Shown here: positions 1 through 64,000 of the stretch, in pieces
Numbering within the stretch: the first letter of the stretch is position 1
Layout: the number at the start of each line of letters is the position of its first letter
DNA from: Luteimonas padinae
GTDB lineage: Bacteria; Pseudomonadota; Gammaproteobacteria; Xanthomonadales; Xanthomonadaceae
Assembly: GCF_014652935.1 (NCBI RefSeq)
Contig: NZ_BMZT01000003.1
Location: forward strand, 1 to 64,000
Reading direction: 5' to 3'
Length of the DNA stretch: 64,000 bases
Translations under genes and position numbers: made by a program
The notes under the pieces: generated by a model
Seen by the model: the letters and a program-made list of their open reading frames with translations, nothing else
Database searches by the model: none
What the model was told of the DNA's origin: nothing

Positions 1-70
1 GCGGCACCCCGGCTGGTCGGCGTCCCGCACTCCGCTCTCGCCTACACGCTAGAACAAAGCAAAGACACAA

Positions 71-187
71 GCGGCTACAGCCGCGACCCGGCGTTGCGGC
101 CAAGGCCGGGCAGGCCCCGCCACCGGCCGGGTCAGGGCCCGCCACCGGCCGGGGCCAGAGCGGTCGCGTCTGTAGCCGCTCCTGCAG
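71..187. repeat. Degenerate inverted pair of REP-like palindromes upstream of kdsB
   Basis: A left copy (GCGGCTACAGCCGCGACCC, 71-89) and an oppositely oriented right copy (GGTCGCGTCTGTAGCCGCTCCTGCA, about 162-186, not quoted contiguously elsewhere) flank a G+C-rich spacer. The spacer holds a direct repeat of CCGCCACCGGCCGGG. Both copies match the palindrome family found at 12.2, 12.7, 38.6, 52.1 and 55.8 kb. The left copy lacks the usual TGTAGGA lead. No gene is evident in 1-208. Confidence 0.6.
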
Positions 188-208
188 GAGCGCGGGCACA
201 ATCGCCGG

Positions 209-1024
209 ATGAACCATCACTTCGTCGTCGCCATCCCGGCCCGCTACGCCGCCTCGCGCCTGCCCGGCAAGCCGCTGCGCCTGCTCGCCGGCGAACCCCT
301 GGTCCTCCACGTTGCCCGCCGCGCGCTCGACGCCGGCGCGGACGCGGTGTGGGTGGCCGCCGACGACGCGCGCATCGCCGACGCGCTGGCCGGCAGCGGC
401 GTGCAGATCGCGATGACGTCGCCCGACCACGCCTCGGGCAGCGACCGCCTCGCCGAATGCGCCGCGATTGCCGGCTGGCCCGACGACACCGTGGTCGTGA
501 ACCTGCAGGGCGACGAGCCCTTCGCGCCGGCCGCCGGCATCCGCGCCGTGGCCGCCGCCCTGGTCGACTCCGGCGCCGACATGGCGACCCTGGCCACGCC
601 GGTCGAGGACGCCGCCACGCTCGCCGATCCCAACGCCGTGAAGCTGGTCCGTGCCGCCAGCGGTGACGCGCTGTACTTCAGCCGCGCCCCGATCCCGTGG
701 CCGCGCGACGCCTGGGCCACCGCCGAAGGCCGCGCCCGGCTCCCGGACGGCCACCGGTGGCTGCGCCACATCGGCATCTACGCCTACCGCGCCGGCTTCC
801 TGAAGCGCTTCGCTGCGCTGCCGCCGACGCCGCTGGAGCGCACCGAGTCGCTGGAGCAGCTGCGCGCGCTCGAACACGGCCACCGGATCGCGGTGGCGCT
901 GTCGCCGGAGCCGTTCCCGCCGGGCGTGGATACGCCGGAAGACCTGGCCCGGGCGGAGCGCCTTGCCAGGCAGGCCGGGGCGCGGGTCGGCGGGTCGAGC
1001 GCCAGGGCGGAACGGGTGCGTTGA
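209..1024 (+). CDS. kdsB: 3-deoxy-manno-octulosonate cytidylyltransferase (CMP-Kdo synthetase)
   Basis: Cytosolic enzyme that activates Kdo with CTP to give CMP-Kdo for lipid A-core assembly. The 271-residue protein opens with the family nucleotide-binding stretch [15 protein letters not shown] (residues 9-23) and has NLQGDEP at residues 98-104, part of the CTP/Mg site. Length is slightly above the usual 250 because of an Ala/Arg-rich tail. The ATG at 209 places the conserved N-terminus at the expected distance. The downstream gene starts about 50 bases later. The family assignment is firm. Confidence 0.95.
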
Positions 1025-1073
1025 CCAGGTCCCCGGCCGGGTTACTATCCACCCTCGACACAGGGAGCCGGGA

Positions 1074-1547
1074 ATGAAGAAATTGATGTTGATGGTGGTG
1101 CTCGCCGGCGGCTTCGCAGCCCCCGCGTTCGCGCAGCACGCTCCCGTGGATGCGCGCAAGCCCGACTTCGCCGCCGAGCACGCGCGCGTAAAGGCCGTCC
1201 TTGCCGATGGCGAGACCTACGTCGAACTCAACGGAGGCCACCGCACCGAGGTGCTGCGCCTGCTCGACGGCATGCAGCAGCAGCTGGCGGGGCGCTCGTT
1301 CTCGCAGCTCGACGACGGTACGCGCACGCAAGTGCTGGAATCGCAGTCGCGTGTCAATGCGCTGCTCGACCAGGCAGCCCGCGACAGCCGCCAGGTGTGC
1401 CGCCGCGAGCGCAGTGTAGGCAGCAACTTCCGCGAGCTGCAGTGCATGACCGCCGCCGAGCGCACGCGCCAGCGCCAGGGTGGGCGTGACGGCTGGGAAC
1501 AGGCCACCAGGCGTGGCGCCGGCCCCACGCAGTCGCTCGGCAACTGA
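1074..1547 (+). CDS. Small secreted protein of unknown function
   Basis: A 157-residue protein. The ATG at 1074 follows a purine-rich GGGAG and is chosen because it gives a clean signal peptide: MKK, a hydrophobic run, then PAFA before QHA. The mature part is charged and mostly helical in character, with two cysteines (in VCRRE and LQCMT) that could pair in the periplasm. I recognise no family. Its stop overlaps the ATG of the thioredoxin/NHL gene (TGATG), so the two are probably translated together. An envelope role is an inference from the signal peptide and this coupling. Confidence 0.75.
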   Translation: MKKLMLMVVLAGGFAAPAFAQHAPVDARKPDFAAEHARVKAVLADGETYVELNGGHRTEVLRLLDGMQQQLAGRSFSQLDDGTRTQVLESQSRVNALLDQAARDSRQVCRRERSVGSNFRELQCMTAAERTRQRQGGRDGWEQATRRGAGPTQSLGN

Positions 1548-3001
1548 TGGATCCGGGTCGCGTCGCGGCGCCCGCCGCTGCGCCGGCTCCGGAGTTCCCT
1601 CCGGGCATCGAATGGCTCAACATCACCGCGCCGCTGCGCATGTCGCAGCTGCTCGGCCGGGTCTCCGCGATCGCCTTCGTCAACGCGGGCTCGGCCTGGT
1701 GCAACCAGACCCTGGTCGATCTCGACCACCTGCGCAACCGCCATCCGGACCGGCTGAACGTGGTCGCGGTGAACGTGCCGCGCTTCGACCACGAGCGCGA
1801 GCCACGTCGGGCGGGCAAGCGCCTCGCGCGCCACCGCTTCGAGTTCCCGATAGGGCATGACGCCGACTGGGTGCTGTGGCAGCACTACGGCATCGAGGCC
1901 TGGCCGACCGTGGTCCTGGTCGATGCCGAAGGCCGCGTGCGCGACCGCTTCGTCGGCGACGGCCAGCTGCGCGCGATCGACGCCGCGGTCAGCCGCCTGC
2001 AGGCCGAGGGCACGCCGCGCTCGCTCAACGCCGAGCGCATCGAGATGCGTCGCGGCGGCGAGCCGATGCTGCCGCTGCGCTTCCCGACCGGCCTGGCGCT
2101 GTCGGGCGGCTATCTCTACGTCGCCGACAGCGGCCACCACCGCGTGCTCGAGTGCGACCTCAGCGGCCGCGTGCTTCGCCAGTTCGGCAGCGGCGGCTCG
2201 GGCTTCATCGACGGCCCGATGGAGCTGGCGGCGTTCAACCGGCCGCAGGGCCTGTCCATCGAGCGCGACACGCTCTACATCGCCGACACCGGCAACCACG
2301 CCGTGCGCCGCATCCGGCTGCGCAGCGGCGACATCGACACCGTGGTCGGCGCCGGCCGCCCGGGCACGCCCCCGGAGGGCCCGGTGACCGACCCGCGCAT
2401 GGTCGCGCTCGACCAGCCGCGCGCGGTGGCGGCGTCGCTGGCCACGGGCAGCCTGTACATCGCCACCGCCGGCGACAACCGCGTCTGGCGCTTCGACCTC
2501 GGCGCGCCGGGGATCTCGCTGGTCGCGGGTTCGGGCGAGCTCGCGGTGGCGGACGGGGCGGGCGCGGCCGCGTCCTTCGCCGAGCCCGCCTCGCTGGCGC
2601 CGGTGCAGCAGGTGGTCTATGTCTGCGACGCCGCGGGGTCGGCCATCCGCTCGGTCAACGCGCGCAGCGGCCAGGTCACCACGCTCGTGGGTGCGGACGC
2701 CTGGAGCCACGGCAACGCCGACGGCGCCCGCAGCGAAGCGCGCCTGCAGCAGCCGCAGGCGATCGCCCTGGACCCGGCATCGCCGGTGCTGTGGATCGCC
2801 GACAGCGGCAACGACTGCCTGCGCGCGCTGCGCCTGGGCGGCGGCGAGCTCAGCACCGTGCAGCTGCCGCAGCGCCTGCACGCGCCCGGTGGTCTGGCGG
2901 CCGCGGACGGCGCGGTCTGGATCGCCGACACCGATGCCCATGCGGTGCTGCGCTACGACACCCGGGACGGCAGCCTGAAGCACGTTCCGATCGGCGAATG
3001 A
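1547..3001 (+). CDS. Thioredoxin-like domain fused to NHL repeats (NHLRC2-like)
   Basis: A 484-residue protein. Residues about 20-150 resemble a thioredoxin/TlpA-type fold (AFVNAGSAWCNQTLVDL, then a WPTVVLVD strand with its cis-Pro). Residues about 170-480 contain repeated NHL-type blades such as GYLYVADSGHHRVLE, TLYIADTGNHAVRRI and VLWIADSGNDCLRAL, which should form a beta-propeller. The redox site has only one cysteine (WCNQ) instead of CxxC, so a disulfide reductase role is doubtful. No signal peptide is visible. It starts inside the previous stop codon and its own stop overlaps the uvrC start (ATGA). The architecture is clear but the substrate is unknown. Confidence 0.85.
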   Translation: MDPGRVAAPAAAPAPEFPPGIEWLNITAPLRMSQLLGRVSAIAFVNAGSAWCNQTLVDLDHLRNRHPDRLNVVAVNVPRFDHEREPRRAGKRLARHRFEFPIGHDADWVLWQHYGIEAWPTVVLVDAEGRVRDRFVGDGQLRAIDAAVSRLQAEGTPRSLNAERIEMRRGGEPMLPLRFPTGLALSGGYLYVADSGHHRVLECDLSGRVLRQFGSGGSGFIDGPMELAAFNRPQGLSIERDTLYIADTGNHAVRRIRLRSGDIDTVVGAGRPGTPPEGPVTDPRMVALDQPRAVAASLATGSLYIATAGDNRVWRFDLGAPGISLVAGSGELAVADGAGAAASFAEPASLAPVQQVVYVCDAAGSAIRSVNARSGQVTTLVGADAWSHGNADGARSEARLQQPQAIALDPASPVLWIADSGNDCLRALRLGGGELSTVQLPQRLHAPGGLAAADGAVWIADTDAHAVLRYDTRDGSLKHVPIGE

Positions 3002-4869
3002 CCGGCCCGGGCGGCCCCGCGGAGCCCGCCGCGCCGGCCCCGCCTCCCTTCGACGGCAAGGCCTTCGTGCGCGGCCTGAGCACCGCGCCCGGCGTGTACC
3101 GCATGTACGGCGCCGACGACGGCGTGCTCTACGTCGGCAAGGCCGGCGCGTTGAAGAAGCGCGTCGCCAGCTATTTCAACGCCAGCCCGAAGAGCGCCCG
3201 CACCGCGGCGATGCTGTCCCAGGTCGCGCGCATGGAGGTCACGGTCACCCGCACCGAGGCCGAGGCGCTGCTGCTCGAAAACCAGCTGATCAAGTCGCTG
3301 AAGCCGCGCTACAACGTGCTGCTCAGGGACGACAAGAGCTATCCGTACCTGCTGCTGACGCGCGAGGAGTGGCCGCGCGTGGCCCTGCACCGCGGCCCGC
3401 AGTCGGTGCCGGGGCGCTACTACGGCCCGTATCCCAGCGTGCTGGCCGTGCGCGACACCCTCAACCTGCTGCACAAGCTGTTCAAGCTGCGCAGCTGCGA
3501 GGACAGCGTCTTCAGGAACCGCACGCGGCCCTGCCTGCAGTACCAGATCGGCCGCTGCAGCGCGCCCTGCGTCGGCCTGGTCGAAGCCGAAGATTACGCC
3601 GCCGCCGTGCGCCGCGTGCGCCTGTTCCTCGAAGGCCACAGCGACGACCTGCTGACCGAGCTCACGGCCGCGATGGACGCCGCCGCCACGCGCCTCGACT
3701 TCGAGGAGGCCGCGCGCCTGCGCGACATCCTGGCCAGCCTGCGCAGCATGCAGGCGCGCCAGTACGTCGACGGCCGCGCCGCCGACCTCGACGTGCTGGC
3801 CATCGCCATGCAGGGCGCGAATGCCTGCGTGCTGCTGCTGGCCTTCCGCGACGGCCGCAACTTCGGCACCCGCGCCTTCTTCCCCAGGACCAACGGCGAA
3901 GAGGACCCGGCCCAGGTGCTGGAGGCGTTCGTGGCCCAGTACTACACCGCGCACTCGCCGCCGCGCGAGATCGTGCTCGATCGCGCGATCGCCGACGTGG
4001 CGCTGCTGGAAGAGGCCTTCGCGCTTACCGCCGGCCACAGGGTGGTGGTCAAGACCAGCGTCCGCGGCGAGCGCGCCGGCTACCTCGACCTCGCGCGCCG
4101 CAACGCCGAAAGCTCGCTGGCCGCGCAGCTCGGCAGCCAGGCCGCGCAGGCCGCGCGCGCGGAATCGCTGCGCGAGCTGCTGGGCCTGGCCGCGCCGGCC
4201 AACCGCATCGAGTGCTTCGACATCAGCCACACCATGGGCGAGGCCACGGTCGCCTCGCAGGTGGTGTTCGACGCCGAAGGCCCGGTGCGCGGCCAGTACC
4301 GCCGCTACAACATCGCCGGCATCGAGCCCGGCGACGACTATGCCGCCATGCACCAGGCGCTGACGCGCCGCTTCAGGCGCGCCGCCGGCAACCCCGACGC
4401 CGTGCTGCCCGACCTGTTGCTGATCGACGGCGGGGCAGGGCAGGTGGCCCAGGCGAACGACGTGCTGGCCGAACTGGGCATCCCCGGCATCACCGTGGTC
4501 GGCGTGGCCAAGGGCGAAGCGCGCAGGCCCGGCGACGAGACCCTGCTGCTGCCGGACGGCCGCGAGCTGAAGCCGGGCGCCGCATCGCCGGGCCTGCAGC
4601 TGGTGCAGCAGGTGCGCGACGAGGCCCACCGCTTCGCCATCACCGGCCACCGCGGCCGCAGGCAGAAGGCGCGCAGCAGCAGCCGGCTCGAGGACATTCC
4701 CGGCATCGGCCCGCGCCGGCGCGCGGCGCTGCTCAAGCATTTCGGCGGTCTGGGCGGCCTGCGCGCCGCCGGCGTCGAGGAGATCGCGCGCGTGGAGGGC
4801 GTCAACCTCGCCCTCGCCGAACGGATTTACGCCACACTGCACGGGTTGGACGCCCCCGGAACCGCATGA
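2998..4869 (+). CDS. uvrC: Excinuclease ABC subunit C
   Basis: Nuclease of the UvrABC nucleotide-excision repair complex, which makes the 3' and 5' incisions around bulky lesions. The 623-residue protein has an N-terminal GIY-YIG domain (GVYRMY, then VLYVGKAG, about residues 34-60). A UVR motif that binds UvrB lies at about 225-240 (LDFEEAARLRD). The RNase H-like 5' nuclease contains CFDISHTMGE near residue 405, and two helix-hairpin-helix motifs lie at the end (IPGIGPRRRAALL). The ATG at 2998 overlaps the preceding stop by 4 bases and gives a Pro/Ala-rich lead before the conserved start. The gene overlaps pgsA by 4 bases, the common uvrC-pgsA pairing. Confidence 0.97.
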   Translation: MTGPGGPAEPAAPAPPPFDGKAFVRGLSTAPGVYRMYGADDGVLYVGKAGALKKRVASYFNASPKSARTAAMLSQVARMEVTVTRTEAEALLLENQLIKSLKPRYNVLLRDDKSYPYLLLTREEWPRVALHRGPQSVPGRYYGPYPSVLAVRDTLNLLHKLFKLRSCEDSVFRNRTRPCLQYQIGRCSAPCVGLVEAEDYAAAVRRVRLFLEGHSDDLLTELTAAMDAAATRLDFEEAARLRDILASLRSMQARQYVDGRAADLDVLAIAMQGANACVLLLAFRDGRNFGTRAFFPRTNGEEDPAQVLEAFVAQYYTAHSPPREIVLDRAIADVALLEEAFALTAGHRVVVKTSVRGERAGYLDLARRNAESSLAAQLGSQAAQAARAESLRELLGLAAPANRIECFDISHTMGEATVASQVVFDAEGPVRGQYRRYNIAGIEPGDDYAAMHQALTRRFRRAAGNPDAVLPDLLLIDGGAGQVAQANDVLAELGIPGITVVGVAKGEARRPGDETLLLPDGRELKPGAASPGLQLVQQVRDEAHRFAITGHRGRRQKARSSSRLEDIPGIGPRRRAALLKHFGGLGGLRAAGVEEIARVEGVNLALAERIYATLHGLDAPGTA

Positions 4870-5462
4870 AACTGACGCTCCCCACCTGGCTGACCCTGCT
4901 GCGCATCGTCCTGATCCCGGTGCTGGTGCTGACCTTCTACCTGCCCTGGCAGTGGAGCAACTTCGCGTCCGCCGGCGTGTTCGCGCTGGCCGCCGTCACC
5001 GACTGGCTCGACGGCTGGATCGCGCGCCGCTATCAGCTCAGCTCGGCCTTCGGCGCCTTCCTCGACCCGGTGGCCGACAAGCTGATGGTGGCCACCGCGC
5101 TGTTCCTGATCGTGCAGGGGCACCCCACGCCGTGGATGGCGTTCTGGGCGGCGGTGATCGTGGGCCGCGAGATCGCCGTGTCCGCGCTGCGCGAATGGAT
5201 GGCCGAGCTCGGCCAGCGCGCCACCGTGAAGGTGGCCGCGATCGGCAAGTTCAAGACCGTGGTGCAGATGGTGGCCCTGTTGTGCCTGCTCTACGCCGTG
5301 ACCCCGGACAAGAACCCGCCCCGGCCCGAGCCGTGGCTGGGCGAGCCGATCTTCCACGTCGGCGACTGGATGCTGGCCGTGGCCGCGCTGCTGACGCTCT
5401 GGTCGGCCTTCCTCTACCTGCGCGCCGCCTGGCCCGCACTGAAGGCCGGCGAGCGCCACTGA
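4866..5462 (+). CDS. pgsA: CDP-diacylglycerol-glycerol-3-phosphate 3-phosphatidyltransferase
   Basis: Inner-membrane enzyme making phosphatidylglycerol phosphate, the committed step to PG and cardiolipin. The 198-residue protein carries the complete CDP-alcohol phosphotransferase signature D-x2-DG-x2-AR-x8-G-x3-D-x3-D (DWLDGWIARR, then GAFLDPVADK, residues about 43-70). It has several hydrophobic helices and an N-terminus of MKLTLPTWLTLLRI, typical of PgsA. Its ATG overlaps the uvrC stop. Confidence 0.95.
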   Translation: MKLTLPTWLTLLRIVLIPVLVLTFYLPWQWSNFASAGVFALAAVTDWLDGWIARRYQLSSAFGAFLDPVADKLMVATALFLIVQGHPTPWMAFWAAVIVGREIAVSALREWMAELGQRATVKVAAIGKFKTVVQMVALLCLLYAVTPDKNPPRPEPWLGEPIFHVGDWMLAVAALLTLWSAFLYLRAAWPALKAGERH

Positions 5463-5558
5463 CCAGCGAACAAAACATGTTGCCGCCCGGGCGCGGGCGA
5501 TGCATAATTTGCCCGTGCCCGACGCCGGTCTCCGGCGACAGACCACGGTAACGAAGTG

Positions 5559-5586
5559 TTGACAGACACCCGGTTAACCGTACAAT
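5559..5586 (+). promoter_or_regulatory. Sigma70-type promoter for the tRNA-Gly/tRNA-Cys unit
   Basis: A perfect -35 TTGACA at 5559-5564 is followed by a 16-base spacer and the -10 TACAAT at 5581-5586. The predicted start falls just ahead of the mature tRNA-Gly 5' end at 5599. This is one of the best promoter matches in the window. Confidence 0.65.
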
Positions 5587-5598
5587 GGCGGGCTCAAC

Positions 5599-5674
<76 letters not shown>

Positions 5675-5680
5675 GATTTT

Positions 5681-5708
5681 GACAAGGCCCCGGAAACGGG
5701 GTCTTGTC
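5681..5708 (+). other. Hairpin between the two tRNA genes
   Basis: GACAAG-G-CCCCG, loop GAAA, then CGGGG-T-CTTGTC forms a continuous 12-pair stem capped by a tetraloop. No T-run follows, so it is not a classical terminator. It may be a processing or stability element in the tRNA-Gly/tRNA-Cys precursor. Confidence 0.5.
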
Positions 5709-5721
5709 GTATCAGCCCATC

Positions 5722-5795
5722 GGCCTGATGGCAGAGTGGTCATGCAGAGGACTGCAAATCCTCGTACGCCGGTTCGATTCCGACTCAGGCCTCCA
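5722..5795 (+). tRNA. tRNA-Cys (anticodon GCA)
   Basis: A 74-base cloverleaf with acceptor GGCCTGA/TCAGGCC, anticodon GCA at 5754-5756, T arm GGTTCGATTCC and an encoded CCA. It is co-transcribed with tRNA-Gly on spacing and shares the terminator just downstream. Confidence 0.97.
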
Positions 5796-5802
5796 GACGA
5801 AA

Positions 5803-5828
5803 GCCGCCCCTCCGGGGGCGGCTTTTTT
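5803..5828 (+). terminator. Rho-independent terminator after tRNA-Cys
   Basis: GCCGCCCC, a short loop TCC, then GGGGGCGGC and a T6 tract. It ends the tRNA unit and faces the convergent diguanylate cyclase gene. The remainder of 5829-5914 holds no feature I can support. Confidence 0.85.
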
Positions 5829-5914
5829 CGTGGCGTGCTGGCTGTTGCGGGAGCCGGCACCCCCGCACACAGACGGGCGCATCACTGCCTCTGCACGGCT
5901 GACGGCGCGGAGCC

Positions 5915-7711
5915 TCAGCCGCCTGCGTCGACGTGGTAGCGGTTGCGCCCGGCGCGCTTGGCCATGTACAGCGCGGCGTCGGCGCGGGCCATCAGGCTCG
6001 CGGGTTCGACCGGCCGGCGCGCGCAGGCGATGCCGATGCTGGTGCCGACCACCAGCGCGGTGCCCTCGGCTTCGATCGGCACCTGCGTCGCCTCCAGCAC
6101 CTTGCGCGCCACCGTTTCCGCGCCGGCGGGGCCCGGATCCTCCAGCAGCAGGACGAACTCGTCGCCGCCCGGGCGCGCCACCAGGTCGGTGACGCGCACG
6201 CTGTCGCGCAGGCGGCGCGCGAATTCGCGCAGCAGGGCATCGCCGGCGGCGTGGCCGAGGCTGTCGTTGACCTGCTTGAAGTGGTCGACGTCCAGGTACA
6301 GCAGTGCCACCGGCGGGCCGCCGCGGCCCAGCCGCGCCAGCGCCTGCGTCAGGCGCTCGTCCAGCTGGCGCCGATTGGCCAGGCCGGTCAGCGGATCGGT
6401 GCGTGACATGCGCTCGAGCTCGCGGCGGCTTTCGACCAGCGCCTCCTCGGTCTCCTTGCGCCGGGTGATGTCGCGCACGCTCAGCATCACGTCCAGCTCG
6501 GTGGCGTCGTCGTCCGCCGGCAGGCAGCGCGACACCGCTTCCACCCAGACGTAGTGACCGTCGCGGTGTCTCAGCCGGTACACGTCGGTGCGCGGATGGC
6601 CGGTGGCCAGCACCTCGGCCATGGCCTGCTGCTGCCGCAAGCGGTCGTCGGGATGTATCAGGTCCCAGCGCGAACCGAGCATCTGGGCGGGTTGCCAGCC
6701 CAGTAGTTCGGCCACCGAGGGCGAGACATACAAGCGCTCGCCGTCGGCGCGGATGCGGGTGATGACGTCGTGGGAGTGGTCGGCCAGCATCCGGTAACGG
6801 CGCTCGCTGTCGGCCAGGTGCCGGGTCAGCCGGTTGCGCTCGGCGGTGGCCAGGCACATCGGGATGGTCATCAGGCAGCCGCCGGCCAGGAAGATCTGCA
6901 GCAGCGCGATCCGCCCGCGGTCGTCCAGGTCCTGCTGCAGCCACAGTGGCCCGTGCCCCAGGTGCGTGGCGATGCCGCCGACCAGCGCGAGTGCGATCAC
7001 GCCCAGCGCCACGCCGGTGAAATCGTGGCGCGCGGCCACCAGCAGCAGCGGCGGATAGGCCAGGAACAGCAGCGGCGACGAGGTCAGGAACACCGCCACC
7101 GCCACCACCATCAGCAGTGCCATGGTCGCGACCAGGCTTCCGCTGCACCCCTTCGCCACGAACCGCGCGAGGCCCTCGCGCTGCACCACCAGGGTCGTGG
7201 TGGCCACGATCACCATGCCCACCACGTGGGCGGCATACCAGCCGAGGAACGCCATGCGGAAGTCCTGCCCGTGCAGCCGGTGCACCACCGCCGCGGCGAC
7301 GGTGCCCGACACCGCGCAGGCCAGCAGCGTGGCCGCGGTGGCCAGGCCGCCCATCGCCATCCAGTCCTTCGGTGCGCGCACGTCTGGCACGTGGCGGCGG
7401 ACGATGCCCGCCAGCAGCAGCGCCTCGGTGGCGTTGCAGCAAGCGATCACCACGGCATAGCCCGGCGTGTCCCCGACGAACAGACGCGCGCCTACGTCGG
7501 CCGCCAGTGCTGCCGCCACATAGGCCGGCCAGAGGCGGGTGCCCCGGGACAGCAGCCAGCCGGCCAGCAGGCCACTGCCGATCCAGACGCCCGAGAGCTC
7601 GCCCGGCCCGCGCGCCAGCGTGAGCGACAGCCACGCGCTGGCCGCGACCAGGGTCGCCAGCAGGGGCGCATCGGCCCAGCAGGTGCGTGGACGTCGGGAG
7701 GAGCGGGGCAT
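5915..7711 (-). CDS. MASE1-PAS-GGDEF membrane diguanylate cyclase
   Basis: Makes c-di-GMP from two GTP at the inner membrane. In the 598-residue protein, residues about 10-285 are a multi-helix MASE1-type sensor. A PAS domain follows (ERRYRMLADHSHDVI, then DLIHPDDR, residues about 290-410). The C-terminal GGDEF domain has DPLTGLANRR and an intact GGDEF near residues 515-519. An RVTD inhibitory I-site lies exactly five residues before GGDEF, so product feedback is expected. It stands alone on the minus strand, convergent with the tRNA unit and divergent from the polysaccharide locus that starts 165 bases away. A role in controlling that locus is an inference from position. Confidence 0.92.
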   Translation of the reverse strand: MPRSSRRPRTCWADAPLLATLVAASAWLSLTLARGPGELSGVWIGSGLLAGWLLSRGTRLWPAYVAAALAADVGARLFVGDTPGYAVVIACCNATEALLLAGIVRRHVPDVRAPKDWMAMGGLATAATLLACAVSGTVAAAVVHRLHGQDFRMAFLGWYAAHVVGMVIVATTTLVVQREGLARFVAKGCSGSLVATMALLMVVAVAVFLTSSPLLFLAYPPLLLVAARHDFTGVALGVIALALVGGIATHLGHGPLWLQQDLDDRGRIALLQIFLAGGCLMTIPMCLATAERNRLTRHLADSERRYRMLADHSHDVITRIRADGERLYVSPSVAELLGWQPAQMLGSRWDLIHPDDRLRQQQAMAEVLATGHPRTDVYRLRHRDGHYVWVEAVSRCLPADDDATELDVMLSVRDITRRKETEEALVESRRELERMSRTDPLTGLANRRQLDERLTQALARLGRGGPPVALLYLDVDHFKQVNDSLGHAAGDALLREFARRLRDSVRVTDLVARPGGDEFVLLLEDPGPAGAETVARKVLEATQVPIEAEGTALVVGTSIGIACARRPVEPASLMARADAALYMAKRAGRNRYHVDAGG

Positions 7712-7875
7712 GGGGGTCTCGGGGTGCGGGCCGGCACTCTATCGGGAACGCCGTGAATGCCGAGGTGGGAAAGCAAGGAGCGCGCCAGACCTTCCGGCGG
7801 CGCCCGCCCGCACGGTCGGCGGGCCGGCCAACTGGTAGAATTCGCGCCGCTGTTGGGCTGACATGGAAGCGCCCC

Positions 7876-8670
7876 GTGTACGACCTCCACTGCCACCTGC
7901 TGCCGGCCATCGACGACGGCGCCACCGACCTGGCGATGTCGCTGGAGATGGCGCGCATGGCCGTGGCCGACGGCATCACCGTCACCGCCTGCACCCCGCA
8001 CATCTATCCCGGCCTGTACGAGAACACCGGTCCGGGCATCCGCGCGGCCATCGCCGCCCTGCAGGCCGAACTCGACCGTGAAGGCATCGCGCTGAAGCTG
8101 GTGGAGGGCGCCGACGTGCACCTCGACCAGCACCTCGTGGCGGGCATCCGCGACGGCCGCGTGCCCACGCTCGCCGGCTCGCGCTACCTGCTGTTCGAGC
8201 CGCCGCACCACGTCGCCCCTCCGCGCCTGGAAGAGACACTGTTCGAGCTGCTCGCGGCCGGATATGTGCCGGTGATCACACATCCCGAGCGACTCACCTG
8301 GGTCGAGCAGCATTACGAGACCTTCGTCACACTTTCGCAGCGCGGCTGCTGGATCCAGGTCACCGCCGGCGCGCTGACCGGCCGCTACGGGCGCCGGGCG
8401 AAGCACTGGGGCGAGAAATTCGTGGGCGAGGGCCACTGCCACATCCTGGCCACCGACGCCCATCATCCCGAGCGCCGTCCGCCGTTCCTGGCCGAAGCGC
8501 GCGAGGCCGCGGCGGCCCTGGTGGGCGCCGAAGAGGCCGATCACATGGTGAATACGCGTCCGGCCGGCATCGTGGCAAACGCTGCACCGGCTACACTGCC
8601 TCCCCTGAAGGTGCCGCCGCGCGCCCACCGTCGCCGCGGCCTGCTGGCCCGATTCCTGCGTAACGCCTGA
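7876..8670 (+). CDS. CpsB/YwqE-type PHP-domain tyrosine phosphatase
   Basis: Metal-dependent phosphatase that dephosphorylates bacterial tyrosine kinases controlling polysaccharide polymer length. The GTG at 7876 puts the PHP motif YDLHCHLLPAIDDG at the very N-terminus, as in the family, and gives 264 residues. Further metal-ligand motifs are TPHIYPG, THPER and ATDAHHPERRPP. The next genes encode a Wza-like exporter and a Wzc-like kinase, its natural substrate. A longer reading with an upstream start is possible but would add an Arg/Pro-rich lead absent from relatives. Confidence 0.85.
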   Translation: MYDLHCHLLPAIDDGATDLAMSLEMARMAVADGITVTACTPHIYPGLYENTGPGIRAAIAALQAELDREGIALKLVEGADVHLDQHLVAGIRDGRVPTLAGSRYLLFEPPHHVAPPRLEETLFELLAAGYVPVITHPERLTWVEQHYETFVTLSQRGCWIQVTAGALTGRYGRRAKHWGEKFVGEGHCHILATDAHHPERRPPFLAEAREAAAALVGAEEADHMVNTRPAGIVANAAPATLPPLKVPPRAHRRRGLLARFLRNA

Positions 8671-8698
8671 CGTCCATCCGTTCCACCCGAGGTCCCCC

Positions 8699-9397
8699 AT
8701 GAAACAAGCCAGCCGACTCCTGATCGCGGCCGTGTTCGCTTTGCTGCTTGCGGCCTGTGCGTCGTCGGGCAACCGCACCGCCGCGCACGGCATCACGCTG
8801 CCGCCGCCGGACACCACCGCGGCCTCGGGCGCCTACGAAGGCGCCACCGACTATCGCGTCGGCTCGCAGGACCTGCTGGAGATCAGCGTCTTCGGCGTGT
8901 CCGAGCTCACCCACCAGGCGCGGGTCAACTCGAACGGCATGATCAACCTGCCGCTGGTCGGCGGCGTCATGGCCGGCGGCAAGACGGTGCCGGAGCTCGA
9001 GAAGGAGCTGGGCGCGCGTTATGCAGACGGCTACCTGCAGAACCCGCAGGTCACCGTGTTCGTGAAGGAATACACCAGCCAGCGCGTCACGCTCGAAGGT
9101 GCGCTGAAGAAGCCCGGCATCTACCCGCTCACCGGAAAGACCTCGCTGCTGCAGGCCATCGCGATGGCCGAGGGCACGGATGAATTCGCCGACCTCGAGG
9201 GCGTGGTGCTGTTCCGGCATATCAATGGCCAGCGCATGGCCGCCGCCTACGACCTGACCAAGGTGCGCCGCGGCGAATTGGCCGACCCGCAGGTCTATGG
9301 CGACGATGTGATCGTGATCGAGCGCTCCGGCAGCAAGTCGGCGTTCCGCGAATTCCTGCGCTCGGTGCCCGCACTGGGCCTGTTCCTGGCCCTCTGA
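8699..9397 (+). CDS. Outer-membrane polysaccharide export lipoprotein (Wza/GumB-like)
   Basis: A 232-residue precursor with lipoprotein signal MKQASRL, a hydrophobic run and lipobox L-A-A-C (Cys20). A Poly_export domain follows (YRVGSQDLLEISVFGVSEL, residues about 55-130). An SLBB-type domain follows (VTLEGALKKPGIYPL). The C-terminus is a short amphipathic segment. This size matches GumB rather than the longer E. coli Wza. It should form the export channel with the kinase/copolymerase encoded 28 bases downstream. Confidence 0.92.
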   Translation: MKQASRLLIAAVFALLLAACASSGNRTAAHGITLPPPDTTAASGAYEGATDYRVGSQDLLEISVFGVSELTHQARVNSNGMINLPLVGGVMAGGKTVPELEKELGARYADGYLQNPQVTVFVKEYTSQRVTLEGALKKPGIYPLTGKTSLLQAIAMAEGTDEFADLEGVVLFRHINGQRMAAAYDLTKVRRGELADPQVYGDDVIVIERSGSKSAFREFLRSVPALGLFLAL

Positions 9398-9425
9398 GCC
9401 ACACCAAGTTACGGACGACGACCGA

Positions 9426-11711
9426 ATGCAAGACGACAACCTGCCTTCGCGCCCCGGGGATGACGAGCGCGGCGACCACCTGCCCGTGCAGCGCCCGGGC
9501 CAGCTCGCCGTTGGCGGCGGCCAGCGGGCAATGGCCCTCGATGTCTTCGAGGACAAGCGCGGCGGCGACGAGGACGAGATCGACCTGCTTGCGTACTGGC
9601 GCATCCTGGTCAAGCGCAAGTGGCTGGTGCTTGGCGTGCTCGGCACCGTGGTCGCGCTGGCGCTGATCGCCACGCTGATGATGCCGCCGGTGTATCGCGC
9701 CACCGCGACGCTGCAGATCGACCGCGAATCGGTGCAGATCCTGCAGGACGAGGGCCTGGGCAACGCCGAGGCGGCCGCCCCGGATTTCCTCACCACCCAG
9801 TACGAATTGCTGAAGAGCCGCGCGCTGGCCGAGCGCGTCGCCAACGAGCTGGCGATCGACGCCGCCACCGTCGAACGCCTCGGCTCCACCACCTGGTGGC
9901 AGCGCGCCACCGGCGCCCTGCGGCCGGAACCGGTCAATGCCGCCGATGACGCGGGAGACGCGGAAAGCGAGGCCGATGCGATGGCCGACCTGCGCCAGGC
10001 CGTCGGCATCGTGCGCAGCGGCCTGACCGTCGAGCCGGTGCGCAATTCGCGCCTGGTGCGGATCCATTTCGATTCCACGCTGCCGGCTTTCTCGGCGCGC
10101 GTGGTCAACGCGGTGGCCGACGGCTTCATCGCCCATGCGATCGAGCGCAAGTTCGACGCCTCGTCCTACGCCAGCAAGTACATCGAGGAGCAGCTGGCGC
10201 TGGCCAAGGGTCGGCTCGAGGAATCCGAGCGCGCCCTGGTCGCCTTCGCCACGAAGGAGAACATCGTCACCAGCGGCGAGGGCAGCCAGAGCCTGGAAAG
10301 CCAGAACCTCGGCGCGCTCAACGCCTCGCTGGCCGCGGCGCAGGACGAGCGCATCCGAGCCCAGGCGGCATGGAGCCAGGTTTCCGGCGGCGGCCAGCTG
10401 CCGGCGGGCGCGATCAGCAACTCGATCCTCAACTCGCTGCAGCAGCAGCGCGCGACCCTCAACGCCGAGTACCAGCAGCAGCTCAAGACCTACAAGCCCG
10501 AGTATCCGAGCATGCTCGCGCTGAAGGGCCAGATCGACGAGGTCGACCGCCAGATCGCGCAGGAGCGCAACGCCGTGCGCGCCTCGATCAAGGCCGAGTA
10601 CGACGCCGCGCAGGCGCGCGAGAACATGCTGGTGGCGCAGATCGACGCGCTCCGCGGCCGCACGCTCGACGTCGACAACCGATCGATCGACTACAACATC
10701 CTGCGCCGCGAGGTCGACACCAACCGACAGCTCTACGACAGCCTGCTGCAGCGCTACAAGGAGGTCGGCGTGGCGGCGGGCGCCGGCGTCGGCACCAACA
10801 ACATCTCGATCGTCGACCGCGCCATGATCCCGAGCGGGCGCTTCAAGCCCAACCTTCCGCTCAACCTTGCCATCGGCCTGATGCTGGGCCTGATGCTGGG
10901 CGTGCTGCTGGCCTTCGTGCTCGAGTTCCTCGACGACACGCTGAAGGGCCCGGAAGACATCGAGCAGCACCTGCGCATGGCGGTGCTGGGCATCATTCCA
11001 CACCTGAAGAAGCAGAGCGTGGCCGACGCCATGGGCGACCCGCGCTCGGCCTTCGCCGAGGCCTACCGCTCGGTGCGCACGGCGCTGCAGTTCTCCACGG
11101 ATAATGGCGTGCCCAAGGTGCTGCTGGTCACCAGCGCCAGCGCCTCGGAAGGCAAGTCCACCACCGCCACCACGCTGGCGCGCAACTTCGCCCAGCTGGG
11201 CAAGCGCGTGCTGCTGATCGAGGCCGACCTGCGCAACCCGTCGCTGCACCGCGTGCTGGGCGTGCGTTCGGACACCGGCCTGTCCAGCCTGCTGGCCGGC
11301 GCCGCCAGTGCCAGCCAGGTGATCATGGATACCGACGACGAGCGCCTGAAGGTGATGCTGGCCGGCCCGCTGCCGCCGAACCCGGCGGAGCTGCTGTCGG
11401 GCAGCCGTCTGCTGTCGATGCTGACCGTCGCCGCCGAGAAGTACGACCAGGTGATCATCGACGGCCCGCCGGTGCTGGGCATCGCCGATGCACCGATCCT
11501 GTCGAACGTCGCCGGCGGCACGCTGATGGTGGTGCAGGCCGGCGGGACCCGCATCAAGACCGCGCAGGCCGCGCTCAAGCGCCTGGCCGCCGCGCGCGCC
11601 CACGTGCTGGGCGCGATCCTGACCCACTACGACGCCAAGGTCGCCGGCTACGGCTACGACTATTCCTCGTACTACTCCTACGGCACCCAGCCAAGGCTGG
11701 CCGGGAAGTAA
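9426..11711 (+). CDS. Polysaccharide copolymerase with C-terminal tyrosine autokinase (Wzc/GumC-like)
   Basis: Inner-membrane protein that sets chain length and couples polymerisation to export. The 761 residues carry an unusual acidic 50-residue lead, a Wzz domain with a first membrane helix (about 60-82), and a long periplasmic coiled-coil region. A second helix (about 480-500) precedes the BY-kinase domain. That domain has Walker A SEGKSTTA (about 575), Walker A' LLIEADLRNP and Walker B VIIDGPP. A tyrosine cluster YGYDYSSYYSYG near the end is the autophosphorylation tail. The A' motif reads EAD rather than the common DAD. The fused form is like E. coli Wzc, and the paired phosphatase lies two genes upstream. 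Confidence 0.93.
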   Translation: MQDDNLPSRPGDDERGDHLPVQRPGQLAVGGGQRAMALDVFEDKRGGDEDEIDLLAYWRILVKRKWLVLGVLGTVVALALIATLMMPPVYRATATLQIDRESVQILQDEGLGNAEAAAPDFLTTQYELLKSRALAERVANELAIDAATVERLGSTTWWQRATGALRPEPVNAADDAGDAESEADAMADLRQAVGIVRSGLTVEPVRNSRLVRIHFDSTLPAFSARVVNAVADGFIAHAIERKFDASSYASKYIEEQLALAKGRLEESERALVAFATKENIVTSGEGSQSLESQNLGALNASLAAAQDERIRAQAAWSQVSGGGQLPAGAISNSILNSLQQQRATLNAEYQQQLKTYKPEYPSMLALKGQIDEVDRQIAQERNAVRASIKAEYDAAQARENMLVAQIDALRGRTLDVDNRSIDYNILRREVDTNRQLYDSLLQRYKEVGVAAGAGVGTNNISIVDRAMIPSGRFKPNLPLNLAIGLMLGLMLGVLLAFVLEFLDDTLKGPEDIEQHLRMAVLGIIPHLKKQSVADAMGDPRSAFAEAYRSVRTALQFSTDNGVPKVLLVTSASASEGKSTTATTLARNFAQLGKRVLLIEADLRNPSLHRVLGVRSDTGLSSLLAGAASASQVIMDTDDERLKVMLAGPLPPNPAELLSGSRLLSMLTVAAEKYDQVIIDGPPVLGIADAPILSNVAGGTLMVVQAGGTRIKTAQAALKRLAAARAHVLGAILTHYDAKVAGYGYDYSSYYSYGTQPRLAGK

Positions 11712-11718
11712 GGGCGGC

Positions 11719-13185
11719 GTGGGGGCGCGCACGGGGATGGCGGGGCAGGGCGGGGAGGCGCTGGAGCTGGCGCTGGGCCTGCTGCGCGCGCCCGCCCTGC
11801 GCACGTCCCTGCGCACGCGGGCCCTGCCCGAGGGCATCGGCGAAGTGCTGGCGATCGCGTCGGGGTCTTCCGCTGCGGCGCGTGAGGCATCCGCCCGCAC
11901 CGGCCACCCCGAAGCCGAACTGGTGGAAGCCTCGCGCTTCTACATCCAGCAGGTGCTGCTGGCCGAAGGCGCCGACGCCTACCGCAACCTCGGCGCCGCA
12001 CCGGACGCCACGCACGCCGTGCTGCGCGAGCACCACCACCTGCTGATGCGCTGGCTGCACCCCGACCGCAGCGAAGGCGCCCAGTGGGACTCCGCGCTGT
12101 CGACGCGCGTCAACCAGGCCTGGAACCACCTCCGCACCCCCCACGCCCGCGCCACCTACGACGCCACCCCCCACACCCCGCCCGCCCCCCCAGCTCCCCC
12201 TGTAGGAGCAGCTAAAGCTGCGACCCTCCCCCCCATCCCCTACACCCACCTCCCACCCCCCACCCCCATCCCCACCGGCCCCATCGCCGTCGCCTTCCTC
12301 ACCATCGCCTGTCTCGCCCTGGCGTGGCTGGCCCTGACCCGCGAAGACCGCCTGGACGCCCTGCGCGATGTGGCCCACGTCCCCGCGCAGGACATCGACG
12401 TGAGCGCACGCATGGCCGCACCGCTGCCGCGCGTGCTGGCGGACGTGGACGCGCCCGCGCCCGCGCCGGCGGAGATGCCGGCGGCCGAGGTGATGGCGGC
12501 AGCAGCGTTGGCGGCGGACGTGGCCGCACAGACAGCGGCGGCGGAGGCACAGTCGCTGGTGCAACCGCCCGAAGCCGCCGACTGGCCCACCCCGGCCACG
12601 ACCCCGACCCCGGCCCCGTCCCCGACCCCGACCCCGACCCCGACCCCCCTCCCTGTAGGAGCAGCTACAGCTGCGACCCACCCCACGACCACCACCCCGG
12701 TGGACGATGAGGGCGTCGGGGAAGAGGTCGCAGCTATAGCTGCTCCTACAGGAGCGGGCGTCGGCGGGGCGGGCGTCGGCGGGGCGGGCGACAGCGGGGC
12801 GGGCGTCGGCGGGGTGGGCGACGGCGGGGCGGCTACGGAGGACCCGGTGCGCCTCTTCCGCGACGCCGAGGCCGCCCTCGACAGCGTCACCGCCTGGTTC
12901 GCCTCCGAACGCGGCGGCGAGCCCTTCTGGCTCGACCTCCCCGTCAGCCTCGAGGCCGCCGCAATCCGCCATGACCTCCACGCCCGCCACGCGCCTGCCG
13001 CGCGCAGCCGCATGGCCATCGTCCAGCCCAACTGGACCCTCGGCAGCGGCACCGCCTCGGTGTCCGGCGCCTACCGCCTCCACGGCCGCCGCGGCACCGT
13101 CGAGACCGGCATGCTCAGCGTCCAGCTGGCCCGCCGCGGCGAACACTGGCGCATCGCCCGCCTGCACCTGGAGCCCGCGCGATGA
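11719..13185 (+). CDS. Membrane-anchored J-domain-like protein with REP-encoded linker peptides
   Basis: A 488-residue protein read from a GTG 8 bases after the kinase stop. Residues about 80-145 form a J-domain-like helical region with the HPD motif (WLHPDRS, His114). A Pro-rich stretch follows, then one membrane helix (about 186-206), then a Pro/Thr, Ala and Gly-rich linker to about 375. A compact folded C-terminal domain follows (about 380-488, WLDLPVSLEAAAI...). Three REP palindromes are translated in frame: PVGAAKAAT at 161-169, PVGAATAAT at 312-320 and VAAIAAPTG at 337-345. The HPD suggests it recruits Hsp70, and the context suggests assembly or control of the export complex. The TPR gene overlaps its stop by 4 bases. 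An exact function is not known. Confidence 0.75.
   Translation: MGARTGMAGQGGEALELALGLLRAPALRTSLRTRALPEGIGEVLAIASGSSAAAREASARTGHPEAELVEASRFYIQQVLLAEGADAYRNLGAAPDATHAVLREHHHLLMRWLHPDRSEGAQWDSALSTRVNQAWNHLRTPHARATYDATPHTPPAPPAPPVGAAKAATLPPIPYTHLPPPTPIPTGPIAVAFLTIACLALAWLALTREDRLDALRDVAHVPAQDIDVSARMAAPLPRVLADVDAPAPAPAEMPAAEVMAAAALAADVAAQTAAAEAQSLVQPPEAADWPTPATTPTPAPSPTPTPTPTPLPVGAATAATHPTTTTPVDDEGVGEEVAAIAAPTGAGVGGAGVGGAGDSGAGVGGVGDGGAATEDPVRLFRDAEAALDSVTAWFASERGGEPFWLDLPVSLEAAAIRHDLHARHAPAARSRMAIVQPNWTLGSGTASVSGAYRLHGRRGTVETGMLSVQLARRGEHWRIARLHLEPAR
12201..12225 (+). repeat. REP-like palindrome inside the J-domain gene (single copy)
   Basis: TGTAGGAGCAGCTAAAGCTGC followed by GACC, in forward orientation, with an imperfect centre (TAAA). 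It is read in the one frame that avoids the internal TAG and encodes PVGAAKAAT. Confidence 0.75.
12654..12750. repeat. Inverted REP pair (REPIN-like) inside the J-domain gene
   Basis: The forward copy 12654-12678 (GGAGCAGCTACAGCTGCGACC core) and the reverse copy 12726-12750 (GGTCGCAGCTATAGCTGCTCC core) are separated by 47 bases. The two can fold into a long hairpin. Both copies lie in frame and encode PVGAATAAT and VAAIAAPT. Confidence 0.8.
12754..12830 (+). repeat. Short tandem repeat encoding a Gly/Val linker
   Basis: Near-identical 15-base units of the form GGCGTCGGCGGGGCG are repeated about five times, encoding GVGGA-type units. The repeat begins directly beyond the reverse REP copy. Upstream at about 12600-12650 there is a second simple repeat of CCCCGA units encoding Pro-Thr. 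Confidence 0.75.
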
Positions 13186-14342
13186 GCGCCGCCCGCTGGA
13201 TCGCTTTCGCCGCGCTCGTCGCCGCCCTGGTCGCCACGGGCGTGGCCCTCGTCACCACCCGCCACGACCAGCAGCGCCTGCAGGACGACCTTGCCGCCGC
13301 CAACGCCGCGCTCCAGGCCGGCGACGGCCCGCGTGCCGCCGCCATCGCCCGCGACGTGCTCGCGCGCGAACCCGCGCTGGGCCGCGCCTTCGGCGTCATC
13401 GCCCGCGCTGAAGACGGGCAGGGCGGCCCGGACGCGACGCGCGCCCGCTACGAAACCGCCGTCCGCCGCGCCCCGCGCGATCCCCAGGTGCGGGGCTGGC
13501 TGGCCACCGACGCGCTGCAGCGGGGCGACTTCGCCGCCGCCGCCGACCAGCTTGATGCGCTGCTCACCGTCGCGCCCGCGCAGCGCAAGCCGCTGCTGGA
13601 GCTGATCGCCCGGCTGGCCCGGGACCCCGCGTTCGCCGACGCCCTGGCCACCCACCTCGTGCAGCGCCCGCAGTGGCGCAGCGCGATCCTGCGCGCCACC
13701 ACCGCCAGCAAGCTGCCCGACGCCGCCGACAACCTGCACGGCGCCCTGCGCGCGCACGGCGCCTTGGACGCCCGGGACACCGCGCGCTGGATCGACGGCA
13801 TGCTCCGCGACGGCCGCTGGGGCAGCGCCTATGCCCGCTGGGCCAGCGGCCTCGATGGCACCCCTGCGCGCCTGCCGGTGCCGTGGAACGGCGATTTCGG
13901 CCGCGCGCCGTCCTCGTCCGGCTTCGACTGGCGCGTGCGCCGCGTGCCCGGCGTGCTGTTCGACCGCGTCGAAGTGGGCGAGGGCCGCCACGCCGCGCGC
14001 CTGCGCTTCCTCGGCCGCCCGGTGGCCGCCACCGGCCTCGAAGTCCCGCTGCTGCTGGCGCCCGGCGAGCACGTGCTGCGCCTGCGCGGCCGCACCGAGG
14101 GCCTGCGCTCGGACCAGGGCCTGGAGTGGCAGCTCACCTGCAGCGACGGCCGCACCCGCATCGCCAGCGGCGCCAGCGTGCGCGAGGCGCGAGACTGGGT
14201 CCCGCTCGAGCTGGCGTTCACCGTGCCCGAAGGCCAGGGCTGCGAAGGCCAGTGGCTGCGGCTGGTGAATCCCGCGCCGCGCGGCGTCGCCCAGACCCTG
14301 CGCGGCGAAGTGCATTACGCCGATATCCACGTTGGAACGTGA
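13182..14342 (+). CDS. Membrane-anchored TPR-like protein of the polysaccharide locus
   Basis: A 386-residue protein starting at an ATGA overlap with the J-domain gene. An N-terminal membrane helix (about residues 5-25) is followed by a short coiled segment and TPR-like helices (about 30-130, for example AALQAGDGPRAAAIARDVLA). A beta-rich C-terminal half (about 240-386) looks like a carbohydrate-binding-type sandwich, with two cysteines (LTCSDG and GQGCEGQ). The tandem with the J-domain protein suggests a periplasm-facing partner in assembly. No enzymatic motif is visible. Confidence 0.75.
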   Translation: MSAARWIAFAALVAALVATGVALVTTRHDQQRLQDDLAAANAALQAGDGPRAAAIARDVLAREPALGRAFGVIARAEDGQGGPDATRARYETAVRRAPRDPQVRGWLATDALQRGDFAAAADQLDALLTVAPAQRKPLLELIARLARDPAFADALATHLVQRPQWRSAILRATTASKLPDAADNLHGALRAHGALDARDTARWIDGMLRDGRWGSAYARWASGLDGTPARLPVPWNGDFGRAPSSSGFDWRVRRVPGVLFDRVEVGEGRHAARLRFLGRPVAATGLEVPLLLAPGEHVLRLRGRTEGLRSDQGLEWQLTCSDGRTRIASGASVREARDWVPLELAFTVPEGQGCEGQWLRLVNPAPRGVAQTLRGEVHYADIHVGT

Positions 14343-14407
14343 CAACTGGCATGATTGTTGCGTTAAACTCTCGCGCCGCTTACCGGCGAACAAGGACGCT
14401 CACCGCC

Positions 14408-14821
14408 ATGTCACTGCGCCACACCCTCGTCGGCCTCGGCCTGACCCTCGCCATCGCCCCCCTGGCCGTGCAGGCCCAGGAGCCCGCTGCCGCGCCCATC
14501 GGTCTGCAGATCGACGGCGGCTCGGTCCTGGTCAGCACCGGCGGCGAGTTCGTCCAGGCCGCGTCCGGGCAGGTTGTGGCGCCCGGCCATCGCGTGATGG
14601 TGGCCGAAGGCGGCAAGGCCTCGCTCGACTACGGCAACGGCTGCCAGAAGGCGCTGTCCGAGCCGGGCGTCTACACGGTCACCCCCGATTGCAGTCTGGC
14701 CAGCACGCAGCGCAGCGTCAGCACCGGCGCCGTGGTCGCGGGCGTGGTGGGCGGCGTGGCCGTGATCGCCGCGGTCGCGGGCGGGGGCGGTAGCGACGAT
14801 CCGCCGCCGGTCAGCCGCTGA
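14408..14821 (+). CDS. Secreted FecR-like small protein, copy 1 (C-terminal PPPVSR)
   Basis: A 137-residue precursor with a signal peptide ending VQAQ. A short FecR-like beta domain follows (VLVSTGGEFVQAASG, then RVMVAEGGKASLDYGNGC) with a conserved pair of cysteines. A Gly/Ala/Val-rich hydrophobic helix (VVAGVVGGVAVIAAVAG), an acidic GGGGSDD turn and the end PPPVSR complete it. The next gene encodes a paralogue with the same layout and tail. An envelope or matrix role tied to the polysaccharide is an inference. Confidence 0.8.
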   Translation: MSLRHTLVGLGLTLAIAPLAVQAQEPAAAPIGLQIDGGSVLVSTGGEFVQAASGQVVAPGHRVMVAEGGKASLDYGNGCQKALSEPGVYTVTPDCSLASTQRSVSTGAVVAGVVGGVAVIAAVAGGGGSDDPPPVSR

Positions 14822-14858
14822 ATGCTGAACAGGGTGTCGTCACGCAATTCGCACATTG

Positions 14859-14874
14859 GCCTGTTAAAACAGGC
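14859..14874. promoter_or_regulatory. Inverted repeat upstream of the second FecR-like gene
   Basis: GCCTGTT-AA-AACAGGC, two 7-base arms around a 2-base centre, lies 101 bases before the ATG at 14975. It sits in a relatively A+T-rich leader. A second dispersed inverted pair (ATCCGACG near 14877, CGTCGGAT near 14940) follows. It could be a regulator site; no -35/-10 pair is convincing. Confidence 0.4.
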
Positions 14875-14974
14875 ACATCCGACGTTTCGCAGCTTGCATC
14901 GGACGCACTGGTCCCGTAATGTTTGTCGCGCTGCAGCAAGCGTCGGATTCCTCACATCGTCAGGGAAGAAAGCC

Positions 14975-15406
14975 ATGAAGAAGCCCCATCTGTTTGTCCT
15001 CGCCCTGGCCGGTGCGCTCTGCGCCGCGCCCGCGTTCGCCCAGGACGGTGGTGGCACCGCCACGCTGCGCGTCGACGTCGGCAGCGCCATGGTCAGCAAC
15101 GGCGGTGAGTTCGTCTCGGCATCCTCGGGCACCCAGGTCACGGCCGGCAGCCGCGTGATGCTGGCCGAAGACAGCCGCGCCACCCTCGTCTATCCGAACG
15201 GCTGCACCCAGCCGCTGTCCAGCGCGGGCGTGTACAGCGTGCCGGCGACCTGCGTCGCCGCGGCCGGCAGCACCGGTGCCACCGCCGCCACCGGCGTTGA
15301 TGCCGGTGGTCTCGCCACTGTCGCGGGCATTGCCGCGGCCGGCGCCGCGGCCCTGGCCACGATGGACGACGTCGAGTACGTGGAGCCGCCTCCGGTCAGC
15401 CGCTGA
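14975..15406 (+). CDS. Secreted FecR-like small protein, copy 2 (C-terminal PPPVSR)
   Basis: A 143-residue paralogue of the preceding gene. It has signal peptide MKKPHLFVLALAGAL ending AFAQ and the matching FecR-like segment (AMVSNGGEFVSASSG, RVMLAEDSRATLVYPNGC). Two cysteines are at the same spacing, followed by an Ala-rich hydrophobic helix and the tail VEYVEPPPVSR. The shared architecture shows tandem duplication. A terminator follows 27 bases after the stop, so this gene closes the first transcription block of the locus. Confidence 0.8.
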   Translation: MKKPHLFVLALAGALCAAPAFAQDGGGTATLRVDVGSAMVSNGGEFVSASSGTQVTAGSRVMLAEDSRATLVYPNGCTQPLSSAGVYSVPATCVAAAGSTGATAATGVDAGGLATVAGIAAAGAAALATMDDVEYVEPPPVSR

Positions 15407-15433
15407 CCACTGGCGGATTGACAGCAGGATCGA

Positions 15434-15462
15434 CGGGACGGGGCCACCCCGTCCCGTTTTTT
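15434..15462 (+). terminator. Rho-independent terminator inside the polysaccharide locus
   Basis: CGGGACGGGG, loop CCA, CCCCGTCCCG, then T6. The perfect 10-pair stem separates the export block from the ligase-like gene that starts 18 bases later, implying a break or an attenuation point. Confidence 0.85.
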
Positions 15463-15480
15463 GTTGAGGCAAGGACACCC

Positions 15481-16881
15481 ATGCACGGCGCGGATGCCGA
15501 CACCCACCACGGCGGGCACAGTCTCGACCTCCAGTCCCGGGCGGGGCTGGTGGCGGTATGCGCGTTGCTTGTGCTGTGCGTGGTGTCGGGGGGCAGTTCG
15601 CAGGAATCGGGCGCGGGCGTATTCGCCGCCCAGCTGCTGGCGCTGCCGATGCTGGGCTGGGCGGGCTGGCGCCTGCTGCACGCCACTCCGCGCGCCGTGA
15701 ATCCACATCCATACGCATGGCTCGCGTTCGCGGGCCTACTGTTCGCCATTCCCGTCCTCCAGTCCGTCCTGCCCGCCGGGATGGCGGGAGGCGAGGGCCG
15801 GGCTGCGCTTGCGGCCGACCTGGGCCGGTTCGGCGTCGAAGCGCCGTCGCGCTGGTCGCTGGCGCCCGCGGCCAGCCTGGCCGCGGCCTTCCACCTGCTG
15901 CCCGCGCTTGCCATCTTCGCCATGGCCTTGTCGCTGCCTGCTGCCGCGCAGCGCCGCCTGGCGCAGCTGGTCGTCGCGCTGGCCGTTGCCAGCCTGGTGC
16001 TGGGCGTCGCCCAGCTCGGCGCACCGCAGGAAAGCGCGCTCAATCCCTATCCGCAGTGGTCGGCGGCGATGAACGGCTTCTTCGCCAACCCCAACCACCA
16101 GGCCACCCTGCTGGTGGTGGCGGCCACGCTGGCCTGCGCCCGACTGGCGATGGTGGTGGGCGCGTGGCGTCCCGGCCGTCCGCACCGCGTGGCGCACGGC
16201 GTGGTCGCGGCCCTGGTGATGCTGCTGGCGGCGGTGGCGCTTCCGCTCACCGGCTCGCGCGCGGGCGTGGTGCTGCTGATCCTGTCCTGTGCGCTGGTGG
16301 TCGCGGCGCACTGGCCGGCGTGGCGCGGCGGCGTGCGCAGCCGCATGGTGCTCGTGGCCTGCATGGCCGTCGCAGCCATCGCGCTGTTCCTCGCGCTGCG
16401 CTGGATGCAGGTCGAAGCCATTGACGAGCTGCGCGGCCCGCTGCGCGCGCTCACCGGCGAGATCGCCGCGCGCTACGCGCCCATGGGCGCCGGCATCGGC
16501 AGCTACGTGCCCCTGTTCGAGCAGGAGGCGCCGCGCGAGCTGCTGATGGCGAACTACGTCAACCATGCGCACAACGAGTACGCGCAGTGGTGGTTTGCTG
16601 CCGGCATGCCTGCCGTTCTCGCCATGGTGCTGGGTGCCGTCGCATTGGCATCGACCTTGCATGGGCTGCTGCGCCAGCCGGCGAACCTGCGCGGTCTCGG
16701 CGTGACCGCGCTGGTCGCCCTCGGCGCGATACTGGCGCACTCGCTGGTGGACTATCCGCTGCGCACCCCGGCCATGCTGGCCGTGGCGGCGGCACTGGCG
16801 GGCCTTGCCGCCGCGCAGGCGGCCAGTACCCCGCGCTTGACGCACGTACCCGACCGTCCCAACATGATGGCTAGCTATTAA
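15481..16881 (+). CDS. O-antigen ligase/polymerase-like (Wzy_C) membrane protein
   Basis: A 466-residue polytopic protein with about ten membrane helices. The family signature lies in its large periplasmic loop region: FFANPNHQATLL near residue 200 and the catalytic-type VNHAHNEYAQWW near residues 360-371, with the conserved His and Asn. These proteins either polymerise lipid-linked repeats or ligate finished chains. A distinct Wzy-like gene lies at 23978, so this one may be the ligase. The ATG at 15481 follows GAGGCAAGGA. Its 3' end contains the left arm of the toxin-antitoxin operator. Confidence 0.85.
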   Translation: MHGADADTHHGGHSLDLQSRAGLVAVCALLVLCVVSGGSSQESGAGVFAAQLLALPMLGWAGWRLLHATPRAVNPHPYAWLAFAGLLFAIPVLQSVLPAGMAGGEGRAALAADLGRFGVEAPSRWSLAPAASLAAAFHLLPALAIFAMALSLPAAAQRRLAQLVVALAVASLVLGVAQLGAPQESALNPYPQWSAAMNGFFANPNHQATLLVVAATLACARLAMVVGAWRPGRPHRVAHGVVAALVMLLAAVALPLTGSRAGVVLLILSCALVVAAHWPAWRGGVRSRMVLVACMAVAAIALFLALRWMQVEAIDELRGPLRALTGEIAARYAPMGAGIGSYVPLFEQEAPRELLMANYVNHAHNEYAQWWFAAGMPAVLAMVLGAVALASTLHGLLRQPANLRGLGVTALVALGAILAHSLVDYPLRTPAMLAVAAALAGLAAAQAASTPRLTHVPDRPNMMASY

Positions 16882-16902
16882 AGTATGGAGTCTAGCCATG
16901 AT
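16864..16902. promoter_or_regulatory. Palindromic operator over the Phd-type antitoxin start
   Basis: ATGATGGCTAG (16864-16874) and CTAGCCATGAT (16892-16902) form an inverted repeat with one mismatch in 11 bases. The right arm includes the antitoxin ATG and the loop holds the GGAG ribosome site (16887-16890). This placement is typical of autoregulation by an antitoxin or by the toxin-antitoxin complex, and could also hide the ribosome site. Confidence 0.6.
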
Positions 16903-17146
16903 TAGCATTCCGGTGGCCGAAGCCAAGAACCGCCTGTCCGAGCTCATCGCGCGGGTCGAGGCGGGCGAGGAGATTTCCGTGACCCGGCGCGGCAAGGCCG
17001 TGGCCAGGCTCGTGGCCGCAGGCGAACCCGATCACGCCGCCCAGCGCGAGCGCGTGGCCAAGGTCTTTCGCCGCCTCGGAGCACTGCGTGACCGGCTCGA
17101 CCTGGAAGGCGACCTGAAAGCGATCGCGCGCGAAGGCCTGGACTGA
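16898..17146 (+). CDS. Phd/YefM-family antitoxin
   Basis: An 82-residue protein with the classic N-terminus MISIPVAEAKNRLSELIARVEAGEEISVTRRGKA split by family convention into a DNA-binding fold (about 1-50). A variable charged C-terminus (about 55-82) should wrap the toxin. Its stop overlaps the ATG of the PIN toxin (TGATG). It lies between the ligase-like gene and wbpA, inside the polysaccharide locus. Confidence 0.88.
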   Translation: MISIPVAEAKNRLSELIARVEAGEEISVTRRGKAVARLVAAGEPDHAAQRERVAKVFRRLGALRDRLDLEGDLKAIAREGLD

Positions 17147-17586
17147 TGCCGCTGGTGCTCGACAACTCCGTCGTGAGTGGCTGGCTGCTGAAGGGCCAGG
17201 CCACGCCATACACCGATGCGATGGCCCGACGGCTGCTTGACGACCGTGCCGTGGCGCCGGCCCTGCTGCGACTGGAATACACCAACGTGCTGCGCACGGC
17301 CTGCAAGCGCAGCCGCCTGACCGCACAGCAGGCCCAGGAAGCGCTTGCCGACCTTGCGGCGTTGCCGCTGGACCTGGACCACGAAGCCCCGGATGCCGGC
17401 CAGCTGCTGGCGCTTGCGTTGCGCTACGACCTGTCCAGTTACGACGCCGCTTACCTTGACCTGGCGATGCGTCGCCAGCTGCCCATCGCCACCCAGGATG
17501 CCGCGCTTGCGCAGGCCGCCCGCATCGCGGGCGTGGGCGTGGCCGAACCAGACATCGAAGACTTCCAGAAGGATCCTGTTCCATGA
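17146..17586 (+). CDS. vapC: VapC-type PIN-domain toxin (ribonuclease)
   Basis: A 146-residue protein expected to cleave RNA with Mg ions. All four acidic PIN ligands are present: Asp6 (VLDNS), Glu44 (RLEYTN), Asp100 (SYDAAYLD) and Asp118 (ATQDAAL). The gene therefore looks intact. The antitoxin gene overlaps its start, and its own last bases form an ATGA overlap with wbpA, linking toxin translation to a sugar-nucleotide enzyme. Confidence 0.88.
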   Translation: MPLVLDNSVVSGWLLKGQATPYTDAMARRLLDDRAVAPALLRLEYTNVLRTACKRSRLTAQQAQEALADLAALPLDLDHEAPDAGQLLALALRYDLSSYDAAYLDLAMRRQLPIATQDAALAQAARIAGVGVAEPDIEDFQKDPVP

Positions 17587-18866
17587 GCGGATTTCCCACC
17601 CCGCAGGCCACCCGCATCGCCGTCGTGGGCCTGGGCTATGTCGGCCTGCCGCTGGCGGTCGAGTTCGGCAAGCAGTACGACACCGTCGGCTTCGACATCA
17701 ACACCGCCCGCGTCGCCGAGCTGCGCGACGGGCGCGACAGCACGCTGGAAGTGGAGCCGGAGCTGCTGGCCGAGTCCGCGCGGCTGTCCTTCGCCGACAG
17801 CCTGGACGACATCCGCGGCTGCAACGTCTACATCGTCACCGTGCCGACGCCGATCGACAGCGCCCGCCGCCCGGACCTGACGCCGCTGCGCAAGGCCAGC
17901 GAATCCCTGGGCAAGGTGCTGCAGCCCGGCGATACCGTGGTGTACGAGAGCACCGTCTACCCCGGCTGCACCGAGGAAGTGTGCGTGCCGATCCTGGAGC
18001 GGGTGAGCGGCCTGAAGTTCAACCAGGACTTCTTCGTCGGCTACAGCCCGGAGCGCATCAACCCCGGCGACAAGGCGCACCGCGTCACCAGCATCCTGAA
18101 GGTGACCTCCGGCTCGACGCTCGCCGCCGCGAACTTCGTGGACGCGCTGTACGCCAGCATCATCAGCGCCGGCACCCACAAGGCCAGCAGCATCAAGGTG
18201 GCCGAGGCCGCCAAGGTGATCGAGAACACCCAGCGCGACCTCAATATCGCCCTGGTCAACGACCTGGCCATCCTGTTCAACAAGCTCGGCATCGACACGC
18301 TGGAAGTGCTGGAAGCCGCAGGCACCAAGTGGAACTTCCTGCCGTTCCGCCCGGGCCTGGTGGGCGGGCACTGCATCAGCGTGGATCCGTACTACCTGAC
18401 GCACAAGGCGCAGGAAGTGGGGCACCACCCGGACGTGATCCTGGCCGGGCGCCGTACCAACGACGGCATGGGCCAGTACGTGGCCAACGAGGTCATCCGC
18501 CTGATGGTGCGCAACGGCATCAACCCGGTGCGCGCGCGCATCCTGATCCTGGGCCTGGCGTTCAAGGAGAACTGCCCGGACCTGCGCAACACGCGGGTGG
18601 TGGACATCATCGGCGCGCTGCAGGGCTACAACGCGCGCGTGGATGTGTGCGACCCGTGGGTGGACGCGGGCGAGGCGAAGCACGAGTACGGGCTGAGCCT
18701 GTGCGCGCCGGGCGAGGGCGAGTACGACGCAATCATCGTGGCGGTGGGGCACGAGGAGTTCCGGAAGCTGGGTGCGGCGGGGATCCGCGCGCATGGCAAG
18801 CCGGGGGCGGTGCTGTATGACGTGAAGTATGTGTTGCCGCGGGAAGCGGTGGACGGGAGACTCTGA
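17583..18866 (+). CDS. wbpA: UDP-N-acetylhexosamine 6-dehydrogenase (WbpA/TviB-type)
   Basis: Cytosolic NAD enzyme oxidising C6 of UDP-GlcNAc (or UDP-GalNAc) to the uronic acid. The 427 residues open with the Rossmann motif IAVVGLGYVGLPLAVEFG. They carry VTVPTPID, YESTVYPG and the active-site Cys in GLVGGHCISVDPYYL (about residue 262). The C-terminal domain holds LGLAFKENCPDLRNT. The following WbpB, WbpD and WbpE homologues make UDP-GlcNAc the likeliest substrate, although the sequence style is close to TviB/WbpO. Its ATG overlaps the toxin stop. Confidence 0.9.
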   Translation: MSGFPTPQATRIAVVGLGYVGLPLAVEFGKQYDTVGFDINTARVAELRDGRDSTLEVEPELLAESARLSFADSLDDIRGCNVYIVTVPTPIDSARRPDLTPLRKASESLGKVLQPGDTVVYESTVYPGCTEEVCVPILERVSGLKFNQDFFVGYSPERINPGDKAHRVTSILKVTSGSTLAAANFVDALYASIISAGTHKASSIKVAEAAKVIENTQRDLNIALVNDLAILFNKLGIDTLEVLEAAGTKWNFLPFRPGLVGGHCISVDPYYLTHKAQEVGHHPDVILAGRRTNDGMGQYVANEVIRLMVRNGINPVRARILILGLAFKENCPDLRNTRVVDIIGALQGYNARVDVCDPWVDAGEAKHEYGLSLCAPGEGEYDAIIVAVGHEEFRKLGAAGIRAHGKPGAVLYDVKYVLPREAVDGRL

Positions 18867-19811
<945 letters not shown>

Positions 19812-19815
19812 CCCG

Positions 19816-20400
19816 ATGACGCACTACCAGCATCCTAGCGCCATCGTCGACGAGGGCGCCCAGATTGGCGAAGGCTCGCGCGTATGGCACTTCGTGCACG
19901 TGTGCGCAGGCGCACGCATCGGAAAGGGCGTGTCGCTTGGCCAGAACGTGTTTATCGGCAACAAGGTCACGATCGGCGACAAGTGCAAGATCCAGAACAA
20001 TGTCTCTGTCTACGACAACGTGACCCTCGAAGAGGGCGTGTTCTGCGGGCCCAGCATGGTCTTCACCAATGTCTACAACCCACGTTCCCTGATCGAGCGC
20101 AAGGATCAGTACCGCGACACGCTGGTCAGGAAGGGCGCCACCCTTGGCGCCAACTGCACCATTGTCTGTGGTGTGACCATCGGCGAGTTCGCCTTCGTGG
20201 GCGCGGGCGCGGTGGTCAACAAGGATGTCCCGGCTTTTGCACTGATGGTTGGGGTGCCGGCCCGCCAGATTGGCTGGATGAGCGAATTCGGCGAGCAGCT
20301 CGACCTGCCGCTGGCGGGCGACGGCGAAGCGGTCTGCAGCCACACGGGCGACCGCTATCAGCTGCTCGATGGCCAGTTGACCAGGCAGAGTGCCGCCTGA
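19816..20400 (+). CDS. wbpD: UDP-sugar 3-N-acetyltransferase (WbpD-type)
   Basis: Transfers acetyl from acetyl-CoA to the 3-amino group of UDP-GlcNAc3NA. The 194-residue protein is a left-handed beta-helix of hexapeptide repeats (residues about 5-150, for example [19 protein letters not shown]). The family loop [14 protein letters not shown] follows, then GVPARQIGW. The ATG at 19816 is 4 bases after the wbpB stop. Its own stop overlaps the wbpE ATG. Confidence 0.9.
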
Positions 20401-21500
20401 TGGATTTCATCGATCTCAAGTCGCAGCAGGCCCGCATCAAGGACCGGATCGACGCCGGCATCGCCCGCGTGCTGGCCCATGGCCAGTACATCCTCGGACC
20501 GGAGGTGGCAGAGCTGGAAGAGAAGCTGGCCGACTACACCGGCGCGAAGTACTGCATCAGCGTCGCCAACGGGACCGACGCGCTGCAGATCGCGCTCATG
20601 GCGCTGGGCGTCGGCCCGGGGGATGAGGTCATTACCCCCGGGTTCACCTACATCGCCACGGCCGAGGCGGCCGCGGTGCTGGGCGCCAAGCCGGTCTATG
20701 TGGACATCGATCCGCGGACCTACAATCTCGACCCGGCATTGCTGGAAGCGGCGATCACGCCGCGCACCAAGGCCATCATCCCGGTGTCCCTCTACGGGCA
20801 GTGCGCTGACTACGATGCGATCAATGCCATTGCCGCAAGGCACGGCCTGCCCGTGATCGAGGATGCCGCGCAGAGCTTCGGCGCCACCTACAAAGGTCGC
20901 AAGAGCTGCAACCTGACCACCATCGCCACCACCAGCTTCTTTCCCAGTAAGCCGCTGGGCGGCTACGGTGATGGCGGCGCGATCTTTACCGGCGACGACG
21001 AACTGGCAAAGGTCATGCGGCAGGTCGCCAGGCATGGCCAGGAAAAGCGCTACCACCACGTTCGCGTCGGCATGAACAGCCGCCTGGATACGCTGCAAGC
21101 GGCGATCCTCCTGCCGAAGCTGGAGATCCTGGATGACGAAATGGCTGCACGACAGCGGGCTGCGGGTGTCTACGCGCGCTTGCTTAGTGAGGTCAACATT
21201 GAGCCGCCACATGTTGAGCCGCACAACACCAGTGCGTGGGCGCAGTACACCATTCGCGTCAACGAGCGCACGGCGGTTCAGAAGGCTCTGGGCGATGCCG
21301 GTATCCCCACCGCGATCCATTACCCGTTGCCGCTCAACAAGCAGCCTGCCGTGGCGGACGAGTCTGCGGCGTCGCCACACGGCGATCTGGCGGCAGAGCA
21401 GGTGATCAGTCTGCCGATGCACCCGTATCTGACCGACATCGTTATGACAGAAGTCGTTTCGGTGTTAGCACAAGCCGTACGATGTCGCTCGCTCGCTTGA
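20400..21500 (+). CDS. wbpE: PLP-dependent UDP-3-keto sugar aminotransferase (WbpE-type)
   Basis: DegT/DnrJ/EryC1 enzyme that aminates the C3 ketone made by WbpB. The 366 residues contain SVANGTDALQIAL (phosphate-binding loop), VIEDAAQSFGATY and the PLP lysine in SFFPSKPLGGYGDGG. NSRLDTLQAAIL follows. WbpB and WbpE work as a coupled pair in the known pathway and are neighbours here. The last 19 bases overlap the flippase start. Confidence 0.92.
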   Translation: MDFIDLKSQQARIKDRIDAGIARVLAHGQYILGPEVAELEEKLADYTGAKYCISVANGTDALQIALMALGVGPGDEVITPGFTYIATAEAAAVLGAKPVYVDIDPRTYNLDPALLEAAITPRTKAIIPVSLYGQCADYDAINAIAARHGLPVIEDAAQSFGATYKGRKSCNLTTIATTSFFPSKPLGGYGDGGAIFTGDDELAKVMRQVARHGQEKRYHHVRVGMNSRLDTLQAAILLPKLEILDDEMAARQRAAGVYARLLSEVNIEPPHVEPHNTSAWAQYTIRVNERTAVQKALGDAGIPTAIHYPLPLNKQPAVADESAASPHGDLAAEQVISLPMHPYLTDIVMTEVVSVLAQAVRCRSLA

Positions 21501-22870
21501 AGCTAGCGATCCAGTCACGGCTGGAGAAGGACGGCGGATTCGGGCGTGCGGTAGGTACGCTTGTTGGTGGCACTGCGTCCGCACAGGCCGTCATGGTGCT
21601 CGCGCTGCCGGTTCTGACTCGCCTGTACACGCCGGAGCAGTTCAGTGTGCTGGCCGTTTATGTCTCGCTTCTCGGAATGCTGAGCGTCATTGCGTGTTTG
21701 CGTTTCGAGATTGCAATCCCGCTGCCTGAGCACGACGAGGATGCGGCCAGCTTGCTGGTCCTTGCCGTTGGCAGCGGGCTGATCTTGTCGCTACTGACAG
21801 GGGGACTAGTTCTCCTGCTTGGGGGGGGGCTGGTCAACCGGCTCGGAATCCCCGAGCTCTCGCCGTACCTGTGGATGGTTCCGGTTGGAATGTGGATGGC
21901 CAGTGCCTATGCCGCGACCCAGTACTGGGCCACACGCAAGAAGAACTTCACAGGAATCGCCCGAACCCGCATGGCTCAGGCCACCGGAGGTGTGGGTGTG
22001 CAGGCCGGTGCTGGCTTACTTGGCACGGGATCGATAGGCCTGTTGGCGGGCCACATGGTAAGCAGTGGGGCGGGCTTCCTAAGCTTGGGACACCAGTTCT
22101 GGCAGCAAGACAGACGCTTGCTAAGGCACGTTAACTTGGACTCATTGCGGAAGGTGGCAACCAAGTACCAACGATTCCCCAAGTACGCGACCTTCGAGGC
22201 ATTTGCGAACTCGGCAGGCAGTCAACTTCCGGTGATCGTGATCGCGGCGTTGGCAATCGGTCCGGAAGCGGGCTTCCTTCTTCTTGCCACTCGAGTGATG
22301 GCCGCTCCGATGGCATTGGTCGGGAGCTCCTACGGACAAGCCTATCTGGCGCATGCTCCGGCTCACTTGCGTGAGGGTCGCCTGACTGCGTTTACGGAGA
22401 ATGTACTCGAAGGGTTACTCAAGATTGGCGTCGGACCCCTCTTGTTCATGGGGATCGTCGCCACTCCTGTGATTGCCATCGTGTTTGGCAAGGAGTGGGT
22501 GAGAACCGGCGGGCTAATTATGTGGTTGACTCCATGGTGCGTGCTCAAGTTCCTGTCTTCGCCCGTGTCCATGGTGATGCATGTCAAGCAAAAGCAGCGC
22601 TTGATGCTGCTAATGCAGTTGCTTGGGCTCGCAGTGCGACTATTGGCGATATGGCTGGCGTTCGAGATAGCGCCTCCTTATATGGCGGAGTCTTTCGCTG
22701 TCGCAGCAGCACTGTTCTACGGGTTTTGTTGTTTGGTCTACTACCGACTCGCTGGGGTGGGAGTCGAGCAGGCTATCTCTGTGTTCTCCCGCTGCGCTGT
22801 AGTGGTTCTTTGGTGGGTATTGGCGGGGCTGGCGTTGCGTTATCTCATTGGCTTTATTCGAGTGGTGTGA
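21482..22870 (+). CDS. wzx: Wzx-type polysaccharide repeat-unit flippase
   Basis: Moves undecaprenyl-linked repeat units across the inner membrane. The 462 residues form about 12-14 hydrophobic helices. The N-terminal region carries GTLVGGTASAQAVMVLALP and LTRLYTPEQFSVLAVY, typical of polysaccharide transporters. The ATG at 21482 lies within the end of wbpE. From here to about 27.8 kb the base composition is visibly less G+C-rich than the flanks, as is common for serotype-specific wzx/wzy genes. Confidence 0.9.
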   Translation: MSLARLKLAIQSRLEKDGGFGRAVGTLVGGTASAQAVMVLALPVLTRLYTPEQFSVLAVYVSLLGMLSVIACLRFEIAIPLPEHDEDAASLLVLAVGSGLILSLLTGGLVLLLGGGLVNRLGIPELSPYLWMVPVGMWMASAYAATQYWATRKKNFTGIARTRMAQATGGVGVQAGAGLLGTGSIGLLAGHMVSSGAGFLSLGHQFWQQDRRLLRHVNLDSLRKVATKYQRFPKYATFEAFANSAGSQLPVIVIAALAIGPEAGFLLLATRVMAAPMALVGSSYGQAYLAHAPAHLREGRLTAFTENVLEGLLKIGVGPLLFMGIVATPVIAIVFGKEWVRTGGLIMWLTPWCVLKFLSSPVSMVMHVKQKQRLMLLMQLLGLAVRLLAIWLAFEIAPPYMAESFAVAAALFYGFCCLVYYRLAGVGVEQAISVFSRCAVVVLWWVLAGLALRYLIGFIRVV

Positions 22871-22883
22871 GCAATCTCCCAGT

Positions 22884-23981
22884 ATGAGCAAGATCAATAT
22901 CGTAACCATCGTCGGGGCTCGCCCTCAGTTCATCAAGGCTGCTGCCGTTTCCCGCGCAATCCGTGCACATGGCGGTATTACGGAAGTCATCGTGCATACG
23001 GGGCAGCACTACGACGCCAACATGTCGGACGTGTTCTTTGAGCAGATGCACATTCCGTGCCCGGATCATCACCTGGAAGTAGGTGGTGGTCCGCATGGGC
23101 AGATGACTGGGCGCCAGTTGGAGAAGATCGAATCCGTGCTGCTGGAGGAGAAGCCCGACTGGGTGCTGGTGTATGGAGACACCAACTCAACGCTTGCCGG
23201 AGCGTTGGCCGCCGCGAAGCTCCATATTCCCGTCGCACACGTCGAGGCTGGCCTGCGTTCCTTCAATCGCAGGATGCCGGAGGAGATCAACCGGGTACTG
23301 ACGGATCATGCGTCGGACCTCTTGCTCGTCCCGACGGACACGGGACTTAGCAACCTTGCCGCCGAAGGCATCACGGGCAACAAGGTTCGTCTGGTTGGCG
23401 ATGTGATGTATGACGCCGCCATGTTCTACAAGGGTATGGCGAGTGAGCCGGAGTGGTTCGGGTCGCTCGGCATCGAGCGTGGCGCTTATGTGCTGTGCAC
23501 GATCCACCGGGCCGAGAACACTGACGACCTCGCGAGGTTGCGCGGCATCCTGCAAGGTCTTGCGGAAGCCGGGTTGCCCGTCATCCTCCCACTGCATCCG
23601 CGCACCTGGGGAACGATCGACCGGGCCGGCATTGTCATTGCAGACAGCATCCGGGTCGTTCCGCCGGTGGGCTATTTGGAGATGGTATGGCTGGAGACGC
23701 ATTGCCGCGTGATCGCCACCGACTCGGGAGGCGTGCAGAAGGAAGCCTACTTCCACGGCAAACCCTGCGTGACCATGCGTGATGAAACCGAGTGGGTAGA
23801 ACTGGTCGACGCAGGCGTCAACGTCCTGGTCGGCGCAAACGCCAAGTCGATATCCCAGCACATTCGTGCCAGTGACGCGGTGGACTGCAGTCTGCAGTTG
23901 TACGGAGCCGCAGACGCGGCCGGCAAGATCGTGAATGCGATCATTGATCAACCTACGCCCGCGAATGGCGCACACGCGTGA
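22884..23981 (+). CDS. wbpI: UDP-N-acetylglucosamine 2-epimerase family (WbpI-type)
   Basis: Non-hydrolysing epimerase, GT-B fold. With the WbpA/B/D/E set, the likely reaction is UDP-GlcNAc3NAcA to UDP-ManNAc3NAcA. The 365 residues include IVGARPQFIKAAAVSRAI, HTGQHYDANMSDVFFEQ, VYGDTNSTLAGALAA, HVEAGLRSFNRRMPEE and SGGVQKEAYF. The set matches WbpI more than my recollection of WecB, but a plain UDP-GlcNAc 2-epimerase cannot be excluded by eye. It starts 13 bases after wzx. Confidence 0.88.
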   Translation: MSKINIVTIVGARPQFIKAAAVSRAIRAHGGITEVIVHTGQHYDANMSDVFFEQMHIPCPDHHLEVGGGPHGQMTGRQLEKIESVLLEEKPDWVLVYGDTNSTLAGALAAAKLHIPVAHVEAGLRSFNRRMPEEINRVLTDHASDLLLVPTDTGLSNLAAEGITGNKVRLVGDVMYDAAMFYKGMASEPEWFGSLGIERGAYVLCTIHRAENTDDLARLRGILQGLAEAGLPVILPLHPRTWGTIDRAGIVIADSIRVVPPVGYLEMVWLETHCRVIATDSGGVQKEAYFHGKPCVTMRDETEWVELVDAGVNVLVGANAKSISQHIRASDAVDCSLQLYGAADAAGKIVNAIIDQPTPANGAHA

Positions 23982-25246
23982 GCATCAAGAGGATCACTGG
24001 GATCCTTGGCTTTCTGTTCTTCCTGACGGCGGGAGTGACTTGGGTCGCCGGTGAAGCGGGTCAGGGTGTGGAAGGCCGGGTTGCGTCAGCGGACATCGTC
24101 GGGCTGGTCCTGATCGGCTTCTGGATCGTCGTTGGCCTGACGGACCGCAAGTTGAGCCTGAGGGCGCCCATCGAGTACCGGGCGTATCTGCCGTTGCTGA
24201 TTGTCTATGCCTTGGGCGTTCTCTTCGCCATGTATCCGGCCAGGGGCCTGCTTGAGCTGGTGGTTCATGTGTTCATCTGCGTTGTCTCCCTGGTCTTGTA
24301 CAACCTGTACCGCCGCATGCCCATTGATGAAGCGGCTCCGTTGGCGCTGAAGTCGATTCTTTGGGCGGGATGGCTATTGGCGATGATCGGTATTGTCGAC
24401 TTCTTCATCTGGCCGAACCTGCTACCCGGCCCCAGCAATGGCTTGACGGGCACCTTTCGGAATACCGGACAGGCGGGTGCATTCTTTGGCATGTATCTAG
24501 CGATCGTGATACCAGGTCTGCTCTCGGGATTGATTCCCAGAACACGCTTTAACATGTTCATGGTAGGTACCATCGTGTTCGCGCTCGTATTCACATCCAA
24601 GCGGGCTGCGGTCATTGGATTGGCGGTGGGGCTGCTTGCCCTTGGGGCGACCCTGCTGTTTTCACCCAGCAAGCGAGACAAGAAGTTTGGAATCACGATG
24701 CTGGCAATGACCGCGCTCCTGGCCCCATTGGCGTACTTTGTCTTCCTGTGGGGACTGGAGAACATTGAAGGGATGGCATGGCGGTTTGGCAAGAAGTTCA
24801 GCCAAGCCGCCGCCGAGGACTTCCAGGAAGGATTCCTTGTGGAGAATATCGAGGCTGCCAAAGCCGCCTTCTCAGTAAATCCGCTGGTCGGGGTAGGCTT
24901 GGGGAACGTTGCTGGTGTCATTACAGAAAGGTATGAAATTCATAGCACCTACCTCTCCATTATCGGCAACGCCGGATTGCTTGGAGTGATCGCGTACGCG
25001 GCGTTCATGACCACCCATGTATGGCAGGCCTTGAGAGCCTGGGGCCCAAGCCAGTTTTCGGCGTACCTCCGATACTATGTGCCGATGCTGATCGGGCTGT
25101 TGCTGTCGTGGGCATACACTTATCACCTGCGAAAGCGAGAATTCTGGATCATGTTCTTTGTGGTTTCTTTGGTCATATATGCCGCCAAGCAGGTTCGAAA
25201 AAACGATATGACGCCTGCGGAGAGAATGGAGTCGGGTGGTGCATAG
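23978..25246 (+). CDS. wzy: Wzy-type O-antigen/EPS polymerase
   Basis: A 422-residue polytopic protein starting at a GTG in a GTGA overlap with wbpI. About eleven helices surround a periplasmic region with the Wzy/WaaL-type elements TFRNTGQAGAFFGMYLA (about 160) and NPLVGVGLGNVAG with a downstream His in IHSTYLSI (about 320). It likely joins flipped repeat units. Low relative G+C and neighbours wzx and two glycosyltransferases support the call over a ligase. Confidence 0.82.
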   Translation: MSIKRITGILGFLFFLTAGVTWVAGEAGQGVEGRVASADIVGLVLIGFWIVVGLTDRKLSLRAPIEYRAYLPLLIVYALGVLFAMYPARGLLELVVHVFICVVSLVLYNLYRRMPIDEAAPLALKSILWAGWLLAMIGIVDFFIWPNLLPGPSNGLTGTFRNTGQAGAFFGMYLAIVIPGLLSGLIPRTRFNMFMVGTIVFALVFTSKRAAVIGLAVGLLALGATLLFSPSKRDKKFGITMLAMTALLAPLAYFVFLWGLENIEGMAWRFGKKFSQAAAEDFQEGFLVENIEAAKAAFSVNPLVGVGLGNVAGVITERYEIHSTYLSIIGNAGLLGVIAYAAFMTTHVWQALRAWGPSQFSAYLRYYVPMLIGLLLSWAYTYHLRKREFWIMFFVVSLVIYAAKQVRKNDMTPAERMESGGA

Positions 25247-26444
25247 TAAAGGCATGCATGTTCATATCGTGTCCTACAGTTTCCCCCCGGACAATGTGCC
25301 TGCTGCGCACAGGCCGTACCAGCTCGCTCGGTACTGTGCCGACCAGAACGTGCCGTATACGGTTCACACCCTTCGCGGGAGTATCCGCAACCTTGCGAGC
25401 AACGAAGTGCCTGCAAGCCAGAGACGAGCCGGAAGCAAGAGCTCCGCAGGGCGCTCTTTGCGGTTGGCTGGAGTGGCTGTCCGCGCTGTTGCTGGGGTTG
25501 TGCAGGTGGACAAAGGATTGCCATGGGCACTGCGTGCGCTTCCGACGTTGGTTGCTGCCGCCCGCGCCGACAAGCGTGCCGGAGTGCGGCCGGTGATCTG
25601 GTCAACAGCGCCTCTGGTGTCCAACCTGGGGCTTGCGTGGGCCGCCAGCGTTCTCACGGGGGCAGAGTTGCACGTTGACCTCCGAGACGCCGTGGATGGA
25701 ATCAACTCGCGTCCGATGCCATGGCTGACCCGCAGGGTACTTACGCGCGCACGTACTGTCACGACCGTGACACCGGGCGTGGCACGCATGATTGACCGCA
25801 GGACTTCGATCAATGCGAACCTGGTCTACAACGGAATCTCCGAGGATGCGCACAAGGCAAGGGTATCGGGGCGCGTTGAGGCGACGGGCTGGATTGACGT
25901 GACCTACGCTGGAGCGCTGTATGGCGGCGACCGGCCCTATCGCCCCGCGATTGAACTCTTGCGCCGTGCCTCGAAGTTGCTGCCGAACGATATGAAGGGC
26001 GTTCGCTTGAGAATTGCCACCAGGGAAGCGCTCGACGATTTGCTTGCGGAACCTTCCGGTGATCGGTTCTGTATCGAGCACTGCGGCGAGTTGTCCAAGA
26101 AGAAGGCGCTTGATCTTGCAGCGAGAAGCCACGTGAACCTGCTTTTGCTTGGAAGCGGTGAGATACACCGATGCGGTATTCCGCTGAAGACTTATGACCT
26201 GCTTGGAGTGGGGCGTCCAGTCCTGTACTTCGGCCCGGGTGATGCTGATGCCCTGGGCTTCATGCGTACATTCAGCCCAGACCTGTACCACGCAGTGGAT
26301 TCTGAGCGTGATACGTCGGCGCTGGCGGGGAAGGTGTCTGATTGGCTTTACCAGTCCGCGCAGGCTGAGTCATCCAGTGTTTCCGAGCCCTCCGCCAGCT
26401 CCCAGTCCAGATTGATCATGGAGATCGTCGAGGGAAGAGCGTGA
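25236..26444 (+). CDS. GT-B glycosyltransferase
   Basis: Likely adds one sugar of the repeat unit at the cytosolic membrane face. The 402 residues begin HVHIVSYSFPPDNVPAAHRPYQLARYC, not listed further here, which is the typical SFPP acceptor-side motif of GT4-like enzymes. The C-terminal half has TYAGALYGGDRP and KTYDLLGVGRPVLYFGPGD. The usual E-x7-E is not obvious. A GTG at 25236 with GGAG 5 bases upstream is the better ribosome site; an ATG at 25254 would give a protein 6 residues shorter. Donor and linkage cannot be read from sequence. Confidence 0.82.
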   Translation: MVHSKGMHVHIVSYSFPPDNVPAAHRPYQLARYCADQNVPYTVHTLRGSIRNLASNEVPASQRRAGSKSSAGRSLRLAGVAVRAVAGVVQVDKGLPWALRALPTLVAAARADKRAGVRPVIWSTAPLVSNLGLAWAASVLTGAELHVDLRDAVDGINSRPMPWLTRRVLTRARTVTTVTPGVARMIDRRTSINANLVYNGISEDAHKARVSGRVEATGWIDVTYAGALYGGDRPYRPAIELLRRASKLLPNDMKGVRLRIATREALDDLLAEPSGDRFCIEHCGELSKKKALDLAARSHVNLLLLGSGEIHRCGIPLKTYDLLGVGRPVLYFGPGDADALGFMRTFSPDLYHAVDSERDTSALAGKVSDWLYQSAQAESSSVSEPSASSQSRLIMEIVEGRA

Positions 26445-27802
26445 GCCGCATCAAGGATGCCGTCCTCAGGTATGCGCCGTACTGGATTCAGGATGCAGCT
26501 ATCGGCTGGTACAACTCTCGACTCTATCGCCAGCGGCATGCAGGCCGGTACGGTGAGATGCGAGCGTACTTTTCGGAATGGGAGCTTTCTGCGGCGGCTG
26601 AACTGGCCGCCGAGTCCAGTAAGCGGCTGGAAGAGTTCCTGGCTTATGTACGGGAACGCTCGCCTTGGTATTCGAAGATTTCAGCGGGTGGGCTGTCTGA
26701 GTTTCCGCTTCTTGAGAAGGTCAGCTTGCTCCAGGAACTCCCTCGAATCTCAACAATCACGGAGCAGGAAGGCGTGGTCAGCCTGACCGGAGGCACGACT
26801 GGCGCTTCAATGAAGGTGATCTACACGCATGAAGACATGCAGGAGCGGTTCGCGCTGCTTGATCATTTCCGGGAGTCGCACGGGTACCGTTTAGGTGAGA
26901 AGGTGGCGTGGTTCAGTGGAAAATCACTTGCCACGCAGCGCGATGTTGATAGGGGGCGATGCTATCGTGACGATCGACGCAACAGTATTCGGTTCTTTTC
27001 GACGTTTCTGATCAATCGGCGCAACTTCGATAGCTACTGGGATGCGCTTCAAGCGTTCCGACCTCGCTTCATCGTGGGCTTCCCGTCCAGCGTTCTCGAC
27101 ATCGCAATGGTTGCGCGCGAGCGTGGCCTCGTGGCCGACTGGAAGGTTGAAGCCATGTTTCCAACTGCGGAGACTGTTCTGCCCGTCCATCGCGAGGTCA
27201 TCGGCGAGGTGTTCGGCTGTCGGCTGGTCGATCAGTATGCTTCGTCGGAAGGGGCGCCCTTCATCCTGGAGTGCGCGAAAGGCCGCCTGCATATTCATCC
27301 ATTGACGGGTGTTTTTGAGGTGCTGGACGGTAACGGCGACGCCGCACGCGAGGGCGAGATGGTGGTGACTTCGTTTACCACGCACGGTACGCCGCTTGTG
27401 CGTTACCGGGTTGGCGACCGGTTGCGGCTTGCTGCGCATGATGACACTTGTGGTTGTGGTTGGAATTTCCCTCTCGTGGATTGGATTGACGGTCGGACAA
27501 GCGACTTCGTCTACTCGCACGAAACGGGGCGCATCAATCTTGGCAACCTGAGCAACTGCACAAAGGATGTGGATGGGATCCTCAGTTTTCAGGTCGTGCA
27601 GGATGTCGAGGATGAGATCACAGTCCGGGTGGTAGGAGACAGGCGGTTTGATACGAACCAAGCGGACCGGTTCCTGGCGGCGCTACGACAGCGGACCGGG
27701 CAGGGGATGCGCATTCGATTCGAACAGGTCGATGAAATCCCACGCGAGGCAAGCGGCAAGTTTCGCTTTGTGAAGAACAGCATCGCGTCGCGGGTGGGCT
27801 GA
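26441..27802 (+). CDS. CapK/PaaK-like adenylate-forming enzyme of the polysaccharide locus
   Basis: A 453-residue member of the phenylacetate-CoA ligase family that recurs in capsule clusters as CapK. The ATP loop SLTGGTTGASMK (about residue 110), YASSEG (about 265) and VRYRVGDRLRL (about 325) are present, with a C-terminal REASGKFRFV. CGCGW near residue 345 is a small Cys cluster found in this family. It may activate an acyl or amino-acid group that decorates the polymer; the substrate is not known. Start and stop both overlap the neighbours by 4 bases or fewer. Confidence 0.82.
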   Translation: MSRIKDAVLRYAPYWIQDAAIGWYNSRLYRQRHAGRYGEMRAYFSEWELSAAAELAAESSKRLEEFLAYVRERSPWYSKISAGGLSEFPLLEKVSLLQELPRISTITEQEGVVSLTGGTTGASMKVIYTHEDMQERFALLDHFRESHGYRLGEKVAWFSGKSLATQRDVDRGRCYRDDRRNSIRFFSTFLINRRNFDSYWDALQAFRPRFIVGFPSSVLDIAMVARERGLVADWKVEAMFPTAETVLPVHREVIGEVFGCRLVDQYASSEGAPFILECAKGRLHIHPLTGVFEVLDGNGDAAREGEMVVTSFTTHGTPLVRYRVGDRLRLAAHDDTCGCGWNFPLVDWIDGRTSDFVYSHETGRINLGNLSNCTKDVDGILSFQVVQDVEDEITVRVVGDRRFDTNQADRFLAALRQRTGQGMRIRFEQVDEIPREASGKFRFVKNSIASRVG

Positions 27803-28971
27803 TGCAACAGGACTCCATCGGGATCAATCGGGCCTTGGTTGTCGCGAGCTATCCGGATTCCATCCTCAAGTTCCGAGGTCCTCTGTTGGAGGCGATGGTG
27901 GCGTCCGGCTGGGAAGTGCACATTGCGGCTCCGGCCGTCGATACCGTAACTGGGCTGCGCGAAGCACTCAGGTCGATAGGCGTTGCCTTACATGACATTC
28001 CACTGAGCCGCACTGGGACAAATCCAGTTGTGGACATCGGGCTTGTTCTGGCGCTCCGCGCGCTGATGCGTGAGTTGCGGCCCACTGTGGTGCTGCCCTA
28101 CACGATCAAGCCAGTGATTTACGGCACCATCGCGGCGTGGATGGCCAGCGTGCCCAAGCGCTTTGCGTTGGTGACAGGACTTGGTTTCGCGTTCACAGGA
28201 GATCGACAGGGCATCGTCAAGAGGGTGGTCAGCGGCCTGTACCGATTCGCACTAGGCCGCACCCACAAGATGTTCTTTCAGAATCCCGACGACGAGCGAC
28301 TGTTTCGGGAGCTGGGGATCGCACCGGTGGGGATCCCCTCGGTGGTCGTCAACGGCTCTGGCGTGGACGTGGCGGCGTTTCGGGTCGCCCCGCTGCCGGG
28401 CAGTCCCATCGTCTTCCTGTTGATCGGCCGCCTACTGGGCGATAAGGGTGTGCGCGAGTTCGCCAAGGCGGCGCGGCAGGTCAAGGCCTTGCACCCCGAG
28501 GTTCGATTCCACGCCGTGGGCTGGATCGACAGCAACCCCGACGCCATCGCCCAGTCCGAACTGGATGCATGGGTCGCTGATGGCACCCTCGAGTTCCTAG
28601 GCAAGCTGGACGACGTACGCCCGGCCATCGCAGCCAGTACGGTCTACGTACTGCCGTCCTACCGCGAAGGCACCCCGCGCACGGTCCTGGAAGCCATGGC
28701 CATGGGCCGCCCCATCATCACCACCGATGCCCCGGGTTGTCGCGAGACGGTCATCGACGGCGACAATGGTTTCCTGGTCCCGGTGCAGTCGGTGGATGCG
28801 CTGGTGGAAGCCATGCTGAAGTTCATCGAGGATCCCGCGCTCGCCCAGCGCATGGGGCGGCGGTCAAGGCAGATTGCAGAGGACAAGTACGACGTGCACA
28901 AGGTCAACGCGGTGATGTTGCGGGAGATGGGCATCACCAGAGCCGCGACGGAAGGGGAGGCGCAGGCGTGA
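27802..28971 (+). CDS. GT4 glycosyltransferase (PglA/WbpT-like)
   Basis: A 389-residue GT-B enzyme. The N-terminal half has FRGPLLEAMVASGWEV and FALVTGLGFAFTG, a pattern shared with PglA-like transferases that add HexNAc to a bacillosamine-type lipid. The C-terminal half has IGRLLGDKGVREF, VLPSYREGTPRTVLEAMAMG (the E-x7-E donor site) and GNGF-like NGFLVP. In context it probably adds the second sugar. Donor specificity is inferred only from similarity to PglA. Confidence 0.87.
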   Translation: MQQDSIGINRALVVASYPDSILKFRGPLLEAMVASGWEVHIAAPAVDTVTGLREALRSIGVALHDIPLSRTGTNPVVDIGLVLALRALMRELRPTVVLPYTIKPVIYGTIAAWMASVPKRFALVTGLGFAFTGDRQGIVKRVVSGLYRFALGRTHKMFFQNPDDERLFRELGIAPVGIPSVVVNGSGVDVAAFRVAPLPGSPIVFLLIGRLLGDKGVREFAKAARQVKALHPEVRFHAVGWIDSNPDAIAQSELDAWVADGTLEFLGKLDDVRPAIAASTVYVLPSYREGTPRTVLEAMAMGRPIITTDAPGCRETVIDGDNGFLVPVQSVDALVEAMLKFIEDPALAQRMGRRSRQIAEDKYDVHKVNAVMLREMGITRAATEGEAQA

Positions 28972-30149
28972 CGCAGCAGGCAACACAGTTCCAGGCCGTG
29001 GTGGATCTGGTGCGCTCGACGCACGGCGATGGTTTCATCCCCCTTCACCGCCCCGTCTTCGAAGGCAACGAACGCCAGTACCTGATCGACTGCATCGACT
29101 CCAACTTCGTCTCCTCCGTGGGCGCGAAGGTCATCGAGTTCGAGCAGCACATCGCAGCTTTCACCGGCGCGAAGTACGCCATCGCCACCGTCAACGGCAC
29201 CGCCGCCCTCCACGTCGCCCTGCAGCTGGCCGGCGTCCAGCGCGACGACGAGGTCATCACCCAGGCGCTGACCTTCATCGCCACCTGCAACGCGCTCAGC
29301 TACGTCGGCGCCCATCCCGTGTTCGTGGATGTGGATCTCGACACGCTGGGTCTTGGCCCGAAAGCGCTGCGCCGCTGGCTGTCCGAGCACGCCGAGCTGC
29401 GCGACGGCCAGGCCCGGAACCGCAGCACCGGCCGACGCATTTCCGCATGCGTGCCCATGCATACCTTTGGTATTCCGCTGCGCATCGAGGAGATCGTGGC
29501 GATCTGCGACGAGTACGGCATTGCCGTGGTCGAGGACGCCGCCGAATCCCTGGGCAGCTGGGTTGGCGAACGCCACACCGGCACCTTCGGCCGCCTGGCC
29601 ACGCTCAGCTTCAACGGCAACAAGGTGATCACCACCGGCGGCGGCGGCATGATCATCACCAACGATGAGGCGCTGGCCAAACGTGCCAAGCACCTGACCA
29701 CTACCGCCAAGATCCCGCACCCCTACGAGTTCGTGCACGACGAGGTGGGCTACAACTACCGGCTGCCCAACCTCAACGCCGCGCTGGGCTGCGCGCAGAT
29801 GGAGCTGCTGCCTAGGATGCTGGAGATCAAGGCCGAGGTGGCCGCGCGCTATCGCAAGTTCTTCGCGGGCACGGATGTCCGCTTCGTGGAGCCGCTGCCC
29901 GGCACCACGGCCAACTGGTGGCTCAACGCCATCGTGCTGGACTCCGAGGCCGACCGCGACGCGCTGCTGGAATACACCAACAGCCGCGACGTGATGACCC
30001 GCCCGATCTGGCGCCTGATGTCGCGGCTGCCGATGTTCCAGCACTGCCAGCATGACGGGCTGGAGAACTCCCGCTGGCTGGAGGCGCGGGTGGTGAACCT
30101 GCCGTCCAGCGTGCCGGAGAGCGAGTTCGGGCGCTTGCGGGCTGGCTGA
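28968..30149 (+). CDS. LegC-family PLP aminotransferase (UDP-4-keto-6-deoxy-HexNAc)
   Basis: A 393-residue DegT-family enzyme expected to make UDP-4-amino-4,6-dideoxy-GlcNAc from the product of the dehydratase encoded at 31110. It has IPLHRPVFEGNERQYL and FVSSVGAKVIEFE at the N-terminus, TVNGTAALHVALQL and VVEDAAESLGSW. The PLP lysine is in SFNGNKVITTGGGGM. It begins with a GTG overlapping the previous stop. It is separated from its dehydratase partner only by the Xre-RES toxin-antitoxin module. Confidence 0.87.
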   Translation: MTQQATQFQAVVDLVRSTHGDGFIPLHRPVFEGNERQYLIDCIDSNFVSSVGAKVIEFEQHIAAFTGAKYAIATVNGTAALHVALQLAGVQRDDEVITQALTFIATCNALSYVGAHPVFVDVDLDTLGLGPKALRRWLSEHAELRDGQARNRSTGRRISACVPMHTFGIPLRIEEIVAICDEYGIAVVEDAAESLGSWVGERHTGTFGRLATLSFNGNKVITTGGGGMIITNDEALAKRAKHLTTTAKIPHPYEFVHDEVGYNYRLPNLNAALGCAQMELLPRMLEIKAEVAARYRKFFAGTDVRFVEPLPGTTANWWLNAIVLDSEADRDALLEYTNSRDVMTRPIWRLMSRLPMFQHCQHDGLENSRWLEARVVNLPSSVPESEFGRLRAG

Positions 30150-30157
30150 GATGGCAT

Positions 30158-30186
30158 TTGCGGGGGATGCAGTAAAAGTGCATAAT
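30158..30186 (+). promoter_or_regulatory. Candidate promoter of the Xre-RES module
   Basis: TTGCGG at 30158-30163, a 17-base spacer and CATAAT at 30181-30186, about 35 bases before the antitoxin ATG. It starts just past the upstream gene stop. The reading is moderate because both boxes deviate from consensus. The region also has a GCAG...CTGC symmetry that could be an operator. Confidence 0.4.
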
Positions 30187-30221
30187 TGCTGCGTTGAGAA
30201 TGCGTGGTGCCGGAGGTGGCG

Positions 30222-30593
30222 ATGAACGCAGTGCTTGAAACACCTTTGACCGAGCGCTTCCGCGAACCCGATACGCCGTTCCTGTCCCCTGGCAAGGTCG
30301 GGGAGTTGTTCGGCCTGCGCGTCCAGGAACTGGCCGAGCGGGCGCATGTGCATCGCAATACGCCCACGGCCCGGCCGCACGCAGCCCAGCTGCAGAAGTA
30401 CCTGCAGGACATGATCCGCGTGCTGGCTGTCGCCACGGCCATGACCGGCGACGAAGGACGGGCGGTCTTTCTTCTTCGCAATGAGCCGCTAAAGGCGTTC
30501 GGATACAAGACTGCCGAGACGCTCGTGCAGGAAGGGCGCACGGATGCGGTGGTCGCCTATCTGGAGTCCCTCGCCGGCGGCAGCGCGGGATGA
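30222..30593 (+). CDS. Xre/MbcA/ParS-type antitoxin (DUF2384)
   Basis: A 123-residue protein with an N-terminal helical DNA-binding-like region (LSPGKVGELFGLRVQELAERAHVHRNT). The C-terminal toxin-binding domain is of the DUF2384 type (AVFLLRNEPLKAFGYKTAETLVQEGRTDAVVAYLESL, split here only for description). The ATG at 30222 has an ideal GGAGG 5 bases upstream, which decides it over the GTG at 30204. Its stop overlaps the RES gene start by 4 bases. Confidence 0.85.
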   Translation: MNAVLETPLTERFREPDTPFLSPGKVGELFGLRVQELAERAHVHRNTPTARPHAAQLQKYLQDMIRVLAVATAMTGDEGRAVFLLRNEPLKAFGYKTAETLVQEGRTDAVVAYLESLAGGSAG

Positions 30594-31113
30594 TCAAGCT
30601 GGTACTGGACAGGGGGCTGCATCCCGCCTGGTACCGGGTCATCGTGCCTGCGTTTGCGAACACGCCGCTCTCCGGAATGGGCGCAGCGCGGCAGGGAGGC
30701 CGTTTCAACCGGCCTGGACAGGAGGCGCTGTATCTCTCGCTGGACGAGCCGACGGCGCTCGATGAGTACCGGCAGGACAACCCATGGTTGCCCCCGGGCA
30801 CCATCTGCACCTTCTTGCGGATGGCTTGCGGGTCGCCGACTTCAGCGCAGGTTTCGACCCGGCGCAGTGGGCTGCGGTGTGGGCCGACTTCGATGTGGAT
30901 TGGCGAGCCGAGTGGTTCGGGCGCTCGGTGGAGCCGCCCACCTGGTACATGGCGGACGACGTGGTGGCCGCGGGCCTGGACGGAATCATGTTTCCGTCGC
31001 AGGCAAGGGCGGGGGGAATCAATCTGGTCGTGTATGGCAGCTCACTGAGGCCCGCGGCCGAGCTGGACGTGTACGACCCCGACGGAAGACTTGAACAGAA
31101 ACGGACGCCATGA
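30590..31113 (+). pseudogene. RES-domain toxin broken by a frameshift
   Basis: RES toxins (ParT/MbcT) consume or transfer ADP-ribose from NAD. From the ATG at 30590 the frame gives WYRV, GGRFNRPGQEALYLS and TALDEYRQDNPWLPPGTICTF. It then reads nonsense from about 30815 to a stop at 31048. The missing half continues in another frame (ADGLRVADFSAGFDPAQW ... AGGINLVVYGSSL) up to 31113. Restoring one base near the CTTCTT at 30811-30816 would rejoin a complete protein of about 174 residues. The cause is either a recent inactivating deletion, a sequencing error or unproven slippage. The rejoined frame ends in an ATGA overlap with the dehydratase gene. Confidence 0.8.
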
Positions 31114-32297
31114 ACATCCTTGACCTGATCGGCCGCACCGCGCCGCTCTTCGACACCGACATCCAGCGCCACGAGGCCGAGCTCTCCGGTCTGGTGCAAT
31201 CCAGCCGCTTCCTGGTGATCGGCGGTGCCGGCTCCATCGGCCAGGCGGTCACGCGCGAGATCTTCAAGCGCAAGCCGCAGGCGCTGCACGTGGTCGACAT
31301 CAGCGAAAACAACATGGTCGAGCTGGTGCGCGACATCCGCAGCACGCTGGGCTACATCGACGGCGACTTCCGCACTTTCGCCATCGACTGCGGCAGCCGC
31401 GAGTTTGCCGCGCTGATGGCGGCCGGGCAGGGCTACGACTACGTGCTCAACCTCTCCGCGCTCAAGCACGTGCGCAGCGAGAAGGACCCGTTCACCCTGA
31501 TGCGGCTGATCGAGGTGAACGTGCTCAACACCATCAGCACCATCGCCCAGGCGCAGGCGGGCGGGGCGCGCAAGTACTTCTGCGTGTCCACCGACAAGGC
31601 GGCCAACCCGGTCAACATGATGGGTGCCAGCAAGCGGATCATGGAGATGTTCCTGATGCGCGCGAGCCTGGAACTGCCGATCTCGACGGCGCGCTTCGCC
31701 AACGTCGCCTTCTCCGACGGCTCGCTGCTGCACGGGTTCAACCAGCGCTTCGCCAAGCGCCAGCCGATCTCGGCGCCCAACGACGTGAGGCGCTACTTCG
31801 TGACGCCGCAGGAATCCGGGGAACTCTGCCTGAGTTCGTGCCTGCTGGGCGGCAACCGGGACATCTTCTTCCCGAAGCTGAGCGAGGAGCTGGACCTGAC
31901 CCGGTTCTCCGACATCGCGGTGCGCTTCCTGGAGTCGCTCGGGTTCGAGCCCCACGAGTGCGCCAGCGAGGACGAGGCTCGCGACCGCGCGGCCGAGCTG
32001 ATCGCGGCCAAGAAGTGGCCGGTCTACTTCTTCGCCAGCGACACCACGGGCGAGAAGGACTTCGAGGAGTTCTTCACCGATGCCGAGACGCTGGACATGG
32101 AGCGCTTCGAGAACATCGGCGTGATCCTCAACCAGCCGGCGTTCGACGAAGGGCGCCTGGAGCATTTCCTTTCCACGATCGGCGCCATCCGCGCAGGCAC
32201 GACCTGGGACAAGCCCGAGATCGTGGAGCTCTTCAACCACATGATTCCCGACTTCGCCCACAAGGAAACGGGCAAGTACCTCGACAACAGGATGTGA
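31110..32297 (+). CDS. UDP-GlcNAc 4,6-dehydratase (LegB/short PglF-like)
   Basis: A 395-residue soluble short-chain dehydrogenase-type protein starting NILDLIGRTAPLF. It has the NAD loop GGAGSIGQAV (about residue 39), NLSALKHVRSEKDP and the catalytic-region VSTDKAANPVNMMGASKRIME. The Met in the first position of the MMGASK motif marks the dehydratase group where PglF/CapD relatives have variations. It should make the 4-keto-6-deoxy sugar used by the LegC-type aminotransferase. Its ATG overlaps the RES stop. Confidence 0.87.
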   Translation: MNILDLIGRTAPLFDTDIQRHEAELSGLVQSSRFLVIGGAGSIGQAVTREIFKRKPQALHVVDISENNMVELVRDIRSTLGYIDGDFRTFAIDCGSREFAALMAAGQGYDYVLNLSALKHVRSEKDPFTLMRLIEVNVLNTISTIAQAQAGGARKYFCVSTDKAANPVNMMGASKRIMEMFLMRASLELPISTARFANVAFSDGSLLHGFNQRFAKRQPISAPNDVRRYFVTPQESGELCLSSCLLGGNRDIFFPKLSEELDLTRFSDIAVRFLESLGFEPHECASEDEARDRAAELIAAKKWPVYFFASDTTGEKDFEEFFTDAETLDMERFENIGVILNQPAFDEGRLEHFLSTIGAIRAGTTWDKPEIVELFNHMIPDFAHKETGKYLDNRM

Positions 32298-32298
32298 C

Positions 32299-33021
32299 AT
32301 GCAGCGTTTGCTAGATATCGTTTTCTCTGGGCTGGCGCTGCTGGTCCTGTCGCCGCTCCTGGTGCCCATCGCCATCATCCTGCGCCTGACCGGCGAGGGC
32401 GAGGTGTTCTACGTTCAGCAGCGCATCGGCCAGGGCGGCGGCACGTTCGGCCTGTACAAGTTCGCCACCATGCTGAAGAACAGCCCGAGCCTTGGCACGG
32501 GCACGGTGACGGTGAAGAACGACCCGCGCGTGCTGCCGATCGGCCGCTTCCTGCGCAAAACCAAGATCAACGAGCTGCCGCAACTGCTCAACATCTTCAA
32601 GGGCGAAATGAGCATCGTGGGCCCGCGCCCGCAGACGCAGCGCTGTTTCGACGCCTTCCCGGCCCGGTCGCAGGCCGAGATCATCAAGGTGCGTCCGGGC
32701 CTGTCCGGCGTCGGCTCGATCGTCTTCCGCGACGAGGAAGAGCTGATGCATGCCAGCGCGGAGCCGGAGCGCTTCTACGACGAGGTGATCATGCCGTACA
32801 AGGGCGCGCTGGAAGAGTGGTACGTCGCCAACCAGGGCCTGGGCACGTACCTGAAGTGCATCGTGCTGACGGCGTGGGTGGTGCTGGTGCCCGGCTCGAC
32901 CGTGTTCTGGCGCGTGTTCCGCGGCCTCCCCATGCCGCCGCCGGAGCTCGTGGCGGCGGGTGGTGCGGTCGGCGCACCGGCCACGGCGCCGCTGCCGGCC
33001 ACCGCCGCCGCCACCGAATGA
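32299..33021 (+). CDS. PglC-like initiating phosphoglycosyl transferase
   Basis: Monotopic enzyme that starts the repeat unit by moving a sugar phosphate onto undecaprenyl phosphate. The 240 residues begin with the re-entrant hydrophobic helix LLDIVFSGLALLVLSPLL and lack the four-helix extension of WbaP. It shows VFYVQQRIGQGG, LRKTKINELPQLLNIFKGEMSIVGPRP (split by family convention into the DE-containing core, about residues 95-115) and RPGLSG. The C-terminus has an Ala/Pro tail. The upstream amino-sugar genes make a bacillosamine-type donor likely. Confidence 0.9.
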   Translation: MQRLLDIVFSGLALLVLSPLLVPIAIILRLTGEGEVFYVQQRIGQGGGTFGLYKFATMLKNSPSLGTGTVTVKNDPRVLPIGRFLRKTKINELPQLLNIFKGEMSIVGPRPQTQRCFDAFPARSQAEIIKVRPGLSGVGSIVFRDEEELMHASAEPERFYDEVIMPYKGALEEWYVANQGLGTYLKCIVLTAWVVLVPGSTVFWRVFRGLPMPPPELVAAGGAVGAPATAPLPATAAATE

Positions 33022-33596
33022 CGCCGCGCGAACGCTACCGTGAGGTGGCGCGGCTGCACGTGCGCTGCCTCGACCAGGGCTTCCTGGCCACGCTGGGTGA
33101 AGGGTTCCTGGTGCAGATGTACGAGGCGATCGACCAGGCCGAGGGCACCTTCCTGCTCACCGAGGAACGTGACGGCCGCGTGGCCGGATTCATCACCGGC
33201 GGTGCCGGCATGGGGCCGATCTACCGGCGCATGTTGCGCAGGCCGGTGCGGCTGGGCCTGGCCCTGCTGCCGGCGCTGCTGCGGCCGGCCAAGGTGCGCA
33301 GGATTCTCGAGATCGTGCGCTACTCCGGCGACGGCGGGCTGCCGGATGGCGTGCCGGAGGCGGAGCTTTTGAGCCTGGCCGTATCGCCGGAGTGGCGGGG
33401 CAAGGCCGTGGCGGACGTGTTGTACGGCAGGCTGGCGGAGGAATTCCGTCGGCACGGCGAGCCCGCCTTCCGCATCATCGTGGGCGCCGCCCTGGCGCCG
33501 GCGCACCGCTTCTACCAGCGCATGGGCGCCGAGCCCGCGGGCGACGTGCAGGTGCACGAGGGCGAATCGTCCACCGTGTACGTCCACCGGCTCTGA
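33018..33596 (+). CDS. GNAT-family N-acetyltransferase
   Basis: A 192-residue GNAT protein with the acetyl-CoA loop ELLSLAVSPEWRGKAVADVLY (Arg/Gly signature, about residues 115-135, split as LAVSPEWRGK). A C-terminal FYQRMGAEPAG is also present. Its ATG overlaps the sugar-transferase stop. By position it should acetylate the 4-amino sugar made by the LegB/LegC pair, the job PglD does elsewhere with a different fold. That role is an inference. Confidence 0.85.
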   Translation: MTPRERYREVARLHVRCLDQGFLATLGEGFLVQMYEAIDQAEGTFLLTEERDGRVAGFITGGAGMGPIYRRMLRRPVRLGLALLPALLRPAKVRRILEIVRYSGDGGLPDGVPEAELLSLAVSPEWRGKAVADVLYGRLAEEFRRHGEPAFRIIVGAALAPAHRFYQRMGAEPAGDVQVHEGESSTVYVHRL

Positions 33597-33611
33597 CCGC
33601 GACGCCCGCCC

Positions 33612-34109
33612 ATGGACGCTTCAGAACTGATCCTGGCTGCGCTGGTCCTTCTGGTAGGCGGCGTGCTGGCGTGGCGCAGCGGACCGCTGGCGCGGGTGGT
33701 GCTGTTCCTGTCCGCAGTGGTGACCTCGGCGATGCTGTTCCTGCCGGGCTCGCAGCTGACGGCCATCATCGGCAAGGACGCGGTGCGGACCTTGAACCGC
33801 ATGGTGGCCGACACCCCGTGGACGCTCTCGGACTGGCTGCACTTCGCCATCTTCGTATGGTTGGGGCTGATGCTCTGGCTGGGCCGCGCGGACCTGCGCG
33901 GCTGGAAGGCGTGGGCGCTGGTGGTGGTGCTGGCGGTTGCCGCGGAAGTTGCCCAGGGGCTGACGCCGGAGCGTTCGCCGCGGGTGGATGATGTGTTGTT
34001 GAACCTTGCGGGTGGAATGGCGGGGCTTCTGATGGGCATCGCATGTGTTGCGATGGCGCATGGCGGCCGCGAGGTCGGGAGTCCCGTGCAGCGGCCGGGA
34101 AAACGCTGA
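33612..34109 (+). CDS. VanZ-like membrane protein
   Basis: A 165-residue protein with four membrane helices, the family acidic/His segment SDWLHFAIFVWLG and EVAQGLTPERSPRVDDVLLNLAGG (split: EVAQ, then DDVLLNLAGG). VanZ-like proteins often close polysaccharide clusters, with an unclear role. It ends 6 bases from the convergent SEC-C gene with no visible terminator. Confidence 0.85.
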   Translation: MDASELILAALVLLVGGVLAWRSGPLARVVLFLSAVVTSAMLFLPGSQLTAIIGKDAVRTLNRMVADTPWTLSDWLHFAIFVWLGLMLWLGRADLRGWKAWALVVVLAVAAEVAQGLTPERSPRVDDVLLNLAGGMAGLLMGIACVAMAHGGREVGSPVQRPGKR

Positions 34110-34115
34110 ACCGCG

Positions 34116-35972
34116 TCATTCAGGGCGGATCTTCTCCCCCAACCACCCCAGCGCCCCCTCGTAACGCGCCCACGCCGGTCGCAGCGCCTGCCGGTGCAGC
34201 CACGCATGGTCCGCGCCGCCATGCTGGATCCAGCCATCGCGCATTGCGGGCTTGCGCAGCCGCGCGGCCGCCAGCGCCGGTCCGAGCAGCGGCAGCGCCG
34301 CCAGTGCGTCGGCCAGCGCGGCGCGGGCCTCGGGTTCGCGCCCGAGCGCCAGCAGCGCAAGCGCATGCGCGTAGCCGAGCGAGCTGTCGTGCGGGTAGCG
34401 CTCGATCAGGGCCAGCGCGCGTGCGGGTTCGCCGTCGCGCAGCCACGCGGCGGCGAGCGCGCTGCGGTAGCCGTGGTTGTCGTGCGGGTTGAGCGCCAGC
34501 ATCCACTCCATGCGGGCCAGCGCGGCGGCGTCGGGCGGTTCCGGCGCGGCGGCGATGGCCTGGGCGAGGATTCGCAGCGCCGGGCGGTTGTCGTGGAAGG
34601 CCCAGGGGATCTCGCGCCCGGGTGCGGCCTCGGCATGCAGGCGCAGCAGGGCCTCGCCGCGGCCGGCCAGCGCCTGGCGCAGCGGCTCCAGCCCGACGCG
34701 GTGGATGGACGCGAGCGCCAGCAGCAGGTCGTCGATCACGGTGAAGCTGTGCCACAGCTCGGGCTGCGCGCGCAGCAGGTCGAGCCACGGCTGGGGTTCG
34801 TCCCAGGCGGGATGGTCGTCGTCCACGCTGAGGCCGGTGAGCATGGGGCTGGACGAGGGAAAGCTGTGCGTCCAGTCGGCGAGTGCGCCGGCCAGCGCCC
34901 GATCCGGCACCAGCACCACCGCATCCGCGGCCGGCCCGCTGACGCGGTGGCGCAGGGCCGGTGCCGGGGCGTGGTCGAGCAGGTGGGCGAGGGCCAGCAG
35001 GGTGTCGCTCTCGCCCGGCAGCCGGGCCATGGCGGCTTCGCCTTCGCGTGCGATCTGCTGCATCAGGCCGATCAGGTCGGCCAGGCCATCGGCATCCATG
35101 CGCTGCAGGCGGGCGGCCCAGAAGCGCGCGCGCTCGCGGGCCCGCGCCTCGTCGCCCTGCGACAGCAAGAGGATGACTTCGAGATGCGCCAGGGCGGGGG
35201 CGTCGGGCGCCTCGCGCTGGGCGGCGCGGAAGTGGCGCCAGGCGGTGTCGAGGTCGTCCGCATCGGCGGCGATGGTGGCCAGGCGCTGGTGTGCCGCGGA
35301 GCGCAGGCCGCGGTCGCCATGGGCCAGCGCGTGTTCGATCAGGCGCTTGCGCTTGCGCGGGTGGCCGAGGTCGAGCCAGACATCGAGCAGCAGGTCGAAC
35401 AGCGGTTCGTGCTCGACCGTCAGGGCGGCGCCGGCGCTGAACCAGGGTTCGAGCAGGGCTTCGGCCTCGCGCAGGCGGCCGGCCTCGCGCCAGGTGGCGG
35501 CGGCATGGGCCACGGCCAGGGGGTCGATCGCGCTGCCGGCCAGCTCGCGCCAGCGGCCGCGGGGCAGGGCGTCCAGCACCCAGGGCAGCAGGTTGACGCC
35601 CTCCAGGGCCCGGGTGCGCGGGGCCGACTGGCAGCACTGCTTGTACTTCCGGCCCGAGCCGCAGTCGCAGGGCTCGTTGCGGCCGGGCTCCGGCAGCGGG
35701 CGCTGGGCGAACCGCCGCTCCGGCAGGGGCGTGCGGGCGGCGATGTCACGCGCCAGCATGCGGGCAGCGGCCTGCTGCGTGGGGATCGGCTGTGCGGCCA
35801 GCGGTGGCATGGCCGCGGCCACCTCGGGCACAAGCGTGTCGGCCAGGGCGAACAGCTCGGGCGGCCGAACGCCGCGCACCAGGGCGCCGACGACGGTGGC
35901 GATGAAGGTCTCGAAGGCGGCCTGCGCGTTGGTGTCGGGTGCGGGGGCGTGGTCGTGGGAGTCGTGGGCCAT
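34116..35972 (-). CDS. SEC-C motif protein with TPR-like helical repeats
   Basis: A 618-residue protein. The zinc-binding SEC-C motif (GRNEPCDCGSGRKYKQCC, residues about 97-115) follows a helical lead that resembles the UPF0149/YecA neighbourhood. The rest is helical repeats with Ala/Leu pattern (LREAEALLEPWF, LDTAWRHFRAAQREAP). The start at 35972 (MAHDSHDH) is preferred over longer frames because these add unlikely basic sequence. Function is unknown; SEC-C is used for protein or ribosome contacts. Confidence 0.8.
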   Translation of the reverse strand: MAHDSHDHAPAPDTNAQAAFETFIATVVGALVRGVRPPELFALADTLVPEVAAAMPPLAAQPIPTQQAAARMLARDIAARTPLPERRFAQRPLPEPGRNEPCDCGSGRKYKQCCQSAPRTRALEGVNLLPWVLDALPRGRWRELAGSAIDPLAVAHAAATWREAGRLREAEALLEPWFSAGAALTVEHEPLFDLLLDVWLDLGHPRKRKRLIEHALAHGDRGLRSAAHQRLATIAADADDLDTAWRHFRAAQREAPDAPALAHLEVILLLSQGDEARARERARFWAARLQRMDADGLADLIGLMQQIAREGEAAMARLPGESDTLLALAHLLDHAPAPALRHRVSGPAADAVVLVPDRALAGALADWTHSFPSSSPMLTGLSVDDDHPAWDEPQPWLDLLRAQPELWHSFTVIDDLLLALASIHRVGLEPLRQALAGRGEALLRLHAEAAPGREIPWAFHDNRPALRILAQAIAAAPEPPDAAALARMEWMLALNPHDNHGYRSALAAAWLRDGEPARALALIERYPHDSSLGYAHALALLALGREPEARAALADALAALPLLGPALAAARLRKPAMRDGWIQHGGADHAWLHRQALRPAWARYEGALGWLGEKIRPE

Positions 35973-36118
35973 GCGGATGCGCGCTCGTGGGGGCTGTATT
36001 GTGAACGACGGCAGGCTGGGGTTGGCTGCGCGACGCGAAGACGCGAGGTCGCCCCTTTTCTCCACCTTCGCACCGCACTGGTTGCGAGAGGATCAATCGT
36101 CCCGGCAGGAGCGACCGC

Positions 36119-37042
36119 ATGTGCTACTCGGCCCTTGTCCACGCCGAAATCCGCAAACTCGAACGCACCCTCGGCGTCAGGATCGACCCGGACTGGTACG
36201 TCGAAGAGTTCTGGACGAAGAAGGGCAAGGACGCGGCGAAACGCCGCAAGATGCCCCGCGCCCTCGAACGCGAAGCCCTCGCGCTTGCGCCCGCGCCCGT
36301 CGCCGCCGCCATCCGCGCCGCCGACCAGGCCGAAATCGACCAGCTCACCCGGCTCGTCTTCGCCCAGCGCAAGCGCGTGGCCGACGCCGAGCGGGCGCTG
36401 CAGGTGCGCGAGACGAAGAAGGCGCGCGACGACGTCCGCATCGGTACCAACAAGGTGGAGGCTGCACTCCGGCGCCTGGATGAACTGCGCACGCCTCCCG
36501 CGCAGCCGGGCCTCGGCCGCATCTACCCCGGCTACTGGTGCCCGGTGGTGATCAAGGAGGCCGGCCGTTACGTCGCCCGCCTGATGCGCTACCAGTGCCG
36601 CCTGCCGGACTGGACCGAGGCCATCGAGCGCAAGTACCCGGGCACCTACAACGCCCGCCGGGACAACCTGGAGAAGTCATGGGGCCGCGTGTTCGGCCAC
36701 GGCCACGGGGTGATGGTGGCCGGCGCCTTCTACGAGCACGTCGACCGCGGCGGGCAGGACCAGGTCCTCGAGTTCCGCCCCAGCGACGGGCGCGACCTGA
36801 TCGCGGCCTGCCTGTGGACGCGCACCACTGAAGCCGATGGCAGCGAGCTGTACTCGTTCGCCGCGATCACCGACGAGCCGCCGCCGGAAGTGGCGGCCGC
36901 CGGGCATGACCGGTGCATCGTGCCGATCAAGGCGGAGCACCTGGACGCGTGGCTGTCGCCGGACGCGGGGAACCTTTCGGCGATGCACGCGATCCTGGAT
37001 GACCGGGACCGGCCGTATTACGAGCACCGCGAAGCCGCTTGA
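36119..37042 (+). CDS. SRAP (HMCES/YedK) family protein with a helical insertion
   Basis: SRAP proteins shield abasic sites in single-stranded DNA by a covalent link to Cys2. The 307 residues begin M-C-Y-S with Cys2 exposed after Met removal. They keep the core Asn in TYNARRDNL (about 180), the Glu in GAFYEHV (about 202) and the His in AGHDRCIVPI (about 262). Between strands 1 and 2 lies a charged, probably coiled-coil segment (residues about 45-125) that standard YedK lacks. FYEH replaces the common FYEW. It is divergent from the SEC-C gene. Confidence 0.85.
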   Translation: MCYSALVHAEIRKLERTLGVRIDPDWYVEEFWTKKGKDAAKRRKMPRALEREALALAPAPVAAAIRAADQAEIDQLTRLVFAQRKRVADAERALQVRETKKARDDVRIGTNKVEAALRRLDELRTPPAQPGLGRIYPGYWCPVVIKEAGRYVARLMRYQCRLPDWTEAIERKYPGTYNARRDNLEKSWGRVFGHGHGVMVAGAFYEHVDRGGQDQVLEFRPSDGRDLIAACLWTRTTEADGSELYSFAAITDEPPPEVAAAGHDRCIVPIKAEHLDAWLSPDAGNLSAMHAILDDRDRPYYEHREAA

Positions 37043-37167
37043 GCCGGTGCCTCCGGGCGTGGTGGCGATCGACGGGGCAGCGATCAGCAGCCGGACTGGC
37101 GGGACTGCCGCTTTGGCGTCGCTGCGCATCCGTTGCGTCAGGGTGCCGGAAGGGGGAGCAGCACTCG

Positions 37168-37257
37168 ATGCAGGCGAGGACGATCTGTATTGCAATGGTG
37201 GTGGTCGCGCTCGCCGGGTTGACGGCCTGCAAGCGAGGGGGCGGGGTGGTCGCCTGA
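37168..37257 (+). CDS. Candidate very small lipoprotein (29 residues)
   Basis: MQARTICIAMVVVALAGLTAC then KRGGGVVA: a signal peptide with lipobox L-T-A-C (Cys21) and an eight-residue mature tail. A GGGGGAG lies about 10 bases before the ATG at 37168. Tiny lipoproteins of this type exist, but chance is possible. The rest of the 37043-37396 gap holds nothing else I can support. Confidence 0.4.
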   Translation: MQARTICIAMVVVALAGLTACKRGGGVVA

Positions 37258-37396
37258 CGCCACCAGCGGCGGCGGTACGGGACTCCGGTCCGTTGTGGTC
37301 ATCTGCGGAACGATGAGTGGCGACAACTCTACTTTGTTCCGAGAGTGCGGACTCCACCTTGTTGGCGTGACGCAAACAACCCAGGAGTTCCACGCA

Positions 37397-37930
37397 ATGA
37401 ACAAGACCAACCTCCTCGCCGGTACCGTCCTTGCCGCCGCCCTCGGCGCGCTCTCCTTCGGCGCCCAGGCCGCCGAGCCCGTGGGCTGGTACGCCGGCGC
37501 CGGCGTCGGCCAGTCGATGGTCGACGAGTCCTTTGCCGACGACGAAGACACCGCGTTCCAGGGCTTCGGTGGCTACCAGTTCACCCCGTACTTCGGACTG
37601 GAAGCGGCCTACACCGACTTCGGCGACGTGGACGGCCGCGGCGGCCTCGGCCGCTTCGAAGCCGACACCATCTCCCTGACCGCCGTGGGCACGCTGCCCT
37701 TCACCGAGAACTTCTCGGGCTACGCCAAGGTCGGCTTCCACGACTGGGACGCCGAGCTGGGCGCCCCCGTGGTTGGCCGCGTGACCGACGACGGCACTGA
37801 CCCGACCTACGGCCTGGGGCTGCAGTACCGCTTCAACGACACCTTCGCGCTCCGCGGCGAGTACAGCCGCTTCGAGCTGGATGACGTGGACGTGGACCTG
37901 GCGCAGGTGCAGGTGCGGTTTGATTTCTGA
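37397..37930 (+). CDS. Outer-membrane beta-barrel protein (OmpA/OmpW-like, porin superfamily)
   Basis: A 177-residue precursor with signal peptide MNKTNLLAG ... AQAAEP. Eight alternating strands suit a small barrel (GWYAGAGVGQSM, FQGFGGYQFTPYFGLEAAY, YGLGLQYRF, FALRGEYSRFEL). It ends in VQVRFDF with the C-terminal Phe needed for barrel assembly. AGGAG lies 9 bases before the ATG at 37397. It is followed by a strong terminator. Confidence 0.85.
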   Translation: MNKTNLLAGTVLAAALGALSFGAQAAEPVGWYAGAGVGQSMVDESFADDEDTAFQGFGGYQFTPYFGLEAAYTDFGDVDGRGGLGRFEADTISLTAVGTLPFTENFSGYAKVGFHDWDAELGAPVVGRVTDDGTDPTYGLGLQYRFNDTFALRGEYSRFELDDVDVDLAQVQVRFDF

Positions 37931-37952
37931 TCCGCGCAGGATGCTGTAACGG

Positions 37953-37980
37953 AAACAGGCCGGGAATCCCGGCCTGTTTT
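37953..37980. terminator. Bidirectional terminator between the barrel gene and the DUF2058 gene
   Basis: AAACAGGCCGGG, loop AAT, CCCGGCCTGTTT then more T. The stem is perfect, with A-tract and T-tract on the two sides, so it should stop the two convergent genes. Confidence 0.85.
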
Positions 37981-37987
37981 GATTGCG

Positions 37988-38539
37988 TCACCACATCAGG
38001 TCGTCCGGCACCTTGAACTGCGCGTAGTACTCGTCATCCTCGGACGAGCCCGCCGGCGCCGCTTCGCCCGGCTGCCCATGATCCAGCACGATCCAATCCG
38101 GCACGCGCTCGCGCACCTTGTCGCCGGCGCCGCGCGGCAGCAGTTCGTATCGGTCGCCGAGGCGCGCGATCACCAGCGCGCCTGACGACAGCTTCTTCCG
38201 CAGGTCTTCGTTCACCAGCAGCGTCCGGATCGCGCCGTCGGCGCTGAAGCGATACTCGCTTTCGCCACTGCGCGGCACCTTCTTGTCGTGGATGATCTGC
38301 CGCGCCTGGGACTGGAGTTCGGCGTCGCGGGCCCTGGCCTTGCGGTCGGCCTCGAGGGCGCGGTCGCGTTCGATCTTGTCGAGGCGGGCGCGTTCGGCTT
38401 CGCGCTGGATCCCGGCGTCGGTCGGCGGGGCCTTGCCCTGGCGGGCCTTGGTCTGCTGGCGGGCGACTTCGGCGACCTTGGACTTCTTGGCCAGGCCGGC
38501 TTTCAGGAGTTGTTCCTGGAGGGGGTTGAGTTTGGCCAT
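37988..38539 (-). CDS. DUF2058 (YaiL-like) protein
   Basis: A 183-residue protein with the family start KLNPLQEQLLKAGLAKKSKV. A long charged helix follows (residues about 25-95, RQQTKARQGK then ERARLDKIERDRALEADRKAR, broken here for length). A C-terminal beta domain contains DWIVLDH and DDEYYAQFKVPDDLMW. The family is annotated as nucleoprotein/polynucleotide-associated with no firm role. It is convergent with the barrel gene. Confidence 0.88.
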   Translation of the reverse strand: MAKLNPLQEQLLKAGLAKKSKVAEVARQQTKARQGKAPPTDAGIQREAERARLDKIERDRALEADRKARARDAELQSQARQIIHDKKVPRSGESEYRFSADGAIRTLLVNEDLRKKLSSGALVIARLGDRYELLPRGAGDKVRERVPDWIVLDHGQPGEAAPAGSSEDDEYYAQFKVPDDLMW

Positions 38540-38592
38540 GGATGGTCGGGCGGCGGGAGGGGCGGACCATCATAGCGGTGGGGGGGACCGGG

Positions 38593-38617
38593 GTCGCAGC
38601 TTTAGCTGCTCCTACAG
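38593..38617 (-). repeat. Single REP-like palindrome
   Basis: GGTCGCAGCTTTAGCTGCTCC followed by TACA in reverse orientation, between the DUF2058 gene and the end of ligD. It matches the copies in the J-domain gene and lies just outside both coding regions. Confidence 0.75.
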
Positions 38618-38633
38618 GGAGGCGGCGCGGAGG

Positions 38634-41276
38634 TCAGGGGGAGGACCAGCGGGCGAGGTTCTGCTTGAGCTTGTCGATGTCGGCCCAGGGGTCCTTGCGG
38701 CGGCGTTTTAGCATCGCGGGAACGTCCTTGATGGTGTACGGGTCCGGGCGCTCGAGGTTCGACAGCGCGCTCCAGGCGATCGGCATCGCCACCGGCGCGC
38801 GCGGTCGGGCGCGCAGCGAGTACGAGGCCACGGCGGTGGCGCCGCGGCCGTTGCGCAGGTAGTCGACGAAGATGCGCTTGTTGCGCTTGGCCTTGGTGGC
38901 GGTGGCGACGAAGCGGTCGGGCTCGCTCTCGGCCAGCGCCTGGGCGAAGCCCTGGGCGAAGCGCTTGGTCAGGTCCCAGTCGCAGCCCGGATTGAGCGGC
39001 ACCACGACGTGCAGGCCCTTGCCGCCGGAGACGCGCAGGAAGGATTCGAGTTCGGCCTGCAGCAGCAGGCGGCGGATGTGGGTGGCGGCGGCCTTGACCT
39101 CGGTGAAGGGCACGCCGGGGCCGGGGTCGAGGTCGAAGATGACGCGGTCGGCGGTGTCAGGCGTGTCGGCGTGGGCGCCCCAGGGGTGGAACTCCAGCGC
39201 GTTGAACTGCACCAGTTCCAGCAGGCCGGCGGTGTCCTCGATCACCAGGTAGTCGGCGTTGATGCCGCTTTCCTCCTTCAGGCGCTGCGTGGACACCAGT
39301 TCCAGTCCCGCGGTGAGGTGCTTCTGGAAGAAGCAGGGTTTGTCGGTGCCCGACGGGCATCGGATGATCGAGACCGGCCGACCCTGCACCTCGGGCAGCA
39401 GGTGGTCCATGACCGCGGTGTAGTAGTTCCAGACGTCCTGCTTGGTGGCGCGGATGTCGGCGTAGAGGATCTTGGTGGGGCTGGAGAGGGCGGGGGGCTG
39501 GCGGTCCGGGCGCGCTTTCGACGCGCGTGGCGCCGCCTTCTTCGCAGCCGCCTTCGAAGCATTTTTCGCGGAGGCCGATTTCGCGGCCTTCTTCGTCGCC
39601 TTCTTCGTCGTCGCTGCCGCCGATGTCTTCGTCGCCTTCTTCGCAGCCTTCTTAGCGGCCATCGGCCTCTCCTCCGTCGTTCCGCGGTCGCTGTCCGCCA
39701 GGTCCGCCACGTCCTTGTCCCGCCGCAACGCCTTCAGCGACGGCTGCCGCAGCAGCTGCTGCCGCCCGATGCCGCGGAAGAACACTTCGACCACGAACTT
39801 CGGCGCGAACCAGGTCGCCGTGCGCAGGTCGGTGTCGGTGGTGCCGACGTGGGCGGTGGGCTGCCTGGCGCCGCGCTTCGGCAGCCTGGCGGTGACCTCG
39901 GCCATCAGCCTGTCGTTGAAGCCGCTGCCCACGCGGCCGACGTACCGCCAGCCGTGCTCGGCATCGGGCTTCGCCAGCAGCAGCGAACCGAACCCGGTGC
40001 GGCTGCCCTTGGGCGCGGTGTAGCCGACGACGGCGAACTCGTCGCTGGCCAGCTGCTTGGTCTTGCGCCAATCGTCGCTGCGGCCGGGATGGTATGGGCG
40101 GTCGGCGCGCTTGGAGATGATGCCCTCGAAATCGTTCTGGCCCGCCAGTTCGAACGCGGCCTCGCCGTCGCCCACGGTGTGCGAGCTGTAAGCGAGGTGC
40201 CCGGTGGCGCCGGCCAGCAGCGACTGCAGCAGTGCCTTTCGCTCCACCAGCGGGGCGCCGGAGACGTCCACGCCGTCGATGTGCAGCAGGTCGAACAGCG
40301 CGTAGGCCAGGCTGCCCTGGCGCTCGCCGGAGAGCGTGGCCTGCAGCATGTTGAAGTCGTCCCTGGTGCCGCCGCCGGCGATCAGTTCGCCGTCGAGGGC
40401 GCCGGATTCCAGCCGCAGGGATTCGATGGCGGCGCGGATCTCGGGCAGCTTCTCCGTCCACTCCAGCGCGTTGCGCGACCACAGCCGCACATCGCCCTTC
40501 GCGATCGTGGCCAGGATTCGGTAGCCGTCCCATTTGATCTCGTGCAGCCACTGCTCGCCTTCGGGCGGGCTTTCGTGGAGCTTGGCCAGCTGCGGCTCGA
40601 AGGGCCCGTCGGGGGCCTTGGCCTTCTTCGCGCCGGTGAGCGCGAGCGCCTTCTTCGCCCAGTCCTTGCGACGGCCCTTGCGCACCGGCACGGTGGCCAG
40701 CTTTTTCCTGACCGCCTTGCCGGCGCCGGCGCGCTTGAGGTCGGCGGCCGGCGGCGCGGTCACGTCGGCCAGCAGGTCGTCGGCTTCGAGCGTGCCCGCC
40801 CAGGCATCCTTGTCCTTGAACAGCAGCCACTGCGGCTGCTTCGCCGGCTTGCCCGAGCGCACCAGGTGCCAGCCGCCCTTGAGCTTGTCGCCGAAGAGTT
40901 CGAAGCGGAGATGCCCCTTCGCCAGCTGCGCCTCGGGATCGCCGTCGGTGGACCACACGCCGTGGTCGAAGCGGGCGACGTGCCCGCCGCCGTACTCGCC
41001 CTTCGGGATCTCGCCTTCGAAGCCGGCGTAGTCGACCGGGTGGTCCTCGACCTCGACCGCCATGCGCTTCACGGCGGGGTCGTAGCTCGGGCCCTTGGGC
41101 ACCGCCCAGCTCTTGAGCGCGTCGCCCACCTGCAGCCGGAAGTCGTAGTGGCGGCGGCTGGCGTGGTGCAGCTGGACGACGAAGATCGCGCGCTGGCCGC
41201 GCGGCAGCGGCTTGCCCGGCTCGGGTTCGCGGGTCTTGTCGAAGCTGCGCTTGCGGCGGTATTCGACCAGGCTCAT
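38634..41276 (-). CDS. ligD: Multifunctional ATP-dependent DNA ligase D
   Basis: Non-homologous end-joining enzyme with three activities in 880 residues. The 3'-phosphoesterase comes first (HHASRRHYDFRLQV, KGEYGGG, residues about 35-150). The ATP ligase follows, with nucleotidyl lysine in EIKWDGYR near residue 245 and a C-terminal part containing SDDWRKTK. The primase/polymerase comes last (VIFDLDPGPGV near 714 and GKGLHVVVPL). Ligase and polymerase are joined by a Lys/Ala repeat linker (about 540-605, KKAAKKATK style) that may bind DNA. The start at 41276 (MSLVEYRRKRSFDKT) is the family start. Its Ku partner is not in this window. The photolyase lies 60 bases upstream. Confidence 0.95.
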   Translation of the reverse strand: MSLVEYRRKRSFDKTREPEPGKPLPRGQRAIFVVQLHHASRRHYDFRLQVGDALKSWAVPKGPSYDPAVKRMAVEVEDHPVDYAGFEGEIPKGEYGGGHVARFDHGVWSTDGDPEAQLAKGHLRFELFGDKLKGGWHLVRSGKPAKQPQWLLFKDKDAWAGTLEADDLLADVTAPPAADLKRAGAGKAVRKKLATVPVRKGRRKDWAKKALALTGAKKAKAPDGPFEPQLAKLHESPPEGEQWLHEIKWDGYRILATIAKGDVRLWSRNALEWTEKLPEIRAAIESLRLESGALDGELIAGGGTRDDFNMLQATLSGERQGSLAYALFDLLHIDGVDVSGAPLVERKALLQSLLAGATGHLAYSSHTVGDGEAAFELAGQNDFEGIISKRADRPYHPGRSDDWRKTKQLASDEFAVVGYTAPKGSRTGFGSLLLAKPDAEHGWRYVGRVGSGFNDRLMAEVTARLPKRGARQPTAHVGTTDTDLRTATWFAPKFVVEVFFRGIGRQQLLRQPSLKALRRDKDVADLADSDRGTTEERPMAAKKAAKKATKTSAAATTKKATKKAAKSASAKNASKAAAKKAAPRASKARPDRQPPALSSPTKILYADIRATKQDVWNYYTAVMDHLLPEVQGRPVSIIRCPSGTDKPCFFQKHLTAGLELVSTQRLKEESGINADYLVIEDTAGLLELVQFNALEFHPWGAHADTPDTADRVIFDLDPGPGVPFTEVKAAATHIRRLLLQAELESFLRVSGGKGLHVVVPLNPGCDWDLTKRFAQGFAQALAESEPDRFVATATKAKRNKRIFVDYLRNGRGATAVASYSLRARPRAPVAMPIAWSALSNLERPDPYTIKDVPAMLKRRRKDPWADIDKLKQNLARWSSP

Positions 41277-41336
41277 GCGGCGGCACCTGCGTGCGGGCGG
41301 GCCCCCCACCTTCCCGCCGCCGCCGTGAACGGCCGG

Positions 41337-42764
41337 TCAGTCCAGCGGGTCGGCCACCGGCACACGGATGCGCTTCAGGGCCTCGAGCGCGGAGGCGCGG
41401 CCTTCGGCGAGGTCGACGATGGGGCGCGCGGGATACAGGCCCGTCGGCCGCGAGCCGGTCGGGACCTCCCAGGGCGCATGGCGGGCCTTGGACGGCAGCT
41501 CGCGCAGCTCCGGCACCCAGCACGCGATGTACTCGCCCGCGGGATCGAACTTCCGCGCCTGCAGCACCGGGTTGAAGATGCGGAAATAGGGCGCGGCGTC
41601 GACGCCGGTGCCGGCCACCCACTGCCAGCCCTGGGTGTTGTTGGCGAGGTCGGCGTCGACCAGCTGGTCCCAGAACCAGCGCGCGCCGTGCAGCCAGTGC
41701 AGGCGCAGGTGCTTGGTCAGGTAGCTGGCCACCACCATGCGCACGCGGTTGTGCATCCAGCCGGTGGCCTGCATCTCGCGCATGCCGGCATCGACGATGG
41801 GCACGCCGGTGCGGCCGCGCTGCCAGGCGCGCAGCAGGGCGGGATCGACCGCCGACCAGGCGAAATCGTCGAAGCGGGCGTTGAAGTTCGCGTCCTGCGT
41901 GTGCGGGAAGTGGTGCAGCACGTGCACGGCGAACTCGCGCCAGGCGAGCTCGCGCACGAAGGCCGCGCGCGCTTCGACGGGGCCGGCCTCCTGCAGTGCA
42001 TGGACGATGCGCCAGGGCGAGATCTCGCCGAAGTGGAGGTGCGGCGACAGGCGCGAGGTCAGGCGCCGGGCGGGATGGTCGCGGCCGCGGGGGTAGTCGT
42101 GGAGGCCGTCGGCGATGAAGGCCTGCAGCGCGGCGTCGGCGCCGGCTTCGCCTGGCGTCCAGTGCGCCCAGAAGCCGGCGTCCCAGCGGATGTCGGGCGC
42201 CAGGCCGAGGGCATCGAGCGTCGTCTCGCCGGGCAGGGGGGAGAACGTCGGCAGCAGGTCGGGCGCGGGCACGGGCGCCGGCGGCGACCAGGCGCGGCGC
42301 GCGGCGTTCCAGAACGGGGTGAAGACGCGGAAAGGGTCGCCGGCCTTCGTCTCCAGCTGCCAGGGTTCGAACAGCAGGTGCGCGTTCCAGGCGTCGGCGC
42401 GCAGGCCGCGGGCGCGCAGCGCGCGGCGAACGGCCTCGTCGCGCCGGGCCGCGGCGGGCTCATGGCAGCGGCTCCAGTACACGGCCGCGGCCTCGGTGGC
42501 GGTGGTGATGGCCTTGAGCGTCGCCAGGCTGTCACCGGCGAACACGTGCAGGCGCGAGCCGCGGGCACGCAGCGCGGCGTCGAGCGCGGCCAGCGAGCGG
42601 TGCCGCCAGGCGTTCGAGGCCGCGCCCGGCGCCCATTCGCCCTCCTCGTGGGGCGCGTGGATGTACACCGGGAGCGGGGCGAAGCCGGCGCGATGGGCCG
42701 CCTGCAGGCCGGGATGGTCCTGCAGGCGGAGGTCGTCGCGGAACCAGATGACGGCGGTGGGCAT
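41337..42764 (-). CDS. phrB: Deoxyribodipyrimidine photolyase (class I CPD)
   Basis: Light-driven repair of cyclobutane pyrimidine dimers. The 475 residues begin [17 protein letters not shown]. The FAD domain shows [50 protein letters not shown] (split: [12 protein letters not shown] and TGWMHNR) and [13 protein letters not shown]. Length and motifs fit E. coli PhrB. It is probably co-transcribed with ligD, giving a small repair block. Confidence 0.95.
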
Positions 42765-42853
42765 GGAGGGGCACCTTACCTGACGCCGGACTCACGCCGG
42801 CGCGCAGAGGATGGTCCGTCCCGGCCCCGTGCGGGCGCGATCAAGGACATCCA

Positions 42854-44017
42854 ATGCGAGCACTCACCTGGCAGGGCGCGCGCGACGTGCGCGTCGAGAC
42901 AGTTCCCGATCCGGCCCTGGTGGCGGCGGACGACATCATCCTGCGCGTCACCGCCACCGCGATCTGCGGCTCGGACCTGCACATCTACCGCGGCAAGATC
43001 CCGACGATGGAGGATGGCGACATCCTCGGCCACGAGTTCATGGGCATCGTCGAGGACGCGGGCCCGGCGGTGACGCGCGTGAAGCGCGGCGACCGCGTGG
43101 TGATCCCGTTCGTGATCGCCTGCGGCCAGTGCTTCCACTGCCTGTTGAACGAGTACGCCGCCTGCGAGACCACCAACACCGGCCGTGGCGCCATCCTCAA
43201 CGCCAAGATGATCAAGCCGCCGGCGGCGCTGTTCGGCTACAGCCGGATGTACGGCGGCGTGCCCGGTGGCCAGGCCGAGCTGGTGCGCGTGCCGCAGGCC
43301 AACGTCGGCCCGCTGGTGGTGCCCGACGTGCTGTCGGACGAACAGGTGTTGTTCCTCTCCGACATCCTGCCCACCGGCTACCAGGCGGTCATCAACGCCG
43401 GCGTGGAGCCGGGATCGTCGCTGGCGATCTTCGGCGCCGGACCGGTGGGCCTCATGGCTGCGGCCTGCGCGCGCATGCTTGGCGCCGAAACCATCTTCAT
43501 GGTCGACGAGAACGCGCACCGGCTGGAGTTCGCGCGCAAGACCTACGGGATCATCCCGATCAACTTCGACCAGGTGGACGACCCGGCAGGAGCGATCGTG
43601 GAGGCGACCGCCGGCCGCGGCGTGGACGCGACAGTCGAGGCCGTGGGCTTCGAGGCCAAGGGCAGCGTCACCGAGACGGTGATGACCAACCTCAAGCTGG
43701 AAGGCTCCAGCGGCAAGGCCATCCGCCAGGCGATCGCGGCCACGCGCCGCGGCGGTACGGTGAGCGTGCCGGGGGTGTATGCCGGCTTCATCCACGGATT
43801 CCTGTTCGGCGATGCCTTCGACAAGGGCCTGACGTTCAAGATGGGGCAGACCCACGTGCAGCGCTTCATGCCCGAACTGCTGGAGGCGGTCGGCGAGGGC
43901 CGGCTGGCGCCGGAGGTGATCATCTCCCACCGCATGAAGCTGGCCGACGCCGCGAAGGGCTACGAGATGTTCAACGCCCAGGACGACGACTGCCGCAAGG
44001 TGGTGCTGACGCCGTGA
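42854..44017 (+). CDS. Zinc-dependent alcohol/formaldehyde dehydrogenase-like protein
   Basis: A 387-residue medium-chain dehydrogenase. Catalytic zinc ligands are seen in [12 protein letters not shown] (Cys38) and LGHEFMG (His about 61). The structural-zinc loop is [15 protein letters not shown], and the NAD loop is [11 protein letters not shown] (about 200). The layout resembles glutathione-independent formaldehyde dehydrogenases and L-threonine dehydrogenase-like enzymes. The substrate cannot be told from sequence. It is divergent from the photolyase. Confidence 0.85.
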
Positions 44018-44075
44018 GGCCGGTGGAACCGGGGCAGGGGCGGTATCATGCCGCCCTGTCTTCCGGAGTCACGCA

Positions 44076-45164
44076 ATGAAAGTCCTCGTCACCGGCACCG
44101 CCGGCTTCATCGGCAGCCACGTCGCCCTCAAGCTGCTCGCGCGCGGGGACGAGGTCATCGGCTTCGACAGCCTCAACGACTACTACGACGTCAACCTGAA
44201 GAAGGCGCGGCTGGCGCGCTTCATGGACCATCCCGGCTACACCCACGTGCAGGCCGACCTTGCCGACCGCGCGGCGGTGGAGCAGGTGTTCGCGACGCAC
44301 CGCCCGGACCGCGTCGTGCACCTGGCGGCGCAGGCGGGCGTGCGCTACGCGGCGGAGAACCCGCACGTCTACGTGTCGAGCAATGTCACCGGCACGCTGC
44401 ATGTGCTGGAAGGCTGCCGCCACCACGGCGTCGAACACCTGGTGTTCGCGTCCACCAGCTCGGTGTACGGCGCCAACCGCGCCATGCCCTTCAACGAGCA
44501 CCAGGCCACCGAGCATCCGCTGACGCTGTATGCGGCCACCAAGAAGGCCAACGAGATGATGGCGCACTCGTATGCGCACCTCTACGGCGTGCCGTCGACG
44601 GGCCTGCGCTTCTTCACCGTGTACGGGCCCTGGGGCCGGCCGGACATGGCGCTGTTCCTGTTCACCAAGGCCATCCTGGCCGGTGAACCGATCAAGGTGT
44701 TCAACCACGGTCACCACCGTCGCAGCTTCACCTACGTCGACGACATCGTCGAAGGCGTGGTGCGCGCGCTGGACCGTCCGGCCACCGCCGATCCGGCCTG
44801 GAGCGGCGAGTCGCCCGATCCGGGTTCCAGCGGCGTGGCGCCGTACCGGATCTACAACATCGGCAACGAGCAGCCGGTGGAGCTGCTGCGCTACATCGAG
44901 GTGCTGGAGCAGTGCCTGGGCAGGAAGGCGGTGATGGAGATGCTGCCGCTGCAGGCCGGCGACGTGCCCGACACCGAGGCCGACGTCTCGGCGCTGGTGG
45001 CGGACGTCGGCTATCGGCCGGTGGTGGGGGTGGAAGAGGGCGTGGCCAACTTCGTCCGCTGGTACCGCGACTACTACCGAGGCGACGCTGCGGGGCACTT
45101 CGTGGCGCCCGGGGTCGCAGGGTTCCGGACGGCTATGCTGCGGCGCAGCAATGCCGTAACATGA
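44076..45164 (+). CDS. UDP-glucuronate 4-epimerase-like SDR
   Basis: A 362-residue extended SDR with [46 protein letters not shown] and the active-site [37 protein letters not shown] and [13 protein letters not shown] follow. These motifs mark UDP-GlcA 4-epimerases (UDP-GalA formation). The last 30 residues ([21 protein letters not shown] region) extend past the usual 335-residue end. With the WecA-like gene downstream it forms a small second polysaccharide-linked group. Confidence 0.88.
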
Positions 45165-45335
45165 AGGGCTTGCCGTCGATGCTGTCACGGTTCCTCCACG
45201 ACGGATTGGCATGCTGGGGTGCGATCGCCGCGATGTAAGCCCCCGTCGCGCCGGGCCGTCGGCAAGTTGGCCTGGTTCTCGCGTGCAGGTGGGCGGTGCG
45301 CGCCGTGGCAGCGCAGACCGGCGAATGGAGTCGCG

Positions 45336-46613
45336 ATGGATTGGGTGCTGGAAATCGGACTGGGTTACGCACTGCTGGCCGCCGTGATCGCCTGGGGCAT
45401 GCTGAAGCTGCTGCACCCGCTGGCGCCGCGCCTGAACCTCCTCGATTTTCCCAAGGGCCGGAAGGACCACGCCCATCCGACGCCGATCATCGGCGGTCTG
45501 GCGATGGTCGTGGGCTGCCTGGTGGTGCTGCCGCTGCTGCCCGCGCACGCCGCCTCGACCATGCTCGCGTTCCTGGCCGCCTCGCTGCTGCTGGTGGGCG
45601 TGGGCCTGTACGACGACCGCCATGACCTGCGCTGGTACTGGCGCGTGCTCGCCCAGGTGGTCGCCGCGCTGATCATGATCTACGGCGCCGGCGTGCGCGT
45701 GGCCAACCTCGGCGGCGTGTTCGGCATGGGCGAGCTGGGCTGGATCTCGGTGCCGTTCACCGTGTTCGCCACCGTCGGCATCATCAACGCCATCAACATG
45801 GTCGACGGCGCCGACGGCCTGGCCGGATCGCTGGTCGCGGCCTGCCTGGTGATGCTGGCGGCCGCCGCCGTGTACGCGGGCAATCCGTCGCTGGCGCGGA
45901 TCTCGCTGGTGATCGCCGGCGCCGTCTGCGCCTTCCTGCTCTACAACATGCGTTTCCCCTGGCAGCCGCGCGCGAAGACCTTCATGGGCAACGCCGGCAG
46001 CGCCTGGCTGGGACTGCTGGTGGCCTGGGTGGTGTTCCGCCTGACCCAGAACTCCGGCCACCCGGTGAACCCCGTCCTCGCGCTGTGGCTGATCCCGATC
46101 CCGGTGATGGACTGCCTGGTACTGACCGTGCGCCGCACGCGCGAAGGCCGCTCGCCGTTCTCCGCCGGGCGCGACCACATCCACCACTTCATGCAGGACG
46201 CCGGCTTCGGCCCGACCCAGGCGGCGGTGACGCTGACGCTCTTCAGCTTCGGCACCGGCGCGGTGGCCGGGCAGCTGATGCGCCTGGACGTGCCGAACAT
46301 GGCGATCCTGGCCGCCTTCATCGCCCTGTGCGTGGGCTGGTATGCGCTGAGCTGCAACCGCGCGGCGACGCTGCGCTTCTTTGGCGCACTGCGCGCACTG
46401 CCGGTGTTCGGGCCGCTGCCCGAGCGCGTCCGTGGCCGACAGGACGGAGCGGGCGAGCGGCCGCTGGCGACCGCGCGCGCCACCGCCGCGGGCATCGCGG
46501 GACGCACCATGCCCTCCCGCGCCGATACGCGTCCGACCGGACCGTCCACACCCGGGGCCGAGGGCAAAGGCGGCGAAGATTCCGACGACGAGCGTTTACG
46601 CCGCAGCGCCTGA
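45336..46613 (+). CDS. WecA/TagO-like polyprenyl-phosphate GlcNAc-1-phosphate transferase
   Basis: Polytopic enzyme starting undecaprenyl-linked glycan synthesis. The 425 residues include DFPKGRKDHAHPTPIIGGLA, VGLYDDRHDLRW, NAINMVDGADGLAGS, FMGNAGSAWLG and GRDHIHHFM, the standard catalytic loops. A 90-residue disordered basic/Ser/Pro C-terminal tail (from about residue 335) is longer than in E. coli WecA. GGAG 5 bases before the ATG at 45336 fixes the start. The 45165-45335 gap holds no other supported feature. Confidence 0.9.
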   Translation: MDWVLEIGLGYALLAAVIAWGMLKLLHPLAPRLNLLDFPKGRKDHAHPTPIIGGLAMVVGCLVVLPLLPAHAASTMLAFLAASLLLVGVGLYDDRHDLRWYWRVLAQVVAALIMIYGAGVRVANLGGVFGMGELGWISVPFTVFATVGIINAINMVDGADGLAGSLVAACLVMLAAAAVYAGNPSLARISLVIAGAVCAFLLYNMRFPWQPRAKTFMGNAGSAWLGLLVAWVVFRLTQNSGHPVNPVLALWLIPIPVMDCLVLTVRRTREGRSPFSAGRDHIHHFMQDAGFGPTQAAVTLTLFSFGTGAVAGQLMRLDVPNMAILAAFIALCVGWYALSCNRAATLRFFGALRALPVFGPLPERVRGRQDGAGERPLATARATAAGIAGRTMPSRADTRPTGPSTPGAEGKGGEDSDDERLRRSA

Positions 46614-46649
46614 GGCCGGAAACCGCCATCATGGCGGACTGTCCAGCCT

Positions 46650-46737
46650 GCCCGGGTGGCGGAATCGGTAGACGCAGGGGACTTAAACTCCCTGGGCCTT
46701 GCGGCCATTGCGGGTTCGAGTCCCGCCCCGGGCACCA
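46650..46737 (+). tRNA. tRNA-Leu (anticodon UAA), first copy
   Basis: An 88-base class II tRNA with acceptor GCCCGGG/CCCGGGC, anticodon loop CTTAAAC with TAA at 46684-46686, variable arm GGGCCTTGCGGCC, T arm GCGGGTTCGAGTCCCGC and an encoded CCA. Confidence 0.95.
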
Positions 46738-46828
46738 TCTCAAGCGCTGCGCATTCAGCCGCGGCCGCATCCCGCGCCTTCATGCGTTGAACCCGGGTGC
46801 GCATCCGGGACACCGGGCCGCGCCATCG

Positions 46829-46916
46829 GCCCGGGTGGCGAAACCAGGTAGACGCAGGGGACTTAAAATCTTCCGGCCGCAAGGCCTTGTGGGTTCGAAT
46901 CCCACCCCGGGCACCA
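46829..46916 (+). tRNA. tRNA-Leu (anticodon UAA), second copy
   Basis: An 88-base class II tRNA 91 bases after the first copy. The acceptor and T arms are intact (GTGGGTTCGAATCCCAC, CCA encoded). The anticodon loop CTTAAAA has TAA, but the anticodon stem GGGGA/TCTTC relies on two G-U pairs. It differs from the first copy in the D loop and variable arm, so it is a diverged rather than recent duplicate. It abuts the toxin/immunity pair. Confidence 0.88.
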
Positions 46917-46948
46917 GCGCGAACCGCGAAGTTGACCGCGCAGTCGAG

Positions 46949-48427
46949 TCACCCGGGGCGAATCCGGGGCTGCGGGTCCGGTCCGGAGCGCTCCCACCGC
47001 TCCGGGCCTTGCGGATGGATATCCGTATGCTGCGGCGTGCATCCGTCCTCAGCCGCCGCAAGGGCGTCCCGCACGGACAGCGTCGACCATGGGGTGGCGG
47101 GATCACTCGGATCACCCTGCCAGGCGATGACGCGCCTGCGCCCACTGTTGGGCAGGCTGCCCTCGGCGAATGCGAGGTGGGTGATCCTGCCCCGTCCGGA
47201 TCGCTCCACTTCGCGAAGCAGGGTCCCGGTGACCACGTCCAGCTCGAGCGGTGCCGGAGCGGCGCCGTGTGACTCGTACAGCTCCAGCAGCCGTGTCCGC
47301 AGCGCTTCGTCGTCGTGTGGATCCGGGGACGTCGTGGGTCGTGGCGGTCGCAGCTGCATGCCCTCCATATAGTCGACATTGTCCGCGGCCCGACGACCGG
47401 TGGCAGGCCGGGCGAGGGACCAGCCGGACTCGCGGAGTGCGTACTCCGTTCCCCTGGTGGTCGTGAGGACGGGATCGTCCGGCGGAACCGCCGTGATCTC
47501 GGCCATTTCCTTGCGTGCCAGCGCGTTTACGCCGCGGATGTGGATCGGGCTGCCACAACCGGCTCGCTCGATGTGGTGCAGGAGCCGCAGGCCCTCGCGC
47601 GGATTGCGCAACATTGCGTCGAAGAACTGCAGGTCCGGATTGAATTCAAAGTCCCGCGAGAGACTGGCGTCGCCGCGCTGCACAATGCTCCTCCAGCGGT
47701 CGCTGGTTGCCGACGTGCCGTACTGCAGTTCGCCGAGAAGCCTGGCGCCCGCGCGCGCATGGTCGCGGCCCGCCACGATGGCCCTGCGCGCGTGCGGGTT
47801 GAGGCCGTCGATTCCCGTGCCGCCGATCCAGTCCGCCGTGCCGTCCGCGGACAGCTCGTTGTGCTGCAAGTGATCGAGCAGGCGCCGCCCGCGGACTTCG
47901 TTCTGGTTGAACAGCTTGCTCGCCATCGTCACGATCTCGATCGCTTCGGCCGGATCGTCCGCGCCGAGCCGCGCAAGCCAGGGCACGTCGCTCAGCGGTT
48001 GGCCGACGTGTCGCCACTTGTAGTCGACCTGCTCGCGGTTGAGGGTTTCGACGAATTCTCGGCCGACCCCGGAGCGCAGGTAAGCGTCAAGCCGATCCCG
48101 CTCGTCGGCGCCGAGGGCGTTGCCGACCTGCCCCCGCCGTTGCAGGCGCGCTGAAAGCGACGCCATCTCCTCTTCGGTAAAGCGTGCCTCCGGCATCGCC
48201 CACGCCTGGTAACCGACCAGGAGGTCAGCGACCTTGTGGCCACGTCCGGGCTGCCCGAAGTCCCACTGCACGATCCCGGTCGACCAGCCCGAATTGCCGG
48301 TGCTGTGGGCGAGGGCGAACGCCGGGAATGTATTGACCTCGCTGCCTCGTCCGACGGCGTTGTAGACGATGGATTCGAAGGCTTGGCGCGAGAGCGGATC
48401 GTGGACATCCTTGTCCTCTGGTTTCAT
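46949..48427 (-). CDS. Candidate T4SS antibacterial effector with XVIPCD-like C-terminus
   Basis: A 492-residue protein. Residues about 380-470 match the plan of XVIPCD, the signal domain that sends effectors through the xanthomonad type IV killing system. A helical lead is followed by GRITHLAFAEG (compare RIDHV in the canonical domain) and VIAWQGDPSDPATPWSTLSV (compare FAVQG-D). The tail is Gln/Pro/Asp-rich. The N-terminal region (about 10-110) has FALAHSTGNSGWSTGIVQWDFG, quoted in parts only as SGWSTGIVQWDFGQPGRG, suggestive of a lysozyme-like hydrolase. There is no signal peptide. The upstream gene encodes an LprI-like lysozyme-inhibitor protein and overlaps by ATGA, as expected for effector and immunity. 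The domain calls are by eye. Confidence 0.7.
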   Translation of the reverse strand: MKPEDKDVHDPLSRQAFESIVYNAVGRGSEVNTFPAFALAHSTGNSGWSTGIVQWDFGQPGRGHKVADLLVGYQAWAMPEARFTEEEMASLSARLQRRGQVGNALGADERDRLDAYLRSGVGREFVETLNREQVDYKWRHVGQPLSDVPWLARLGADDPAEAIEIVTMASKLFNQNEVRGRRLLDHLQHNELSADGTADWIGGTGIDGLNPHARRAIVAGRDHARAGARLLGELQYGTSATSDRWRSIVQRGDASLSRDFEFNPDLQFFDAMLRNPREGLRLLHHIERAGCGSPIHIRGVNALARKEMAEITAVPPDDPVLTTTRGTEYALRESGWSLARPATGRRAADNVDYMEGMQLRPPRPTTSPDPHDDEALRTRLLELYESHGAAPAPLELDVVTGTLLREVERSGRGRITHLAFAEGSLPNSGRRRVIAWQGDPSDPATPWSTLSVRDALAAAEDGCTPQHTDIHPQGPERWERSGPDPQPRIRPG

Positions 48428-48963
48428 CGTTCGGCGTCTTCCATACCGGTGGCACGTGCCCGCACCAGAGCGGCCCTGGCGCGAGTCTTTTCCGCTCTGC
48501 AGGCCTCGGCCAGGTCGACGGCTTCGTTCCGTGACATCCCGTCCAGCAGCGGTTCGAGCGCACATTCGGCATCACGCCACGCTTCCCATGCGCGTTCCGC
48601 ATCGCGCAGCCGGTCCACGAGTGTGTCCGCGTAGCTGGGATCCGAGCCGGTCGCCCTGGTCCTGCGTGAGGCGTGCGCGAGCGCCTCGATCGCCGCTTCA
48701 TGGGCCTGTCGGGCGATGTGCATGTTCCGGTACGGAGCGCATGCGAACAGGCGCAGGGACTCGCACTCCTCGATCATCGCAGCGGGAAGCCGGGCATAAC
48801 ACGCCTCCTTCGCGTCGAGATCGGCAGCGTCCTGGCAGTCCCCCGGATCCATCGCTGCAGCGGGCGCCGCGAAGCCGGGAAAGAGGTCCGAAGCAACTGC
48901 GGGGCCCGGCATCAATGTCGTGACCGCGATCAGTAGCGCGGCCTGGAGTCGTTCGTGCGTCAT
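48424..48963 (-). CDS. LprI-like (DUF1311) periplasmic protein, candidate immunity factor
   Basis: A 179-residue precursor with signal peptide MTHERLQAALLIAVTTL ending AVA-S and six cysteines. A C-terminal LprI-type region has DAERAWEAWRDAECALEP and AVDLAEACRAEKTRARAALV. This family includes lysozyme inhibitors. AGGAAG lies 7 bases before the ATG at 48963. Its stop overlaps the effector start, the same order seen in known X-Tfi/X-Tfe pairs. The location should protect the periplasm from a murein-attacking toxin. Confidence 0.75.
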   Translation of the reverse strand: MTHERLQAALLIAVTTLMPGPAVASDLFPGFAAPAAAMDPGDCQDAADLDAKEACYARLPAAMIEECESLRLFACAPYRNMHIARQAHEAAIEALAHASRRTRATGSDPSYADTLVDRLRDAERAWEAWRDAECALEPLLDGMSRNEAVDLAEACRAEKTRARAALVRARATGMEDAER

Positions 48964-49089
48964 CGGATCTTCCTTGTGTGATGCATCAACCGGGCCCGCG
49001 TCCTTGCCGCCCGTGGATCGAGTGTAGCGCCGCCGTGTCCCTGTGGGATCATCCGGGGGCGCCGTCCGGGCGCGCTTCGGATATTTCCG

Positions 49090-50721
49090 ATGACCTACCG
49101 CTACACCGCCTGGTTCGCCTGCATCGCCATCTGCCTGCTCGCCGTCGTGCTGGCGCTGGCCTGGTCGCCGGGGTGGTGGTGGCTGGCGGGGGTGGCGGGC
49201 GCGCTGTCGCTGCTGGGCCTGGCCGACGTGAGCCAGCGCACCAGCACGCTGCGGCAGCTGTATCCGGTGCTGATCCATTTCCGCTACGGGCTGGAGTCGG
49301 TCGGGCCGGAGATCCGGCAGTACTTCATCGAGCGCGATGCCGAGGAGGTGCCGTTCTCGCGCGAGCAGCGCGCGCTGGTCTACCAGCGTGCGAAGCGCGT
49401 GCAGGACACGGTGCCGTTCGGGACCATCCACGATGTGTACGGCAACGATTACGAGTGGATCAACCATTCGCTGGTGCCCACGCACCTGGCCGACCACGAC
49501 TTCCGGGTCACGGTGGGCGAGGGTGGTGCCGCGCCCTACGAGGCCAGTCTGTTCAACATCTCGGCGATGAGCTTCGGTTCGCTGTCGGCGAACGCGATCC
49601 GTGCGCTGAACCTGGGCGCGAAGCACGGCGGGTTCTATCACGACACCGGCGAGGGCTCGATCTCGAGCTACCACCGCGAGCACGGCGGCGACCTGGTGTG
49701 GGAGATCGGCTCGGGCTACTTCGGCTGCCGCGACGCCGAGGGGCGCTTCGACCCCGCGCGCTTTGCCGACAACGCCGCCGATCCGCAGGTGAAGATGGTC
49801 GAGATCAAGCTGTCGCAGGGCGCCAAGCCCGGGCACGGCGGCATGCTGCCGGCGGCGAAGGTGACGCCGGAGATCGCGCTGGCGCGCGGTGTGCCGGTGG
49901 GCGTGGACTGCATCTCGCCGGCGCAGCATTCGGCCTTCGGGTCACCGGTCGGCCTGCTGGAGTTCGTGGCCGCGCTGCGCGAGCTGGCGGGCGGGAAGCC
50001 GGTGGGCTTCAAGCTGGCGATCGGGCACCCCTGGGAGTGGTTCGGCGTGGCCAAGGCCATGCGCGAGACCGGGATCCTGCCCGACTTCATCGTGGTCGAC
50101 GGTGCCGAGGGCGGCACCGGCGCGGCGCCGGTGGAGTTCGTCAACCACATCGGCGTGCCGCTGCAGGAAGCGCTGATGCTGGTGCACAACACCCTGGTGG
50201 GCGTGGACCTGCGCGACCGGATCCGGGTGGGCGCGGCGGGCAGGATCACCTCGGGCTTCGACATCGCGCGCACGCTGGCGATGGGCGCGGACTTCTGCAA
50301 CGCGGGGCGCGCCTTCATGTTCTCGCTGGGCTGCATCCAGGCGCGCAGCTGCCACAACGACCGCTGTCCGACGGGCATCGCGACCCAGGACCCGCGGCGC
50401 TGGACCCACCTCGACGTCGAGGGCAAGGCCGAGCGCGTGGCGCACTACCACCGCAACACCATGCTGGGCTTCCGCGACCTGCTATGTGCGGCGGGGCTGT
50501 CGTCGCCGGCGGAGCTGGGGCCGGAGCACATCGTGCGCCGGGTGTCCGGCAACCACGTGAGTTCGCTGGCCAACATCTACCACTTCCTGCAGCCGGGCGA
50601 GCTGCTGGGCGACGTGCCCGAACGCCACGCCGTGTTCCGCGCCTTCTGGGCCGACGCCCGCGCCGACACCTTCGCCCCGCCACCGCGCGTGCTCGAGATG
50701 CGCGCCTCCAAAAGCCACTGA
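49090..50721 (+). CDS. FMN-binding glutamate-synthase family protein
   Basis: A 543-residue protein with one or two N-terminal membrane helices (about residues 5-45). A GltS-like FMN barrel follows (FNISAMSFGSLSANAI, KPGHGGMLPAAKVTPEIA broken as KPGHGGMLPAAK, VDGAEGGTGAAP). A Cys cluster CIQARSCHNDRCPTGIATQ matches the 3Fe-4S region of glutamate synthase. The glutaminase domain is missing, so ordinary GOGAT activity is not expected. The real reaction is unknown. Confidence 0.88.
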   Translation: MTYRYTAWFACIAICLLAVVLALAWSPGWWWLAGVAGALSLLGLADVSQRTSTLRQLYPVLIHFRYGLESVGPEIRQYFIERDAEEVPFSREQRALVYQRAKRVQDTVPFGTIHDVYGNDYEWINHSLVPTHLADHDFRVTVGEGGAAPYEASLFNISAMSFGSLSANAIRALNLGAKHGGFYHDTGEGSISSYHREHGGDLVWEIGSGYFGCRDAEGRFDPARFADNAADPQVKMVEIKLSQGAKPGHGGMLPAAKVTPEIALARGVPVGVDCISPAQHSAFGSPVGLLEFVAALRELAGGKPVGFKLAIGHPWEWFGVAKAMRETGILPDFIVVDGAEGGTGAAPVEFVNHIGVPLQEALMLVHNTLVGVDLRDRIRVGAAGRITSGFDIARTLAMGADFCNAGRAFMFSLGCIQARSCHNDRCPTGIATQDPRRWTHLDVEGKAERVAHYHRNTMLGFRDLLCAAGLSSPAELGPEHIVRRVSGNHVSSLANIYHFLQPGELLGDVPERHAVFRAFWADARADTFAPPPRVLEMRASKSH

Positions 50722-50788
50722 CCGCGCCGCTGCTGCGTCGGCATCCGTATCGGTGCCGGTGCAGGCGTGCGTGGACCGGCGTACGCGC

Positions 50789-52030
50789 CTACGCGCCCTC
50801 CAGGCGGTTCACGATGGCCGTCGCAGTCAGGTCGCCGCTGACGTTGCCGGTGGTCGAGAACACGTCGGGGATGTTGTCGACCGCCAGCAGCAGCCCCAGC
50901 GGCTCCACCGGCAGGCCCATCGCCTGGGTCACCGGCAGGTTGTTGGTCATGAAGCTGACCTGGCCGGGCAGGCCGACCGAGCCCATGCTGATCAGCGCCG
51001 ACAGCACGATGGCGGTGCCGACCTGCAGCCCGCTGAGGTCGAGGCCGTACATCCAGGCGATGAAGCTCACCACGCCGATGTACTGGATCGGGCTGGTGAT
51101 GCGGAACAGCGACACCGCCATCGGCAGCACCAGCGCGGTGACGTGCAGCGGGTAGCCGAGGCGGTTGCGCGCGCAGTCGATCATCGCCGGCAGCGACGCC
51201 AGCGAGGACTGCGTGCTGGCCGCGATCACCTGGGCGGGGAAGATGCCGACCATGAAGCGGCGCACCGGCTCCTTCGCCACCAGGCGCGCGACGCCGTACA
51301 GCAGCACCGTGACCATGATGTACAGCGTGCACAGCAGCAGCACGTACCAGCCCAGCGCGCCCAGCACCGCCAGGCCCACGCGCGCACACACCGCGAGCAC
51401 CAGCGCGAACACGCCCAGCGGTGCCGCCAGCAGCACCCAGCGCACGACCTGGATCATGGTGTCGGCGATGGCCTGCACCAGCTCGAGCAGGCGCGCGCGG
51501 CGCTCGGGGTCGATGCGGGTGGCGGCAAAGCCGAAGAACAGCGAGAACACCACCAGCGGCAGCATGGCGTTGGCCGCGGCCGCCGCGAGCGCGTTGCTGG
51601 GGATGACGGTGGTGATCCACTCGCCGAAGGCGGGCGCGCGGCCGATCACGGTGTCGTCGGCGCCGATGGCCAGGCGGAACGCGTCGACCAGCGCCTGGTC
51701 GCGCGGCACCAGCGACAGCAGGCTCGGGGCCATGAAGGCGGTGAAGCTGCCCGAGGCGATCAGCAGCACCGCGAACACGGCCATCGCGCGCCGCGCGGTT
51801 CGGCCCGACGCCGCGGCATCGGTGGCGGAATTCACGCCCAGCACCACCAGCGCCGCCACCAGCGGCACCACGGTCATCTGCAGGGCGTTGAGCCAGAGCC
51901 GGCCGATGGGCTGGACCAGATCGGCGGCGCGCGCGCCCAGCGCCGGGTCGCTCCAGGCCAGCAGCAGGCCGGCGATGGCGCCCAGCGCCAGCGCCAGCAG
52001 CACGCGTGCTGCGTTCGAAAGCCGCGGCAT
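50789..52030 (-). CDS. Dicarboxylate/amino-acid:cation symporter (DAACS)
   Basis: A 413-residue transporter of the GltP/DctA fold. Its helices include LNALQMTVVPLVAALVVLG (substrate region), IPSNALAAAAANAMLPLVVF, STQSSLASLPAM (hairpin 1 serine-rich motif) and NVSGDLTATAIVNRL (D/N substrate motif). The ATG at 52030 has GGAGG upstream; a TTG six bases further up is an alternative. It is the last gene of the minus-strand murein-peptide group, so glutamate or a related amino acid released from murein is the likely cargo. Confidence 0.9.
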   Translation of the reverse strand: MPRLSNAARVLLALALGAIAGLLLAWSDPALGARAADLVQPIGRLWLNALQMTVVPLVAALVVLGVNSATDAAASGRTARRAMAVFAVLLIASGSFTAFMAPSLLSLVPRDQALVDAFRLAIGADDTVIGRAPAFGEWITTVIPSNALAAAAANAMLPLVVFSLFFGFAATRIDPERRARLLELVQAIADTMIQVVRWVLLAAPLGVFALVLAVCARVGLAVLGALGWYVLLLCTLYIMVTVLLYGVARLVAKEPVRRFMVGIFPAQVIAASTQSSLASLPAMIDCARNRLGYPLHVTALVLPMAVSLFRITSPIQYIGVVSFIAWMYGLDLSGLQVGTAIVLSALISMGSVGLPGQVSFMTNNLPVTQAMGLPVEPLGLLLAVDNIPDVFSTTGNVSGDLTATAIVNRLEGA

Positions 52031-52073
52031 CCTCAACGCCTCCCCGATGCGGGGCCGTCGCCGCCAACCAGGC

Positions 52074-52159
52074 TGTAGGAGCGGCTATAGCCGCGACCGG
52101 GTCCGCGGGACTGATTGCGGCTTCGACCGGCGGTTGTCGCGGCTATGGCCGCTCCTGCA
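52074..52159. repeat. Inverted REP pair (REPIN-like), intergenic
   Basis: The forward copy 52074-52098 has core GGAGCGGCTATAGCCGC. The reverse copy 52136-52159 has core GCGGCTATGGCCGCTCC. They are separated by 37 bases that hold a related TTGCGGCTTCGACC. The pair can fold into one long hairpin between the regulator and the symporter genes and may damp read-through to the symporter. Confidence 0.8.
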
Positions 52160-52189
52160 AAGGCGTTGCGACGTGCTGCCATGGGGACC

Positions 52190-53026
52190 TCATTCGATGG
52201 GTGCGGCATTCTCGACCAGCATACGCAGGTGGACTTCGTCTTCGCACAGCAGCAGGAACACCAGGTCCAGCAGGTGCTGCAGCGCCGCGTGGTACAGCAG
52301 CACCTCCACCTGCGGACGCGGGTCGTGCGCGCTCACCAGCAGCGCGATGTCGGCATGCGCCCGCAGCGCGTTCGCGGTATGCCGGGTGATCGTGACCACC
52401 TTGCCGCCGCGCTGGCGGAACAGGCGCGCGGTATGGCACAGCGCCGCTTCCTGGCCGTGTTCGCACAGCACCAGCAGCACGTCGCCGCTGGCCGCCGAAG
52501 AGGTGCCCACCGCCATCAGCGCCGGGTCGAACAGGTGGATGGCGGTGCGGCCGATCATCGCCAGCTTGATCGAGAGCGCGCGCGCGTGCAGGCCGTCATT
52601 GCCGACGCCGATGGCGTAGACCTTGCCGGCCGTACGGATGGCTTCGGCCACCCGGGCGACCTCGGTGTGCGCGTTGAGCGCGCGGGTGACGGTCACGGCC
52701 TCGGCCTTGGCGCGCCACAGCGATTCGGCAAGCCGCGCCCCCGGGTCGTCGTCGTGCGCGGCCAGCGCCGTGCCGGCGTCGCCGCCGTCGGAGTCGAGCC
52801 GTGCCAGCGATTCGCCGATGGAGAACTTGAGGTCCGGGTAGCCCTTGAAGCCGAGTTTCTGGCTGAACTTCACCACGCTCGACTGGCTGATGCCGAGCGC
52901 GTTGGCCAGCTGCTGCGAGGAGTAGTCGCGCAGCAGGTGGGCGTTGTCGAGCATGAAATCGGCAATGCGGCGCTCGATCGCCGACATCCGGTCGCGTTCG
53001 CCGCGGATCCTCGCGAGCGGGGGCAT
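52190..53026 (-). CDS. RpiR-family transcriptional regulator (HTH + SIS)
   Basis: A 278-residue regulator with an N-terminal HTH (IADFMLDNAHLL, SSQQLANALGISQSSVVKFSQKLGF as two pieces, residues about 22-62). The SIS sugar-phosphate-binding domain is at about 120-255 (VYAIGVGNDGLHA, LVLCEHGQEA). RpiR members such as MurR respond to sugar phosphates, including a murein sugar phosphate. It lies 7 bases after the epimerase, so it should be autoregulated within the group. The candidate operator is at 55602-55618. Confidence 0.9.
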   Translation of the reverse strand: MPPLARIRGERDRMSAIERRIADFMLDNAHLLRDYSSQQLANALGISQSSVVKFSQKLGFKGYPDLKFSIGESLARLDSDGGDAGTALAAHDDDPGARLAESLWRAKAEAVTVTRALNAHTEVARVAEAIRTAGKVYAIGVGNDGLHARALSIKLAMIGRTAIHLFDPALMAVGTSSAASGDVLLVLCEHGQEAALCHTARLFRQRGGKVVTITRHTANALRAHADIALLVSAHDPRPQVEVLLYHAALQHLLDLVFLLLCEDEVHLRMLVENAAPIE

Positions 53027-53033
53027 CGGCGCC

Positions 53034-54137
53034 TCAGCCGGTGGTGATCGGCTCGAGCCCGCGCACTGCGCGGATGCCCAGGCCCGGCGCGTCGCTGATG
53101 GCGATCTCGGCCTCGTTGAACTCGACGCCGCCCTCGACCGGGTCGAAGGTGCACAGCGAGGGCCCGTCGAGGTCGATCTTGGTGATGGCGCCGGCCTTGG
53201 CCACCGCCAGGTGCACCGCGGCCGCCACGCTGATGGCCGACTCGATCATGCAGCCGATCATGCAGTCCACGCCGTGCACCGCGGCGATGTCGGCGATGCG
53301 GATGGCATTGGAGATGCCGCCGGTCTTCATCAGCTTGATGTTGATGATGTCGGCGGCGCGGCGCTGGATCAGGTCGATGACCTGGGACGGGCCGAACACG
53401 CTCTCGTCGGCCATCACCGGCGTGTGCACGCGCTCGGTGACGTACTTGAGCCCTTCGATGTCGCTTGCCGGCACCGGCTGTTCCAGCAGCTCCAGGTGCA
53501 CGCCGGCGTCTTCGAGCGCATGGATCGCGAACACCGCCTGCTTGGCGGTCCAGCCCTGGTTGGCGTCCAGGCGCAGCAGCGCGCGGCCGTCGACCGCGGC
53601 GTGGATGGCCTTGACGCGCTCGATGTCGAGGCCGATGTCCTTGCCGACCTTGATCTTCAGCGACTCGAAGCCGCGGTCCACCGCGGCCAGCGAGTCGGCC
53701 ACCATCTTGTCGATGTAGTCGACGCTGATCGTCAGGTCGGTGGTGACCACAGGGTCGCCGCCGCCGCCGAGCATGCGGTAGAGCGGGGCGCCGTACAGCT
53801 GCGCCCACAGGTCGTACAGCGCGATCTCGACCGCGGCCTTGGCGCTGGTGTTGCGCTCCATGGCGGTCTGCACCAGCTGCACATTGCGGTTGAGGTCGGC
53901 GACGTCGCGGCCGACCAGGCGCGGGCCGATGACCTTGCCGATGGCCTCGACCATCGAGCCGTGGGTGTCGCCGGTGATGACCGCGGTCGGCGCGGCCTCG
54001 CCGTAGCCGATGCGGCCATCGTCGGTGTGGATCATGACCACGATGTCTTCCACCGTGTCGACGGTGCGCAGCGCGGTCTTGAACGGGGTCTTCAGCGGGA
54101 CCCGCAGCATCGCGAGCCGGATGTCGGTGATCTTCAT
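53034..54137 (-). CDS. L-Ala-D/L-Glu (dipeptide) epimerase
   Basis: Enolase-superfamily enzyme that converts the murein dipeptide L-Ala-D-Glu to L-Ala-L-Glu. The 367 residues carry the K-x-K pair in SLKIKVGKD (about 160), metal ligands in RLDANQGW (about 189), LLEQPVP (about 216) and MADESVFG (about 244). The second lysine is in NIKLMKTGG (about 269). The specificity motif IGCMIES matches the dipeptide epimerase group. It is next to an NlpC/P60 hydrolase, as in the Bacillus ykf group. Confidence 0.9.
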   Translation of the reverse strand: MKITDIRLAMLRVPLKTPFKTALRTVDTVEDIVVMIHTDDGRIGYGEAAPTAVITGDTHGSMVEAIGKVIGPRLVGRDVADLNRNVQLVQTAMERNTSAKAAVEIALYDLWAQLYGAPLYRMLGGGGDPVVTTDLTISVDYIDKMVADSLAAVDRGFESLKIKVGKDIGLDIERVKAIHAAVDGRALLRLDANQGWTAKQAVFAIHALEDAGVHLELLEQPVPASDIEGLKYVTERVHTPVMADESVFGPSQVIDLIQRRAADIINIKLMKTGGISNAIRIADIAAVHGVDCMIGCMIESAISVAAAVHLAVAKAGAITKIDLDGPSLCTFDPVEGGVEFNEAEIAISDAPGLGIRAVRGLEPITTG

Positions 54138-54169
54138 GTGCGGCGGGTCATTGTCTGGGCGTGTCCGGA

Positions 54170-55564
54170 TCAGGGCCGGATGCGCTGGATGCTGGTGATG
54201 CGGTCGACGGTCGGCGTGGTCGCGTTCGACATCATCGGCAGGATCGGGGTGACCACGACGCCGTTGAGGTGCAGGCGGACCAGGTCGTCGGCGCCCTCGG
54301 GCTTCCAGGCCATGCCGCTGGTGTCGTGGATGGCGACGGGTTCGCCGTCGACGTGGCCGATCACCATCATCACGTGGCCGGGGATGTAGACCAGGTCGCC
54401 CGGACGCGCCTCGCGCAGCGCCTGGACGCGCTCGGCGTGGCTGTCGCCGGCGTCGAAGGGCAGGCGGTTGAGCGCCGGGCTCACGGCCTGCGCGCTGGTG
54501 TTGCGCGGTAGCAGCACGCCGAAGCTGCGGTAGATCTCGGAGGCGAAGCCGCTGCAGTCGCGGGTGTTGTACGAATGCCCCCAGCCGTAGCGCTCGCCCA
54601 GGAACTTGAAGGACTGGCGGATCAGGTTGGCTTCGGTCAGCGGCAGGTAGTCGCTGGCGACGTCGGCGGAGCGCGGCAGCAGGGCGGGCTCGAAGGAGAG
54701 GCTGCCGTTGACGCCGCGCACCGGGAGTTCGACCACGTGGTGGGCCGACGGAAGCTGGCCGTTGACGGCCTCCATCGCCGGCCACTCGGCCAGCACCGGC
54801 ACGCGCACGCCCATTTCCAGCTGCACGTCGGAAACGCGTGGGTTCTCCGGGGTGTAGGCGGTGCGCGCGGTGGCGCCGGTCACCACCAGGAAGGGCGCGC
54901 GGCGGCCCCAGGCGTGGATCGCCTCGCGATCGCCCTCGGCCACGTACTGCTTCTCGATCCAGGCGGCATAGCGCTGGCTGAGCACGAAGTACCACTCGCC
55001 GTCGCGGCTCTCGTGCAGGACGACGACCGGATCGCCCGGAAACAGCGCGCTTTCCTGGAAGCGGTCGATGTCGCGGTCGCCGGCGGAGTGGAAGACGCGC
55101 AGGCGGGTCGGGAAGGCGCGCAGGTCGGCGCGGGCCACGACCATGCCGTGGCGGGTGGCCTGGCTGGCGGGTACGGCATCGAGCGCGGCATTGGCCTGGA
55201 TGTCGCGGAGCGCGTCGCTGGGCACCGGGCGGCCGGTGTCGGCGAAGAGTTCGCGCTCGGGAAGCTTCGAAAGCGCCTCGATCCAGCCGCGCACCTGCGC
55301 GCCGTCGATGCGCGCGGGCAGGGCCTCGAGGTCATGGATCGACGGGTCTTCGGCCTGCATGCGCGCGTTCTGCGCGGCGATCTGCGCCGGCGTCAGCACC
55401 ACGCGGTCGGCGTCGGCGAGCGCGTCGATCCAGAATCCGGGCGAAAGATGGGCATCGGCCAGCCCAGGGACCGCCAGCGGCGGCGACGCCTGGGCGGGCT
55501 CGCGCGCGGCCAGCGAGGCGGGCAGCGCGAGCAGGACGCTGAGGAGCAGCGCAGTGGATCGCAT
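54170..55564 (-). CDS. SH3-NlpC/P60 murein peptidase (YkfC-like)
   Basis: A 464-residue precursor with signal peptide MRSTALLLSVLLALPASLAA. Two SH3b-like beta regions (about 130-320) precede a C-terminal NlpC/P60 domain. Catalytic residues are the Cys in TRDCSGFASEIYRSFGV (about 336) and the His in IPGHVMMVIGHV (about 395). YkfC-type enzymes cleave L-Ala-D-Glu from murein tetrapeptides. The product fits the epimerase encoded 32 bases downstream. The start at 55564 gives the best signal peptide. Confidence 0.88.
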   Translation of the reverse strand: MRSTALLLSVLLALPASLAAREPAQASPPLAVPGLADAHLSPGFWIDALADADRVVLTPAQIAAQNARMQAEDPSIHDLEALPARIDGAQVRGWIEALSKLPERELFADTGRPVPSDALRDIQANAALDAVPASQATRHGMVVARADLRAFPTRLRVFHSAGDRDIDRFQESALFPGDPVVVLHESRDGEWYFVLSQRYAAWIEKQYVAEGDREAIHAWGRRAPFLVVTGATARTAYTPENPRVSDVQLEMGVRVPVLAEWPAMEAVNGQLPSAHHVVELPVRGVNGSLSFEPALLPRSADVASDYLPLTEANLIRQSFKFLGERYGWGHSYNTRDCSGFASEIYRSFGVLLPRNTSAQAVSPALNRLPFDAGDSHAERVQALREARPGDLVYIPGHVMMVIGHVDGEPVAIHDTSGMAWKPEGADDLVRLHLNGVVVTPILPMMSNATTPTVDRITSIQRIRP

Positions 55565-55601
55565 GGATCGTCCCCTTCCGGCGATATCGGAGCCGGAAGG
55601 C

Positions 55602-55618
55602 ATCATGGAATACATGAT
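55602..55618. promoter_or_regulatory. Candidate operator in the divergent murein-peptide promoter region
   Basis: ATCATG-GAATA-CATGAT, a 17-base palindrome with 6-base arms, sits 38 bases ahead of the NlpC/P60 start on one side and about 100 ahead of the transglutaminase-like gene. The arrangement half-site-N5-half-site is common for RpiR proteins. A binding assay would decide. Confidence 0.45.
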
Positions 55619-55648
55619 TCGGACAAAGCAACCAAAAAGAATAAATTA

Positions 55649-55676
55649 TTGACGCCCCATGAAGCCCATGTTACAC
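55649..55676 (+). promoter_or_regulatory. Candidate promoter for the transglutaminase-TonB receptor unit
   Basis: TTGACG at 55649-55654, a 16-base spacer and TTACAC at 55671-55676, in an A+T-rich island (AAAAAGAATAAATTATT) that stands out from the rest of the window. The gene starts at 55720. Confidence 0.45.
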
Positions 55677-55719
55677 AGCCCCGACGCAGTTCCGGGGGCC
55701 AGGAGAGGGGCTTTCAGCG

Positions 55720-57321
55720 ATGCCTGCAATCGATCCAGCACACATGCTTGCCAGCGCGGGCCCCGCCCCGCGCCGATGGCGTGCCCATGCCTTCGCGCTC
55801 GCCGCAACCCTTCCTGTGGGAGCGGCTATGGCCGCAAACGCTGTCATGTCCACCGACGGAGCGGCGGTCGCAGCGATAGCCGCTCCTGCAACAGCAGCGA
55901 CAACACCCGCCAGCAGCGATGACATCGGCGCACGTCTCGCCGCTCCGCCCGCCATCATCGACCTCGTCGACGCCGGCGACTTCAAGGGCGCCGAAGCGGC
56001 CATCGCCCGCGCGCTCGAAGACGCGTCGCTCGGCGTAGACCAGCGCACCGCGCTCGAGTTCCAGCGCGAGCGCATGCGCCGCATCCTGATGGACTTCCGC
56101 CTGGACGAAGCCGGCGCGAAGGCGCGCCTGCGTCGCGACATCCCCGACCTCACCGACGCCGAGTTCGCGCGCTGGGACGCCGCGGGCCTGATCGAGGCGC
56201 GGGTGATCGACGGCCAGCGCCGCTGGTTCAGCCGCGGCCCCTCCAATCTGTTCCGCCTGAGCGAGGAGGCGCGCAAGCGCCGCGCGACGCCGCTGGTGGT
56301 CTACGACAGCCCGCTAAAAGCGCCGCATCCGCAGCACGCCCGCGTGCGCGAGGCCGCCCTGGCCAGCGGCGAGCGCGCGGTCGCGCCGCAGCGCGTGCGC
56401 GTGACACAGTCGCTGACGGTCAAGCCCGACGCGGTGCCCCCCGGCGAGACCGTGCGCGCCTGGCTGCCGTTCCCGCGCGCCATCGCCGGGCAGCAGGAGC
56501 ACATCGCGCTGCAGTCGACGGTGCCGGCCGATCACCAGCTCGCGCCCGAGTCCGCGCTGCAGCGCACCGTGTACATGGAGGCGCCGGCGGTTGCCGGCGA
56601 GCCGACCGCGTTCTCGGTGACCTACGAGCTGACCGTCAGCGCGCAGTACAACCGGATCGATCCCGAGCGCGTGGTACCGGCAGAGATCACGCCCGAGCTC
56701 GCGCCCTTTGTTGCCGAGCGCGCGCCACACGTGGTGTTCAACGACGCCATGCGCCTGGAGTCCGCGCGCATCGTCGGCGACGAGACCAACCCCTACCGCA
56801 TCGCGCAGAAGCTCTTCGCCGCCGTCGACCGGATCCCCTGGGCCGGCGCCCGCGAGTATTCCACCATCACCAACATCGGCCAGCACGCACTGGAGCAGGG
56901 CCACGCGGACTGCGGCCAGCAGACCCTGTTGCTGATCACCCTGCTGCGCATGAACGGCATCCCCGCGCGCTGGCAGTCGGGCTGGATCTTCTCCGACGGC
57001 GAATACAACGACATGCACGACTGGGGCTGGATGTACCTGGCCCCCTACGGCTGGGTGCCGATGGACGTGACCTTCGGCCGCCTGCCCGGCGCCGCGCCCG
57101 AGCTGCAGGACTTCTACCTGGGCGGACTCGACGCCTGGCGCATCGCATTCAACGACGACTGGTCGCGCGAGTTCGTGCCGGCCAAGCACCACCCGCGTTC
57201 CGAAACCGTCGACCTGCAGCGTGGCGAAGCCGAGTGGGACGGCGGCAACCTGTACTTCGACCAGTGGACCTACGACTTCGAGTGGCAGCTGCTGCCACCG
57301 GTCATGGACGACGGCACCTGA
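55720..57321 (+). CDS. Secreted transglutaminase-like protein with REP-encoded signal peptide
   Basis: A 533-residue precursor of the transglutaminase/protease superfamily. The catalytic triad is Cys398 (HADCGQQTLLL), His433 (MHDWGWMYL) and Asp449 (VPMDVTFG). N-terminal helical and beta regions (about 70-350) precede it. The signal peptide is unusual. The core HAFALAATL continues into PVGAAMAAN (residues 32-40), which is encoded by a REP palindrome and supplies an A-M-A cleavage site. A reverse copy encodes VAAIAAPA (50-57) just after it. Such proteins often act on murein peptides or proteins. The neighbours suggest peptide processing. Confidence 0.85.
   Translation: MPAIDPAHMLASAGPAPRRWRAHAFALAATLPVGAAMAANAVMSTDGAAVAAIAAPATAATTPASSDDIGARLAAPPAIIDLVDAGDFKGAEAAIARALEDASLGVDQRTALEFQRERMRRILMDFRLDEAGAKARLRRDIPDLTDAEFARWDAAGLIEARVIDGQRRWFSRGPSNLFRLSEEARKRRATPLVVYDSPLKAPHPQHARVREAALASGERAVAPQRVRVTQSLTVKPDAVPPGETVRAWLPFPRAIAGQQEHIALQSTVPADHQLAPESALQRTVYMEAPAVAGEPTAFSVTYELTVSAQYNRIDPERVVPAEITPELAPFVAERAPHVVFNDAMRLESARIVGDETNPYRIAQKLFAAVDRIPWAGAREYSTITNIGQHALEQGHADCGQQTLLLITLLRMNGIPARWQSGWIFSDGEYNDMHDWGWMYLAPYGWVPMDVTFGRLPGAAPELQDFYLGGLDAWRIAFNDDWSREFVPAKHHPRSETVDLQRGEAEWDGGNLYFDQWTYDFEWQLLPPVMDDGT
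55815..55890. repeat. Inverted REP pair (REPIN-like) inside the transglutaminase-like gene
   Basis: The forward copy 55815-55839 (GGAGCGGCTATGGCCGC core) and the reverse copy 55866-55890 (GCAGCGATAGCCGCTCC core) are separated by 26 bases. Both lie in frame without stops, in the region encoding the signal peptide and early mature part. Confidence 0.8.
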
Positions 57322-57365
57322 GCCAAGCCACCCAACAACGCACACCTGTTCCGGGGAGAACCGCA

Positions 57366-60347
57366 ATGAAGGCCAGCCACACCCGATTCCGCAGAGCCGC
57401 GCTCTGCATCGCCCTGGGCACCTGCCTGTCCGCAATGGCGCCGGTTGCGCTGGCGCAGAGCGCCACCGGCGCGGTGGCCGGCCGCGCGAACGCGGGTGAC
57501 CAGGTGCAACTGGTGAATGCCACCACCGGCGCCACGCGCACGGTGACGGTCGGCGCCGACGGCAGCTACCGCCTCGGCCAGCTGCAGGTGGGCGACTACA
57601 ACGTGCAGGTGGTGCGGGACGGCGCGCCGGTCGGCGAGCCGGTGGCGGTCAGCGTCGCGCTGGGCGGCACCACCACCGTCAACCTCGGCAGCGAGGGCGG
57701 CATCGCCAACATGGCCACGGTGCAGGTGGTCGGCGCGCGCGTGGTGAACCGCGTCGACGTGCGCTCGACCGAATCCGCCACCAACGTGACGCGCGAGCAG
57801 ATCGCGCAGCTCCCGGTGGACCAGAGCCTGTCATCGGTGGCTCTGCTCGCACCCGGCGTGGTGTCGTCGGGCGCCACCTTCGGCGGCCTGACCTTCGGCG
57901 GCGCTTCGGTGGCCGAGAACGCGGTCTACATCAACGGCCTCAACGTCACCGACCCGTATCGCCGCCAGGGCTTCTCCTCGGTGCCGTTCGGCTTCTATGA
58001 CGAGTTCCAGGTCAAGACCGGTGGCTATTCGGCGGAGTTCGGCCGCAGCACCGGTGGCGTCATCAACGCCGTGACGCGCTCGGGCGGCAACGAGTTCCAG
58101 TCAGGCGTCGAGCTGACCATGGAGCCCTCGGCCTGGCGCTCGTCCAAGGACGACCATTTCCATTCGGACGGCACGCTCGACGAGCGCGACCGCACCAGCC
58201 GTGACTCGAACTCGTTCTACAAGGCCAACGTCTGGGCGTCCGGCCCGATCGTGAAGGACAGGCTGTTCTTCTTCGCGATGTACGAGGTGCGAGACAGCAG
58301 CCCGAAGGACGTCGACGAAAACGAGGTCTACCTGACCAAGAGCGACAACGACTTCTGGGGCGCGAAGCTCGACTGGCAGATCAACGACAACCACCTGCTT
58401 GAGCTGCTGGCGTTCTCCGACAAGGCCGACAGCGAGACCAGCATCTACGACTACGATTGGGACTCGGGCGAGAGCGGCGAGCTCAATGGCGGCTCGGTGT
58501 CGGGCAGCGGCGGCGAGAACTGGTCGGTGACCTATACCGGCCATTTCGGCGACAACTTCATGGCCAAGGCCATGTACGGCGTCAACGAGCGCAGCACCAA
58601 CACCAGCAGCCCGTGGGACGCTGATTGCAGCATCGTGACCGTGGCCAACCAGGCGCGGGTGAACTGGGGCTGCCATCCGACCAACTCGAGCTACAACGGC
58701 CGCGTCGACGAGCGCGAGGCCGCGCGACTGGACTTCGAGTGGACCCTGGGCGACCACCTGCTGCGCTTCGGCGTCGACCACGAGGTGCTGGATTCCACCA
58801 GCTTCGTGCGCTATCCCGGCGACGGCCGCAGCTACCAGGTGCAGACCGTGACCCCGGGTGCACCGCTCAACGGTACCGTCGTGCCGGATGGCGTGACCCA
58901 GATCGTCGATGCGCGCCGCTACATCACCGGCGCGCCGGTGAGCACCGAGATGCAGGCGTTCTACATCGAGGACAACTGGAGCGTCACGCCCAACGTCCTG
59001 CTGAACCTGGGCGTGCGCTTCGACAAGTTCCACAACAAGCTGGCCTCGGGCGCGACCTTCGCCCGCGCGGACTTCGAGGACATGGTCTCGCCGCGCCTGG
59101 GCTTCAGCTGGGACATGAGGGGTGACGGCACCACCAAGCTGTTCGCCAATGCCGGCCGCTACTACCTGCCGCTGACCAACAAACTGACCGACTACTTCGG
59201 CGGCGGCACCACCGACGAACATTCCTACTACGTGTTCAACGGCTGGACCGAGCTCAACGATCCGATCACCGGCAAGCCCTACCTCTCGCCCAACCTCGGC
59301 GCGCAGATCGGCCCGGTCAACACCGACATGAACGCGCCGCCGCCGGACGATGTGCGCACCGCCGTGGCGCGCGACCTGAAGCAGGTGTACCAGGACGAGT
59401 TCATCCTGGGCTTCCAGCAGGCCATCAACCAGGCCTGGTCGTACGGCGTCAACGCGACCTATCGCGAAGTGACCCGCGCCGTGGAAGACGCGCGCATCAA
59501 CCATGTCGAAGGCTGCGGCTGGTACTCCGGCGACTGGCCGATCATCAACCCGGGCGAGAAGGTGACCCTGTGGTGCCCGGATACGGAGGACTGGGTGGAG
59601 TTCGACTCCTCGCAGGACGGCTACGTGGCGTCCTACGGCGACGGCGCGGTCATGGGCTACAAGCGTCCCAAGCGCACCTACAAGGCCGTCGAGTTCCAGC
59701 TTGACCGCGCCTGGGACGACAAGTGGGCGATGAACTTCAGCTACCTCTGGTCCAAGAGCGAAGGCAACATGGAGGGTCCGGTCAACTCGGATACCGGTTA
59801 TGCCGACACCAACCTGGTGCAGCATTACGACCATCCGGCCAACAACGAGCGTTTCGGCGTCCTGTTCAACGACTTCCGACACCAGTTCAAGCTGCGCGGC
59901 AGCTACAAGCTCAACGAGATGTGGAGCTTCGGCGCGACCGCAACGGCCCGCTCCGGCGGCCCGATCACCGCGTTCGGCGTGGTGTGGCCCGACGACCGCC
60001 GTCCGGGCGGTGGCCCGGGCGAGTTCAGCGGCGGCGGCACTGGCTGGCTGTGCGTGGCCAACTGCGCCGACCCGGCCACCCGCCAGCTCGTCTACTCCGA
60101 GCGCGGTGCCTTCGGCCGGATGCCCTGGGTGAAGGATCTCGGCGTGAACGTGACCTGGACGCTGCCGGTGGAAGGCATCGACCTGAAGGCGCGCTTCTCG
60201 GTCTACAACCTGCTCAACAGCCAGACCAAGGTCAACGTGCATTCGCGTTACGAAAGCACGCCCGGGACGAAGCTGCCGTACTTCGGCGAAGGAACGGTCT
60301 GGCAGGCCCCGCGCTACGCGCAGCTGGTCGTGACCTGGAACTTCTGA
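57366..60347 (+). CDS. Oar-like TonB-dependent outer-membrane receptor
   Basis: A 993-residue precursor. The signal peptide ends ALAQ at residue 31. It is followed by a carboxypeptidase-regulatory-like domain (residues about 32-110, VGADGSYRLGQLQVGDYNVQV), a plug (about 125-260, EQIAQLPVDQSL, YINGLNVTDPYRR, GGYSAEFGRSTGGVINAVTRSG split for length) and a large barrel. It ends LVVTWNF with terminal Phe. No clear TonB box is seen. Oar-type receptors import peptides or modified proteins in xanthomonads. Its place beside murein peptidase genes suggests uptake of murein or peptide fragments. Confidence 0.9.
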   Translation: MKASHTRFRRAALCIALGTCLSAMAPVALAQSATGAVAGRANAGDQVQLVNATTGATRTVTVGADGSYRLGQLQVGDYNVQVVRDGAPVGEPVAVSVALGGTTTVNLGSEGGIANMATVQVVGARVVNRVDVRSTESATNVTREQIAQLPVDQSLSSVALLAPGVVSSGATFGGLTFGGASVAENAVYINGLNVTDPYRRQGFSSVPFGFYDEFQVKTGGYSAEFGRSTGGVINAVTRSGGNEFQSGVELTMEPSAWRSSKDDHFHSDGTLDERDRTSRDSNSFYKANVWASGPIVKDRLFFFAMYEVRDSSPKDVDENEVYLTKSDNDFWGAKLDWQINDNHLLELLAFSDKADSETSIYDYDWDSGESGELNGGSVSGSGGENWSVTYTGHFGDNFMAKAMYGVNERSTNTSSPWDADCSIVTVANQARVNWGCHPTNSSYNGRVDEREAARLDFEWTLGDHLLRFGVDHEVLDSTSFVRYPGDGRSYQVQTVTPGAPLNGTVVPDGVTQIVDARRYITGAPVSTEMQAFYIEDNWSVTPNVLLNLGVRFDKFHNKLASGATFARADFEDMVSPRLGFSWDMRGDGTTKLFANAGRYYLPLTNKLTDYFGGGTTDEHSYYVFNGWTELNDPITGKPYLSPNLGAQIGPVNTDMNAPPPDDVRTAVARDLKQVYQDEFILGFQQAINQAWSYGVNATYREVTRAVEDARINHVEGCGWYSGDWPIINPGEKVTLWCPDTEDWVEFDSSQDGYVASYGDGAVMGYKRPKRTYKAVEFQLDRAWDDKWAMNFSYLWSKSEGNMEGPVNSDTGYADTNLVQHYDHPANNERFGVLFNDFRHQFKLRGSYKLNEMWSFGATATARSGGPITAFGVVWPDDRRPGGGPGEFSGGGTGWLCVANCADPATRQLVYSERGAFGRMPWVKDLGVNVTWTLPVEGIDLKARFSVYNLLNSQTKVNVHSRYESTPGTKLPYFGEGTVWQAPRYAQLVVTWNF

Positions 60348-60353
60348 GCATGA

Positions 60354-60390
60354 CGTACCGGAGGGCGGCGGATCGTCGCTCTCCGGTACG
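60354..60390 (+). other. Intercistronic hairpin before the serine hydrolase gene
   Basis: CGTACCGGAG (60354-60363) and CTCCGGTACG (60381-60390) are perfect 10-base arms around a 17-base loop. They lie just after the receptor stop and just before GGAGG and the GTG at 60404. No T-run follows. It may stabilise the receptor mRNA or separate expression of the two genes. Confidence 0.55.
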
Positions 60391-60403
60391 GGAAGGAGGC
60401 AAG

Positions 60404-62029
60404 GTGGCTACAGTGGGAGTCCTCTTCGCGGCCGCAGCCACGGCCGCGATTTTTTTTGCGCCGGCGGCGCGTGCGGATGCTGCGGATGGCGACTGGCCGC
60501 GGCAGGCCGTGGCCGCGGCGGTGGACGAGACGGTCGCGCGCTATGCGCTTCCGGGCATCGCCGTCGGCGTGGTTGGCGATGGCGAGGTGCGGCAGGTCGA
60601 ACTGCGCGGCGAGACCGTCGCCGGCAGCGGCGAGGCGATCACCGCCGATACGCTGTTCAAGGTCGCCTCCAACACCAAGGCCATGACCGCCGCACTGCTC
60701 GCGCGGCAGGTCGATGCCGGCCTGTTGGCCTGGGACGATCCGGTGGTGAAGCACCTGCCGGGCTTCCGCATGCACGAGGACTGGGTGACGCGCGAGATGC
60801 AGGTGCGCGACCTGCTGATCCACAACAGTGGCCTGGGCCCGGGTGCTGGCGACCTGATGCTGTGGCCGGAGCCGAACGCGTTCACGCGCGGCGAGGTGAT
60901 CGCCGGGCTGGCGCACCTGAAGCCGCGCTGGAGCTTCCGTTCGCGCTACGCGTACGACAACACGCTCTACATCGTCGCCGGCGAAGTGGCGGCCGCGGCC
61001 GGCGGCGCGCCCTACGACGTGCTGCTGCGGCGCGAGGTGTTCGAGCCGCTGGGCATGGACGGCTGCAGGGTCGGGGAGTGGCGCATCGACGGCGCCGGCC
61101 CGGTGGCCGCACCGCACGGTCGACGCGATGGCGCGTGGGTGGGGCGTCCCGATGGCGAGGTCGTGGCCGACATGCCGATGGCGGCGGCCGGCGGCGTGCG
61201 CTGCGGGCTGGACGACATGCTGCGCTGGGTGCGTGCCTGGCTCGATCCGGACGCGCGTGACGCCGCGGGGCGGCCCTGGCTGTCGGCCGGGCAGCGCGCG
61301 GCCGCGTGGACCCCGCACATGCCGATGCCGCTCAGCCGGCGCATGCGCGACTGGAACCGCAGCCACTACTACGCCTACGGCCATGGCTGGCGCCTCAGCG
61401 ACGTCGACGGCACGGCGAAGGTCGCCCACACCGGCACGCTGTCGGGCATGTATTCCGCGGTGACGCTGCTGCCGGAGCTGGACGCCGGCTTCGTCATCCT
61501 GCTCAACGCGGATGCGGGCGATGCGCGGACGGTGCTTGAACAGTCGCTGTCGAAGATCTTCACCGGATGTCCCGGGACATCGGCCTGTCCCCGGGAGGAC
61601 GGGCTGGTCGCGCACTACGCATCGCTGCTGGCCGCGGAGCGCGCGGCATCCACCGCTGCGCCGGACTCGCCTGAGGCCGACGCTGCGGGCGTACACCCGC
61701 GCGAGGCCGTGGCTGCCGACGCGCTCTCCGGCCGGCTCGGTCGCTACCGCGATCTCTGGTTCGGCGAGGCCACCGTGTGCCAGGCCGATGGCGGCGTGCG
61801 CTTCGAATCGCTGAAGTCGCCGCGGCTGGCCGGCCCGGTGCTGCGCGCGGGTGACCGCCTGCTGGTGGACTTCGACACCCTCGGCGCGGACGCTGACGCC
61901 TGGCTCGACTTCGCCGCCGGGACCGACGGCGGGCCGGTCACCCTGGCCATGGCCAAGGTCGACCCCGAGGCCGACTTCAGCTACGACTACGAGGATCTCG
62001 CGTTCCGGCGGATCGGCGACTGCCCCTGA
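60404..62029 (+). CDS. Class C beta-lactamase-like serine hydrolase (exported)
   Basis: A 541-residue precursor. A GTG at 60404 with GGAGG 4 bases upstream gives signal peptide ATVGVLFAAAATAAIFF ending ARADA. An ATG at 60350 would add a 18-residue basic lead and lies inside the hairpin. Catalytic motifs are S-N-T-K (Ser89, Lys92), Y-D-N (Tyr184) and HTGTLSG (about 341). A C-terminal DUF3471-like beta domain starts near 430. Members act as esterases, D-amino-acid peptidases or beta-lactamases; the island suggests a D-peptide substrate. Confidence 0.85.
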   Translation: MATVGVLFAAAATAAIFFAPAARADAADGDWPRQAVAAAVDETVARYALPGIAVGVVGDGEVRQVELRGETVAGSGEAITADTLFKVASNTKAMTAALLARQVDAGLLAWDDPVVKHLPGFRMHEDWVTREMQVRDLLIHNSGLGPGAGDLMLWPEPNAFTRGEVIAGLAHLKPRWSFRSRYAYDNTLYIVAGEVAAAAGGAPYDVLLRREVFEPLGMDGCRVGEWRIDGAGPVAAPHGRRDGAWVGRPDGEVVADMPMAAAGGVRCGLDDMLRWVRAWLDPDARDAAGRPWLSAGQRAAAWTPHMPMPLSRRMRDWNRSHYYAYGHGWRLSDVDGTAKVAHTGTLSGMYSAVTLLPELDAGFVILLNADAGDARTVLEQSLSKIFTGCPGTSACPREDGLVAHYASLLAAERAASTAAPDSPEADAAGVHPREAVAADALSGRLGRYRDLWFGEATVCQADGGVRFESLKSPRLAGPVLRAGDRLLVDFDTLGADADAWLDFAAGTDGGPVTLAMAKVDPEADFSYDYEDLAFRRIGDCP

Positions 62030-62146
62030 GGCCCGGGCGGGTCATGTTGCGGCTCTGTGACGGTGCGCACGGGAGCGCCGGCGCGCGCGCGGATACCATG
62101 TTGCGTAGCAGCATCCCCCGTTACCGCTGCTCCAGGGAGAGGGAGC

Positions 62147-62989
62147 ATGACGGAGTTTCGAGCCCAAGGGCGCCGCATCCTGGTGGTCGAGGACGATGCG
62201 ACGAACCGGAGCGTGCTGGCGCGACAGCTGGCCATGGTCGGGGTCGACGCGGAGATGGCGGGCAACGGCCAGGAAGGCCTGTCGCGCTGGCTGGAGGGCG
62301 GCTTTGCGCTGGTCCTGAGCGACCTGCACATGCCGGTGATGGACGGCTTCGGCCTGGTCCGTGCGATCCGCAGCCGGGAGGCCCCCGGGATCAGGACGCC
62401 GGTCCTGGCCTTCAGCGCGGACGTCCGCATCGGGCAGGCGGAGAAGGCCCGTGAGGCGGGCTTCGACGACTTCCTGAGCAAGCCGATACAGCTCGACGGG
62501 CTGCGTGCGGTGCTTGGCCGCTGGCTGGCCACCGCGCCGGTGGCTGCGGCCGGCCACGGCGTTCCCGCCTTGGCGGTGCCGGTCGACGGGCCCTGCGCCG
62601 CGTCGGGGCCGATGCCGGTGTTCGAGGCCAGTGCGCTGCGCGAGCTGGTCGGCGACGAGCGGGGACTGATGCTGGAGATCCTCGACTATTTCGACGACGT
62701 CGCGACCGGCATGCGCGACGAGTTGCTGCGCGCGGCACGCACGGGCGACGCCGGCGAGGCCGGCATGCTCGCGCACCGGCTGAAGGCGTCCGCGCGCTCG
62801 GTGGGCGCCGTGCCGCTGGCGCTGCTGTGCGCAAGGCTCGAGGAACACGTGGATGCTCGGCGGCGCGACGGCGTCGGCCCGCTGGTGCAACAGGTGGTGG
62901 ACGCACTGGATGCGGCCCTGGCGGCGATGCGCCGCTGGCGGGCCGCGGCCGTCGCGCCGGCGCCGGACATGACGAGGTATGCGCTTTGA
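62147..62989 (+). CDS. Receiver-HPt hybrid phosphotransfer protein
   Basis: A 280-residue soluble protein. The receiver domain (about 10-125) has the acidic pair ILVVEDDATN, phospho-acceptor Asp59 in LVLSDLHMPVMDG and the Lys in FLSKPIQ. A Pro/Ala hinge leads to an HPt four-helix domain (about 165-260) with His210 in AHRLKASARSVGA. It would pass phosphate between a kinase and a response regulator. The TTG start of the next gene overlaps its stop, so they form a unit. Confidence 0.9.
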   Translation: MTEFRAQGRRILVVEDDATNRSVLARQLAMVGVDAEMAGNGQEGLSRWLEGGFALVLSDLHMPVMDGFGLVRAIRSREAPGIRTPVLAFSADVRIGQAEKAREAGFDDFLSKPIQLDGLRAVLGRWLATAPVAAAGHGVPALAVPVDGPCAASGPMPVFEASALRELVGDERGLMLEILDYFDDVATGMRDELLRAARTGDAGEAGMLAHRLKASARSVGAVPLALLCARLEEHVDARRRDGVGPLVQQVVDALDAALAAMRRWRAAAVAPAPDMTRYAL

Positions 62990-64000
62990 AGATCCTGGTT
63001 GTCGACGACGATGATTTCACCACCCGCCTGCTGCACATCCAGCTGCGGGCCATGGGGCTGAAGAAGAGCGGCTATTCCGGGATCGAGCTGTGCTCGCGCG
63101 GGGAGGACGGGCTGGCGCGCGTCCTTGCCGACCCGGCCGGCTTCGGGCTGGTGTTCTGCGATCTGCGGATGCCTGGAATGGACGGCGTGGAGTTCGTCCG
63201 CCACCTCGCCGAAGGCGGCTTCACCGGTGCCCTGGTGCTCATGAGCGGTGCCGAACCGCGGGTGCTGCAGGCCGCCGAGCAGGTGGCGCGCGCGCAGCGG
63301 CTGAATGTCCTGGGCACGCTCTCCAAACCGGTGCAGCCGCAGGCGCTGCAGGACATCCTCCGGCACGCCGATGCGCCGGCCGGACCGGCCGGGGACGCCG
63401 ATGCGGCCGCGCCGCGGTTCTCCGCCCGGGACGCGTCCGCGCTCGAGGCTGCGATCACCTCGGGCGAGCTGTTCAACTTCTACCAGCCGAAGGTGGACCT
63501 GGTCAGCGGCGAGGTGGTCGGGGTGGAAGCGCTGGCCCGCTGGCAGCAGCGCGGCCGCGGCATCGTGATGCCCGCCGAGTTCGTGCCGCTGGCGGAGTGG
63601 GCGGGGCTGATCCGGCCGCTGGCGAGGGTGGTCCTGTCGAACGCGCTGCACGATGCGCGCCACTGGAGCGCGGCGGGCCGGGAGCTGGACGTTGCGGTGA
63701 ACCTGACCATGGCCAACCTCGCCACGCTCGACATGCCCGAGCGCGTCGCGCGCCTGGCCACCGCGGCGGACTTCCCGCTGGAGCGCCTGGTGCTCGAGCT
63801 GTCCGAGGCCCATCTGCCGACGCAGGCGCAGCCGCAGGCGCGGCTCGACATCATGACCAGGCTGAGGCTCAAGGGCATCCGCCTGTCGATCGACGAGTTC
63901 GGCACCGGCTTTTCCAACCTGTCGCAGCTGCGCGACATCCCGTTCTCCGAGCTCAAGATCGACCGCGGCTTCGTCCGCGGCGTGGCCCGGGACGCGTCGC
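62986..64000 (+). CDS. Receiver-EAL response regulator, cut by the window end
   Basis: A TTG start at 62986 overlaps the preceding stop (TTGA) and gives KILVVDDDDFTTRLLHIQL. The receiver has Asp59 in LVFCDLRMPGMDG and TLSKPVQ. From about residue 150 an EAL phosphodiesterase-type domain shows FYQPKVDL, VEALARW (Glu181), NLTMANL, LELSEAH, SIDEFGTGFSNLSQL and ELKIDRGFV. The catalytic DDFGTG reads DEFGTG here, which may lower activity. The last helices and stop lie beyond 64000. RocR-like role in c-di-GMP breakdown is an inference. Confidence 0.88.
   Translation, partial: MKILVVDDDDFTTRLLHIQLRAMGLKKSGYSGIELCSRGEDGLARVLADPAGFGLVFCDLRMPGMDGVEFVRHLAEGGFTGALVLMSGAEPRVLQAAEQVARAQRLNVLGTLSKPVQPQALQDILRHADAPAGPAGDADAAAPRFSARDASALEAAITSGELFNFYQPKVDLVSGEVVGVEALARWQQRGRGIVMPAEFVPLAEWAGLIRPLARVVLSNALHDARHWSAAGRELDVAVNLTMANLATLDMPERVARLATAADFPLERLVLELSEAHLPTQAQPQARLDIMTRLRLKGIRLSIDEFGTGFSNLSQLRDIPFSELKIDRGFVRGVARDAS

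What the first reader, a model, noticed from the sequence alone, without database searches (positions are those of the whole stretch)
12199..12753. REP palindromes translated in frame three times inside a membrane J-domain protein
Three copies of a dispersed palindrome occur in one gene, each in an open frame: PVGAAKAAT, PVGAATAAT and, from the reverse copy, VAAIAAPTG. The forward copies both use the frame that avoids the repeat's own TAG, and two copies form an inverted REPIN-type pair. All lie in disordered Pro/Gly-rich linkers, where insertion should be tolerated. This resembles the protein-coding palindromic elements known from Rickettsia. I know of no description of such protein-coding copies for this xanthomonad repeat, though I cannot search.
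Basis: partly seen in the sequence, partly recalled or inferred. Interest (0 to 1): 0.82.

Follow-up and report, generated by a model that had tools for sequence, protein, structure and literature searches.

The report
DNA palindromes translated inside protein linkers
In a Luteimonas bacterium, three copies of a short repeated DNA palindrome lie in frame inside one gene and are predicted to be translated as small alanine-rich pieces in floppy parts of the protein; the same repeat lies in frame in other core genes of the genus, likely as tolerated landings of a mobile repeat, a phenomenon already reported for related repeats.

Summary
Confirmed. Three near-identical 24-bp GTAG-type REP palindromes (12201-12224 +, 12654-12677 +, 12727-12750 -) lie in frame in a J-domain membrane protein of a Luteimonas species; the last two form a REPIN pair. 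The genome has 312 copies and a RAYT transposase gene flanked by REPINs. The copies fall in low-confidence linkers of the predicted fold. L. colneyensis has all three in the same frames; G072 has two at the same sites with a different, still paired, stem; 10 other Luteimonas J-gene loci lack them (two truncated). Of 265 copies examined, 28 lie inside 13 called genes (LexA, DnaE2, YheS, IcmF, MurF, BioH and others), 23 of 28 in the alanine frame; G072 gave 13 of 14. DnaE2 is the main exception: its forward copies use the other open frame in six species. LexA and YheS have REP-free alleles in L. colneyensis, and the same YheS loop holds unrelated inverted repeats in other Luteimonas. New here are the genes, presence/absence alleles, frame bias and the multi-family YheS loop. 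Likely passengers of a mobile repeat; no peptide function is shown.

The parts
11719..13185 (+). J-domain membrane protein gene (GTG start 11719, ATG start 11737); J domain, predicted membrane helix, low-confidence stretch, C-terminal beta domain
12201..12224 (+). REP copy 1, encodes VGAAKAAT between J domain and membrane helix
   Evidence: at the same site in L. colneyensis and, with a G-C stem, in G072
12654..12677 (+). REP copy 2, encodes VGAATAAT; left arm of REPIN
   Evidence: present in L. colneyensis, not found in G072
12727..12750 (-). REP copy 3, reverse orientation, encodes VAAIAAPT; right arm of REPIN
   Evidence: at the same site in L. colneyensis and, with a G-C stem, in G072
12654..12750 (.). 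inverted REP pair (REPIN-like), 49 bp between the arms
   Evidence: RNA fold z -10.1

Best explanation
These are three copies of the genome's GTAG-type REP repeat lying in frame in a J-domain membrane protein gene, likely placed there by the genome's REP-associated transposase (RAYT) before this species split from L. colneyensis, and predicted to be translated as alanine-rich linker peptides. Shown: the copies, their frames, the RAYT gene between two REPINs, copies at the same sites in sister species, and orthologues without them. Inferred: that RAYT moved them, that the protein is made, and that survivors are insertions whose phase kept the gene open and whose place was an unstructured linker. 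The alanine frame is favoured outside DnaE2 probably because it gives a bland peptide (V-G-A-A-x-A-A-T) while the other open frame gives Cys and charged residues. The peptides themselves most likely have no function; the proteins tolerate them.
For: 312 copies in the genome, reversed control 0. RAYT: NF047646 123.1 bits against a cut-off of 80, with a REPIN on each side. Same three sites and frames in L. colneyensis; sites 1 and 3 in G072. 13 of 52 genomes have a strong J-gene match: REPs in 3 of the 13 loci, none in 10, of which G006 and G014 are cut by contig ends and G034 has one weak 3-mismatch match. Linkers mostly at pLDDT below 50. Genome-wide 28 of 265 copies inside called genes, 23 of 28 in the alanine frame, binomial p 0.0009; by gene 11 of 13, p 0.022. 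G072: 13 of 14 inside copies in the alanine frame, the other ending its gene. G018: 6 of 6 in the part examined. At YheS, MurF, BioH and IcmF the copies lie in length insertions against solved homologues.
Against: No expression or peptide evidence. Frame counts are not independent: copies share genes and sister species share sites. In DnaE2 4 of the 6 copies of G000 use the other open frame, and all 16 forward copies seen in six species do; the DnaE2 copies of G018 and G072 lie outside the sets counted and would lower those counts. Among 16 copies of G000 with clearly coding sequence on both sides only 12 are in the alanine frame. The linkers around the copies are of low complexity, so exact insertion points and target duplications cannot be read. 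No transposition by this RAYT is shown.
Confidence: 0.82

Rival explanations
1. The palindromes are kept in the genes because they act as DNA or RNA elements (RAYT or gyrase site, mRNA hairpin slowing translation between domains), and the amino acids are a by-product.
For: The REPIN folds very stably as RNA (z -10.1). Stem pair 10-19 is complementary in 27 of 28 inside copies and 232 of 237 outside copies, at positions left free in the search pattern. Sites 1 and 3 of the J gene have an A-T pair in G000 and G018 and a G-C pair in G072; in DnaE2 the same difference goes with two residues, CRSSYSCD versus CRSGYSRD.
Against: Recent insertion of an already palindromic copy gives the same pairing without any function. 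LexA and YheS copies are absent from L. colneyensis, so they are not needed there. The stem conservation between G000 and G018 was measured on copies chosen for matching the repeat and is biased.
Confidence: 0.25
2. Insertion is non-random: these genes carry a preferred target that attracts several palindromic elements, so the same loop is hit again and again.
For: The same YheS loop holds GTAG REPs in 4 of 30 loci and other inserts in 15 more, 10 of these with an exact inverted repeat of 10 bp or more. DnaE2 linkers hold REPs in 7 of 14 loci examined. Di Nocera 2013 report different REPs at about the same site in recB of two Xanthomonas species.
Against: The inserts differ in sequence, so one shared target is unlikely; tolerance of the loop explains it as well. 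Further copies of the linker's own insert were seen in 100-kb samples for two of four genomes tested (G004, G009), not for G034 and G035.
Confidence: 0.25
3. The segments are ordinary Ala/Pro-rich low-complexity sequence that only resembles the repeat.
For: Linkers are Ala/Pro-rich in the orthologues seen.
Against: Exact 24-mers matching a 312-copy repeat, reversed control 0; orthologues have such linkers without the palindrome.
Confidence: 0.01

Closest known systems
Intragenic GTAG REPs (Di Nocera, De Gregorio and Rocco 2013, PMC3733652; sections 5, 15 and part 1 of 17 read)
   Same: GTAG tag, two bases before the stem and a short tail after it, as they describe for GTAG-1 and GTAG-2; wholly inside ORFs, singly or as dimers; DnaE2 among the targets; TAG supplying stop codons; linkers or loops proposed as tolerant sites.
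   Different: Here with alleles with and without the copy in sister species, a frame count, one protein with three copies, and one loop (YheS) holding unrelated inserts in one genus. In the sections read they list genes but give no frame-preference test; their supplementary tables were not available to me.
Rickettsia palindromic elements (RPE)
   Same: Palindromes in frame within unrelated proteins.
   Different: Tag GTAG instead of CGTC; 24-bp units here; a RAYT is present. RPE facts are from PMC3733652 and passages of PMC10969869; the original RPE papers were not read.
REPINs and RAYTs
   Same: Inverted pairs; RAYT gene flanked by REPINs.
   Different: REPs are described as almost exclusively intergenic (passage of PMC3686654); here 28 of 265 (G000), 6 of 132 (G018) and 14 of 208 (G072) copies examined lie inside a called gene.
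Enterobacterial RU elements found intragenically (Delihas 2007, PMC2759123, abstract and outline seen)
   Same: Small mobile sequence read in frame within genes.
   Different: Longer (103-168 bp) and of another sequence family.

Membership tests
GTAG-type REP | unpaired GT(A/G)G tag followed by a short palindrome | tested here: met
   TGTAG-GA-GCAGCT-AY-AGCTGC-GAC; definition from PMC3686654 and PMC2817692 passages
GTAG-type REP | high copy number, mostly intergenic | tested here: met
   312 copies; 215 of 265 examined intergenic
GTAG-type REP | cognate RAYT gene flanked by REPs | tested here: met
   G000:C14, NF047646 123.1 bits, a REPIN on both sides
REPIN | two REPs in inverted orientation at short distance | tested here: met
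   12654-12677 (+) and 12727-12750 (-), 49 bp apart
REPIN | mobilised as one unit | not testable with these tools
   no transposition assay; in G072 copy 3 is present and no copy 2 was found
Intragenic (protein-coding) REP | whole REP inside an open frame of a real protein | tested here: met
   DnaJ domain, 43 homologous proteins, conserved sequence on both sides
Intragenic (protein-coding) REP | protein with the segment is made | not testable with these tools
   no proteomics
Rickettsia palindromic element | CGTC tag (as PMC3733652 states for R. conorii RPEs) | tested here: not met
   tag is GTAG

The most novel reading that the evidence does not exclude
In Luteimonas, interdomain linkers of core proteins (YheS, DnaE2, LexA, a J-domain protein) are standing landing strips on which unrelated palindromic elements settle in frame again and again, so that mobile-repeat turnover is a continuing source of new linker peptide; and because the palindrome is kept paired at the DNA level, a switch of REP subfamily drives coupled amino-acid changes (Ser+Cys to Gly+Arg in DnaE2) while being silent in the alanine frame.
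Probability: 0.35. Interest if true: 0.75.

Novelty: new member of a known kind. Interest (0 to 1): 0.52.

Why it matters
It gives a clean, free-living test case for how non-coding mobile repeats become protein sequence: one genus, many species, alleles with and without the insert in the same genes, and two open reading frames whose use can be counted. SOS mutagenesis genes (imuA, dnaE2, lexA) are among the carriers in this genome, which fits the remark of Di Nocera et al. 2013 that repair genes are frequent REP targets and makes it testable.

Tried and rejected
Low-complexity coincidence: rejected by the exact match to a 312-copy repeat with reversed control 0. A first gene caller trained on the longest ORFs called antisense ORFs and was discarded; the caller used was seeded on three stretches of window genes. 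Stem conservation between G000 and G018 (53 of 1512 positions changed in 63 shared copies outside genes, flanks 644 of 4400; 181 of 265 copies had no spanning alignment) is biased, because copies were chosen for matching the repeat in both genomes; not used as evidence. For the J gene alone the stems are unchanged, but with about 11% fourfold-site change (30 of 269) three copies are too few to show constraint; that script stopped with an error before its TPR-gene comparison. Subfamily matching to the host majority holds for G000 (198 of 265 A-T), G018 (118 of 132 A-T) and G072 (88 of the 100 listed G-C, my count) but not clearly for G015, so homogenisation is only proposed. Literature: seven full-text searches; no Luteimonas intragenic REP paper in the listings; of PMC3733652 I read sections 5, 15 and part 1 of 17, of PMC2817692, PMC3686654 and PMC10969869 passages, of PMC8266576 and PMC2759123 abstract and outline; the Rickettsia originals were not read.

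Not done: genus-wide alleles of IcmF, E2, BioH, MurF and the NUDIX-thiamine protein. The G018 census covers 132 copies near places listed, which shows 100 of 156; its DnaE2 copies, found later, lie outside it, as do those of G072. 47 of the 312 copies in G000 were not fetched. DnaE2 was inspected in 14 of the 30 loci fetched.

Full report
What is there. The window belongs to a Luteimonas genome (G000, 3.12 Mb, 35 contigs). Its genus is read from the same-genus genome G018, whose contig C9 has the length (228,739) and J gene of the L. colneyensis Sa2BVA3 contig NZ_JACSQJ010000005.1. The repeat TGTAGGAGC-A-GCTAxAGC-T-GCGAC lies at 12201-12224 (+), 12654-12677 (+) and 12727-12750 (-). All three are inside the ORF 11719/11737-13185, which has a DnaJ domain (PF00226, E 9.5e-7) and lies between a Wzz/GNVR/AAA-type gene and a gene with weak TPR matches. 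The genome holds 312 copies at up to 2 mismatches (160 forward, 152 reverse), with none for the reversed control pattern.

Frames. Read forward, the unit has one closed frame (TAG), one alanine frame (VGAAxAAT) and one Cys/Arg/Ser frame (CRSSYSCD). Read in reverse it likewise has one closed frame, VAAxAAPT, and RSCSCSY. All three copies use the alanine frame. That the TAG frame is avoided only says the gene is intact.

Genome-wide count. With the window and search loci I held 542,992 bases around listed matches, containing 265 of the 312 copies, and called genes with a codon model (529 genes, 89% of the sequence). 215 copies are intergenic, 22 hold the 3' end of a gene, and 28 lie inside 13 called genes. 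From the sequences these are: the ImuA end (2), DnaE2 (6), the LexA hinge (1), the J-domain protein (3), a transglutaminase-like N-terminus (1, possibly a wrong start), an E2 acyltransferase (2, between the E3-binding and catalytic domains), an MMPL-type exporter end (1), a lytic transglycosylase end (4), BioH (1), MurF (2), a NUDIX-thiamine phosphate synthase linker (1), the ABC-F protein YheS (2) and the fused mutase IcmF (2). Family or structure matches back LexA, YheS, E2, NUDIX-TMP synthase, MurF, BioH and IcmF. For DnaE2 Pfam shows only DNA polymerase III alpha domains; the names DnaE2, ImuA, MMPL, transglutaminase and lytic transglycosylase are recalled. 23 of 28 copies use the alanine frame (p 0.0009 against 1:1); by gene it is 11 of 13 (p 0.022). 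Four of the five exceptions are in DnaE2, one in the NUDIX fusion. Of the 16 copies with strongly coding sequence on both sides, 12 use the alanine frame. A second genome, G072, gave 208 copies: 176 intergenic, 18 overlapping gene ends, 14 inside, of which 13 are in the alanine frame and one ends its gene. G018 gave 132 copies, 6 inside, all in the alanine frame. Both sets miss the DnaE2 copies of these genomes, which include other-frame copies: the one forward copy of G072 and, of six in G018, all three forward and one reverse.

They are insertions. Against solved homologues the copies lie in length insertions: YheS residues 324-372 against 2 residues in chain 9vvi_W, MurF 423-478 against 4 (the second piece of that match is weak, E 2.4), BioH 113-145 against 6, IcmF 431-470 against 9. 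In sister species LexA has REPs in 2 of 30 loci (one copy in G000, two in G072) and none in L. colneyensis at 91% identity. YheS has REPs in its loop in 4 of 30 loci (G000, G072, G015, G006) and none in L. colneyensis, whose two pieces match at 98% and 93% on either side of the missing stretch.

The J-domain gene in relatives. L. colneyensis has all three copies in the same frames; two of them differ from the window's in the loop base and the third is identical. Of 52 genomes of the genus, 13 have a strong match to the gene: G000 and G018 (three copies each) and G072 (two, at sites 1 and 3) have REPs, ten do not. Of these ten, G006 and G014 are cut by contig ends and G034 has one weak 3-mismatch match. 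At site 1 the 19 residues to the TGP before the membrane helix are gap-free in G000, G018 and G072, so descent from one insertion is the simplest reading, with the stem pair A-T in two species and G-C in the third; this change is silent in the alanine frame. Among 43 protein homologues, motif search gives clear REP-type peptides in at least eight besides a fragment of the window's own protein, up to six in one (P0013, Luteimonas sp. MJ246), and no Cys-frame peptide in any; the DNA of those outside the held genomes was not seen. AlphaFold2 on 32 sequences puts copy 1 partly and copies 2 and 3 wholly in stretches of pLDDT below 50, between the J domain and the membrane helix and before a confident C-terminal beta domain (mean pLDDT 74.3, pTM 0.40).

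Hot loops. In YheS the stretch from before the CGY motif to the next strand is 24-29 residues in ten of the 30 loci and 42 in L. colneyensis. Four loci hold GTAG REPs there; fifteen hold other long inserts, of which ten have an exact inverted repeat of 10 bp or more (in L307 the longest one lies in the native flank) and five have none of 9 bp or more. In 100-kb samples further copies of the linker's own insert were found for G004 (2 places) and G009 (1 place), none for G034 or G035; pattern counts were 4 and 6 for the matching patterns against reversed controls of 0. DnaE2 has three linkers that carry REPs: of 14 loci examined 7 have one to eight copies and 7 have none. All 16 forward copies there are in the Cys frame; the A-T to G-C stem difference appears as CRSSYSCD against CRSGYSRD or CGSGYSRD. 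Pair 10-19, left free in the search, is complementary in 27 of 28 inside copies and 232 of 237 outside copies of G000.

Mover. The genome has one Y1-type transposase hit, a RAYT (NF047646, 123.1 bits against a cut-off of 80), with a REPIN on each side. That an E. coli RAYT (TnpAREP) processes single-stranded REPs in vitro is from the abstract of PMC8266576; that this RAYT moved these copies is inference.

What is known. Di Nocera et al. 2013 describe GTAG and CGTC REPs inside ORFs in several species, including DnaE2 and, in X. campestris and X. oryzae, different REPs at about the same site of recB; they suggest that insertions in linkers or loops may be neutral, and cite the in-frame Rickettsia elements. 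So the kind is known. What I did not find in the sections and listings read is a frame count, alleles with and without the copy at named sites in sister species of one genus, or one loop entered by several unrelated elements.

Verdict. A real, in-frame set of REP insertions shared with a sister species, a new member of a known kind; most likely neutral passengers in tolerant linkers. Translation is predicted, not shown.

Noticed in passing
G000:C1:30981-36835 and C1:248131-248823 (L001-L010, L265, L396): SOS mutagenesis genes imuA, dnaE2 and lexA (first two names recalled) carry REPs in this genome; dnaE2 has six copies, all six also in L. colneyensis (L397).
   Followed up: partly
L295-L324 (yheS loci of 30 Luteimonas genomes): One loop of YheS holds GTAG REPs in 4 of 30 loci and other long inserts in 15, ten of these with exact inverted repeats of 10 bp or more.
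   Followed up: partly
L188:8742-9221: RAYT gene with a REPIN on each side.
   Followed up: partly
window 55846-57321, REP at 55867: A transglutaminase-like gene (name recalled) has a degenerate REP at its predicted N-terminus in both G000 and G018; possibly a wrong start codon.
   Followed up: no
G000:C8:190398-192584; G018:C6:512783-514327; G072:C1:250167-251741: A lytic transglycosylase-like gene (name recalled) has REP-encoded C-terminal tails with different copy numbers in three species.
   Followed up: no
265 REPs of G000: In 22 copies the TAG of the repeat coincides with the called 3' end of a gene.
   Followed up: no
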